Assembly: GCA_949297305.1 (NCBI GenBank)
Contig: CASFSG010000001.1
Location: 1 to 38,747 of the forward strand
Reading direction: 5' to 3'
Length of the DNA stretch: 38,747 bases
Source of the DNA: an uncultured bacterium
GTDB lineage: Bacteria; Bacillota_I; Bacilli_A; RFN20; CAG-826
Program-made: the position numbers and the translations under genes
In this document: in pieces, positions 1-38,747 of the stretch
Numbering within the stretch: position 1 is the first letter of the stretch
Layout of the letters: the number at the start of each line of letters is the position of its first letter
The notes under the pieces: model-generated
The model's input: only the letters and a program-made list of their open reading frames with translations
The model's database searches: none
What the model was told of the DNA's origin: nothing

Positions 1-307
1 ATAGTATCGACACTTTCATTAATAGCTAGATGAACATAATTTCATTTAGAATTAACTCATCAACTTTCCTAAACTATCTTCTTGGTATGACACATTACTT
101 AAGCGTGAGAAGATGAAACCTTAAGATGCGCGCTGCCCGAACCTAGTTCGGAATCTATATCGACTGCAATTAAGCAGCAGCGTAACTGAAGTTCATGGAA
201 GAACTTCTATAACTACGATTGGCAGTTATTTTTTGTTGGTTAATAATGGTGACCACCCAGCTGCAATTTATTTAGATCAATACCCCTGTCGAAACTTTTT
301 CGACCCC
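1..307 (-). ncRNA. ssrA: tmRNA (transfer-messenger RNA), 3' end beyond the left edge
   Basis: Rescues stalled ribosomes by acting first as tRNA-Ala and then as a short mRNA that adds a degradation tag. Read on the minus strand, the 5' end at about 307 is GGGGTCGAAAAAGTTTCGACAG, cited here as its core GTTTCGACAGGGG, the conserved 5' tRNA-like domain of tmRNA. The tag reading frame resumes at GCC (221-223), preceded by the usual AATAACT context, and ends with TAA (170-172), giving ANRSYRSSSMNFSYAAA. The alanine-rich, tyrosine-containing end fits known tags. The region below 170 would form the pseudoknots; the 3' acceptor half lies outside the window. The exact resume codon is inferred from context, not proven. 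Confidence 0.9.
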
Positions 308-317
308 AAGTGCAGTC

Positions 318-346
318 ATTATATTATTCTTCGATTAAAATTTCAA
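318..346 (-). promoter_or_regulatory. Sigma-A promoter of the tmRNA gene
   Basis: On the minus strand TTGAAA (341-346) and TATAAT (318-323) are separated by exactly 17 bp, a near-perfect housekeeping promoter. The predicted transcript start at about 311 is just upstream of the mature tmRNA 5' end at about 307. The whole promoter up to its -10 box lies within the last codons of the thioesterase gene. Confidence 0.8.
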
Positions 347-1025
347 ATGCTCTTTTCCCACTAGAAGAACCCTCAACATAAATCTGCGGAGTTTTATACC
401 CTTTTAGTGTTAAAATGTCATTTTCATATAATTCCGATGAATAATTGACAATTACCCTTCGGAAGTTTTTCTTCTTTAATTCTTCGTTTGAAAATAAATC
501 GAAAACCATATCAATATATCTTGTATTATTCATATGTTGATTTAAATCGATATCTGTAGAACGCACTTTTCTTTCTTCTAAAACTTCCGCTTGTGTCGAA
601 ACAATTCTCTTTGGATATCCTAATTCATTTTCAACAGATTCATTATATAAAGGAAATGTTTTCTCATCTAAAACGATTGGTTTTCGACTCGTTGCATCGA
701 TAATAAACCATAAAGCAATCATTTTAATTAAGACTTCACCGTTTTTATCCACGAAAAGATAATGACGGGGATAAATATAAGAGCGGTTTTTTCCCGGGTA
801 AGTTTTTAATGTGACTTCTTCTAAATAATTAGGCAGGCGATTAATTTGGAGTTCGAGGCGAGTAATAATCCATAGGTACCCTTTTTCACGACATATTTTA
901 CCTAAACCCAGATGTTCCACTTCTTCTACCGAAATATCTTGGGTTAATTTAAATAAAGAAGATAATTTAAGGCGATAGGAAGCATCAACTTCACTTGAAC
1001 TAATAACGATATTTTTATAGTACAT
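324..1025 (-). CDS. Acyl-ACP thioesterase (FatA/FatB-like, double hotdog)
   Basis: Hydrolyses acyl-ACP to free fatty acid and ACP in the cytoplasm. At 233 residues it fits the bacterial members of the acyl-ACP thioesterase family, with two hotdog domains in tandem. The first runs to about residue 125 and contains the long helix and GYLWIITR region. The second contains the diagnostic RSTDIDLNQHMNNTRYIDM stretch at about residues 150-170, where the Asp/Asn/His residues belong to the catalytic region of this family. The ATG at 1025 has a clear AAGGAG Shine-Dalgarno (1035-1040), located in the end of the preceding gene. That gene stops immediately next to this start, so the two are co-transcribed. 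Its 3' end hosts the tmRNA promoter. The chain-length preference cannot be read from the sequence. Confidence 0.88.
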   Translation of the reverse strand: MYYKNIVISSSEVDASYRLKLSSLFKLTQDISVEEVEHLGLGKICREKGYLWIITRLELQINRLPNYLEEVTLKTYPGKNRSYIYPRHYLFVDKNGEVLIKMIALWFIIDATSRKPIVLDEKTFPLYNESVENELGYPKRIVSTQAEVLEERKVRSTDIDLNQHMNNTRYIDMVFDLFSNEELKKKNFRRVIVNYSSELYENDILTLKGYKTPQIYVEGSSSGKRAFEILIEE

Positions 1026-1511
1026 TTATTTTTTCTCCTTTTCTTTGTATAAAAGTGTATACATTAAAATAAGACTTCCGTTAATTAATAATAAAACTCC
1101 TGATAAATAAGGTCCTGCCACCACCGATACATTACTAAAATCGAGCATTGGGGTAAAAAACGAGACGCTTAAGGATAACAAAAAAGACATAACTCCTAAC
1201 GCGAAAGATAAACTTAAAGCAATATATTTATTGAGATTATTACGATTTAAAACAATCGAGGCTACTGCGCATAAAATAAGCAATAGATAATAAATAAAGA
1301 AGACGATATTAAAATTAAAAGCAATATCGTAAGTTATTCCGCCATCAAGATAATAAAAGGTTAAAGCAAATAAAATTTGATAACCAAAAATATATGCCTT
1401 ATTGCCATCGTTAAGATACATTTTTAAAAAGGGGGTAAAAACCAAAAGCAACGTAATTAGAGGAATGATAGCAATAAGGATACGAATAATTAGTTTTTTC
1501 GAATTAGACAT
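1026..1511 (-). CDS. Small polytopic membrane protein of unknown function
   Basis: A 161-residue protein with four hydrophobic segments, at about residues 9-30, 40-62, 68-86 and 94-150 (the last probably two closely spaced helices), and a lysine-rich end (KEKEKK), which suggests a cytoplasmic C-terminus. I do not recognise a family. It directly precedes the acyl-ACP thioesterase with no gap, and the thioesterase ribosome site lies in its last codons, so the two are one transcription unit; a membrane-lipid role would be a guess. The start at 1511 has no Shine-Dalgarno, but a TGC-TACAAT extended -10 box (1518-1523) ends 6 nt before the ATG, which suggests a leaderless transcript. Confidence 0.75.
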   Translation of the reverse strand: MSNSKKLIIRILIAIIPLITLLLVFTPFLKMYLNDGNKAYIFGYQILFALTFYYLDGGITYDIAFNFNIVFFIYYLLLILCAVASIVLNRNNLNKYIALSLSFALGVMSFLLSLSVSFFTPMLDFSNVSVVAGPYLSGVLLLINGSLILMYTLLYKEKEKK

Positions 1512-1517
1512 AGAAAT

Positions 1518-1526
1518 ATTGTAGCA
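1518..1526 (-). promoter_or_regulatory. Extended -10 promoter, leaderless, for the gene starting at 1511
   Basis: TGC plus TACAAT on the minus strand, with the -10 hexamer at 1518-1523. Only 6 nt separate it from the ATG, so transcription should begin at or next to the start codon. There is no convincing -35 box, which fits a TGn extended -10 promoter. Confidence 0.5.
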
Positions 1527-1562
1527 AAAAGAAAGATAAATGATTGAATTTTATTTAAAAAA

Positions 1563-1591
1563 TTGCAAACGATTAGCGAAAGAGTTATAAA
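1563..1591 (+). promoter_or_regulatory. Promoter of the alpha/beta hydrolase gene, predicted leaderless
   Basis: TTGCAA (1563-1568), 17-bp spacer, TATAAA (1586-1591). The predicted start at about 1598 is 2 nt before the ATG at 1600, and no Shine-Dalgarno is present. Confidence 0.6.
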
Positions 1592-1599
1592 TTATAAGC

Positions 1600-2670
1600 A
1601 TGGAAAAAAATTCAAAAAAATATAATAAAAAATTAATCATTGGTCTAAGTGTTTCGCTTAGTGTAGTCATTTTTTTAATAATAAGTTTTGTTATTTCACT
1701 TTTTATCGCGCCGCAAATTGTTTTAGATCAAGTTTTTGCTAAAGCTCCTATGCCAGACTATCAATTAGTCGCTGGCAAAGTAACTTATGATCGATATGAC
1801 CAAGAATCGTTCCCGCGCGAAGTCACTACTTTTGAATCGAGCAAAGGTAAATTAGATGCCTATTACTTTCCAAATTCTTCAAGTGATGATTTGCTCGTTT
1901 TTATTCCAGGTTTAAGTGAAGGAGCGAATTCATATTTGCCCTGGATTAAATATTTTTATGACCAAGGTTATGATGTCTTTTCTTTTGATCCAACTGGAAC
2001 ATACTTTAGTGAAGGTAAAACGCAGATTGGATTTCCTCAAAGAATTATTGATGCCGAAAACGCTATTAAATTTATTAAAAAGACTTATCACTACGATAAT
2101 CTTTATGTCATGGGTCACTCGATGGGAGCGTATGCTGCGATTGGGGTAAATTATCTATGCGACGATATCAAAGCATCTATCTCATTAGCGGGTTTTAATA
2201 ATAATGAAGATTTTATGTTAAGCTTTGCGTCTAAATATGTCGGCGATACCTTAGTAAATTTAACCGGTGTCTTTTTAAGAAATTATTCCAAGCAGATATT
2301 TGGTGAGTTTTCAAATTTAAATATGTATGATGTTTTGAATAATATTAAAGGCAAAGCGATGATTGTGCAGGGAAAAGAAGATACAGTTGTTAATTATGAA
2401 AAAGACTCTATCGCCTACTATCAAAGCTTAATAACTAGTCCTAATGTGGAATATATATTGCTTGAAGGTCCCTATGCAACGCATTCTGGCATCTTATTGA
2501 GCAAAGAGGCAAACGAATATCGCCAAATAGTTAATAGTGAATTTAATAGTTTAGATGATGAATCATATGAAACGAAGGTTCAATATATAAATAATATCAA
2601 TCACTCTTTATATACTGAAATTAATGCGGAATTATTTTCATCAATTTTAGAATTTATTCGCAACTCTTAA
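1600..2670 (+). CDS. Membrane-anchored alpha/beta hydrolase (serine hydrolase)
   Basis: A 356-residue protein: a lysine-rich cytoplasmic N-terminus, one transmembrane helix at about residues 12-36, then an extracytoplasmic alpha/beta-hydrolase domain. The nucleophile elbow GHSMG puts the catalytic serine at residue 174. The likely partners are Asp261 in GKEDTVV and His295 in ATHSG, and the oxyanion region is near IPGLSEG at about residue 103. The family includes monoacylglycerol lipase-like and other lipid or ester hydrolases; the substrate is unknown. The ATG at 1600 has no Shine-Dalgarno; the promoter places the transcript start 2 nt upstream. It is divergent from the small membrane-protein/thioesterase pair, sharing an 88-bp intergenic region. 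About 60 C-terminal residues after the catalytic His look poorly conserved. Confidence 0.85.
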   Translation: MEKNSKKYNKKLIIGLSVSLSVVIFLIISFVISLFIAPQIVLDQVFAKAPMPDYQLVAGKVTYDRYDQESFPREVTTFESSKGKLDAYYFPNSSSDDLLVFIPGLSEGANSYLPWIKYFYDQGYDVFSFDPTGTYFSEGKTQIGFPQRIIDAENAIKFIKKTYHYDNLYVMGHSMGAYAAIGVNYLCDDIKASISLAGFNNNEDFMLSFASKYVGDTLVNLTGVFLRNYSKQIFGEFSNLNMYDVLNNIKGKAMIVQGKEDTVVNYEKDSIAYYQSLITSPNVEYILLEGPYATHSGILLSKEANEYRQIVNSEFNSLDDESYETKVQYINNINHSLYTEINAELFSSILEFIRNS

Positions 2671-2820
2671 TTAACAAAAAATATATTTTTGCGGTCTTTT
2701 TTAATACAAAAGTAAATATTTTACTTAAGCGTCATTATTGATACACAATTAAAAATAATTTTTTATTTTCAAATGAACAATAAATTGATTGCTAAAAGTT
2801 CATAAGCAAGTAAAATTATC

Positions 2821-2849
2821 TTCATAATTGAAAAAATTATGAATATAAG
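2821..2849 (+). promoter_or_regulatory. Promoter with embedded 9-bp inverted repeat (candidate operator)
   Basis: TTCATAATT (2821-2829) and AATTATGAA (2835-2843) are perfect 9-bp arms around a 5-nt GAAAA spacer. Reading TTCATA as the -35 box and TATAAG (2844-2849) as the -10 box gives a 17-bp spacer, so the repeat fills the promoter from the -35 element up to the -10 box. The rest of the 202-bp stretch from 2671 holds only AT-rich sequence. Confidence 0.45.
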
Positions 2850-2872
2850 ATAAACTTAACGGCGGTAAAAAT

Positions 2873-4090
2873 ATGAAAACATTCAAATTAATTCTAAAGA
2901 GTTTAATCTCTAATCAAGCAGCAATTGATGGGGCAAAGAAAAAGCCATGGTATTTTGCTGTAATTTTTTATTTAGTTGCAACCATTTTAGCGGTTATTCC
3001 AACGATGGTTACTTATCTTACTGCGACAGGTTCCGACTTTTTAAATCAAAGTTATGTCTATGGTTTTGATATCGCTTCCACTCGATTCATCGAATCAATT
3101 AACGATAACGAAATCGATATGATTATCGCTAGTGAAGATGAAGATACAAAATATCTATCGGTCGATGTAAATAAATGGAACACTGTTTATAATGAAGGGC
3201 TACAAGCTGGAGATATTCGATATGTGCACTTAGTATCTTCCCAAAACGCGAATGATTTAGATGTTTATTATACTGAATCTAGTGGGGCTGATTATAATGC
3301 TTATGTTGAAGATGTTTTAGCTAATTATTTACCCGGGACAGAAATTCGTAATAATTCTTTAGATTTAACACGTCAATGTTCGGCAATCATTTTTGGCAAA
3401 TATCAATATAATGTCTATTTATACCGTTTGGGTAATCCGTCTCCTATTTCAAGCAGTTCAGGTAATTACAATGCGTTTGAAGATGGATTTAATCTTCGCT
3501 CATTGATTGAAGTATATGATAACGGTAATTTAGTTGATAAAGATTCCTCTGGTACCTTATATCAAACGTATCAACGCGGAGTGTATAATAACTTAAAAGG
3601 TTTTTTCAATACTGGTTATATTGAAATTCGCAACACCGCAACATGGCAAATGACTTTGATTATGTTTGCTATTAATGTCGCGATTGTCTTCTTTTTAGGT
3701 ATCATCTTGTTTATCTTTACGCGTGGAAGGAATAATGTATATAAGACATTAACATTTTGGCAAACGCAAAAGATTGTTTATTGGTGTGCCTTCTCTCCAG
3801 GCATCTTAGCAATCGTCTTAGGTTTCATCCTTTCTTCGATGAGTTATATTTTCTTCCCGCTATTTATTTCTGTTCGTTCAATGTGGGTAGTTACAAAGAA
3901 TTTGCGACCAGAAAATACTCAAGGAAGTGGTCAACCAACCGCTAAAGAACTCGCGGCCTATGAGGCGCGTGAAAAGGCTCGTAAAGAACGTGAAGCCCAA
4001 AAGAAAAATACGAAAAAAGATCAAATTGTTGAAGCAGAAGTCAAAGAAAAAGCTGAAAAACCAAAAGATAAAAAACACAAAAATAAATAA
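2873..4090 (+). CDS. DUF1189-like membrane protein with charged C-terminal tail
   Basis: A 405-residue protein. The N-terminus (FKLILKSLISNQAAIDGAKKKPW) followed by a transmembrane helix at about residues 28-50 resembles the DUF1189 family of Firmicute membrane proteins. A large extracytoplasmic domain spans about residues 52-260, followed by three hydrophobic segments at about 262-285, 303-323 and 326-342, and a 55-residue Lys/Glu-rich cytoplasmic tail (alanine/lysine/glutamate coiled-coil character). No enzymatic motif is seen. The function of DUF1189 proteins is not established. The ATG at 2873 has only a weak GGCGG ribosome site. It converges on the ABC permease gene with 24 nt between them and no terminator hairpin. 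The family assignment is by resemblance only. Confidence 0.65.
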   Translation: MKTFKLILKSLISNQAAIDGAKKKPWYFAVIFYLVATILAVIPTMVTYLTATGSDFLNQSYVYGFDIASTRFIESINDNEIDMIIASEDEDTKYLSVDVNKWNTVYNEGLQAGDIRYVHLVSSQNANDLDVYYTESSGADYNAYVEDVLANYLPGTEIRNNSLDLTRQCSAIIFGKYQYNVYLYRLGNPSPISSSSGNYNAFEDGFNLRSLIEVYDNGNLVDKDSSGTLYQTYQRGVYNNLKGFFNTGYIEIRNTATWQMTLIMFAINVAIVFFLGIILFIFTRGRNNVYKTLTFWQTQKIVYWCAFSPGILAIVLGFILSSMSYIFFPLFISVRSMWVVTKNLRPENTQGSGQPTAKELAAYEAREKARKEREAQKKNTKKDQIVEAEVKEKAEKPKDKKHKNK

Positions 4091-4114
4091 TCAACAACTT
4101 TTTGGATGGAATTT

Positions 4115-6781
4115 CTATTCAATTGATTTTAAAGATTCGACCATCTTCACTGAGCGGGTTTTTATTGTTAAATAAATTGTCACTAGCAAAGCGGTGAGGA
4201 AAGTAATAGCAAAGGCAATTAAATAAGTTTGTGGATAAGTCGCATAAAGATAATCCACTAGCGGGGTTTGATTCACATATAAAACAAAACGCATTAATGG
4301 GTTACCTAAAAGCATTCCAAAGCCAATACCTAAAGTTGTTAGACACATTATTTCCATCCCTAATGAAACACCTATTTCTAGTCGCGTAAAACCTAAAACC
4401 TTTAAGGTTGCTATATTTCTTAGTCGTTCTTTGAAATTTAGTAATGCTAGATTATATAAAACGATAATGGCAAGCAAGATTGCAAAAACCTTCACCGCAA
4501 GCGTCATTAGAGATATCGATTCAGCATAGCTATTTATTTTATCGATAGTTTCTTGTCTAGTTGCAACATTAGATACTCCGCTGATAGTTTTGATTTGTTC
4601 GTTGATGTTTATAACATTGTTTTCGTCTTCAACATTGACCCAGGCAAAAGTTAAATAATTAAAAAGTTCATTATAATTAGAGTAAGAGGCATTTAGGTAA
4701 ATGCCGTTCATATAAAAAGCGGTATTGATAAAGCCCACTTCTCCTTGATATTCTTTCCCGACTGCTAAAAAACGGATCGTGTCCCCGACTTGAATATCTA
4801 GTTCATTAGCAACTTTTCTAGTGATGACAATTTTATCCTTAATTTGATAATTATCATCAATTTTAAAGAAAGACGAATTATCTTGCACGATTGTTGCAAT
4901 GGTAGAAGAAGAACGATCGTCTAATAAAAGCGTGATTGGAATCGAAGAATATTCTTCCACTAATTTAACGCCATTAATATTATAAATTTGTTCTTTTTTA
5001 GAGGTGGTAGATGAATAAGTAACAATCGTATCAGAATCATAAAAAGAAGTTAAATCATGTTGAATACAATTATTTAACGTATCATCGATACCAAAACCAC
5101 AGACAAGCAAAGCTGTGCAACCCAATACACCGATGATGACCATAATAGAACGCGGAATATTAAGAGCGATATTTCTAAATGCCATCTTAAAAGAGAGGTT
5201 GAGTGGTTTTTCACTCTTTTTTGCTTTTGTTAAACTTTGTTTAAAGGATTTAGGAGAAGCAGGTCGCATCGAATCTGCCGGCTTTAAACTTACCTCTTTA
5301 TAAACGATTAAAAAAGTCACTAAGGCAGTTAACGCTAAGATGATGATAGTAATAATAATTGTTTCGGGCAAAGCAATCACAAAACCGAGTTCGGGCAAGG
5401 AATACAAAATGGCATATTTTTGGTTCATGATAAAGGGAATGACAAAAGGCCCTAAAATAATCCCAATTGCGGTGCCAATAAAAACGATACTGATACCTAA
5501 AATAATATAATGCAAGATAATTTGGGTTTTTGAAACACCTATTGCTTTTAATGTGCCAATATTCGTGCGATCTTTTAAAATCAATTGACTTAAAGTAGTT
5601 AAAACGACAAGGATCGCCACCACAAAAAAGATAATCGGAAAAACATAGGCGAGTTGTCTAGCTTGCACAATATCATTTTCAATTGTGACATTGCTCATTA
5701 AAGTGTCTTTTGTTTGAATCAAAAGTAAATTGTTGTCTTCTTTACTATTAAAATAATCTTCGATTTGACTATTGATAGATGTTAGAAGCGTTTCATCGTT
5801 TAGTTTGATGATATATTGATTTAAAGAAAAAGCACTTGCAACATATGTTGCAATTGTATCAACGAAGTTTAAAGTGGAGTAATCTTCTAATGCCCTTAAC
5901 AAAAAGATAAAAATTAAATCTTCATCACTTGTCGAAGTCGATATTGGTGGTATAGCAAAATTATCTTTTGCTAAGGAAACTAAAACGCGTTGAAAGTAAG
6001 AAGTATCTAAAATAAATGATGAATCATTCATTGAGGCAGATTGGACATTTTCTGCTGACATCATCGTTCCAGTCACTAAAAAATCAGCTTCTAAATAGGC
6101 GCTATCAAAAATATTTTTCTTGCCTTTTTTTACGCACATATCTAACAATGACATCGTCGATTTAGAAGCGAGAAATTCTTCAACCTCAGGGGTTAAAAAT
6201 GGTTCAATTTGATTTAAAGTATTTTCATTTAATACTAGCGGCAATAAATCATTTAAACTAGTTTGATTCAAAATATCTCTAAACATCGCAAAAGATATTT
6301 CAACTGGAAGTTCCTTATAAGTACCATCACTATTAAGCCAAGTATTATCTTCGTCAAAAGAATATTCTAAAATTCTTTCATCGATAATGAAAAAATCCTC
6401 GTTAGATTGATTGTCAGTGCGATAGGGTTTGTTGATAGAAGGCAATTCATCCATCAATAAGGCAGTTGCTGTTTTGCCATTTACTTTTCCTTGAATAGAA
6501 TAACGCGTCTCTACAGTTCCTTCTCTAGCAACAATATTTTCAATTGCTGCTTTATCTCCTTCCTCTTCGTTTAAAACATTAACCCAAAGCGAAGCCATAT
6601 TTGAGCCTTCATAAAGCATTTCAACTCTTTGCGATAACCAATCAGCGTTACTAGCTAAACCAACAAATAAAGTGACGGCGATTGCCATAATAAAAATAAC
6701 GGCGATAAATTGCGTAGGACTTTTTAAAATCGTTCGCCTCCTTGAAGCACTTAGTAAAGAATAGAGAGATCTTTTATGCAC
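4115..6781 (-). CDS. FtsX-family ABC transporter permease (MacB/LolC type)
   Basis: An 888-residue permease of the duplicated FtsX type. A transmembrane helix at about residues 22-45 is followed by a long extracytoplasmic domain to about 370. Three helices follow between about 375 and 500, then a basic cytoplasmic linker (about 500-540). The second half repeats this plan: helix at about 545-565, external domain to about 760, and three terminal helices. Such permeases do not import solutes; they move lipids, lipoproteins or peptides, or drive envelope work by mechanotransmission. The start is GTG at 6779-6781, 3 nt after the stop of the ATPase gene, so translation is probably coupled; the nearest AGGAG is 17 nt away. 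The cognate ATPase is immediately upstream. The substrate is not known. Confidence 0.88.
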   Translation of the reverse strand: MHKRSLYSLLSASRRRTILKSPTQFIAVIFIMAIAVTLFVGLASNADWLSQRVEMLYEGSNMASLWVNVLNEEEGDKAAIENIVAREGTVETRYSIQGKVNGKTATALLMDELPSINKPYRTDNQSNEDFFIIDERILEYSFDEDNTWLNSDGTYKELPVEISFAMFRDILNQTSLNDLLPLVLNENTLNQIEPFLTPEVEEFLASKSTMSLLDMCVKKGKKNIFDSAYLEADFLVTGTMMSAENVQSASMNDSSFILDTSYFQRVLVSLAKDNFAIPPISTSTSDEDLIFIFLLRALEDYSTLNFVDTIATYVASAFSLNQYIIKLNDETLLTSINSQIEDYFNSKEDNNLLLIQTKDTLMSNVTIENDIVQARQLAYVFPIIFFVVAILVVLTTLSQLILKDRTNIGTLKAIGVSKTQIILHYIILGISIVFIGTAIGIILGPFVIPFIMNQKYAILYSLPELGFVIALPETIIITIIILALTALVTFLIVYKEVSLKPADSMRPASPKSFKQSLTKAKKSEKPLNLSFKMAFRNIALNIPRSIMVIIGVLGCTALLVCGFGIDDTLNNCIQHDLTSFYDSDTIVTYSSTTSKKEQIYNINGVKLVEEYSSIPITLLLDDRSSSTIATIVQDNSSFFKIDDNYQIKDKIVITRKVANELDIQVGDTIRFLAVGKEYQGEVGFINTAFYMNGIYLNASYSNYNELFNYLTFAWVNVEDENNVININEQIKTISGVSNVATRQETIDKINSYAESISLMTLAVKVFAILLAIIVLYNLALLNFKERLRNIATLKVLGFTRLEIGVSLGMEIMCLTTLGIGFGMLLGNPLMRFVLYVNQTPLVDYLYATYPQTYLIAFAITFLTALLVTIYLTIKTRSVKMVESLKSIE

Positions 6782-6784
6782 TTT

Positions 6785-7489
6785 CTACCACTCAATCTCC
6801 TCAACGCTTTTAGGATTGGCAATCGTTTTATCTATAATTATTTTTCCATCTTGCACTCTAATTAACCGATTACCTACTTCAGCAATTTTAGAGTTGTGAG
6901 TGACGATAATAACTGTCTTATGGTATTTGTTGGAGATATCTTTTAATAATTTAATAATCATTGCACCAGTTTTACTATCGAGTGCACCTGTAGGCTCATC
7001 GCATAATAAGAGAGTTGGATTTTTTACAATTGCCCTAGCGATAGCAACTCTTTGTTGTTCACCACCAGAAAGTTGACTGGGAAATTGTTTTTCATGACCC
7101 AATAAACCAACCGATTCAAATATTTCGAATGCATCTAATCCTTTAGGAGCTACGCTAGAAGCTAAAGTGACATTTTCTAAAGCGGTTAAATTAGGCATTA
7201 AATTATAAAATTGAAAAACGAAACCAATTTCATTTCGGCGAAATTTTCCTAAAGCTTTTTCAGAAAGCTTGGTTATATTTTGGCCGTTGACAAAATAGTC
7301 GCCCCCACTAGCGTTATCCATCCCTCCTAAGATATTCAAAATTGTCGATTTACCTGCTCCACTAGCCCCTAAAATAATGACAAACTCGCCTTCTTCAATT
7401 TGAAAAGAAACATCATCTAAGGCTTTGACAATATTAGTTTTAGTGGTGCCATAAATTTTAGAAATATTGTTAAAAACAATTTGTGACAT
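6785..7489 (-). CDS. ABC transporter ATP-binding protein (MacB/LolD type)
   Basis: A 234-residue ATPase with all motifs intact: Walker [10 protein letters not shown] at about residues 41-49, Q-loop at VFQFYNLMP, signature LSGGEQQR at about 140-147, Walker [13 protein letters not shown] at about 160-171, and the H-loop THN at about 197. The DEPTGALD sequence and length place it in the lipoprotein/macrolide-export class that works with FtsX-type permeases; the partner is the next gene. It begins 1 nt after the stop of the nucleotide-sugar dehydrogenase, so the transporter is translated from the same operon as the dehydrogenase and the ATP-grasp enzyme. Confidence 0.95.
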
Positions 7490-7490
7490 A

Positions 7491-8810
7491 TTAATATTTA
7501 ACTAACTTATTAATCGTTTTGCGACCGATCGAATGGTATTCAACGCCACTCATCTTATCAAGGGAATATAAATTGCGACCATCGAAGACGACAGGTTCTT
7601 TTAAATTCTTAATAAAATCTTCGTTGGTCAAAAGTTTAAATTCTTTGGAATCGTTTAAAATCACCGCAAAATCGGCTTTTTTTAAGGCATCAACGGCATA
7701 ATCACAATATTTTATCCTACCAAAGCGCGAGAAAGCCTTATGAAAATTATCCTCTGCTAGAGGGTCATAAAGTTGAATGTTTGCGTTTTTATCTAATAAA
7801 GCGCGAACAACGGGAATGGCGGGCGAAGAACGAATATCTTCCGTGCCACCTTTATAACCAACACCTAAGACAGCAATCGTTAAATTATTCAACGATTTAT
7901 ATCGACGATAGATTTTTTCAAGAAAAAACTCTGGTTGAGTCATATTTATTTGCGTCATAGCCTTAATTAGCAAAAGTTCCGAATTTTGTTTTTCACCAAT
8001 ATATTCAAGCGCGCGAGCATCTTTTGGTAAACATGCCCCACCATAACCTAAACCGGCTTTTAAGAAAGCGCTACCAATGCGTGGGTCTTTACTCATTCCA
8101 TAGGCCACTTGCTCAATATTTGCTCCCACTTTCTCCGCTAGACGAGCCATTGAATTAATAAAAGATATTTTTAACGCTAAAAAAGAATTCGAAGCATATT
8201 TGATAAGTTCAGCATTTTCTGGTGAAGTTAAAATAACGTCAATCTTGCGAGTAATAAAATCGCTTAAGTATTCGCGGATGACCCCTTCAGCCTCAGGCGA
8301 AGAAACACCGACGACAATTCTTGAAGGATTCAATATATCATAAACGGCTCTTCCTTGCGAAAGAAACTCTGGAAACGAAATAATTTCGAACTTATATTTC
8401 GAGCGACTTTCTAAATAAATTTTAGTTTTGCGATTCGTGCCAATAGGAACAGTAGAACGAATGATAACAAAAGAATCTCTTGATGCTTCGCTTGCAATAC
8501 TATCTAACACTTGATAAAAAGCCGTTAAGTCTGGTGAACCGTCTTGATCATTTGGAGGAGTGCCAACAGCAATTAAAAAGATATTATTTGGGCGAATCGC
8601 ATCGCGGACATTAGTGGTAAATCGCAAATTAAATTTGGCTTCTGTCAAAAGAGTTTGAAGGTTGGGTTCTTCAATAGTCGCAACGCCTTCTTTTAATAAA
8701 GAAACTTTGTTTTTATCGATATCTAAGCCAATTACTTTGTGATCATAGGACGCTAAAACAACCGCGTTAACTAAACCAACATAACCTAAACCAATAACAG
8801 TTATATTCAT
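7491..8810 (-). CDS. Nucleotide-sugar dehydrogenase (UDP-glucose 6-dehydrogenase family)
   Basis: Oxidises the C6 alcohol of a UDP-sugar to the carboxylate with two NAD+, giving a UDP-uronic acid for envelope polysaccharide. It has 439 residues, the normal length. The N-terminal Rossmann motif is GLGYVGL (about residues 7-13), the catalytic cysteine is Cys260 in GGACLPKD, and the C-terminal UDP-binding domain contains GVGYKGGTEDIRSSP at about residues 315-330. UDP-glucose is the likeliest substrate, but UDP-GlcNAc or UDP-ManNAc 6-dehydrogenases share these motifs. No glycosyltransferase gene is adjacent, which is unusual. It lies 5 nt after the ATP-grasp gene and 1 nt before the ABC ATPase gene. 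Confidence 0.9.
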   Translation of the reverse strand: MNITVIGLGYVGLVNAVVLASYDHKVIGLDIDKNKVSLLKEGVATIEEPNLQTLLTEAKFNLRFTTNVRDAIRPNNIFLIAVGTPPNDQDGSPDLTAFYQVLDSIASEASRDSFVIIRSTVPIGTNRKTKIYLESRSKYKFEIISFPEFLSQGRAVYDILNPSRIVVGVSSPEAEGVIREYLSDFITRKIDVILTSPENAELIKYASNSFLALKISFINSMARLAEKVGANIEQVAYGMSKDPRIGSAFLKAGLGYGGACLPKDARALEYIGEKQNSELLLIKAMTQINMTQPEFFLEKIYRRYKSLNNLTIAVLGVGYKGGTEDIRSSPAIPVVRALLDKNANIQLYDPLAEDNFHKAFSRFGRIKYCDYAVDALKKADFAVILNDSKEFKLLTNEDFIKNLKEPVVFDGRNLYSLDKMSGVEYHSIGRKTINKLVKY

Positions 8811-8815
8811 TTTTA

Positions 8816-9718
8816 TTACCTTCTATGACGGATAAGCCGTTTCTGGATGAAATAATTGTTTTTACAATAACGGGCAATTTTCTTACCGATATGCACACCA
8901 CATACCTCTTCTAATAAGTTGGTGCGCATCGCAGCATTAATTTCTAAAACGAGAGGATTGCCATAAGCGTCTAAAACTATATCAATTGCAGCAAAATCAG
9001 CCTCGATGGCTTTAGTGGCCTTAATTGCTATTTTTTGCATTCTTGGAGTAATCAAACGCGTTTTTCTTAATGCACATTTAACATTTGGATGCATGATAAA
9101 ATTGCCATCGACAACTCGTTCAGCGCCACAAATATATTTCCCGCCTAAAACAAATAGTTTAAAGAATTTTCCTTCGCTTAGAGGAACGAATTCCTCAACT
9201 ATTATTTCTTCGTTAGTTTTAGCATTGAGAATCTTTTTTAAAAATGCTTCATTCTTCGCTAGATAAAATGTCTCATTAATCCCGATTTGGCGATTTTTAA
9301 CGACTAAAGGATAAGACATTTTATTAATCTCAATTTCTTCTTTAAGGCGTTCAAAATATGGTAAATTACTTTGCCCGGCTAAATAGGGAATTTTAATTTT
9401 TTTCGTCGTCGGCAAATGTAAACTAGTCAAAACGCGATGTGTCAAGAAGCGATCGCGAGATACGCCCAAAGAATAGCTGTTATTAAATGTAGGAACACCC
9501 ATTCTTTCAATTGTCTCGGCTAGCTCATTATCCTTGTCCCACATAAAAACAAAATCTAAATAATCTTTTAATTTACGGCAATAAGCTAGAGCTTCGCTAT
9601 TATTAATCGCATAAGAAGTAACGCCAACGCGGCGAAAAGAGCGAATAAAAACATTAATCTGCCTTTCCCATTCTCTGGTATGTTTTCTAGCAACATTATA
9701 GACAATTAAAGTATGCAT
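8816..9718 (-). CDS. ATP-grasp ligase, RimK-like
   Basis: A 300-residue ATP-grasp protein. The N-terminal preATP-grasp region (about residues 1-95) precedes the ATP-grasp core with YPLVVKNRQIGINE (about 135-150), the acidic EEIIVEEFVP strand (about 170-180), a FKLFVLGGKYICGAERV strand and the Mg-binding DIVLD...LEINA (about 245-262). This resembles RimK/LysX-type enzymes, which couple a carboxylate to an amine through an acyl-phosphate. The substrate is unknown; the pairing with a uronate-forming dehydrogenase makes a carboxylated sugar or peptide substrate possible, but that is inference. The upstream site is a weak GCAGG. It is the first gene of the four-gene operon; a 9-bp inverted repeat (9780-9802) lies upstream. 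Confidence 0.82.
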   Translation of the reverse strand: MHTLIVYNVARKHTREWERQINVFIRSFRRVGVTSYAINNSEALAYCRKLKDYLDFVFMWDKDNELAETIERMGVPTFNNSYSLGVSRDRFLTHRVLTSLHLPTTKKIKIPYLAGQSNLPYFERLKEEIEINKMSYPLVVKNRQIGINETFYLAKNEAFLKKILNAKTNEEIIVEEFVPLSEGKFFKLFVLGGKYICGAERVVDGNFIMHPNVKCALRKTRLITPRMQKIAIKATKAIEADFAAIDIVLDAYGNPLVLEINAAMRTNLLEEVCGVHIGKKIARYCKNNYFIQKRLIRHRR

Positions 9719-9779
9719 AAATAACCTGCTTATTTATTTTGCAATAAATTCGATAAATATACAATCTTTTAAGTTAATT

Positions 9780-9802
9780 TAATTATCTAAAAAAGATAAT
9801 TA
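9780..9802. repeat. Perfect 9-bp inverted repeat upstream of the ATP-grasp operon
   Basis: Arms TAATTATCT (9780-9788) and AGATAATTA (9794-9802) flank five A residues. It is AT-only and has no following T-run on the minus strand, so it is a poor terminator. Its size (9-bp arms, 5-nt spacer) matches the repeat at 2821-2843, though the sequence differs. It may be an operator. Confidence 0.35.
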
Positions 9803-9808
9803 TAGCGA

Positions 9809-10147
9809 TTAATCGCCATAATCCGATCCGCGCGATTTATCTTCAACATAGATATGAAGCGGATTCAAAATATCTGTAATTTCTTGATAAATATAACCGT
9901 CAACTTTCACATAAGGTAATTCATAATCGTGGGTAAAAATAACTTTTTTATTTTTTAAGACAACTTCTTCCATCTTTTTTAAAATCAAAGGATATTTATC
10001 GGGATAAATTTCTTCCAAATAACTAAGTTGAGTATAAAACATTGGTTCAACATAAAAAGAGGAGCCATCAGGGTAAACAAATTGATTGCAAAGAGGGTAA
10101 AGAGGGTTAATTTCTTTTTTTAACGATGACCATTCTAAATATTTCAC
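9809..10147 (-). CDS. Small protein of unknown function (112 aa)
   Basis: I do not recognise this 112-residue protein. It is soluble, rich in Tyr, Asp and Glu, with no signal peptide or membrane segment; the C-terminus ends in a charged SRGSDYGD. The start is GTG at 10147, with no Shine-Dalgarno; a TATATT box (10155-10160) ends 7 nt upstream, with TTGCTA 16 bp further on, which suggests a leaderless GTG-initiated mRNA. It is divergent from the HAD phosphatase with only 40 bp between starts and lies 90 bp upstream of the ATP-grasp operon on the same strand. Confidence 0.6.
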   Translation of the reverse strand: MKYLEWSSLKKEINPLYPLCNQFVYPDGSSFYVEPMFYTQLSYLEEIYPDKYPLILKKMEEVVLKNKKVIFTHDYELPYVKVDGYIYQEITDILNPLHIYVEDKSRGSDYGD

Positions 10148-10148
10148 A

Positions 10149-10177
10149 ATGAAAAATATAACGAATTAGATTAAAAT
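10149..10177 (+). promoter_or_regulatory. Promoter of the HAD phosphatase gene, overlapping a divergent promoter
   Basis: ATGAAA (10149-10154), 17-bp spacer, TAAAAT (10172-10177) on the plus strand; predicted leader about 4 nt. The minus-strand TATATT box for the divergent gene (10155-10160) sits inside its spacer, so the two promoters physically overlap. Confidence 0.45.
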
Positions 10178-10187
10178 AGCAATAGAA

Positions 10188-10982
10188 ATGAAAAAACACG
10201 ACATAAAAATTATCTTTACCGACATTGATATGACCCTTTATTCCCACCGAACAAAAAGGGTGCCTGAAAGTGCGATTAAAGCAATTCACGAACTAAGAAA
10301 AAAAGGCATTAAATTATTTTTATGTTCAGGACGAAATTTCTACTTAATTAGAAAAACGGGCATTTTAGATATCATTGAATATGATGGCTTAATCACGATG
10401 AATGGTGCTAACGCTATTATCGGTGATAAGATTATCTATAAATATCCAATTCCTAGTGAAGTAGTTGATGCTTTGATAAAGTTTTCTAAAAGATTGAGGT
10501 TCGGTTTAACATTAATCGAAGAAAACGAGGGTCATATTAATTACGTCGACGATCATGTTATCAGTGCACACGAAAAATATGGTACGCGCTTTCCTCAGCC
10601 GCGTTCTTATCCCGATCACTATGATCGCGTCGTCTATCAAATGATTGCTTTTTGTGACGAATTAGACGAGTCGCTTTTTCTTCCACACTTAAAAAATTGT
10701 AAGTCTGCGCGTTGGGATGAATATGCGGTTGATATTATGCTAAAAGATAGCGATAAGGCCAAGGGGATTCTAGCGGTTTTACAATACTATGGCTATAAGC
10801 CAGAAAACGCAATGAGTTTAGGCGATAACCCTAATGATATTGAAATGTTACAATTTACCGGCATCTCCGTGGCAATGGGCAATGCTATAAAAGAAGTTAA
10901 AGAGGTAGCGGATTACATCACCGATGATATCGATGATGATGGTTGGGCTAAATCAATGAAGCATTTTGGCCTTATTGATTAA
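10188..10982 (+). CDS. Cof-type HAD-family phosphatase
   Basis: A 264-residue cytoplasmic haloacid-dehalogenase hydrolase of the Cof/IIB subclass, which dephosphorylates sugar phosphates or phosphorylated cofactors. Motif I is DIDMTL near residue 12 (nucleophile Asp and general-acid Asp), motif II is the LFLCSGRN strand near 44-50, and motif IV is SLGDNPNDIEM at about 205-215. The C2-type cap lies between. The ATG has no Shine-Dalgarno, and the predicted leader is only about 4 nt. The 3' end overlaps the end of walJ by 11 bp, tail to tail. The substrate cannot be told from the sequence. Confidence 0.9.
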   Translation: MKKHDIKIIFTDIDMTLYSHRTKRVPESAIKAIHELRKKGIKLFLCSGRNFYLIRKTGILDIIEYDGLITMNGANAIIGDKIIYKYPIPSEVVDALIKFSKRLRFGLTLIEENEGHINYVDDHVISAHEKYGTRFPQPRSYPDHYDRVVYQMIAFCDELDESLFLPHLKNCKSARWDEYAVDIMLKDSDKAKGILAVLQYYGYKPENAMSLGDNPNDIEMLQFTGISVAMGNAIKEVKEVADYITDDIDDDGWAKSMKHFGLID

Positions 10983-11721
10983 TGATTGATGTAATTACAA
11001 ATTGTTCGGCGACTTGTAAATGATAATTTGTTATTTTAAGGCCAACTTTTTTAAATATCTTTTGATAAGCTTTGATAGCGAGTTCAGGGGTATTAGCCTC
11101 ACTAGAAATATGCGCGAGAATAATATCGGTTGTTTTATCGCCGATGAGGGTAGATAAATACATTGCCGAATCCTCATTAGAAAGATGTCCTAAATCAGAT
11201 AAAATACGCAGCTTCACATCAGCCGGGCGAAGAGTTTGGTGAAGCATTTTTTGATTGTGATTAGCCTCAAAAACATAATAATTAGCGTTCTTTAGATATC
11301 TTAAAGTGCGAGAAGGCAACATACCAGTGTCAGTAATATAAACAAGTTTTTCCTTTGATGATTTAATTACAAAACCAACAGGATTAATTGCGTCGTGACT
11401 AAGAGAAACTGGACGAACTTCTAAACCGATAATATGATATTTTTGATAAGGTTGAATATAGGTGATATCGCTATTAGAAGAATAAGTACCTTCCGTGCAA
11501 AATATTGGGGTATTGCGGAGATATTTAACTCCAGAAATATGATCTGAATGATTATGTGTGATTAACAAAGCATCAATATTATTTACTTCGACATTTAAAA
11601 AATCTAGACACTTTTTTAGATAAGAAAAAGAAACACCCATATCAATCAATAGATAATGACCATGGTGCTCTATTAAAGTTGAATTACCCTTTGAGCCACT
11701 AGCTAAACAATAGATATTCAT
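10972..11721 (-). CDS. walJ: MBL-fold metallohydrolase WalJ/YycJ
   Basis: A 249-residue metallo-beta-lactamase-fold protein. The metal-binding THNHSDH motif is at about residues 55-61, with further ligands in LSHDA, YITDTG and the late AHISSE histidine. In Bacillus and relatives YycJ/WalJ is a 5'-3' exonuclease-like MBL protein encoded near dnaB and the WalRK genes; the dnaB neighbour here supports this identity. It starts 1 nt after the dnaB stop, so it is probably translationally coupled. No walR or walK is adjacent in this window. The 3' end overlaps the convergent HAD gene. Confidence 0.88.
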   Translation of the reverse strand: MNIYCLASGSKGNSTLIEHHGHYLLIDMGVSFSYLKKCLDFLNVEVNNIDALLITHNHSDHISGVKYLRNTPIFCTEGTYSSNSDITYIQPYQKYHIIGLEVRPVSLSHDAINPVGFVIKSSKEKLVYITDTGMLPSRTLRYLKNANYYVFEANHNQKMLHQTLRPADVKLRILSDLGHLSNEDSAMYLSTLIGDKTTDIILAHISSEANTPELAIKAYQKIFKKVGLKITNYHLQVAEQFVITSIINQ

Positions 11722-11722
11722 T

Positions 11723-13177
11723 TTATTCTTCGGAAATACCTAATTTTCTTTGGTTCTCTAAATAAGAATCAATAAATTCTTTTGAAGGAGTATCAAATTT
11801 CATGTAGTCGCGTCGGAATAATAATTGAATTGAACCGGTGCGACCACTGCGGTTTTTAGCAATTTTAACATTCATTAAAGAAGTGCCCCGTTCAAGATTT
11901 TGACTCTTAACGGTATCCATGACGCTTTGATTAAATTTATCTTTTTTATTTGTTTTTGAAGCGCTGTCATAATAATCGTCGCGCGATAAAAATAGGACAA
12001 TATCGGCGTCTTGCTCTAATGAGCCGGATTCACGCAGATTGGATAATTCGGGTGTTTTATTTGGATTTTTATCGACTTCACGGTTAACTTGCGCTACCCC
12101 GATGACAGTAACATTAAGTTCCATTGCTAGACGCTTTAAATTAATTGAAATATCTTGAATTTCTTCTTGACGCGATTTGGTGTTTTTGCTCGATTGGACT
12201 AAGCCAACATGGTCGACGATAACTAAAGATAAGTCGGGGTCACGAGCTTTGAGTTGACGACATTTTGCTAAAATATCTAAAACCTTTATTCCTTGTTCTT
12301 CGTGAAAATAAAATTTAGTTTTATCGATTTTTTGGCAAGCTTCGTCAATTGAAAGGCGATCTCTAGCATTAATAAATCCAGTAATTAAGGAATCGTGAGG
12401 AACATTGCTTTCCGCGCTTAATAAACGTTTCATTACTTCCGTCGATTTCATTTCTAAAGAAAATAAAGCTACAGCAGCATTTCCTTTTGTTGCAACATTA
12501 TAAGCTAAATTAAGCACAAAGGCAGTTTTACCAACCCCGGTTCGCGCGGCGATAACAACATATGTACCTTTTTGAAAACCATGGATATATTTATTCAATT
12601 CTGGAAAACCAGTAGTAACTCCAATTAACGAACTCGAACCTTCGGTAGCGTTCTTTTTTAAAACATCTAATTCTTTTTTTACTTTTTGTGTTACTTCACT
12701 TGCGGGGCGAAATTCTGATACTCTTCTTTTGCGAGTAATATCAGTTATTTTAGTTTCGCTATTCATAACAAAATTATTGATATCTTCAATTTTTTTGGAG
12801 TTATAGTCATTGATAATGCCATCCATCGCAAACAAAAGGCTACGCAAGGAAGAAGTATTTTTTAAAATAGTCACATAATCTTCAAAACGCGTGTAAGTGA
12901 CAGCTTTATCACTTAATTCTAACAAATAATCGGTCCCACCAACTTCTTCTAGCTGTTTGTTGTTGATGAGTTCAGTAGTAATCGTAGTAACATCAATCGG
13001 AATTCTTTTCTCAAACAATTCCATAACTATATTGAAAACAATTTTATTTTTCTTATCAAAAAAATCTTCAACATCAATCTCGCCTAAGCTCTCGCCAAAC
13101 ATCGTCGATGAAACGATAATTGCCCCCAAAACGGCTTGTTCGACTTCTTTATTAAAAGGTGGTTGTTTAATTGCCAT
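11723..13177 (-). CDS. dnaB: Replicative DNA helicase DnaB
   Basis: A 484-residue hexameric replicative helicase (called DnaC in B. subtilis). The N-terminal domain (about residues 8-110) begins with the typical PPFNKEVEQAVLGAII. The RecA-like C-terminal domain carries Walker A AARTGVGKT (about 211-219), the following ALFSLEM strand, Walker B LVIVDHVGL and the NLRESGSLEQDAD motif (about 382-394). It lies between rplI and walJ, as in many Bacilli. It begins 2 nt after the rplI stop, so expression is coupled. Nothing suggests an intein or insertion. Confidence 0.97.
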   Translation of the reverse strand: MAIKQPPFNKEVEQAVLGAIIVSSTMFGESLGEIDVEDFFDKKNKIVFNIVMELFEKRIPIDVTTITTELINNKQLEEVGGTDYLLELSDKAVTYTRFEDYVTILKNTSSLRSLLFAMDGIINDYNSKKIEDINNFVMNSETKITDITRKRRVSEFRPASEVTQKVKKELDVLKKNATEGSSSLIGVTTGFPELNKYIHGFQKGTYVVIAARTGVGKTAFVLNLAYNVATKGNAAVALFSLEMKSTEVMKRLLSAESNVPHDSLITGFINARDRLSIDEACQKIDKTKFYFHEEQGIKVLDILAKCRQLKARDPDLSLVIVDHVGLVQSSKNTKSRQEEIQDISINLKRLAMELNVTVIGVAQVNREVDKNPNKTPELSNLRESGSLEQDADIVLFLSRDDYYDSASKTNKKDKFNQSVMDTVKSQNLERGTSLMNVKIAKNRSGRTGSIQLLFRRDYMKFDTPSKEFIDSYLENQRKLGISEE

Positions 13178-13179
13178 AA

Positions 13180-13629
13180 TTATTTCTTTTCCTTAACATG
13201 AACATTAATTGTTCCCACCACACCTTTAAATAATTCAATTGGCAAACGAGTATAACCAATATGATCAACAGGTATACGATCGACTATTTTTCTTTTGTCA
13301 ATTTGAATGCCGTGGTCAGTTTTGAGTTTTTCTTCAATTTGTTTATAAGAAATTGTTCCAAACATTTGACCATCGCGCCCGACATTAGCTTCAAATTCAA
13401 CAGTTATTTTTTCTAACTGCTTTTGTATTAATTTAGCTTCCGCCTCAGCTTTTAAACGGGCGTTTTCCGCGTCTTCGTTTTGTTTATTTAAGACATCTAA
13501 AGAGCGCTCAGTAACCTTAACAGCAATACCGCGAGGAATTAATAAATTTTCGGCATAACCGTCTTTGACAATTTTGATTTCTCCTCTTTTGCCTAAGCCC
13601 TTCATATCTTTTAACAATAAAATTTTCAT
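13180..13629 (-). CDS. rplI: 50S ribosomal protein bL9
   Basis: 149 residues, the usual length. The N-terminal rRNA-binding domain starts with MKILLLKDMKGLGKRGEI and contains GYAENLLIPRGIA (about 28-40). A long charged connecting helix (about 41-75) joins the C-terminal domain with the GRDGQMFGTIS motif. It has a clear AGAAGGTGATG ribosome site just upstream. It is placed between gdpP and dnaB, as in B. subtilis. Confidence 0.97.
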   Translation of the reverse strand: MKILLLKDMKGLGKRGEIKIVKDGYAENLLIPRGIAVKVTERSLDVLNKQNEDAENARLKAEAEAKLIQKQLEKITVEFEANVGRDGQMFGTISYKQIEEKLKTDHGIQIDKRKIVDRIPVDHIGYTRLPIELFKGVVGTINVHVKEKK

Positions 13630-13649
13630 ATCATCACCTTCTATTCGAC

Positions 13650-15671
13650 TTAATTTGTAACTTTTCTTGCATCATTCAAATATTCACTTAAAACATCTAA
13701 TAAGCGCGTCTCCGCTCGATCAATTGAATAATTTGTAAAGATAACAGCCGAGGAAGTAAAGTGTCCTCCTCCCCCATCACCTTTCATCTTTTCAGCTAGA
13801 AGTTGAACGTTGATTGTTCCATCGCTACGACAAGAAATTTTTGTTTTCTTTTCGCCAATATTGCCAATGACAAAACAAGCGTTTACACCTTTCATTTGTA
13901 AGCATTGATTTGCCACTTTTGCAATTGTTGCTTGTTCAATTAAATCATCTTCGTCAGCTTTACAATAAACGATGCCATAATAAGGGGTTTTCATCGTTGA
14001 AATGATGTGAGTTATTAAGGAATATTCTTCAAATTCATCTTTTAAATAATCATCAGCAGTTGAATTATCTGCTCCATATTCTTTTAAAATCATTGAGGCT
14101 TCAAAGGTGCGAATACCACAAGATTTAGCTTTAAAGAAATTCGTATCCAAAAAGATACCAGAGAGCATAATCGTCGCATAAGAAGAAGGAATAACCACTC
14201 GCGGATTAGCTCCAGAATATCTAACGAGCTCTGCGATGAGTTCGCAACTACTAGAAGCACTAGGTTCAATATAAGAGAAAATGGGATTTTCAATAAATTC
14301 TTCCGCTCGGCGATGATGATCAATCACAAGTACTTTGCTAGCCTTTTCTAGTAATTTAGGTGCTAAAGTCATGCTCGGGCGGTGGACATCAACAACAACT
14401 AATAGCGTATTAGCTTTTAGTTTTTCTAAAGCTTCGTTAGGAGTAACGGTTAATTTATTCAATTCATCGCGAGTAAAAGCGCTCGTCATCGCTCCTCGCG
14501 TTTTTCTCTCGGTCAATTTTGGCTCATAAACAACCCAACAATCTTTTTCAAAGTGTTTAGAAATAGCAGCAATACCTAAACAAGCTCCAATAGCGTCCAT
14601 ATCGGTCTCAGTATGACCCATCACAATGATATTTTTTGCATTTTTAATTAAAGAAAAAATCGAATCAGCTAAAACGCGAACTTTGACTTTATTGCGTGCT
14701 TCCACCGCTTCAGTTTTGCCGCCATAAAACACTAATTCTTCACCATATTTACTTACGACAACTTGGTCACCGCCGCGGCTCATGGCAATATCGATAGCAG
14801 ATGTCGCCATTTCATTAAGCTTGTTCGCATCAGGGAATTCATGAGCAAAACCAATAGATAAGGTTGGTGGCGTTTCTTCCTTCTCGCCAATTTTATGCAC
14901 TTTTTCTAAAAGAGAAAATTTATCTTCTTGCATGCTTTCTAAAGCTTGATAATCGCAGATGGCAAAATAAGCATCATTACGATATCTTCTTAATAACACA
15001 TGATATTCTTTCGCATATTCAAAGATTGCGTTTCTCACTTTAGAAATTACATCATTAAAATCATCTGCCACTCCACTTATATCGCTATAATTATCAATCA
15101 TAATTATACCTATAACCAAAGCGTGGTCTTTTGAATATTTATCAAGAGAATAAAATTCTGTAATATCTTTAAAAATATATAATCCTGCTTCCGCGATAAA
15201 TTTCACTTCGTAGTTACGGGAATTAACTTCAATGCGAACTACACTTTCGCCATTTGCGTCTCTTAAAGCAGGTTGCCATTCTAAAATATTATTATCGATA
15301 ATATCAATTTGGCGATCTTTGAATAATTCACTAGTCCATAAAACCAAACCGCTTTCGCTAGTTACGACTAAACCAATCATCCCAAAATTATAAGCTTCTT
15401 GAATATCCGCTCCAATTAAATCAGCAGCGGTTAAATCATTTACGCGTCTAATTTTATTGAATTGGATAATTGCAATTAACAAAACGAGCAAATTAAAGAC
15501 AATGATGACTGCTAAAATAACGAACACATAAAGCAAAAGATGAGGAACTTCTCTTAAATTAAAAAAATTATAAAAATACGCTACAAGAAATAATGTAAGA
15601 ACAGCTATTTCAATAATAGCGATGATAAATGTAAGTAAACGCAGGGAACGTAATTGTTTATTCATTGACAT
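13650..15671 (-). CDS. gdpP: c-di-AMP phosphodiesterase GdpP
   Basis: A 673-residue membrane-bound DHH-DHHA1 phosphodiesterase that cleaves c-di-AMP to pApA. Two transmembrane helices (about residues 10-32 and 42-66) are followed by a degenerate PAS domain (about 85-175) and a degenerate GGDEF domain (about 175-310). The DHH domain carries the metal ligands in GHTETDMDAIGA and VDHHRRAE, and the DHHA1 domain ends in GGGGHFTSSA. The first motif reads GHTETD. TGA-TATAAT (15677-15682) lies only 5 nt before the ATG at 15671 and 11 nt before a second in-frame ATG at 15665, which would fit the transcript start better. No Shine-Dalgarno is seen. It is co-directional with rplI and dnaB. Confidence 0.95.
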   Translation of the reverse strand: MSMNKQLRSLRLLTFIIAIIEIAVLTLFLVAYFYNFFNLREVPHLLLYVFVILAVIIVFNLLVLLIAIIQFNKIRRVNDLTAADLIGADIQEAYNFGMIGLVVTSESGLVLWTSELFKDRQIDIIDNNILEWQPALRDANGESVVRIEVNSRNYEVKFIAEAGLYIFKDITEFYSLDKYSKDHALVIGIIMIDNYSDISGVADDFNDVISKVRNAIFEYAKEYHVLLRRYRNDAYFAICDYQALESMQEDKFSLLEKVHKIGEKEETPPTLSIGFAHEFPDANKLNEMATSAIDIAMSRGGDQVVVSKYGEELVFYGGKTEAVEARNKVKVRVLADSIFSLIKNAKNIIVMGHTETDMDAIGACLGIAAISKHFEKDCWVVYEPKLTERKTRGAMTSAFTRDELNKLTVTPNEALEKLKANTLLVVVDVHRPSMTLAPKLLEKASKVLVIDHHRRAEEFIENPIFSYIEPSASSSCELIAELVRYSGANPRVVIPSSYATIMLSGIFLDTNFFKAKSCGIRTFEASMILKEYGADNSTADDYLKDEFEEYSLITHIISTMKTPYYGIVYCKADEDDLIEQATIAKVANQCLQMKGVNACFVIGNIGEKKTKISCRSDGTINVQLLAEKMKGDGGGGHFTSSAVIFTNYSIDRAETRLLDVLSEYLNDARKVTN

Positions 15672-15676
15672 TTAAG

Positions 15677-15685
15677 ATTATATCA
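15677..15685 (-). promoter_or_regulatory. Extended -10 promoter of gdpP
   Basis: TGA followed by TATAAT (15677-15682) on the minus strand, directly upstream of gdpP, with TTTATA as a weak -35 at 17 bp. It would drive gdpP-rplI-dnaB-walJ separately from the rpsF operon, which ends at the terminator just upstream. Confidence 0.55.
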
Positions 15686-15752
15686 ATGAAAGTCGAAAAT
15701 ATAAAGAGATAAATAAAATCTTATGATTTGATTTATTTAGTGAAAAATTTAT

Positions 15753-15782
15753 AAAAAAATCCCCGCAATTTGCGGAGATTTT
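15753..15782 (-). terminator. Intrinsic terminator of the rpsF-ssb-rpsR operon
   Basis: On the minus strand, AAAATCTCCGCA pairs with TGCGGGGATTTT around a 3-nt AAT loop: 12 bp including one G-U pair, followed by seven T. It lies 20 nt after the rpsR stop, separating the ribosomal operon from gdpP. Confidence 0.88.
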
Positions 15783-15802
15783 CGTCTAACTAAATATTTA
15801 AA

Positions 15803-16030
15803 TTAATCCTGAACGTAAGGTAATAAAGCCATATAGCGCGCGTTCTTAATAGCTTTTGCTAATTGACGTTGATATTTCGCGCATGTTCCCGTTGTGTGGC
15901 GAGGAGCAATCTTACCATTTGGAGTAATAAAGCGTTTTAATAAATCAACATCTTTATAATCGATATGGGTGATTTTATTTTTTGTAAAATAGCAAGCCTT
16001 ACGATGCGGGCGAACTTTTTTAAATTTCAT
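15803..16030 (-). CDS. rpsR: 30S ribosomal protein bS18
   Basis: 75 residues, standard length. The core RRKACYF near the N-terminus (here HRKACYF), the [18 protein letters not shown] region and the [20 protein letters not shown] helix are diagnostic. It binds bS6 as a heterodimer on the 30S platform. It is the last gene of rpsF-ssb-rpsR, with the terminator 20 nt downstream. Confidence 0.97.
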
Positions 16031-16041
16031 AATAATCCTTT

Positions 16042-16479
16042 CTAAAATGGTAAGTCATCTTCAGCGACATCAATTGATTCCAAATTTTGTGAATCATCTT
16101 TTGCGACATCTTCATCCGAGACATAACCACTATCTTCTAAACTTGCGCGGTCTCCTTTAGGTTCGAGGAAGGTAACATTATCTGCCACTACCTCAAAGGC
16201 AGTTCCTCTAGAGCCGTCGCGTCTTTCATAATTGCGTTGACGAACACTACCATCAACCCCGACAAGCGAACCTTTGCGACAATACTTTGCCACATTTTCA
16301 GCTTGGCGATTAAAAATGACACAACTAATGAATGATGTTGAACGATTGCCGTCAGGACCTTTCATTTTATCATCGACAGCAACAGTAAACGATGTTACAG
16401 CAACATCATTATTTGTTCTTCTTAATTCGGGGTCGCGAGTAAGTCGACCAACAATTACAATGCGATTTAACAATTTCAT
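16042..16479 (-). CDS. ssb: Single-stranded DNA-binding protein SSB
   Basis: 145 residues. The OB fold opens with [17 protein letters not shown] and contains the WxxxAENV-like stretch [28 protein letters not shown] and [12 protein letters not shown] short acidic linker leads to the conserved protein-interaction tip DDLPF. This is the essential replication SSB, given its position between rpsF and rpsR, an arrangement conserved across Bacillota. Confidence 0.97.
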
Positions 16480-16491
16480 TGTCCTCCAATT

Positions 16492-16773
16492 TTAGATAAC
16501 CGTGACTAAATGACGGATGACATTGCGATCAATTTTCGCTAAACGAGCAAACTCGTTTAATGCTTCGACTTCAGCGTTAATATCGATGACAACATAATAG
16601 CCTTTTTTCATGCCATCAATTTCATACGCAAAATCTCTTAAGCCCCATTCTTTTACTTCGAGGACTTTTGCACCTTTACCTTGGAGAATGCCGTGCAATT
16701 TTTCAATTTCGGCTTTGCGATCTTCTTCAGATAAATCGCTCTTCAAGATATACATGATCTCGTATTTCTTCAT
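16492..16773 (-). CDS. rpsF: 30S ribosomal protein bS6
   Basis: 93 residues, standard length, single alpha/beta domain. MKKYEIMYILKSDLSEED at the start, the WGLRDFAYEIDGMKKGYY strand pair and the terminal DRNVIRHLV are diagnostic. It has a strong GGGAGG ribosome site (16781-16786). It is the first gene of the rpsF-ssb-rpsR operon; in other bacteria the bS6:bS18 pair represses this operon through a leader RNA structure, and a leader hairpin is present here. Confidence 0.97.
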   Translation of the reverse strand: MKKYEIMYILKSDLSEEDRKAEIEKLHGILQGKGAKVLEVKEWGLRDFAYEIDGMKKGYYVVIDINAEVEALNEFARLAKIDRNVIRHLVTVI

Positions 16774-16798
16774 TTTTACACCTCCCTTTGGACATCTG

Positions 16799-16819
16799 GC
16801 TAACTATAATTTAGTTAGC
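16799..16819 (-). promoter_or_regulatory. Leader hairpin of the rpsF operon
   Basis: The leader RNA contains GCUAACUA and UAGUUAGC, an 8-bp perfect stem with a 5-nt AAUUA loop, 13 nt upstream of the ribosome site. Its position fits the bS6:bS18 autoregulatory element, but I do not see the CCG bulge described for that motif, so this role is uncertain. Confidence 0.35.
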
Positions 16820-16847
16820 AGAGAGTTATTTTGCTATAAGCGTGTTA

Positions 16848-16875
16848 ATTATAAACTGAAGAAATTATAAGTAAA
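16848..16875 (-). promoter_or_regulatory. Promoter of rpsF-ssb-rpsR
   Basis: TTTACT (16870-16875) and TATAAT (16848-16853) are separated by 16 bp on the minus strand. The predicted leader is about 68 nt and carries the hairpin at 16799-16819. Confidence 0.55.
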
Positions 16876-16885
16876 GAATTATTTT

Positions 16886-16936
16886 TTATTCATCCATCGC
16901 TTTGTGTTGGTTATCACCTCCTTTCAACACCTTTTT
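16886..16936 (-). other. Hairpin displaying an extended Shine-Dalgarno; possible 13-codon leader ORF
   Basis: Between the lysS terminator and the rpsF promoter, the minus strand reads GTGTTG, a 15-nt loop containing GAAAGGAGGTGAT, then CAACAC. The loop holds a 13-nt perfect complement to the 3' end of 16S rRNA. No ATG, GTG or TTG lies 5-13 nt after GGAGG. A TTG inside the left arm opens a 13-codon frame (16886-16927, sequence MKGGDNQHKAMDE if initiated there) preceded by AAAAAGG. Whether it is translated, or is a ribosome-binding RNA, cannot be decided. Confidence 0.35.
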
Positions 16937-16942
16937 AATAGT

Positions 16943-16966
16943 AAAAAAGCGACCAATTTGGCCGCT
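16943..16966 (-). terminator. Intrinsic terminator of lysS
   Basis: On the minus strand AGCGGCCA pairs with TGGTCGCT (one G-U pair) around a 3-nt AAT loop and is followed by six T. It lies 27 nt after the lysS stop. Confidence 0.85.
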
Positions 16967-16992
16967 AGATTATTTTATAAGGGAATAAATGA

Positions 16993-18480
16993 TTATTTTT
17001 CGTCTTTCATGCAAGGAAAGAGCAAAACTTCTCGAATTGATTGTTGGTTAGTCATTAACATTACTAAACGGTCAATTCCAATGCCAATTCCTCCGGTTGG
17101 TGGCATGCCATATTCTAAGGCGTTTAAGAAATCGGTATCTAAATCATTAGCTTCATCGTCACCACGATTTTTTGCTTCTAGTTGTTTGATAAATCGTTCT
17201 CTTTGGTCAAGAGGGTCGTTTAGTTCACTATAGGCGTTTGCAAATTCTGTTGCATTAATATAAAATTCGAACCTTTCAGTAAAGCGCGAATCCTGCGAAG
17301 ATTTTTTTGCTAAAGGCGTAACTTCAAGCGGATAAGTATGAACGAAAGTTGGTTGAATCAAATTCGCTTCACATTTTTCTTCAAAGAAAGCATTGATAAT
17401 ATATCCAACGGAATTCCAATGCTTTTCTAACGGGATATTATTATCTTTAGCGAGCTTAACCGCTTCTTCAAAACTCATTTCTTTTGAAAAATCGATACCA
17501 GTTTCTTCTTTAATTAGTTCGACCATCGAAACCCATCGAAAAGGTATTTCTAAATTGATGATTTTATCACCGTATGGCACTTCTAAACTCCCAACTACTT
17601 CTTTAGCGATTTGTTGGAAAATGCCTTGACATAAAGCCGCCATATCTTTTAAGTCGGCATAAGCCTCATAAGCTTCAACGGTTGTGAATTCTGGATTGTG
17701 TTTAGTATCCATACCTTCATTTCTAAACAAGCGACCAATTTCATAAACTTTTTCAATACCACCAACAATAAGTTTTTTTAGTGGTAGTTCGGTAGCTATC
17801 CTTAAATAAAAGTCCTTATCAAGAGTGTTATGATGAGTAATAAATGGTCTTGCGCTTGCGCCTCCAGCAATTGGATTAAGAACGCTTGTTTCAACCTCCA
17901 TAAAGCCTCTATTATCTAAAAATCGCTGCAAAACTCTAATTATTTTTGTTCTTTTAATTGCAACCTCCATTGCAAAATCATTCATGATTAAATCTACATA
18001 ACGATGACGATATCTTTCCTCGACATCAGTCAAACCATGAAACTTTTCAGGTAGTGGTTTAAGTGCTTTACTAAGATGAGTAAATTTCGTCACTTTAAGC
18101 GTTAATTCGCCAGTTCTTGTACGCATAGCCTTGCCTTCTAAACCAACAATATCACCAATATCCGCTAATTTGAAAACTGAATATGCATCTTCGCCTAAAA
18201 CATCAATTGCCACATAACCTTGCATTTTACCAGATAAATCTTTGATAGTTAAAAAAGACGCTTTCCCCATCTTTCTTAAAGAAATAATCCGTCCAGCTAT
18301 CGCTGCAACAATGTTTTTATCGTTAAGTTCCTCATCGGACAAATTATCACATTTTTCGTGTAATGATTTCGCGTTATCACTACGAACAAACTTTTCTCCA
18401 AAAGGATCAACACCTAAGGCGCGATATTTTTCTAATTTATCGCGTCTAGCAATTTCTTGATCTGTTAATTTAATTTCCAT
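16993..18480 (-). CDS. lysS: Lysyl-tRNA synthetase, class II
   Basis: A 495-residue cytoplasmic enzyme charging tRNA-Lys. The N-terminal OB-fold anticodon-binding domain (about residues 50-150) has the AGRIISLRKMGKASF strand. The class II core includes motif 1 near RFLDNRGFMEVETS, motif 2 GRLFRNEGMDTKHNPEFT (about 258-275) and motif 3 GIGIGIDRLVMLM near residue 470. An AGAGGTG ribosome site precedes the ATG. In Bacillus, lysS follows dus directly; here the pair is split by the patatin operon and a lipoprotein gene. It has its own promoter and terminator. Confidence 0.97.
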   Translation of the reverse strand: MEIKLTDQEIARRDKLEKYRALGVDPFGEKFVRSDNAKSLHEKCDNLSDEELNDKNIVAAIAGRIISLRKMGKASFLTIKDLSGKMQGYVAIDVLGEDAYSVFKLADIGDIVGLEGKAMRTRTGELTLKVTKFTHLSKALKPLPEKFHGLTDVEERYRHRYVDLIMNDFAMEVAIKRTKIIRVLQRFLDNRGFMEVETSVLNPIAGGASARPFITHHNTLDKDFYLRIATELPLKKLIVGGIEKVYEIGRLFRNEGMDTKHNPEFTTVEAYEAYADLKDMAALCQGIFQQIAKEVVGSLEVPYGDKIINLEIPFRWVSMVELIKEETGIDFSKEMSFEEAVKLAKDNNIPLEKHWNSVGYIINAFFEEKCEANLIQPTFVHTYPLEVTPLAKKSSQDSRFTERFEFYINATEFANAYSELNDPLDQRERFIKQLEAKNRGDDEANDLDTDFLNALEYGMPPTGGIGIGIDRLVMLMTNQQSIREVLLFPCMKDEK

Positions 18481-18503
18481 ATAACACCTCTACTAATCGC
18501 CTT

Positions 18504-18512
18504 ATTATATCA
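18504..18512 (-). promoter_or_regulatory. Extended -10 promoter of lysS
   Basis: TGA followed by TATAAT (18504-18509) on the minus strand, giving a leader of about 18-20 nt that contains the lysS ribosome site. The -35 region is weak. No T-box-like leader is present because the transcript leader is too short. Confidence 0.55.
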
Positions 18513-18553
18513 TTAATGCTACATTGATAAAGAAAATTGATTTTCTTTTAATA

Positions 18554-18582
18554 TAGAAAATAAATAAATTATGTCATAAGAT
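18554..18582 (+). promoter_or_regulatory. Promoter of the zinc-ribbon/patatin operon
   Basis: TAGAAA (18554-18559), 17-bp spacer, TAAGAT (18577-18582); 7 nt separate the -10 box from the ATG at 18590, so the mRNA would be leaderless. No Shine-Dalgarno is present. Confidence 0.45.
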
Positions 18583-18589
18583 TTATTAT

Positions 18590-19306
18590 ATGTATTGTAA
18601 AAAATGTGGATTTATTACTCGTGGCAACGAAAATTCTTGTCCTTATTGTGGTGAAACTTATGACACGAAAGGTAAATACGATAAACCGATTTCTTTTGTT
18701 AATTGGTTTGAAATAAGTCCACGTGTTCTAGTTGATTTAATTCTCACTAATCTTTATATCATTTTTGTAATTACTGACATCGTTTTGATTTATGGGATTG
18801 ATAATTCAACGAATCTTCATTTATCGTTTTACAGTTTCATATGTATATATGGTTTAATATTCATCATTAATGATCTTTTATTTCCTAAAGAACGCAGAAG
18901 AAATTTTTACTTTTTAAAGACTTATTTTTTCGTCATATTAAGTGGTTTTATTATGATGCTTTCTTTCCCGAGTTGGAATAATGATTTATTACCTATAATC
19001 AATATTTCATCTTTTCACTTTTGTTTTGGATATCTATATCCTTGCTTAATAATATTTTTAGTATTAGCCGGAACATTCCATTTTTTTATCCATAAGTTTT
19101 TTAATATATTTGCAACAGTCTTTTATATTTTGATTTTGATATTTTCAGGTCTAGCATTATTTATCATGGCGTTCTTCCCTGACTTAGGATTTAATAATGT
19201 TAATCGAATCCTAATTTATATTTCTTTTGGGACAGCAATATTTACAATGATAAATTTAGCAATCATTTTCTATCTAAAATTGCGTTCTAAGGGAGTAAAC
19301 GAATGA
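18590..19306 (+). CDS. Zinc-ribbon polytopic membrane protein, first gene of the patatin operon
   Basis: A 238-residue protein. A rubredoxin-like zinc ribbon at the N-terminus uses Cys3, Cys6, Cys17 and Cys20 (CKKCG and CPYCG knuckles). It is followed by six or so hydrophobic segments, at about residues 44-66, 77-97, 106-125, 132-160, 165-190 and 200-225. Similar zinc-ribbon-plus-membrane layouts are common in Firmicutes and rarely have a known role. Its stop overlaps the next start (ATGA, 4 nt), so it is tightly coupled to the first patatin. It may anchor or sense for the phospholipases, but this is inference. Confidence 0.75.
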   Translation: MYCKKCGFITRGNENSCPYCGETYDTKGKYDKPISFVNWFEISPRVLVDLILTNLYIIFVITDIVLIYGIDNSTNLHLSFYSFICIYGLIFIINDLLFPKERRRNFYFLKTYFFVILSGFIMMLSFPSWNNDLLPIINISSFHFCFGYLYPCLIIFLVLAGTFHFFIHKFFNIFATVFYILILIFSGLALFIMAFFPDLGFNNVNRILIYISFGTAIFTMINLAIIFYLKLRSKGVNE

Positions 19307-20151
19307 AAATTGGCTTATGCATTTCTGGTGGCTTTGCTCGAGGTGCGGCCCAAGCTGGTTTTTTAAAAGCATTTTTTGAAGTTGTTAAACGGGAAGATAT
19401 TGCCTTAATTACCGCTAGTTCGATTGGGGCTATTAACGCTATTTGCGTCGCCAACAATTCTTTAGATTATTTAGATTTCCTATGGCGAACAATCGATATT
19501 TTTGATTTCAAAAATCTTAAAATCAATTTAGGTAATAAAGTTGTTAGTCGTTTATTAGAAGATATTTCTAACCCCAGTCGAAAAATAGAAATACCTTTAT
19601 ATGTCACTGGCACTTGTCTAAATACCCTGTCTACTCATTATTTTTATCTAAACGACAAAACGCCTCGCGAAGATATATTGAAAGCTTTAAATATCACTTT
19701 AACATTTCCTTTTGTTAACGGGGTTTTTCGCCGCGAATATCATCGTTTTTATCTCGATGGTGGCTCGACTGATAATATTCCTGTTTATCCGTTTTATTAT
19801 TATGATTTAGATGCGATTATTATTTTGCACTGTCACCCGAATTATCTCCCACCAAGAAAGATGATTTTAGGAAATACCCCTATTATCGACATCGATGTGA
19901 CAACATTATGCAAAAACACAATTTCAACTTATTCCTTTTCAAACAAAAATTTAAATCGTCTCTATCAATTGGGTTATGAATATGGTTTAAAGTTTCAGCA
20001 CGATGTACTCGTTGGTTTAACGAAAGATAACGCTAAAGAAAGATTCCAAAAATTTCTTAGAGAAAACTCCGATTTAAGAAAACAAAACAAAATCAATTTG
20101 AGCGCAGCCATTTTCTTTAATAAGTTAATGAATTCGAGGTATTTAAAATGA
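19303..20151 (+). CDS. Patatin-like phospholipase (first of two)
   Basis: A 282-residue patatin-domain protein, predicted to hydrolyse acyl esters of lipids with a Ser-Asp dyad. The oxyanion loop is SGGFARGAAQAG (about residues 8-19), the nucleophile is Ser40 in ASSIGA, and the catalytic Asp152 is in DGGSTDN. The nucleophile elbow reads A-S-S-I-G, where the first position is usually Gly; the rest of the elbow is intact. No signal peptide or membrane helix, so it should be cytoplasmic or membrane-peripheral. It overlaps the genes on both sides by 4 nt. It is shorter than its partner, ending soon after the patatin fold. Confidence 0.87.
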   Translation: MKIGLCISGGFARGAAQAGFLKAFFEVVKREDIALITASSIGAINAICVANNSLDYLDFLWRTIDIFDFKNLKINLGNKVVSRLLEDISNPSRKIEIPLYVTGTCLNTLSTHYFYLNDKTPREDILKALNITLTFPFVNGVFRREYHRFYLDGGSTDNIPVYPFYYYDLDAIIILHCHPNYLPPRKMILGNTPIIDIDVTTLCKNTISTYSFSNKNLNRLYQLGYEYGLKFQHDVLVGLTKDNAKERFQKFLRENSDLRKQNKINLSAAIFFNKLMNSRYLK

Positions 20152-21356
20152 AAAAGAAAATTGGTTTAGTTTTAGCAGGCGGAGGCGGGCTTGGTTCGTA
20201 TGAACTAGGCGCTTTTTTAGCGCTTTATGAAGAAGGTATAAGATTTGATATTGTGACCGGCACTTCGATTGGTGCACTTAACGGAGCATTCATCGCCGCA
20301 AATAATATTCAAAAGATGGAAGATCTATGGGATGAAATAACCCCAGAAAAAATAATGGTTGATGGTATTAATTTTCGCACAAGTCTAAAATATAATCTCC
20401 AGGATCCAAAAGCTTTAACAAAATTTATTAAAACATTTATAAAAAATAAGTCAGTGGATATCACTCCTTTTAAAAATTTAATTAAAAAGCATTTGGACTT
20501 AGACGCATTGAAAGAAAGTAACACAATATTAGGAATCATTACGACAAATGTAACGCATAACGAAGAAGTTAGAATAATCGTTAATGAATTAGATAAAAAA
20601 ATGATGCTACTATATCTTCATGCTTCTAGCGCCTGCGTCCCCTATTTTCCAAGCGAAGAAATTAATGGTGAAAAATATGTTGATGGCTTTTTTAAGAACA
20701 ACTTCCCTATCCATTACGCTTTCTTATTAGGAGCTGATGAGGTCTATGCTGTCGATTTAAAATTATTCAATCTCGAATCCAAAAATCAATTTTTAACAAA
20801 GCTTCATAATGTCAAATATATTGCCCCACGAGTATCCTTAGGTTCGATGATTGATTTTTCACAAGAAACGATACAAAAAAATAAAAAACGCGGATATAAC
20901 GATACAAAAAAATTATTGGGTTATTATCGTGGATATATTTTTACCTTTTTAAAGAACGAAAACTTTGATAAATTTGCGACCGAATTTGAAACGATGATCT
21001 TTAAAGAAAACGGTGAAGGAATTCAACGCTTAAGAAAGTTTATTAATGAACACAATAATGAAGAAACTTGTCCATTAGAATATAAATATTCTTTGTTTTT
21101 AACTTGCTTAGAATTTGTTGGGCTTAAATATGAGATGATAGATGAAGAAATATACGATGTCGTTAGTTTCTATCAAAAGCTATATGAAATATATATAAAT
21201 TCGCGACCTTCGGTTAAACAATTTATTACGCGGATAAAAACTAATTTGTTAGAAGAAATTGCAAATGAAAATTCTAATTTATATATCGAGGGTGCATTAG
21301 ATCATATCGACAATATTTTTCTATATTTAGGAATTGCTTTGATGCGAATTAGTTAG
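20148..21356 (+). CDS. Patatin-like phospholipase (second of two, longer)
   Basis: A 402-residue protein. The patatin domain covers about residues 1-220: glycine-rich loop LAGGGGLGSYELGA (about 8-21), nucleophile Ser40 in GTSIGA and Asp179. Two departures are visible: the usual Arg/Lys of the oxyanion loop is Leu (GGGGLG), and the DG[GA] motif reads DGF. The Ser-Asp dyad is preserved. About 180 residues after the fold form a helical C-terminal domain with no recognised family. It is translated by ATGA overlap from the first patatin. The 3' end overlaps the convergent lipoprotein gene by 8 bp. Confidence 0.87.
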   Translation: MKKKIGLVLAGGGGLGSYELGAFLALYEEGIRFDIVTGTSIGALNGAFIAANNIQKMEDLWDEITPEKIMVDGINFRTSLKYNLQDPKALTKFIKTFIKNKSVDITPFKNLIKKHLDLDALKESNTILGIITTNVTHNEEVRIIVNELDKKMMLLYLHASSACVPYFPSEEINGEKYVDGFFKNNFPIHYAFLLGADEVYAVDLKLFNLESKNQFLTKLHNVKYIAPRVSLGSMIDFSQETIQKNKKRGYNDTKKLLGYYRGYIFTFLKNENFDKFATEFETMIFKENGEGIQRLRKFINEHNNEETCPLEYKYSLFLTCLEFVGLKYEMIDEEIYDVVSFYQKLYEIYINSRPSVKQFITRIKTNLLEEIANENSNLYIEGALDHIDNIFLYLGIALMRIS

Positions 21357-22743
21357 CTAAAAGACCTTCAACGTCTACGCTAGAAGAACCGAGGCGAGAA
21401 TAAATACAAGTGATTGACTTTTCGATGTATTGAGCATCAGTTTCTTTGATAATATATTGACCTAAATTTAAGGTAATTGTCATCAGTGGAGAAATGAGTG
21501 AATTAGTCATGATATTTAAATTATTAATGTTATAGGAAGTCTCTAAAAAATCTTCTATGAGTTGAATTTCATTAAACAATATATTCATAAATGCACGATA
21601 GTAAATGTTACTAGCAATATCGACGTTCTCTTTTAGTGTATAAACATCGGTTAAAATATGTTCAAAATCTAAGAAGGTTTGATATTGTTCATCACTAATT
21701 TCATTAGCGGCCAAGAACGTATCTTCTACCATATAATATGGCTGAATTGTGGTACTTTCAACTGGATTTCCCCACAAATCTCCAATATTTCTTTCGTAAG
21801 AGAGATATCCTAAGTGATTAGAATTATTCACCAGCAAAACCTCGCTATTTTGATTTATTTTATGCAAAGCATCTTCGGTGGCGATGACGCTATTTTGATA
21901 GGATGTTTCATTAATGATTTCACTGGTGGCACTATAAGACCCGTCTTCATTTAAAGCTGCAACATAGGTCGTTTCATTAATTTGAGCAGTTAAAGTATAA
22001 TTAGGTCCAAGTAAAAAGTTACCAAAATTAGAGCTGATAAAATGATTTAAAGCAAAGTCACTCGTAGGTATTTCACCACTAAGAATATAATCTTCCAGCG
22101 CTAAAATGATAGTTTTATTGATATCAAAAATATCATAAACAATCGTGCGAGAAGTATCGTTCCAACAAGAAATTGTCAAAACACCAATTTCATTAATCCC
22201 AATAGTTAAATGTGTCAAATTTTCCGATTGAGCGTACACTAAAGTACCAAAAATATTCCCAAGGTTACCATCATTAGGAATGATTAATTCATTATTTTCA
22301 CTATCGTAAAGATATTCATCAATATTAAGATTAGCTAAATTGATGAAGGTTGGAGATGTTTCGCTTGTTGAGGTAGTCACATGCAAAGAATTTGGATCAT
22401 TAACATTATTCATTGTAAATTCGTGCCATAAGTTATCATTAAGCAAAACTAAACCGCTCGTAAAATTAAAATCGCTTATTGAAAACGATGTCGCTTGATA
22501 ATTTATATTTTGATAAATGGTCATTAGCCCATTCGATGCAGTAAAATTAATTGAAGCGTCTTCTAAAATAACTTTTAAATCTCTTCTAAGCGTTTCTTCT
22601 GGTGTTAATTCAACAATTGAGGTAGATTCATTTTCGCTTGAAGAAGTGATGGAAGAGGGCAATATCACTGTCGTGCGTTGATCTTCACAAGATAATAATA
22701 GAATGGCCGAAACCGCTAATAAGATAAATCCTTTTTTCATCAT
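21349..22743 (-). CDS. Lipoprotein of unknown function
   Basis: A 464-residue secreted lipoprotein. The signal peptide (MKKGFILLAVSAILLLSC) ends in a lipobox LLSC, followed by a Ser/Thr-rich linker (about residues 25-50) and an extracytoplasmic domain rich in Asn, Ser, Thr and Ile with no recognised family. Two ATG codons stand side by side; TATAAT (22749-22754) is 5 nt before the first (22743) and 8 nt before the second (22740), so the second may be the true start. No Shine-Dalgarno is seen. It follows dus by 18 nt on the same strand and converges on the patatin operon with an 8-bp overlap. Confidence 0.8.
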   Translation of the reverse strand: MMKKGFILLAVSAILLLSCEDQRTTVILPSSITSSSENESTSIVELTPEETLRRDLKVILEDASINFTASNGLMTIYQNINYQATSFSISDFNFTSGLVLLNDNLWHEFTMNNVNDPNSLHVTTSTSETSPTFINLANLNIDEYLYDSENNELIIPNDGNLGNIFGTLVYAQSENLTHLTIGINEIGVLTISCWNDTSRTIVYDIFDINKTIILALEDYILSGEIPTSDFALNHFISSNFGNFLLGPNYTLTAQINETTYVAALNEDGSYSATSEIINETSYQNSVIATEDALHKINQNSEVLLVNNSNHLGYLSYERNIGDLWGNPVESTTIQPYYMVEDTFLAANEISDEQYQTFLDFEHILTDVYTLKENVDIASNIYYRAFMNILFNEIQLIEDFLETSYNINNLNIMTNSLISPLMTITLNLGQYIIKETDAQYIEKSITCIYSRLGSSSVDVEGLLAN

Positions 22744-22761
22744 CAGTAATTATAATAACAT

Positions 22762-23751
22762 TTAATCATCAAAATTACATTTTTTCAAAATTAAGTCAAC
22801 GATTTTAATCACATCTTCGCGATACTTAATCGTCTTTGTAAAAAGATCGCGATAATATCGATAATTAGGAAAGTTACGAATAAATTTAGGTCCACTACCA
22901 CGAAGATATCTAATTGCTTTTTCTTCACCTTTTTCCTCAATTAACAAATCCATAAAGTTAATTAAGTAATTCATTTGGGCTCTTAAATCGATGCCATAAT
23001 TAATCTTTTCTCCACTATTGAAATAAGTTTCAATTGCTTTTATTAGTTCGGGGTTACCAATTCCACCTCGTGCGACCATAATTCCGCTAGCATGAGTAAT
23101 TTCAAAGGCCTTAATTGCATCTTCTAAAGTAAAGATATCACCGCTAATTAATAGAGGAATTGACATTTTATCTTGCAAGTTATTTAACAAGTCATAATGG
23201 CACTTGCCAGCATATAATTCTTTCGCGGTCCGCGCATGTAAAGCTATGGCTTTGACGCCTGCTTCAATTAATATTTGAATAGTTTCATGAAAATTGATTG
23301 AATTAGAATCAAAACCTAATCGTATTTTTGCTGTAACAGGGCGTTTAGATTTATGAACAACGGCTTCGATCGTGTCTTTTAAACGATTTAAATCTTTTAA
23401 ATAAGATGAGCCAGATCCAGAATTAATTATCTTTTTTACTGGACAAGCAAAGTTGATATCCAAAATATCATATTTAAGATTTAATTCATCTAAAACGTCG
23501 ATGGCTTTTAAAAGCGTTGCTTTTGAATTACCAAATAATTGAATTGCTAAAGGACTATCATCGTTATTAATTGTCAACATTTCTAATGTGTTAGGATTTT
23601 TTAAAATCACTCCACAATCAGAAATCATTTCAGAATAAGTCAAAGCAACACCAAATCGTCGCATAAAAGAGCGATAAGCTGCACTGGTGATGCCAGCCAT
23701 CGGAGCTAAAACACATTTTGATGTAATTTCAATATCGCCAATCTTAAACAT
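22762..23751 (-). CDS. dus: tRNA-dihydrouridine synthase (DusB family)
   Basis: A 329-residue flavoenzyme reducing uridine to dihydrouridine in tRNA D-loops. The TIM-barrel start APMAGITSAAYRSF (about 17-30) binds FMN, the catalytic cysteine lies in NFACPVKKI (about 98-106), and K/H residues of TAKIRLGFD and ALHARTAKE contribute to the active site. The C-terminal helical tRNA-recognition domain starts at about 245. The position after ftsH matches yacF of B. subtilis. The start codon lies directly after a strong hairpin and has no free ribosome site: the only GGAGG is in the left arm of that hairpin. Confidence 0.93.
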   Translation of the reverse strand: MFKIGDIEITSKCVLAPMAGITSAAYRSFMRRFGVALTYSEMISDCGVILKNPNTLEMLTINNDDSPLAIQLFGNSKATLLKAIDVLDELNLKYDILDINFACPVKKIINSGSGSSYLKDLNRLKDTIEAVVHKSKRPVTAKIRLGFDSNSINFHETIQILIEAGVKAIALHARTAKELYAGKCHYDLLNNLQDKMSIPLLISGDIFTLEDAIKAFEITHASGIMVARGGIGNPELIKAIETYFNSGEKINYGIDLRAQMNYLINFMDLLIEEKGEEKAIRYLRGSGPKFIRNFPNYRYYRDLFTKTIKYREDVIKIVDLILKKCNFDD

Positions 23752-23753
23752 AA

Positions 23754-23786
23754 AATAATAGGGAGGTTTCCCTCCCTACTATTATT
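23754..23786 (-). terminator. Stem-loop between ftsH and dus
   Basis: On the minus strand TAGGGAGG pairs with CCTCCCTA around a GAAA tetraloop, extended by an AT-rich outer stem with a 3-nt bulge. It begins in the ftsH stop codon and ends 2 nt before the dus ATG. It is followed by TTATTTT, so it may attenuate read-through from ftsH; it also sequesters the only Shine-Dalgarno-like sequence. Confidence 0.6.
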
Positions 23787-25890
23787 AATCTTTTTTGTTC
23801 TCGCTTGAAGTCTTTTCTTCTTTATCATCTATCACTGGTGTAGTTTCATTAGAAACTGATTTTGCTGGCTCAGGGAGCTTGCGATTCACTAACAAATAAT
23901 CAATTTGTTCAGCGGTAATTGTTTCGTTTTCAAGCAAAGTTTCAGCGATTAGAGTAACATCATCTTTGTATTTTGTAATGATGTTAAAAGCTTGCTGATG
24001 AGCATCTTCGATTATATTTCGCACTTCCTTATCAATTTCAAAAGCAACTTGAGTCGAGAAATTTCTTTGGGTTGATGTATAATCGCGACCTAGGAAGACT
24101 GAGCCAGAATCTTTTTCATATTGAATCGGTCCTAAAGAAGACATGCCATATTCAGTCACCATCGAGCGCGCGATGCGCGTTGCAACTTCGATATCGTTTT
24201 GTGCACCAGTAGAAACATCTTTAAAGAAAATTTCTTCGCTGGTACGTCCGCCTAGATAACCAACAATACGAGCCTCGAGCTCGGGTTTAGACATTAAGAA
24301 GCGGTCTTCTTCTGGTGTCATTAAGACATGTCCGCCCGTGCGACCACGAGGGATAATTGTAATCTTTTGAACCTTATCGGAATTCTTTAATTTAATGCCA
24401 ATAATAGCGTGACCTGCCTCATGGAAGGCAACACGACGGCGTTCTGTGTCGCTCATGACACGAGTGGACTTAGCTGGTCCAGCAATCCTACGATCAATCG
24501 CTTCGTCGATATCATTAATATCAATTTGTGGCTTATTTTCTCTTACCGCTAAAATAGCTGCTTCATTTAAAATATTTTCAATGTCTGCTCCGCTAAAACC
24601 AACAGTGCGTCTAGAAAGCGCCTCAAAGCTAATATTTGGATCAATTGTTTTTCCGCGAGCGTGAACTTTAAAAATTTCTTCTCTACCTTTGCGATCAGGT
24701 AAATTGACAGTAATCGTTCGATCAAAGCGGCCCGCTCTTAACAGGGCTGGATCAAGGACATCTTCTCGATTAGTAGCAGCAATCACAATAATGCCAGAAT
24801 TGTCAGAGAAACCATCCATTTCAACTAATAATTGGTTGAGAGTTTGCTCTCTTTCATCATTACCGCCGCCTAGACCGGCGCCTCTTTGTCGACCAACGGC
24901 GTCAATTTCATCGATAAAAATTAAGCAAGGAGCAGTTTGTTTGGCTTTTTTAAACATATCGCGAACACGACCCGCTCCAACACCAACAAACATTTCGACG
25001 AAGTCGGAGCCAGAAATTGAATAAAACGGCACACCGGCTTCACCGGCAACAGCTTTGGCTAATAATGTTTTACCGCAACCTGGTGGCCCGACTAAAAGAA
25101 TACCTTTTGGTAATTTTGCACCATATTTTGAGAATTTTTTAGGTTCTTTTAAATAAGAAACTACTTCGACCATTTCAGCTTTTTCTTCATCACAACCAGC
25201 AACATCAGAGAATTTAACTTTCGAAGTGTCGCCTCTTCTTGCGCGAGATTTATTGAAATCTAAAGCGCGGTTATTTGAAGAATTAACTGAACGCGATAAA
25301 GAGGTAAAAAGAATGATTACTAAAATTGCGCTGACACCAATCATCAAGATTGTTGGTCCCCAAGCCGACCAAAAATCAGTTTGATACATGTCATTAACGA
25401 CAATTTGTCCAAGCGGTGAATAAGGATCATTCGCATTATAATAATTATTGTTATAGAAATCGATTTCGGCTTTAAATAAAGCTTGATAAGAATAATGATA
25501 ATAAGTCGAGACACCGTTTTCATTTACTGTGCGATAGAAATCATCATACCCCTCACCTAAAGGAGCGGTAATGACAAAGTCTTCATCGTAAACGGCGTTA
25601 TCTATGACGACTTCAAAATTTCTTTCTTGGTTAGGATTATTAGTATAATCAGGATAATAAGTACCTGTAATAGTTGTCGCTTTTTCGTTTTGATTGATGG
25701 TAGCTGTGCGAACGACATAAGTATTTAAATTTTTATCTAAATCACTATAGGACCACACATCAGCCCTCTTTATATTAAGCGAAACAATTAAGGCAATTAA
25801 ACCAGCGATAGCAATACCTATTAAAAGATATGGTAGGATGATGCTCCAAATACTTCGACGAGGAGCGTTTTGGTTATTGTTATTTGCCAT
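23785..25890 (-). CDS. ftsH: ATP-dependent zinc metalloprotease FtsH
   Basis: A 701-residue membrane AAA+ protease degrading misfolded and regulatory membrane proteins. Transmembrane helix 1 is at about residues 15-38, an extracytoplasmic domain runs to about 180, and helix 2 is at about 180-200. The AAA domain has Walker A GPPGCGKT, Walker B LIFIDEID and the second region of homology [18 protein letters not shown]; the zinc site is HEAGH, followed by the peptidase domain and a charged C-terminal tail. The extracytoplasmic domain (about 140 residues) is longer than the usual 70 or so. The ribosome site is AAAGGA. An upstream 117-bp gap holds a 5-bp GAAA-loop hairpin (25925-25938) and AT-rich possible -10 sequences, but no clear -35. 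Confidence 0.97.
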
Positions 25891-26007
25891 TTATAATTCC
25901 TTTCTTTTTAATTAACATAGTTAAACATCTTTCGATGTATATATAAAGATATTTAATCTTAATATATTTTGCAAGAAAAACACTTTTTCTATTCCTAAAA
26001 TCGTTAA

Positions 26008-27246
26008 TTAAACAACTTTAATGACAAATTTAGAAGTGTGATTGTCTTCTAAAGCATAATTTTTGCGATAACGAGGAATATAAATCACCGCGCCATTTTT
26101 ATCTTCCACAACCGGCCACATTCTTCTTAATCTAGAAGGCATCTTCCAATCAATAAAAAGACGATTAATTGAACATTTATTATCACCAATGTAATATTCA
26201 TCTCCTAGTTTAGGGCTGCGTATTTTTAAAGGATAGGATGACGGATTGATATTGCGATCAAGCGCGCCATCACTAAAATCAATTTCAAATTCGGGACAAG
26301 AAAATTTTGTTGGTGAAGTTATTTCATAGCAATATGGCTTAAAATCAACAGCCTTCCCCACTACTAATACATCGTATTCTTTACGGAGCAAAACGCCTTT
26401 ACCTAAATCCATTGCAATGTTAGGTTTGGGTGATAAACACATTTTTCTAATTTCGTCAATGCGCCCACTAGAAATATCAACATGTTCTCCACTAGTCGCA
26501 ACAAATTGGTTGATTGTTTCTTGAAATTCCTCTTTAGTTAAAGCAATAATTTCACGAATATCTAATTCTTCAGCAATGTGCACTTTATGTTTTAAATCTT
26601 CTAAAAATTGACGATGCTTTTCATTGTTTTGAAAAATTTCTTCAATATAAGCTTCTCTTTCGCTATTAGATAACTTTGATACGACATCGCGGCGAAGTTG
26701 GTTGCGTAAATAATTCGTTTCAAAATTTGACATGTCAACAGAAAAAGGAACTTTATTTTCTAAATCATATTCTAATAAATCTTCTTTTGTATAATTTAGT
26801 AAAGGGCGAATAACTTTCATATCACGAATAATTGCCACACCATTAATTCCATATTGTTTTACTAAGGATTTGCGGTTTTTTTGAATTAAATAGGTTTCAA
26901 TTAGATCGTCTTGATGATGGGCGATAACAATACCATCAGCATCATATTTGTTATACATTCGCGCAAAGAAATCATATCGAAGATCGCGTGCCCAATCTTG
27001 AAAATTGCCAACCACTTCCATATTGAGCGTATCTAAACATTCAAAAGTAATGTTATTCTTTTTACAATAGTCTCTTAACGCTTCTTCTTCAGCGTTACTT
27101 ACATCTCTTTTATGATAATTGACATGACACACAACTAAATGAAGTTTTTCTTTAATTAGTAAATCCAATAACGCCATTGAGTCAGGCCCAAAAGAGACAG
27201 CGACTAAATAGGTTGAGTTTTTGTCAAATTTATAACTGAGTTTCAT
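26008..27246 (-). CDS. tilS: tRNA(Ile)-lysidine synthetase TilS
   Basis: Converts the anticodon wobble cytidine of tRNA-Ile(CAU) to lysidine using ATP and lysine. It has 412 residues. The N-terminal PP-loop reads VSFGPDSMALL; the usual sequence is SGGxDS, so the first Gly is Phe here. Downstream family motifs are present: CHVNYHKR, AHHQDDLIETYL and RPLLNYTKEDL. The C-terminal domain ends with RSPKLGDEYY and LFIDWKMPSRLRRMWP. Its ATG overlaps the TGA stop of rqcP (ATGA). The locus order with ftsH matches Bacillus, but hprT is absent between them. Confidence 0.93.
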   Translation of the reverse strand: MKLSYKFDKNSTYLVAVSFGPDSMALLDLLIKEKLHLVVCHVNYHKRDVSNAEEEALRDYCKKNNITFECLDTLNMEVVGNFQDWARDLRYDFFARMYNKYDADGIVIAHHQDDLIETYLIQKNRKSLVKQYGINGVAIIRDMKVIRPLLNYTKEDLLEYDLENKVPFSVDMSNFETNYLRNQLRRDVVSKLSNSEREAYIEEIFQNNEKHRQFLEDLKHKVHIAEELDIREIIALTKEEFQETINQFVATSGEHVDISSGRIDEIRKMCLSPKPNIAMDLGKGVLLRKEYDVLVVGKAVDFKPYCYEITSPTKFSCPEFEIDFSDGALDRNINPSSYPLKIRSPKLGDEYYIGDNKCSINRLFIDWKMPSRLRRMWPVVEDKNGAVIYIPRYRKNYALEDNHTSKFVIKVV

Positions 27247-27497
27247 AAGCTTACCTCCCTTAATATTTCAAACATATTTTTAGCGTTTTCAACAGTGGAA
27301 TTTTGGCGAATTTCTTTTACTTTAATTGTGAGTTCTTTTTTTAATGTTGTAAGAACGATGATATCATCAATCTTAACCAAATTAGCAGGCTTAGCGACCC
27401 GACCATTTAAAAGAACACTACCACTAGAAATTATCGCGTTTGCAACTTCTCTTCTTTTGATGATTCGTGCCACTTTAAGATATTTATCAATTCGCAC
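27243..27497 (-). CDS. rqcP: S4-domain RNA-binding protein RqcP (YabO/HslR-like)
   Basis: 84 residues, made almost wholly of an S4 RNA-binding domain: MRIDKYLKVARIIKRREVAN at the start and SGSVLLNGRVAKPANLVK. In B. subtilis, RqcP (YabO) binds the 50S subunit with RqcH during alanine tailing of stalled nascent chains. The start is GTG at 27497; TGT-TATAAT (27504-27509) lies 6 nt upstream and overlaps the end of mfd, so a leaderless transcript for rqcP-tilS is likely. It ends in TGA, showing UGA is a stop in this genome. Confidence 0.9.
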   Translation of the reverse strand: MRIDKYLKVARIIKRREVANAIISSGSVLLNGRVAKPANLVKIDDIIVLTTLKKELTIKVKEIRQNSTVENAKNMFEILREVSL

Positions 27498-27503
27498 GCA
27501 AAA

Positions 27504-27512
27504 ATTATAACA
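27504..27512 (-). promoter_or_regulatory. Extended -10 promoter of rqcP-tilS
   Basis: TGT followed by TATAAT (27504-27509) on the minus strand, in the 25-bp gap after mfd, 6 nt before the GTG start. The -35 region is weak. Confidence 0.5.
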
Positions 27513-27522
27513 TTAGTTAATG

Positions 27523-30500
27523 TTAATTTGATATATTTAGTGCATATTTTTTATAAAGTTGAATGATGATGTTAAGTATTTCTTCCAACTTATCTAGCCA
27601 TTTATCTTTTTTAAACAGCTTTATAATTAAGATTTTTTTAACAAGTAGGACTCTTAGGTCGTTTAAGTAAATAGCTAAAGCATCAAAAAGCACAACGCCA
27701 ATTCCTGACAAAGTAGAAAACGCAGGTGTTAATTGAATTTCGATATAATCGCGATAATCAACAAGTGATTTAAATGGTTGATTATTGGCTAAAATATCAA
27801 TTTTTCTTTTTCTTAATAATAATTCAACTTCCTCAGGTAAACGTCCATAAATGTCGCGAATTTTCTTTCTTACTTGCGATAATCCTTCTAATGTTTCACA
27901 AGCGGCTATATCTTGATAAATCTCAATTTTATCACTTTCAAGAGCGTACTCACTTGGCACATAGGCGTTTAATGAGAATAGAGGAATACTTTGAACTGGT
28001 TCTTTACGGACACCAGCTTTCTTTTCTTCGATGACTTCGTTTAATAATTTTAAATATAAATCCATTCCAATCATATCAATAAAACCGGCTTGTTCTTCAC
28101 CTAAGATATCGCCTGCTCCGCGAATTAATAAGTCTCTTTGGGCTATTTTATAACCACTGCCTAACTCGGTAAATTCTTGAATAGCCTTCAATCGTTTAAC
28201 GGCGTCTTTACTCAAATCTTTATAACCGTTATACATAAAGTAGGCGTACGCAATTCTTGAACCTCGACCAACTCGCCCTTTGATTTGATAAAGTTGCGAT
28301 AATCCATAACGATCAGCGTCTTCAACTATTAATAGATTAACATTTGGAATATCAATTCCGTTTTCGATGATGGATGTGGCAAAAAGAACCGAGATTTTTC
28401 CATCATAAAAATCGTTCATAATTTCTTCTAATTCATTTTTATCCATTTTACCATGAATTAACGATAGGGAGATATCCTTTAAATAATCTCCAATAATATG
28501 AGCTCTTTGATATAAGGCATCAATGTTATTTAAAACATAAAACACTTGTCCGTGTCGTTTCATTTCTCGTTTAATTAAATCTAAAACGATATCTAAACGA
28601 TAAGGCAAAACATAAGTTTGAATCGGCATTCGATTACTAGGCGCAGTATTGATTTGTGAAATTGAACGAATGCCAACAAGCGAAAGTTGTAAAGTACGTG
28701 GAATTGGAGTTGCCGATAAAGATAAAACATCGACATTTTGTTTTAATAATTTCAATTTTTCTTTTTGCCTAACACCAAAGCGTTGTTCTTCGTCAATTAT
28801 TAATAGACCTAGGTCGTTAAACAATAACTTATTGGAGAGAAGTTTATGGGTGGCAATAATTAAATTAATTTTTCCTGCCTCGATATCTTTTAAAGTTTGA
28901 TTAAGTTGTTTACTAGAAGTGTTTCTTGTTAATAAAGCGATTCTAATTCCGTAATGTTCAAAACGTTCACGCGCCCTTAAAAAATGTTGTCTTGCTAAAA
29001 TAATTGTAGGACACATAATTGCAACTTGTTTGTGGCTCATAATAACTTTAAAAGCCGCGCGAAAAGCTACTTCGGTTTTACCAAAGCCCACATCTCCACA
29101 AAGCAATCGATCCATCACATAACCACTTTCTAAATCATCTTTAATTTCTCTTAGAGCCTGTGCTTGATCAACCGTTAAATCATAAGGGAATTCTTTTTCA
29201 AACATTTCCTGCAACTCGTCATCGATAGGAAATGCATAACCTATCTCTTTAAAGCGTTCATTATATAAAGCATATAACTTATCGGCCATCTCACCAATTT
29301 TACGTTTAATGCGTTCTTTAGTTTGTTTCCATTTCTCGTTATGAAGCGATGATAAAGTTGGTTCATTTCCTTCTTTGCCAGAATATTTTCTCACTAACCT
29401 AAATTGTTCTAATGGTACATATAAATGTTCATTATTCGCATATAAAATATAAAGAAAATCGCGATTATTTCCTTCAATATTCATCGTTTTAACTTCTAAA
29501 AATTTCCCAATGCCATATTGCTCATGAACGATATAATCACCACTATTAAGTTCTTCATAAGATTTTAAAATAGTTGCCTCTTTAAAATGTGATAAATATT
29601 TAGATAAGCGGCGATGAAAGGAAAAGAGTTCAAAACTAGAAACATAAATGATTTTTTCTTTAACAAGTTCAAACCCTTCACTAAGAGGATAAAAACTAAT
29701 CCCGATTTTACTTTGAGGTAAATTTAATTCTTCGACAATTTCATATTTTTCTTCTTTAGAATCTAAAATTGCTTTGAGAGTATCAATTTGGGTTTTATTA
29801 GAAAGAGAAAACACTACTTTATTATTCGTATGCAAATATGAATCAACTAAAACATTTAAATAATTTAAACTCAAATTAGGAGAACATTGTAATGGCCTAA
29901 CTTGGAAGAGCATTTGACTAGAATCGCTACTGAATTTATGCGTGCTTATATGTTGAAGTTTTTCTAAATGCAAGTCGCCTAAATTTAAAAAAATGCTATC
30001 GATATACGCCAGGCGATTATCCATATATAATTCGCCCAAATAATCGCGCGCATCTTTTTTAATTTGAGCTATATTGTTCGCTAATTCATCCTCGTTGATA
30101 ATTAAAGTTAAATCGCTATGAAAATAATCTAATATTGATGAAACTTCATCTTTCAAAGAAAGATAATATCTTAAAGTTGATGGAGAATATCTATGATTAT
30201 AAATCGCATCAAAGTGTTCTAAATTAGGATTAATGCCGCGAGCAATTAACTTACTTTTTATTTTCGAAAATTCAAGATCGGAAAATAAAAATTCATTCGC
30301 TGGTAAAATTTTAATTTCAAATTCTTTTATGTTTGATTCTTGATGAGCAATATCGAAATGGCGAATCGATTCAATTTCATCACCAAAAAATTCAATTCTT
30401 AATGGCGTATCATAATTGATTGGAAAAATATCTAAAATATCTCCGCGAGAAGCAAATTGGAGACTTTGGTCGATTTTATTAACAGCTTCATAACCCATTT

Positions 30501-30963
30501 TAATTAAATCGTATTTAAAATGGTCTAAATTAATTACGTCGCCTACTTTGATATATTTTACATTCTTTAAAAACAAATCTGGTGAAGGTAGAGGCAAAAT
30601 TAAAGACGAAACTGGAACAATTAAAATTTTATTTTTTTTATACAATATTTCTCCTAATGTAAAAAGGCGTTCGGACAGAAGTTCTTTGCTTGAAGTTAGG
30701 GCCTCAAGACGTAAAATTTCATCATTAGGAAATAATAAAATATTCTCTTCTAAAATAAAATTCGCCAGCAAATTGGCAATTTTTTGCCCAATAAATAAAG
30801 AGGGAACAATTAATAAAATATTCTTTTTTTCTTCTTTGCTAGAGGCGGCAACTAGTAAAGAAGGACCAATTGTTTCATCTAATATTATTTCACCACTACC
30901 CGCCTTAAAAATTTGATAAAGAGGGTTTTTATATATTAAAGAAAATAAATTATTATTGTTCAG
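27523..30963 (-). CDS. mfd: Transcription-repair coupling factor Mfd (apparent CTG start)
   Basis: Removes RNA polymerase stalled at DNA damage and recruits UvrA. With the start proposed here it is 1146 residues, the family's usual length. UvrB-homology N-terminal domains come first; the RNA-polymerase-interacting domain follows near SGDYIVHEQYGIGKFLEVK. The translocase has Walker A CGDVGFGKTE, Walker B IIDEEQRFG and RGRIGRGSR-like GRVGRGSRIAYAYF; the C-terminal TRCF domain closes it. The first conventional start codon in frame is TTG at 30771, which would remove 64 residues that read as a normal Mfd N-terminus. CTG at 30961-30963 is 8 nt after a perfect AGGAGG (30972-30977) inside pth. It overlaps pth by 11 bp. 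Confidence 0.93.
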   Translation of the reverse strand: MNNNNLFSLIYKNPLYQIFKAGSGEIILDETIGPSLLVAASSKEEKKNILLIVPSLFIGQKIANLLANFILEENILLFPNDEILRLEALTSSKELLSERLFTLGEILYKKNKILIVPVSSLILPLPSPDLFLKNVKYIKVGDVINLDHFKYDLIKMGYEAVNKIDQSLQFASRGDILDIFPINYDTPLRIEFFGDEIESIRHFDIAHQESNIKEFEIKILPANEFLFSDLEFSKIKSKLIARGINPNLEHFDAIYNHRYSPSTLRYYLSLKDEVSSILDYFHSDLTLIINEDELANNIAQIKKDARDYLGELYMDNRLAYIDSIFLNLGDLHLEKLQHISTHKFSSDSSQMLFQVRPLQCSPNLSLNYLNVLVDSYLHTNNKVVFSLSNKTQIDTLKAILDSKEEKYEIVEELNLPQSKIGISFYPLSEGFELVKEKIIYVSSFELFSFHRRLSKYLSHFKEATILKSYEELNSGDYIVHEQYGIGKFLEVKTMNIEGNNRDFLYILYANNEHLYVPLEQFRLVRKYSGKEGNEPTLSSLHNEKWKQTKERIKRKIGEMADKLYALYNERFKEIGYAFPIDDELQEMFEKEFPYDLTVDQAQALREIKDDLESGYVMDRLLCGDVGFGKTEVAFRAAFKVIMSHKQVAIMCPTIILARQHFLRARERFEHYGIRIALLTRNTSSKQLNQTLKDIEAGKINLIIATHKLLSNKLLFNDLGLLIIDEEQRFGVRQKEKLKLLKQNVDVLSLSATPIPRTLQLSLVGIRSISQINTAPSNRMPIQTYVLPYRLDIVLDLIKREMKRHGQVFYVLNNIDALYQRAHIIGDYLKDISLSLIHGKMDKNELEEIMNDFYDGKISVLFATSIIENGIDIPNVNLLIVEDADRYGLSQLYQIKGRVGRGSRIAYAYFMYNGYKDLSKDAVKRLKAIQEFTELGSGYKIAQRDLLIRGAGDILGEEQAGFIDMIGMDLYLKLLNEVIEEKKAGVRKEPVQSIPLFSLNAYVPSEYALESDKIEIYQDIAACETLEGLSQVRKKIRDIYGRLPEEVELLLRKRKIDILANNQPFKSLVDYRDYIEIQLTPAFSTLSGIGVVLFDALAIYLNDLRVLLVKKILIIKLFKKDKWLDKLEEILNIIIQLYKKYALNISN

Positions 30964-31525
30964 TTTTTGTTCCTCCTGAACATTTAGAAACCATCATAGT
31001 AAAACCATCTTTTAGATATATTTTAATGGCTTCTTTTGCTTGATTAATTGCTTGTGCGATTAAAAGTTGTTCTTCTTTTGCTGGTTTACTTAAAACATAA
31101 TCTACCCCACTAAAAAGTGGTTCACCAATGCCAATTCTAGTTCTTTTTATTTCTTGACTATTTAAATTATCAATAATATTTTGCATGCCTTTTTGTCCAC
31201 CGCTAGAACCTTTGGCTTTGATTCGAATCGTTCCAGGGGGAAGCGCCATATCGTCATATATTATTAAAATATCTTCTAATGGTATTTTGAAATAATCGAC
31301 AACCTTTTTGACAGCTACGCCACTTAAATTCATAAATGTCTCGGGTTTCAAAAGAAGAAATTTTTCATTAAAATATTGACCAATTAAATAGACGCTATCG
31401 AAACCATGACGATCAAACATTAAGCCTAAATCATCCGCGAAACGATCGACAACCATATAACCCATATTATGACGGGTATCTTTATATTTAATACCAGGAT
31501 TACCTAATCCAACAATTAATTTCAT
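30953..31525 (-). CDS. pth: Peptidyl-tRNA hydrolase
   Basis: 190 residues, standard length. Frees tRNA from peptidyl-tRNA that has dropped off ribosomes. The start MKLIVGLGNPGIKYKDTRHN carries the catalytic His (about residue 19), with NLSGVAV, DDMALPPGTIRIKAKGSSGG and the later RTRIGIGEP region. The order pth-mfd is conserved in Bacilli. TGG-TATAGT (31533-31538) lies 7 nt before the ATG with no Shine-Dalgarno, which suggests a leaderless mRNA. Its last codons contain the ribosome site of mfd. Confidence 0.96.
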   Translation of the reverse strand: MKLIVGLGNPGIKYKDTRHNMGYMVVDRFADDLGLMFDRHGFDSVYLIGQYFNEKFLLLKPETFMNLSGVAVKKVVDYFKIPLEDILIIYDDMALPPGTIRIKAKGSSGGQKGMQNIIDNLNSQEIKRTRIGIGEPLFSGVDYVLSKPAKEEQLLIAQAINQAKEAIKIYLKDGFTMMVSKCSGGTKTEQ

Positions 31526-31575
31526 CCATAAAACTATACCATAAATAGTGGATAAATTCTTAAGAAAAATTAACT

Positions 31576-31609
31576 TTTATTTGCTTGAACAAATAAAGAT
31601 AACTAAGAT
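31576..31609 (+). promoter_or_regulatory. Promoter and palindromic operator candidate of the DUF368-tetR operon
   Basis: Perfect 8-bp arms TTTATTTG (31576-31583) and CAAATAAA (31590-31597) flank a 6-nt spacer. A promoter TTGCTT (31581-31586), 17-bp spacer, TAAGAT (31604-31609) overlaps it, so a protein bound to the repeat would cover the -35 box. The size suits a TetR-family dimer, and a TetR gene is in the operon. Confidence 0.5.
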
Positions 31610-31617
31610 ATCAATAT

Positions 31618-32619
31618 ATGGAAGAAAAAGAAAATCCTAATCTCGAGCAACAAAAAGATTCACGGCTAGAGTCTTTAAAATATCGAAGCGCGAAAGAAAT
31701 TATAAAATCCTTAATTAATGGGTTTTTTATTGGTTTAGCAATTATTGTTCCAGGCGTTTCAGGTTCAACTATTTCAATGATTTTTAAACTATACGATAAA
31801 ATGATGCTAGCAATCGCAAATATCTTTAAAAAATTCAAGATTGCTGTTTTGTTTTTATTGCCCTTATTAGGCGGCTTAATCGTCGGCTTTATTTTAGGCT
31901 TTTTTGCTGTGCAGCAGTTAGTAAACAATTTTATGTTTATCTGCATCTCGTTATTTGGTGGGCTAATGCTAGGCGGGGCAAAAGAGGTTCATAAAGAAAT
32001 AAAGACCGATAATATTAAGGACCACAAAGTAATTGATTGGATTTTACTGGGTCTAGGACTAATTCTTCCAATTGCCTTAAGTGTAACTTTTGTCTTTTTA
32101 AAAAGTGGCTTATCTTTAGAGACAGATTTTGCAAAAGACTCTTTTCCTCTTTATTTATATTTTGTGGTGTTGGCCTTTGGACTACTTATTTCTCTCACTC
32201 AAATTATTCCTGGTTTATCCGCGACTGCTTTGTTAATGACATTTGGAGCCTTCACCCCAATTGTTGATTCAGTCTCTATCACCATGTGGCAAAATAAACC
32301 GCTATGGTTTGTAATGTATTTATTATTAGCAGCTGGTTTTGTTGTTGGTATTTTACTATTGGCCAAATTATTCAATTATCTTCTTATTAAGTACCGCTTC
32401 CACACTTTCCATCTTTTAACTGGCTTAGCATATGGTTCAGTCGTCAGCATTTTTTATAATGCAGAAACGGCCGAAATATATAACATGTGGTCAAAAGGCG
32501 AAGGTAATATAGCCTTAGATTTAGGAATTGGCATTCCCCTTTTTATCGTCGGCTTTATCATTAGTTTCTGTTTAATTTATTTTAACGAAAAACATAATAA
32601 AAAGACCGCAAAAGAATAA
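31618..32619 (+). CDS. DUF368 membrane protein (PopT-like, polyprenyl-phosphate translocase family)
   Basis: A 333-residue polytopic membrane protein with about eight to ten hydrophobic segments. The DUF368 signatures are PGVSGSTISMI at about residues 46-56 and the second repeat IIPGLSATALLMTFGAF at about 197-213, which shows the inverted-repeat layout of the family. DUF368 proteins such as PopT have been shown to recycle undecaprenyl phosphate across the membrane for cell-wall synthesis. The N-terminal 30 residues are cytoplasmic and charged. No Shine-Dalgarno; the predicted leader is about 2 nt. It is 14 nt upstream of a TetR gene on the same strand and divergent from pth. Confidence 0.88.
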   Translation: MEEKENPNLEQQKDSRLESLKYRSAKEIIKSLINGFFIGLAIIVPGVSGSTISMIFKLYDKMMLAIANIFKKFKIAVLFLLPLLGGLIVGFILGFFAVQQLVNNFMFICISLFGGLMLGGAKEVHKEIKTDNIKDHKVIDWILLGLGLILPIALSVTFVFLKSGLSLETDFAKDSFPLYLYFVVLAFGLLISLTQIIPGLSATALLMTFGAFTPIVDSVSITMWQNKPLWFVMYLLLAAGFVVGILLLAKLFNYLLIKYRFHTFHLLTGLAYGSVVSIFYNAETAEIYNMWSKGEGNIALDLGIGIPLFIVGFIISFCLIYFNEKHNKKTAKE

Positions 32620-32633
32620 TATTTTTCTTAATT

Positions 32634-33194
32634 ATGCCTAAATTATACCAAGAATATAAAGCCGAACGACTAGAAAAAAGAAGAGAAATTATTAATAATT
32701 CCATCTCCTGTTTTATCGCTAAGACAATAGAAAAAATCACCGTCAACGACATCTGTAAGGTAGCGAATATTTCTCATGGACTTTTTTATCATTATTTTAA
32801 AGATGTTAACGAAATATATTTAGAAATTAATAATGATGAAAAGATAATCGAAATAAAGAATAATCTGCTATTATTTAATAAAAGCATTGGTCTACTAGCG
32901 CATCAAAAAATAAATAAAATAATAGACTATATCGAAGAATATTTATCAAAGAAAAATAATCGGGATCTAATTTTGTTTGTTATTAATGATAAATCCTTTA
33001 AAGATGACTTATCTTCTTTGCTTGAGTTTGGACAAAGACAAGGTGAGATTACAGGTGGTAAACCACTTGATATCGCTTCACTAATTATTTCTTTTTTAAT
33101 TGGTTATATTTTTAATGCGACAAGAGGTAAAAAAGCATTCACACCGATCAATCGCGATTTAATTAATAATATTTATAAAAAACATTTCTATTAA
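32634..33194 (+). CDS. TetR-family transcriptional regulator
   Basis: A 186-residue regulator. The N-terminal helix-turn-helix (about residues 12-55) reads EKITVNDICKVANISHGLFY followed by HYFKDVNEIYLEI, the classic TetR pattern. The C-terminal ligand domain is not assignable. It follows the DUF368 gene by 14 nt, so the two are likely one operon; it probably controls that operon through the palindrome at 31576-31597. No Shine-Dalgarno is seen. Its 3' end overlaps the convergent sugar-kinase gene by 4 bp. Confidence 0.88.
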   Translation: MPKLYQEYKAERLEKRREIINNSISCFIAKTIEKITVNDICKVANISHGLFYHYFKDVNEIYLEINNDEKIIEIKNNLLLFNKSIGLLAHQKINKIIDYIEEYLSKKNNRDLILFVINDKSFKDDLSSLLEFGQRQGEITGGKPLDIASLIISFLIGYIFNATRGKKAFTPINRDLINNIYKKHFY

Positions 33195-34756
33195 TCATTA
33201 TGGCGATGACCATATTCTTTAATCTTGCGATAAATCTTTTTTAAAGAAGGGTACATTTTTAAATAGGCTTCGTTAAATAAATAATCATATTTTTGATGAT
33301 TTGCATGATCGGGATAAAAAGTTTTTGTTTTGTGCACCATAGCCTTAACAGCTTCTTGTGGACTCTTAAACTCTTTAGACGCTAAAAAACCGGCTACCGC
33401 TGCTCCTAATAAAGAGGTTTCAAAAGTTTGAACGCGCGAAACCTTCACGCCAAAAATATCAGCGGTAATTTGACATATTGCATCACTTTGTGAACCGCCG
33501 CCAGCGATTCTAATTGATTTGATTTTATGATGAAGTCGCCTTTCAAAGTTTTCTAATCCTTCTCTTAAAGCATAGGCAATGCCTTCGATAATCGCGCGAT
33601 AAAGGTGCACCCTCGTATGAGTATCACTAAAACCAATAATTGCTCCTTTAGCTAGCGGCCTTTTTAAACCAGGACCCCAGTAAGGTTGCAAAATTAATCC
33701 GTCTGAACCAGCAGGAATTTCTAACATCTCTTCGTTTAAAACATCAATAGTTAACTTGTTTTGAATAGCGGCTTCTAAAGATTCACTTTTACCAAATTCC
33801 TTCGAGAACCAATTTAACATCCAATAGCCGCGATACACTTGAACTTCCATGTTATAAGCACCTTGAAGTACAGCGGGGTAAGAAGGTAAAAAGGTTTCTG
33901 ATGAATGATACTTTCTTGTCGTAACATCTATCGATGAAGCAGTGCCATAACTAATTGTGGCAATATTTTCGCCTATAACACCTAAGCCAAGAGTTTCTGC
34001 GCTTTTATCCGAGCCAACCGAAAACATCGGTAAGCCAACTGGAAAACCAAATAGATCATGAGCTTCCTTTGTAACATATCCTAATACATCGCCAACTTTA
34101 ATTAAACGCGGAAGTAATCTTTTAGGAATGCCAAAAATTTGACCCTTTAAGGCCCTGTCACTATGATACCAATCTTGCTTTTTAAAATTGATTGGAAAAT
34201 GACCACCATAATTAGATGGAGAGTCGACATATTCTCCGACGATCTTCATTGTGATATAGGTGGAAATATTCATGTATTTAGCAATTTTATTCCAGATTTG
34301 CGGTTGATTTTCTTTAATCCAATGTGCGGGTGTTCTTTTCCTATTTAATTTAACTGTCTCCATCATTCCGGAAATTTTAAATAATAATTTATTAAAAAAC
34401 GGGATTTTTTCTTTGGCTTCAGCTTGCCTTTCATCAAGCCATAAAATTGTTGGTCTAACAATATTATTATCCTTATCTAAAAAGGTGGCGGAATCCCTAA
34501 AGCAAGACATTGCAATCCCTTTAATTAAGGAAATTTTCTTATCTTCTTTAGCCATTAATTTTTTTGATATTTTAGCTAAACAGTCAATGTAATAATTTGG
34601 ATCTTGCTCAGCATAACCTTCTTTTATAGAAAAATAAGCTGGAGCATATTTTTCTTTTTCGATTGCTAAAATTTCACCTTTTTTATTAATCAGTGCGACG
34701 CGAACAGACTGGGTACCAAAATCGATGGCTAGAATTAAACTTTCCTTTTCTTGCAT
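33191..34756 (-). CDS. FGGY-family carbohydrate kinase
   Basis: Phosphorylates a sugar or polyol with ATP; 521 residues. The N-terminal FGGY domain has DFGTQSVRVALI (phosphate 1) and the AMSCFRDSATFLD and WLDERQ stretches. The C-terminal domain has SVGSDKSAETLGLG, ISYGTASSIDV and the adenosine loop IAGGGSQSDAICQITADIFG. It could be a xylulose, ribulose or related pentulose kinase; no pathway neighbours decide this. An in-frame GTG at 34777 would add 7 residues, but ATG at 34756 is preferred because TGA-TAAAAT (34764-34769) lies exactly 7 nt upstream of it, matching other leaderless genes here. Confidence 0.88.
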   Translation of the reverse strand: MQEKESLILAIDFGTQSVRVALINKKGEILAIEKEKYAPAYFSIKEGYAEQDPNYYIDCLAKISKKLMAKEDKKISLIKGIAMSCFRDSATFLDKDNNIVRPTILWLDERQAEAKEKIPFFNKLLFKISGMMETVKLNRKRTPAHWIKENQPQIWNKIAKYMNISTYITMKIVGEYVDSPSNYGGHFPINFKKQDWYHSDRALKGQIFGIPKRLLPRLIKVGDVLGYVTKEAHDLFGFPVGLPMFSVGSDKSAETLGLGVIGENIATISYGTASSIDVTTRKYHSSETFLPSYPAVLQGAYNMEVQVYRGYWMLNWFSKEFGKSESLEAAIQNKLTIDVLNEEMLEIPAGSDGLILQPYWGPGLKRPLAKGAIIGFSDTHTRVHLYRAIIEGIAYALREGLENFERRLHHKIKSIRIAGGGSQSDAICQITADIFGVKVSRVQTFETSLLGAAVAGFLASKEFKSPQEAVKAMVHKTKTFYPDHANHQKYDYLFNEAYLKMYPSLKKIYRKIKEYGHRHND

Positions 34757-34763
34757 CAAATTA

Positions 34764-34772
34764 ATTTTATCA
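34764..34772 (-). promoter_or_regulatory. Extended -10 promoter of the FGGY kinase gene
   Basis: TGA followed by TAAAAT (34764-34769) on the minus strand, with ATAACA 17 bp further upstream as a moderate -35. The start codon is 7 nt downstream, so the mRNA would be leaderless. Confidence 0.5.
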
Positions 34773-34858
34773 CACACTTAAAAACTTGTTATTAAAAGAA
34801 AATTTTTCTTGGCAAAATAATCGATGATTTACAAACTTATTATTTATAATAATATTTC

Positions 34859-34887
34859 TTGAAAAAATCGTTTCTTATAGTTATAGT
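34859..34887 (+). promoter_or_regulatory. Promoter of ppdK
   Basis: TTGAAA (34859-34864), 17-bp spacer, TATAGT (34882-34887). The leader of about 39 nt contains a small GGGT-AAAA-ACCC hairpin and the AAGGAGG ribosome site (34920-34926). Confidence 0.7.
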
Positions 34888-34932
34888 TTTTATGCGGGTA
34901 AAAACCCATGTTACAAAATAAGGAGGTAACAA

Positions 34933-37557
34933 ATGTCAAAACAATACGTCTATAACTTTAAAGACGCTCATGGATTAGGTAAAGAACTCCTTGGTGGTAA
35001 GGGTGCTGGTCTAGCTGAAATGACCTATATTAAAGTCCCAATCCCCGAAGGCTTTACTATTACTACTGAAGCTTGCACGCTCTATTATCAAAGCGGCAAG
35101 AAATTACCAGAATATTTAGTTGATGAAATCTTTAATGCAATTAAGGTTGTTGAAAAAGATACTGGTAAAAATTTTGGCGGCGATCATAAGCCATTATTAG
35201 TTTCCGTACGTAGTGGTGCGCGTGTCTCAATGCCTGGTATGATGGACACCATCTTAAACTTAGGTTTAAATGACACAACTGTTTCTGCTTTAGCTAAAGA
35301 AACTAGCAACGAACGTTTTGCTTATGACTGCTATCGCCGTTTCATTTTAATGTTCACCAATATCGCGAAAGGTCATCCTCGTGACAATATGGACAAAATG
35401 CTTGATGAACTCAAAGAAAGTCGCGGCTATAAACTCGATACCGAAGTCACCGCCGACGAACTTAAAGATTTAGTCAAGAAATATAAAGAATATTATAAGA
35501 AAACATTTAACGAAGAATTCCCAACCGATCCTAAAGTTCAACTAATTGAAGCAGTTACTGCTGTTTTCCGTAGTTGGGATAATGATCGCGCGAATGTTTA
35601 TCGCAAAATGAACAATATTCCATATGAATGGGGCACTGCTGTTAATGTTCAATCAATGGTCTTTGGTAACAAGGGCGAAACAAGCGGTACCGGTGTTGCT
35701 TTCTCACGTTCACCTTCAACTGGCGAAAAAGTTGTTTATGCTGAATATTTACCTAACGCTCAAGGTGAAGACGTTGTTGCTGGTATTCGTACACCACTTC
35801 ACATTGATGAATTAAAAGCTAGAATGCCTGGCGTTTATGAACAATTTGTCGCAACGATTAAAAATATGGAACACCACTATCGCGATATGCAAGATATGGA
35901 ATTCACTGTCGAAGATGGCAAACTCTATTTTTTACAAACTCGCAATGGCAAAAGAACCGCTCAAGCAGCCTTAAAAATTGCTTGCGATTTAATGGATGAA
36001 GGATTAATCAACGAAGAAGAAGCTGTTCTAAGAATTGAACCTCAATCTCTTGATACATTACTTCACCCAACATTTGATAAAGAAGCTTTAAAGGGCGTAA
36101 AACCTTTGGCAATTGGTCTTCCAGCCTCTCCAGGTGCTGGAACCGGTAAAATTGCTTTCTCTGCAAAAGAAGCTAAAGAACGTCATGAAAAGGGCGAAAA
36201 GGTCATTCTTTGTCGCGCCGAAACTTCTCCAGAAGATATCGAAGGTATGGTCGCTGCCGAAGCTGTCTTAACGATGCGTGGTGGTATGACTTCTCACGCC
36301 GCAGTAGTTGCTCGTGGTATGGGTAAATGCTGCGTAGTTGGTTGTTCATCTGCTACAATCGACGAAGAAACGCGCACTTTAAAAATTGGCGATAAAGTTT
36401 TCACCGATCAAGATGTGCTTTCTGTCGATGGTACTGCTGGCAATATCTACGAAGGTTCCTTAAAGACTGTCGATGCCGAAATTACCGGTTACTTCAGCCG
36501 CATTATGGAACTTGCTGACAAGACGAGAAAATTGGAAGTTCGTACGAACGCTGATACTCCTCGCGATGCTAAAGTTGCCAAACGTTTCGGCGCCCAAGGT
36601 ATCGGTTTATGCCGTACAGAACATATGTTCTTTAATAAAGACAGAATCTTCAATATGCGCAAAATGATTCTTTCTGAAACCGTCGAAGGTCGCGAAGCTG
36701 CTTTAGCAGATTTGTTACCATATCAAAAAGATGACTTCTATCAATTATTCGTGACGATGGAAGGATTGCCAGTTACTATTCGTTTACTCGATCCGCCACT
36801 ACATGAATTTTTGCCTCAAGAAGAAGATAAAATTGTTGAGCTTGCTAACGCTCTTAACATGACAGTTGAACATGTCAAAGAACGCATCGAATATCTCCAT
36901 GAATTTAACCCAATGATGGGTCATCGTGGTTGCCGTCTCGATGTTTCTTATCCAGAAATTGGTCGTATGCAGGCGCGCGCAATTATTGAAGCCGCAATCG
37001 ACGCTCAAAAAACTCTAGGCAAAGAAATTGTTCCACAAATTATGATTCCTTTAACGCTCGATGTCAAAGAATTCAAGTTTGTTAAGAATATTATTAGTGA
37101 AACTGCCGACGAAATCATTAAAGCTTCTGGTGTCAACATGAAATACGAAGTTGGCACGATGATCGAAGTTCCTCGCGGTGCTTTAATGGCAGGAGAAATT
37201 GCTAAAGAAGCTCAATTCTTCTCCTTTGGTACAAACGACTTAACACAAATGACCTTCGGCTTTAGTCGCGACGATGTCTCTAAATTCTTACCATATTATT
37301 ATGCGACAAAGATTTTAGAACAAGATCCTTTCGCTACTATCGATCAAAAAGGTGTTGGTCAATTAGTTGAAATGGCTGCCCATAATGGCCGCAAGAATAA
37401 TTCTCACCTACACCTTGGTGTCTGTGGCGAACATGGTGGTGATCCATTATCAATCGATTTCTTCCATCGTGTTGGTTTAGATTATGTTTCTTGCTCGCCA
37501 TTCCGTGTGCCGGTTGCTCGTTTAGCTGCTGCTCAAGCTACTATTCGCAATAAATAA
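34933..37557 (+). CDS. ppdK: Pyruvate, phosphate dikinase
   Basis: Interconverts pyruvate + ATP + Pi and PEP + AMP + PPi, used in glycolysis or gluconeogenesis of PPi-dependent anaerobes. It has 874 residues. The N-terminal ATP-grasp domain includes KGAGLAEM and SVRSGARVSMPGMMDT. The phosphohistidine domain carries His455 in GGMTSHAAVVARG, and the C-terminal PEP/pyruvate TIM barrel has Cys831 in GVCGEHGGDP; these numbers equal those of the Clostridium symbiosum enzyme. It has a consensus ribosome site and promoter, and codon use (GGT, CGT/CGC, AAC rich) that differs from its neighbours, signs of high expression. Confidence 0.98.
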   Translation: MSKQYVYNFKDAHGLGKELLGGKGAGLAEMTYIKVPIPEGFTITTEACTLYYQSGKKLPEYLVDEIFNAIKVVEKDTGKNFGGDHKPLLVSVRSGARVSMPGMMDTILNLGLNDTTVSALAKETSNERFAYDCYRRFILMFTNIAKGHPRDNMDKMLDELKESRGYKLDTEVTADELKDLVKKYKEYYKKTFNEEFPTDPKVQLIEAVTAVFRSWDNDRANVYRKMNNIPYEWGTAVNVQSMVFGNKGETSGTGVAFSRSPSTGEKVVYAEYLPNAQGEDVVAGIRTPLHIDELKARMPGVYEQFVATIKNMEHHYRDMQDMEFTVEDGKLYFLQTRNGKRTAQAALKIACDLMDEGLINEEEAVLRIEPQSLDTLLHPTFDKEALKGVKPLAIGLPASPGAGTGKIAFSAKEAKERHEKGEKVILCRAETSPEDIEGMVAAEAVLTMRGGMTSHAAVVARGMGKCCVVGCSSATIDEETRTLKIGDKVFTDQDVLSVDGTAGNIYEGSLKTVDAEITGYFSRIMELADKTRKLEVRTNADTPRDAKVAKRFGAQGIGLCRTEHMFFNKDRIFNMRKMILSETVEGREAALADLLPYQKDDFYQLFVTMEGLPVTIRLLDPPLHEFLPQEEDKIVELANALNMTVEHVKERIEYLHEFNPMMGHRGCRLDVSYPEIGRMQARAIIEAAIDAQKTLGKEIVPQIMIPLTLDVKEFKFVKNIISETADEIIKASGVNMKYEVGTMIEVPRGALMAGEIAKEAQFFSFGTNDLTQMTFGFSRDDVSKFLPYYYATKILEQDPFATIDQKGVGQLVEMAAHNGRKNNSHLHLGVCGEHGGDPLSIDFFHRVGLDYVSCSPFRVPVARLAAAQATIRNK

Positions 37558-37573
37558 GCATAAATTAATTAAT

Positions 37574-37646
37574 AAAAACCGCTTTTAGATAGGTACTCCT
37601 CTCCTAGTATTAGGATTTGGGGTACCTTTCTTTTTGCGGTTTTTTT
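37574..37646 (+). terminator. Nested-stem terminator of ppdK, probably bidirectional
   Basis: Outer stem AAAAACCGC (37574-37582) with GCGGTTTTT (37636-37644), then T residues; middle stem AGGTAC (37591-37596) with GTACCT (37622-37627); apical hairpin TCCTA-GTAT-TAGGA (37602-37615). The A-run on the left gives a T-run on the minus strand, so it can also end the convergent gene. Confidence 0.8.
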
Positions 37647-37664
37647 AAATAATCCTACGATTAA

Positions 37665-38407
37665 TTACCATTCATACTGCTTGTATTCTGGATACATTGT
37701 AATAATAATCTTATTTTGTGGTTTAGCATATTTTTTACAAAAAACGATTGTTGTGATATCGAGTAAAATATCGCAAATTGATAAAACAATAAAATCTATA
37801 AGGGTAAGGAATGCGGTCATTGGTACAAAGGTGAACAAGCCAAACATAATCACAAAAGCAGGAAAACCAATCGATACAGTAATGATAAAATATATATATT
37901 TGCCTTTGCCCATAAAAAATCTCCTTACACGATCTTTTCCTAGACTTTTAAATTTTTCATATTGTTTATTTATGATTATTTGTTGACGAGTTTTAGAACA
38001 AATATTACGTAAGCAAATAATAAACCTCATGAAATATATAATAGACATAATGCCGGCAATTCCCCAAAAGATAATATAAATAATACTGACACCAGCGCCC
38101 CCAACTATTAATCCAGCAGCGTCTTCTGAGGCATCCGCAAACAAGTCTTGAATGAAAAAACCAAATATTCTTGGAAAAAATAATCCAAACATTGCAATAA
38201 AAAACGGCCAACCAAATATTTCGTTTAAGGCGCCAAATTTAATCATTGTTACAAAGTCTTTTTGATGTTTCTCAATTATTTCTTTTTTTATCTCTTCGTC
38301 ACTTTTAGCTGGTTGTATAACATTGCCACTTTCATCAAAAGTTATTCTTTCTTCTTCTTTTTTCTTAAAAGTAAATTTGACATGACAAGAAGGACATTCG
38401 CTTGGAC
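37665..38407 (-). CDS. 5'-truncated zinc-ribbon membrane protein, disrupted by an IS element
   Basis: The intact part from the ATG at 38246 encodes 193 residues with four hydrophobic segments (about residues 9-33, 45-75, 112-137 and 140-168) and no recognised family. The reading frame stays open upstream to about 38407, encoding SECPSCHVKFTFKKK, half of a Cys-based zinc ribbon, and then a charged linker. No start codon with a ribosome site exists in this upstream part; it is cut off where the IS end begins at about 38408, and the first in-frame stop (TAG, 38412-38414) lies inside the IS. The original gene therefore lost its N-terminus. An internal start at 38246 could still give a shortened protein. 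It is probably a pseudogene. Confidence 0.7.
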
Positions 38408-38747
38408 TGCACTAGTCAATATTTTTTGCTCATTTAACATATAAATTTTTATACTGAATGGGTGTCATATAGTTCAATGAGTATGCTGGTCGTTTATTGT
38501 TAAAAAAGTAAATGTATTCGTCAATACTCTTAACTGGATCGTCCAGATTATTAATTTTAAAATCAGTAAACAATTCTTCTTTTATCCAGCCGTTTATTGC
38601 TTCTATCGAAGCATTATCAGTAGGAGTACCTGCCCTAGACATAGAATGTATGATATTATATAAAGGCAAAAGCTCATTATAGCTTTTTGATGAGTACACA
38701 GAACCTTGGTCTGTATGTAGAATTAATTGAAGGTTCCTGTACTCTTT
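38408..38747 (-). mobile_element. IS3-family insertion sequence, one end, continues past the right edge
   Basis: Contains the 3' part of an IS3-type transposase. The likely terminus is TGCACTAGTCAATATT starting at about 38408 on the plus strand, with the TG/CA end usual for this family. The exact end is inferred from where the interrupted reading frame resumes; the other end and any target duplication are outside the window. Confidence 0.75.
38430..38747 (-). CDS. IS3-family transposase (OrfB, integrase core), C-terminal part
   Basis: The last 105 residues of a DDE transposase; the gene enters from the right edge. HTDQGSVYSS contains the second catalytic Asp, and SRAGTPTDNASIEAINGWIK contains the catalytic Glu, followed by the YIYFFNNKRPAYSLNYMTPIQY signature of the IS3/IS150 group. 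The frame is intact up to the TAA stop. A GTG at 38699 is internal, not a start. The first catalytic Asp and OrfA are not in the window. Confidence 0.93.
   Translation of the reverse strand, partial: KEYRNLQLILHTDQGSVYSSKSYNELLPLYNIIHSMSRAGTPTDNASIEAINGWIKEELFTDFKINNLDDPVKSIDEYIYFFNNKRPAYSLNYMTPIQYKNLYVK

Follow-up and report, generated by a model that had tools for sequence, protein, structure and literature searches.

Known patatin lipases act on their own, as virulence factors that are secreted, or as effectors of CBASS. Within the family PF01734, the bacterial PlpD-type and RssA-like enzymes have a patatin fold and a Ser-Asp dyad, and the CBASS effectors CapV and CapE are cytoplasmic patatin lipases, of which CapV degrades the host membrane after cyclic-nucleotide activation. 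PlaF of Pseudomonas aeruginosa, a membrane-bound intracellular phospholipase A, is a proposed remodeller of the cell's own phospholipids (PMC9132575). The locus described here encodes two predicted patatins, with the fold and dyad in common with PlpD-type and RssA-like enzymes, directly behind a zinc-ribbon membrane protein; the papers searched, all from one open-access library, contained no description of such a unit.

The window, i.e., the entire 38,747-nucleotide stretch of DNA analysed (from the genome designated G000), follows the standard genetic code, as TGA serves as a stop within it. A first-pass annotation had reported three plus-strand genes joined by two 4-nt ATGA overlaps at 18590-21356, and both the open reading frames and the sequence bear this out. 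The first gene, ZnR-TM (18590-19306; 238 aa), encodes an N-terminal CxxC...CxxC zinc ribbon followed by six transmembrane helices, and shares a start-stop overlap (19303-19306) with its core partner pat1 (19303-20151; 282 aa); a second such overlap (20148-20151) links pat1 to pat2 (20148-21356; 402 aa), the product of which has a helical C-terminal region. Both pat1 and pat2 match the Pfam Patatin model. The triad had also been placed between lysS (16993-18480) and dus (22762-23751), both on the minus strand, which is accurate on the lysS side; on the dus side, a minus-strand lipoprotein-like gene (21349-22743) intervenes, convergent with pat2 and overlapping it by 8 nt. This gene is found at the corresponding position in G001 and G002, has no match in Pfam or PHROGs, and is fast-evolving (37% identity to its G001 counterpart, with the highest dN/dS among the genes compared). 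It shares the extra DNA between lysS and dus (18481-22761) with the triad and is at most a possible member of the unit. Lipoprotein-like genes also lie 3' of the unit at four other loci (L061, L067, L068 and L207) and are mutually dissimilar by eye.

The same arrangement is not confined to the window. A pat1 profile run against the GTDB genomes yielded 15 pat1 loci at 32-92% identity, more distant matches being other, solitary patatins; where named, the genomes bearing pat1 are uncultured Bacilli. ZnR-TM lies directly upstream of pat1 at all 15 loci, including L065, at which a wrong-frame ORF had masked the gene until its recovery with tblastn. With a threshold of E below 1e-90, pat1 was detected in 18 of the 279 genomes searched within the order; four of the 18 are new, and each of these four has an adjacent ZnR-TM. 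In all, side-by-side ZnR-TM and pat1 were found in 20 of 20 genomes, the window's included, and across copies the genes mostly overlap slightly or lie a few bases apart. The full triad occurs in 14 of the 20, pat2 being next after the pair, and pat2 is missing beside the pair in the remaining genomes (G058, G040, G573, G554, G556 and G592); no patatin other than pat1 was found in the incomplete assemblies G058 and G040. Since the pair is present in 20 genomes and pat2 in 14, gene content identifies ZnR-TM plus pat1 as the core of the unit, with pat2 as a frequent but dispensable third member. The earlier suggestion of paired patatins with a membrane partner therefore holds as regards the constancy of ZnR-TM with pat1 (20/20, with a distance correlation of 0.9), whereas obligate pairing of the two patatins is weakened by the six genomes with no pat2 beside the pair.

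The correlation of pairwise distances is 0.90 for ZnR-TM with pat1 and 0.71 for pat1 with pat2 (Mantel p 0.0002 for each), whereas correlations with Mfd, our single organism marker, are 0.04 for pat1, 0.14 for ZnR-TM and a weak 0.36 for pat2. The Mfd clade uniting G470, G471 and G473 is rejected by pat1 (AU p 3e-88), as is that of G184 and G472 (AU p 1e-9); these p-values are model-based, and it is the direction of the result that counts. As judged from these trees and distances, the three proteins co-evolve, the core pair departs from the organism marker, and the unit moves horizontally as a whole. Deep duplication with loss could also lie behind the discordance with Mfd, at the cost of many losses. 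Neither the trees nor the Mantel tests include the Mfd of G002, which we regarded as foreign or misbinned: encoded at L138 (G002 contig C4), it is 44% identical to that of the window, as against ~90% for other G002 genes, and is probably the product of a misbinned contig or of gene replacement.

By our reading of the neighbourhoods, the unit occupies ~14 distinct sites. In 23 related genomes that lack the extra DNA of the window, dus and lysS are directly adjacent on the same strand (gap of 23-139 bp), and so the unit has been inserted in the window; the corresponding gap is ~4.3 kb in each of the three genomes that represent the window's genus. A second site, between tmRNA and degV, is occupied by the triad in G042 and G443 but empty in G014, a member of the same genus, where the two genes are neighbours and the flanking genes are conserved. 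Elsewhere, the unit directly follows tRNA-Ser (G040, G573) or tRNA-Gln (G473). Across three lineages its start falls ~25-175 bp past the 3' end of the tmRNA, tRNA-Ser or tRNA-Gln (L059 4807-5177, L070 5076-5166 and L069 4981-5055), positions that resemble integration hot spots. The tmRNA and tRNA sites gave no clear attachment-site repeat, nor was an integrase noticed next to the unit, and repeats around the window copy were mostly short, imperfect matches, including the patatin motif itself. A phage origin was rejected, as viral contigs hold no relative of pat1 and PHROGs gave no match; plasmid copies were likewise rejected, a search of plasmids with pat2 returning distant solitary patatins only. 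Lipid-related genes (degV, lgt) are found near the unit at single sites only. At one site, an AbiEi-like gene (L065 11528-12163, plus strand; PADLOC E=5e-28) lies ~3.4 kb after pat2, and G184 has a SMODS cyclase-like match (L182; contig C8, 30185-30622) on a contig other than that of the unit.

The membrane component has no significant match in any of the curated libraries searched (Pfam, NCBIfam, PADLOC and PHROGs) and, by this measure, represents a family without a description in them. Its ribbon motif, CKKC...CPYC at residues 3-20, contains four cysteines (C3, C6, C17 and C20) that are invariant across 16 orthologues. Six hydrophobic segments would span the membrane, and the positive-inside charge pattern predicts a cytoplasmic ribbon. 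An AlphaFold2 model (mean pLDDT 82.5) consists of six long helices, for which Foldseek returned no match at E<=0.001; a known fold was rejected, since VIA Z scores of up to 8.9 over 94 helical residues are at the level of unrelated helical models.

Both partner enzymes are recognisable patatins, with PF01734 matches of 62.1 bits (E=1e-16) for pat1 and 106.8 bits (E=2e-30) for pat2 against a curated cut-off of 27.7. The predicted catalytic residues of pat1 are Ser40 in ASSIG and Asp152 in DGG, both invariant in 16 orthologues together with G9, G10, R13 and G14; those of pat2 are Ser40 in GTSIG and Asp179 in VDGF, invariant in 14 orthologues. Each of the 14 pat2 proteins has a GxSxG nucleophile elbow, and in 12 of 16 pat1 proteins the first Gly of this motif is replaced by A, S or C. 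From the conserved dyads, both patatins look active. The predicted pat2 fold (residues 1-259) resembles PlpD, the nearest solved structure (Z 28.5, 26% identity), as well as CapV, CapE and plant patatin, with the helical C-terminal 140 residues lying outside the matched region; for pat1, PlpD is again the nearest solved structure, by profile (1e-9), with VipD also retrieved. Hydrophobic segments are absent from all pat2 and from 14 of 16 pat1 proteins, and both enzymes should be cytoplasmic, because the patatin motif sits so near the N-terminus as to leave little space for a signal peptide. In NG86 comparisons of G000 with G002, dN/dS is 0.02-0.05, values that are rough with dS near saturation and that suggest, in equally rough terms, purifying selection on the unit. 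Phylogenetic comparison of the two patatins, together with their low identity, ruled out recent duplication; pat1 forms a separate conserved family, with its zinc-ribbon partner likewise conserved, and the triad pat2 proteins form one branch beside solitary patatins of the same bacteria (SH-aLRT 85, not decisive). One such solitary patatin, of 432 aa and 33% identical to pat2, is encoded in the window's own genome (L055 10142-11440, contig C31).

We propose, with a probability of about 0.5, that the unit is a mobile accessory operon making a membrane-docked phospholipase complex with which the cell turns over or remodels its own lipids. ZnR-TM would be an integral protein of the cytoplasmic membrane whose zinc ribbon faces the cytoplasm, and would dock pat1, and usually pat2 as well, on the inner leaflet in a putative physical complex. 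The Ser-Asp dyads of both patatins would then cut acyl chains off membrane glycerophospholipids, the presumed substrate, to give lysolipids and free fatty acids. The likeliest use would be regulated turnover or remodelling of the membrane, a role favoured because of the purifying selection on the unit, the solitary pat2 relatives in the same bacteria, and the lack of a defence context. Two points count against this reading: a patchy and mobile distribution is unusual for a function in lipid upkeep, and lipid-related genes lie nearby at single sites only.

The patchy distribution speaks for a possible, though less probable, reading as an undescribed defence or abortive-infection system, in which ZnR-TM would sense membrane or envelope damage, or restrain the patatins, and phage attack would lead to degradation of the host membrane in a manner akin to CapV. 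Its occurrence in 18 of the 279 genomes from the order, presence and absence within one genus, the AU-supported conflict between pat1 and the organism marker, insertion beside tmRNA, tRNA-Ser and tRNA-Gln, and the closeness of the pat2 fold to CapV and CapE are all consistent with such a system. Against it, 74 neighbour proteins at 14 loci are mostly housekeeping, with PADLOC matches mainly to generic or weak domains, and no defence island was seen around these loci. Matches to PADLOC models of known systems speak neither for nor against: ZnR-TM had none, and the patatins had only weak ones, to generic phospholipase effector models (best 29 bits). Against defence, the unit is without a recognised nucleic-acid or nucleotide sensor, and viral contigs hold no pat1 relative. 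The SMODS model bears out the absence of a cyclase noted in the first-pass annotation: 15 of the 16 genomes tested gave no match, namely the window's own and all but one of the 15 others. CBASS itself was rejected, with no cyclase beside the unit and pat2 scoring 26.4 bits, far under the NCBIfam CBASS_lipase cut-off of 200. A more specific version, to which we give slightly less credence still, is a mobile system, for conflict or against phages, of a kind so far undescribed, with ZnR-TM replacing the cyclic-nucleotide signal and controlling one or two patatins that attack the membrane of their own cell. Of the two roles initially suggested, membrane-lipid remodelling is judged more probable than a novel defence role, with no defence island at the 14 loci scanned.

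A toxin-antitoxin-like pair, in which the patatins would harm the producer, ZnR-TM would neutralise them, and the unit would be kept by addiction, is improbable: the tight pairing, strong co-evolution and mobility fit, but two lipases with predicted intact catalytic sites and a large membrane partner are, to our knowledge, unlike known toxin-antitoxin pairs, and the plasmid search gave distant solitary patatins only. That these are unrelated genes and accidental neighbours, for which the only argument is that no shared pathway is known, is refuted by the comparative data, the same order being found in 14 genomes and the pair in 20, at ~14 unrelated sites and in several orders, and has next to no probability.

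Ultimately, a recurring mobile unit in which an apparently active patatin is coupled with one dedicated family of membrane proteins would amount to separate control of a membrane-degrading enzyme, and the ZnR-TM/pat1 core provides a simple two-gene system in which to ask whether a lipase is recruited, activated or restrained by a membrane protein. The enzymes appear to be of a known kind, and it is the operon pairing them with ZnR-TM that would be new. Unlike PlpD-type patatins, pat1 and pat2 are predicted not to be secreted and are encoded in an operon with a six-transmembrane zinc-ribbon protein, and most pat1 proteins differ from both PlpD-type and RssA-like enzymes in being without the first Gly of GxSxG. 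CapV and CapE are similar in fold to pat2 (Z 21-24 over ~230-240 residues) and cytoplasmic, whereas the present unit is without an adjacent cyclase, has a pat2 under the family cut-off, and includes a membrane partner. With PlaF the analogy would be functional only: PlaF is a single-pass protein with its own transmembrane helix, whereas here the membrane part is supplied by a separate protein with six predicted transmembrane helices.
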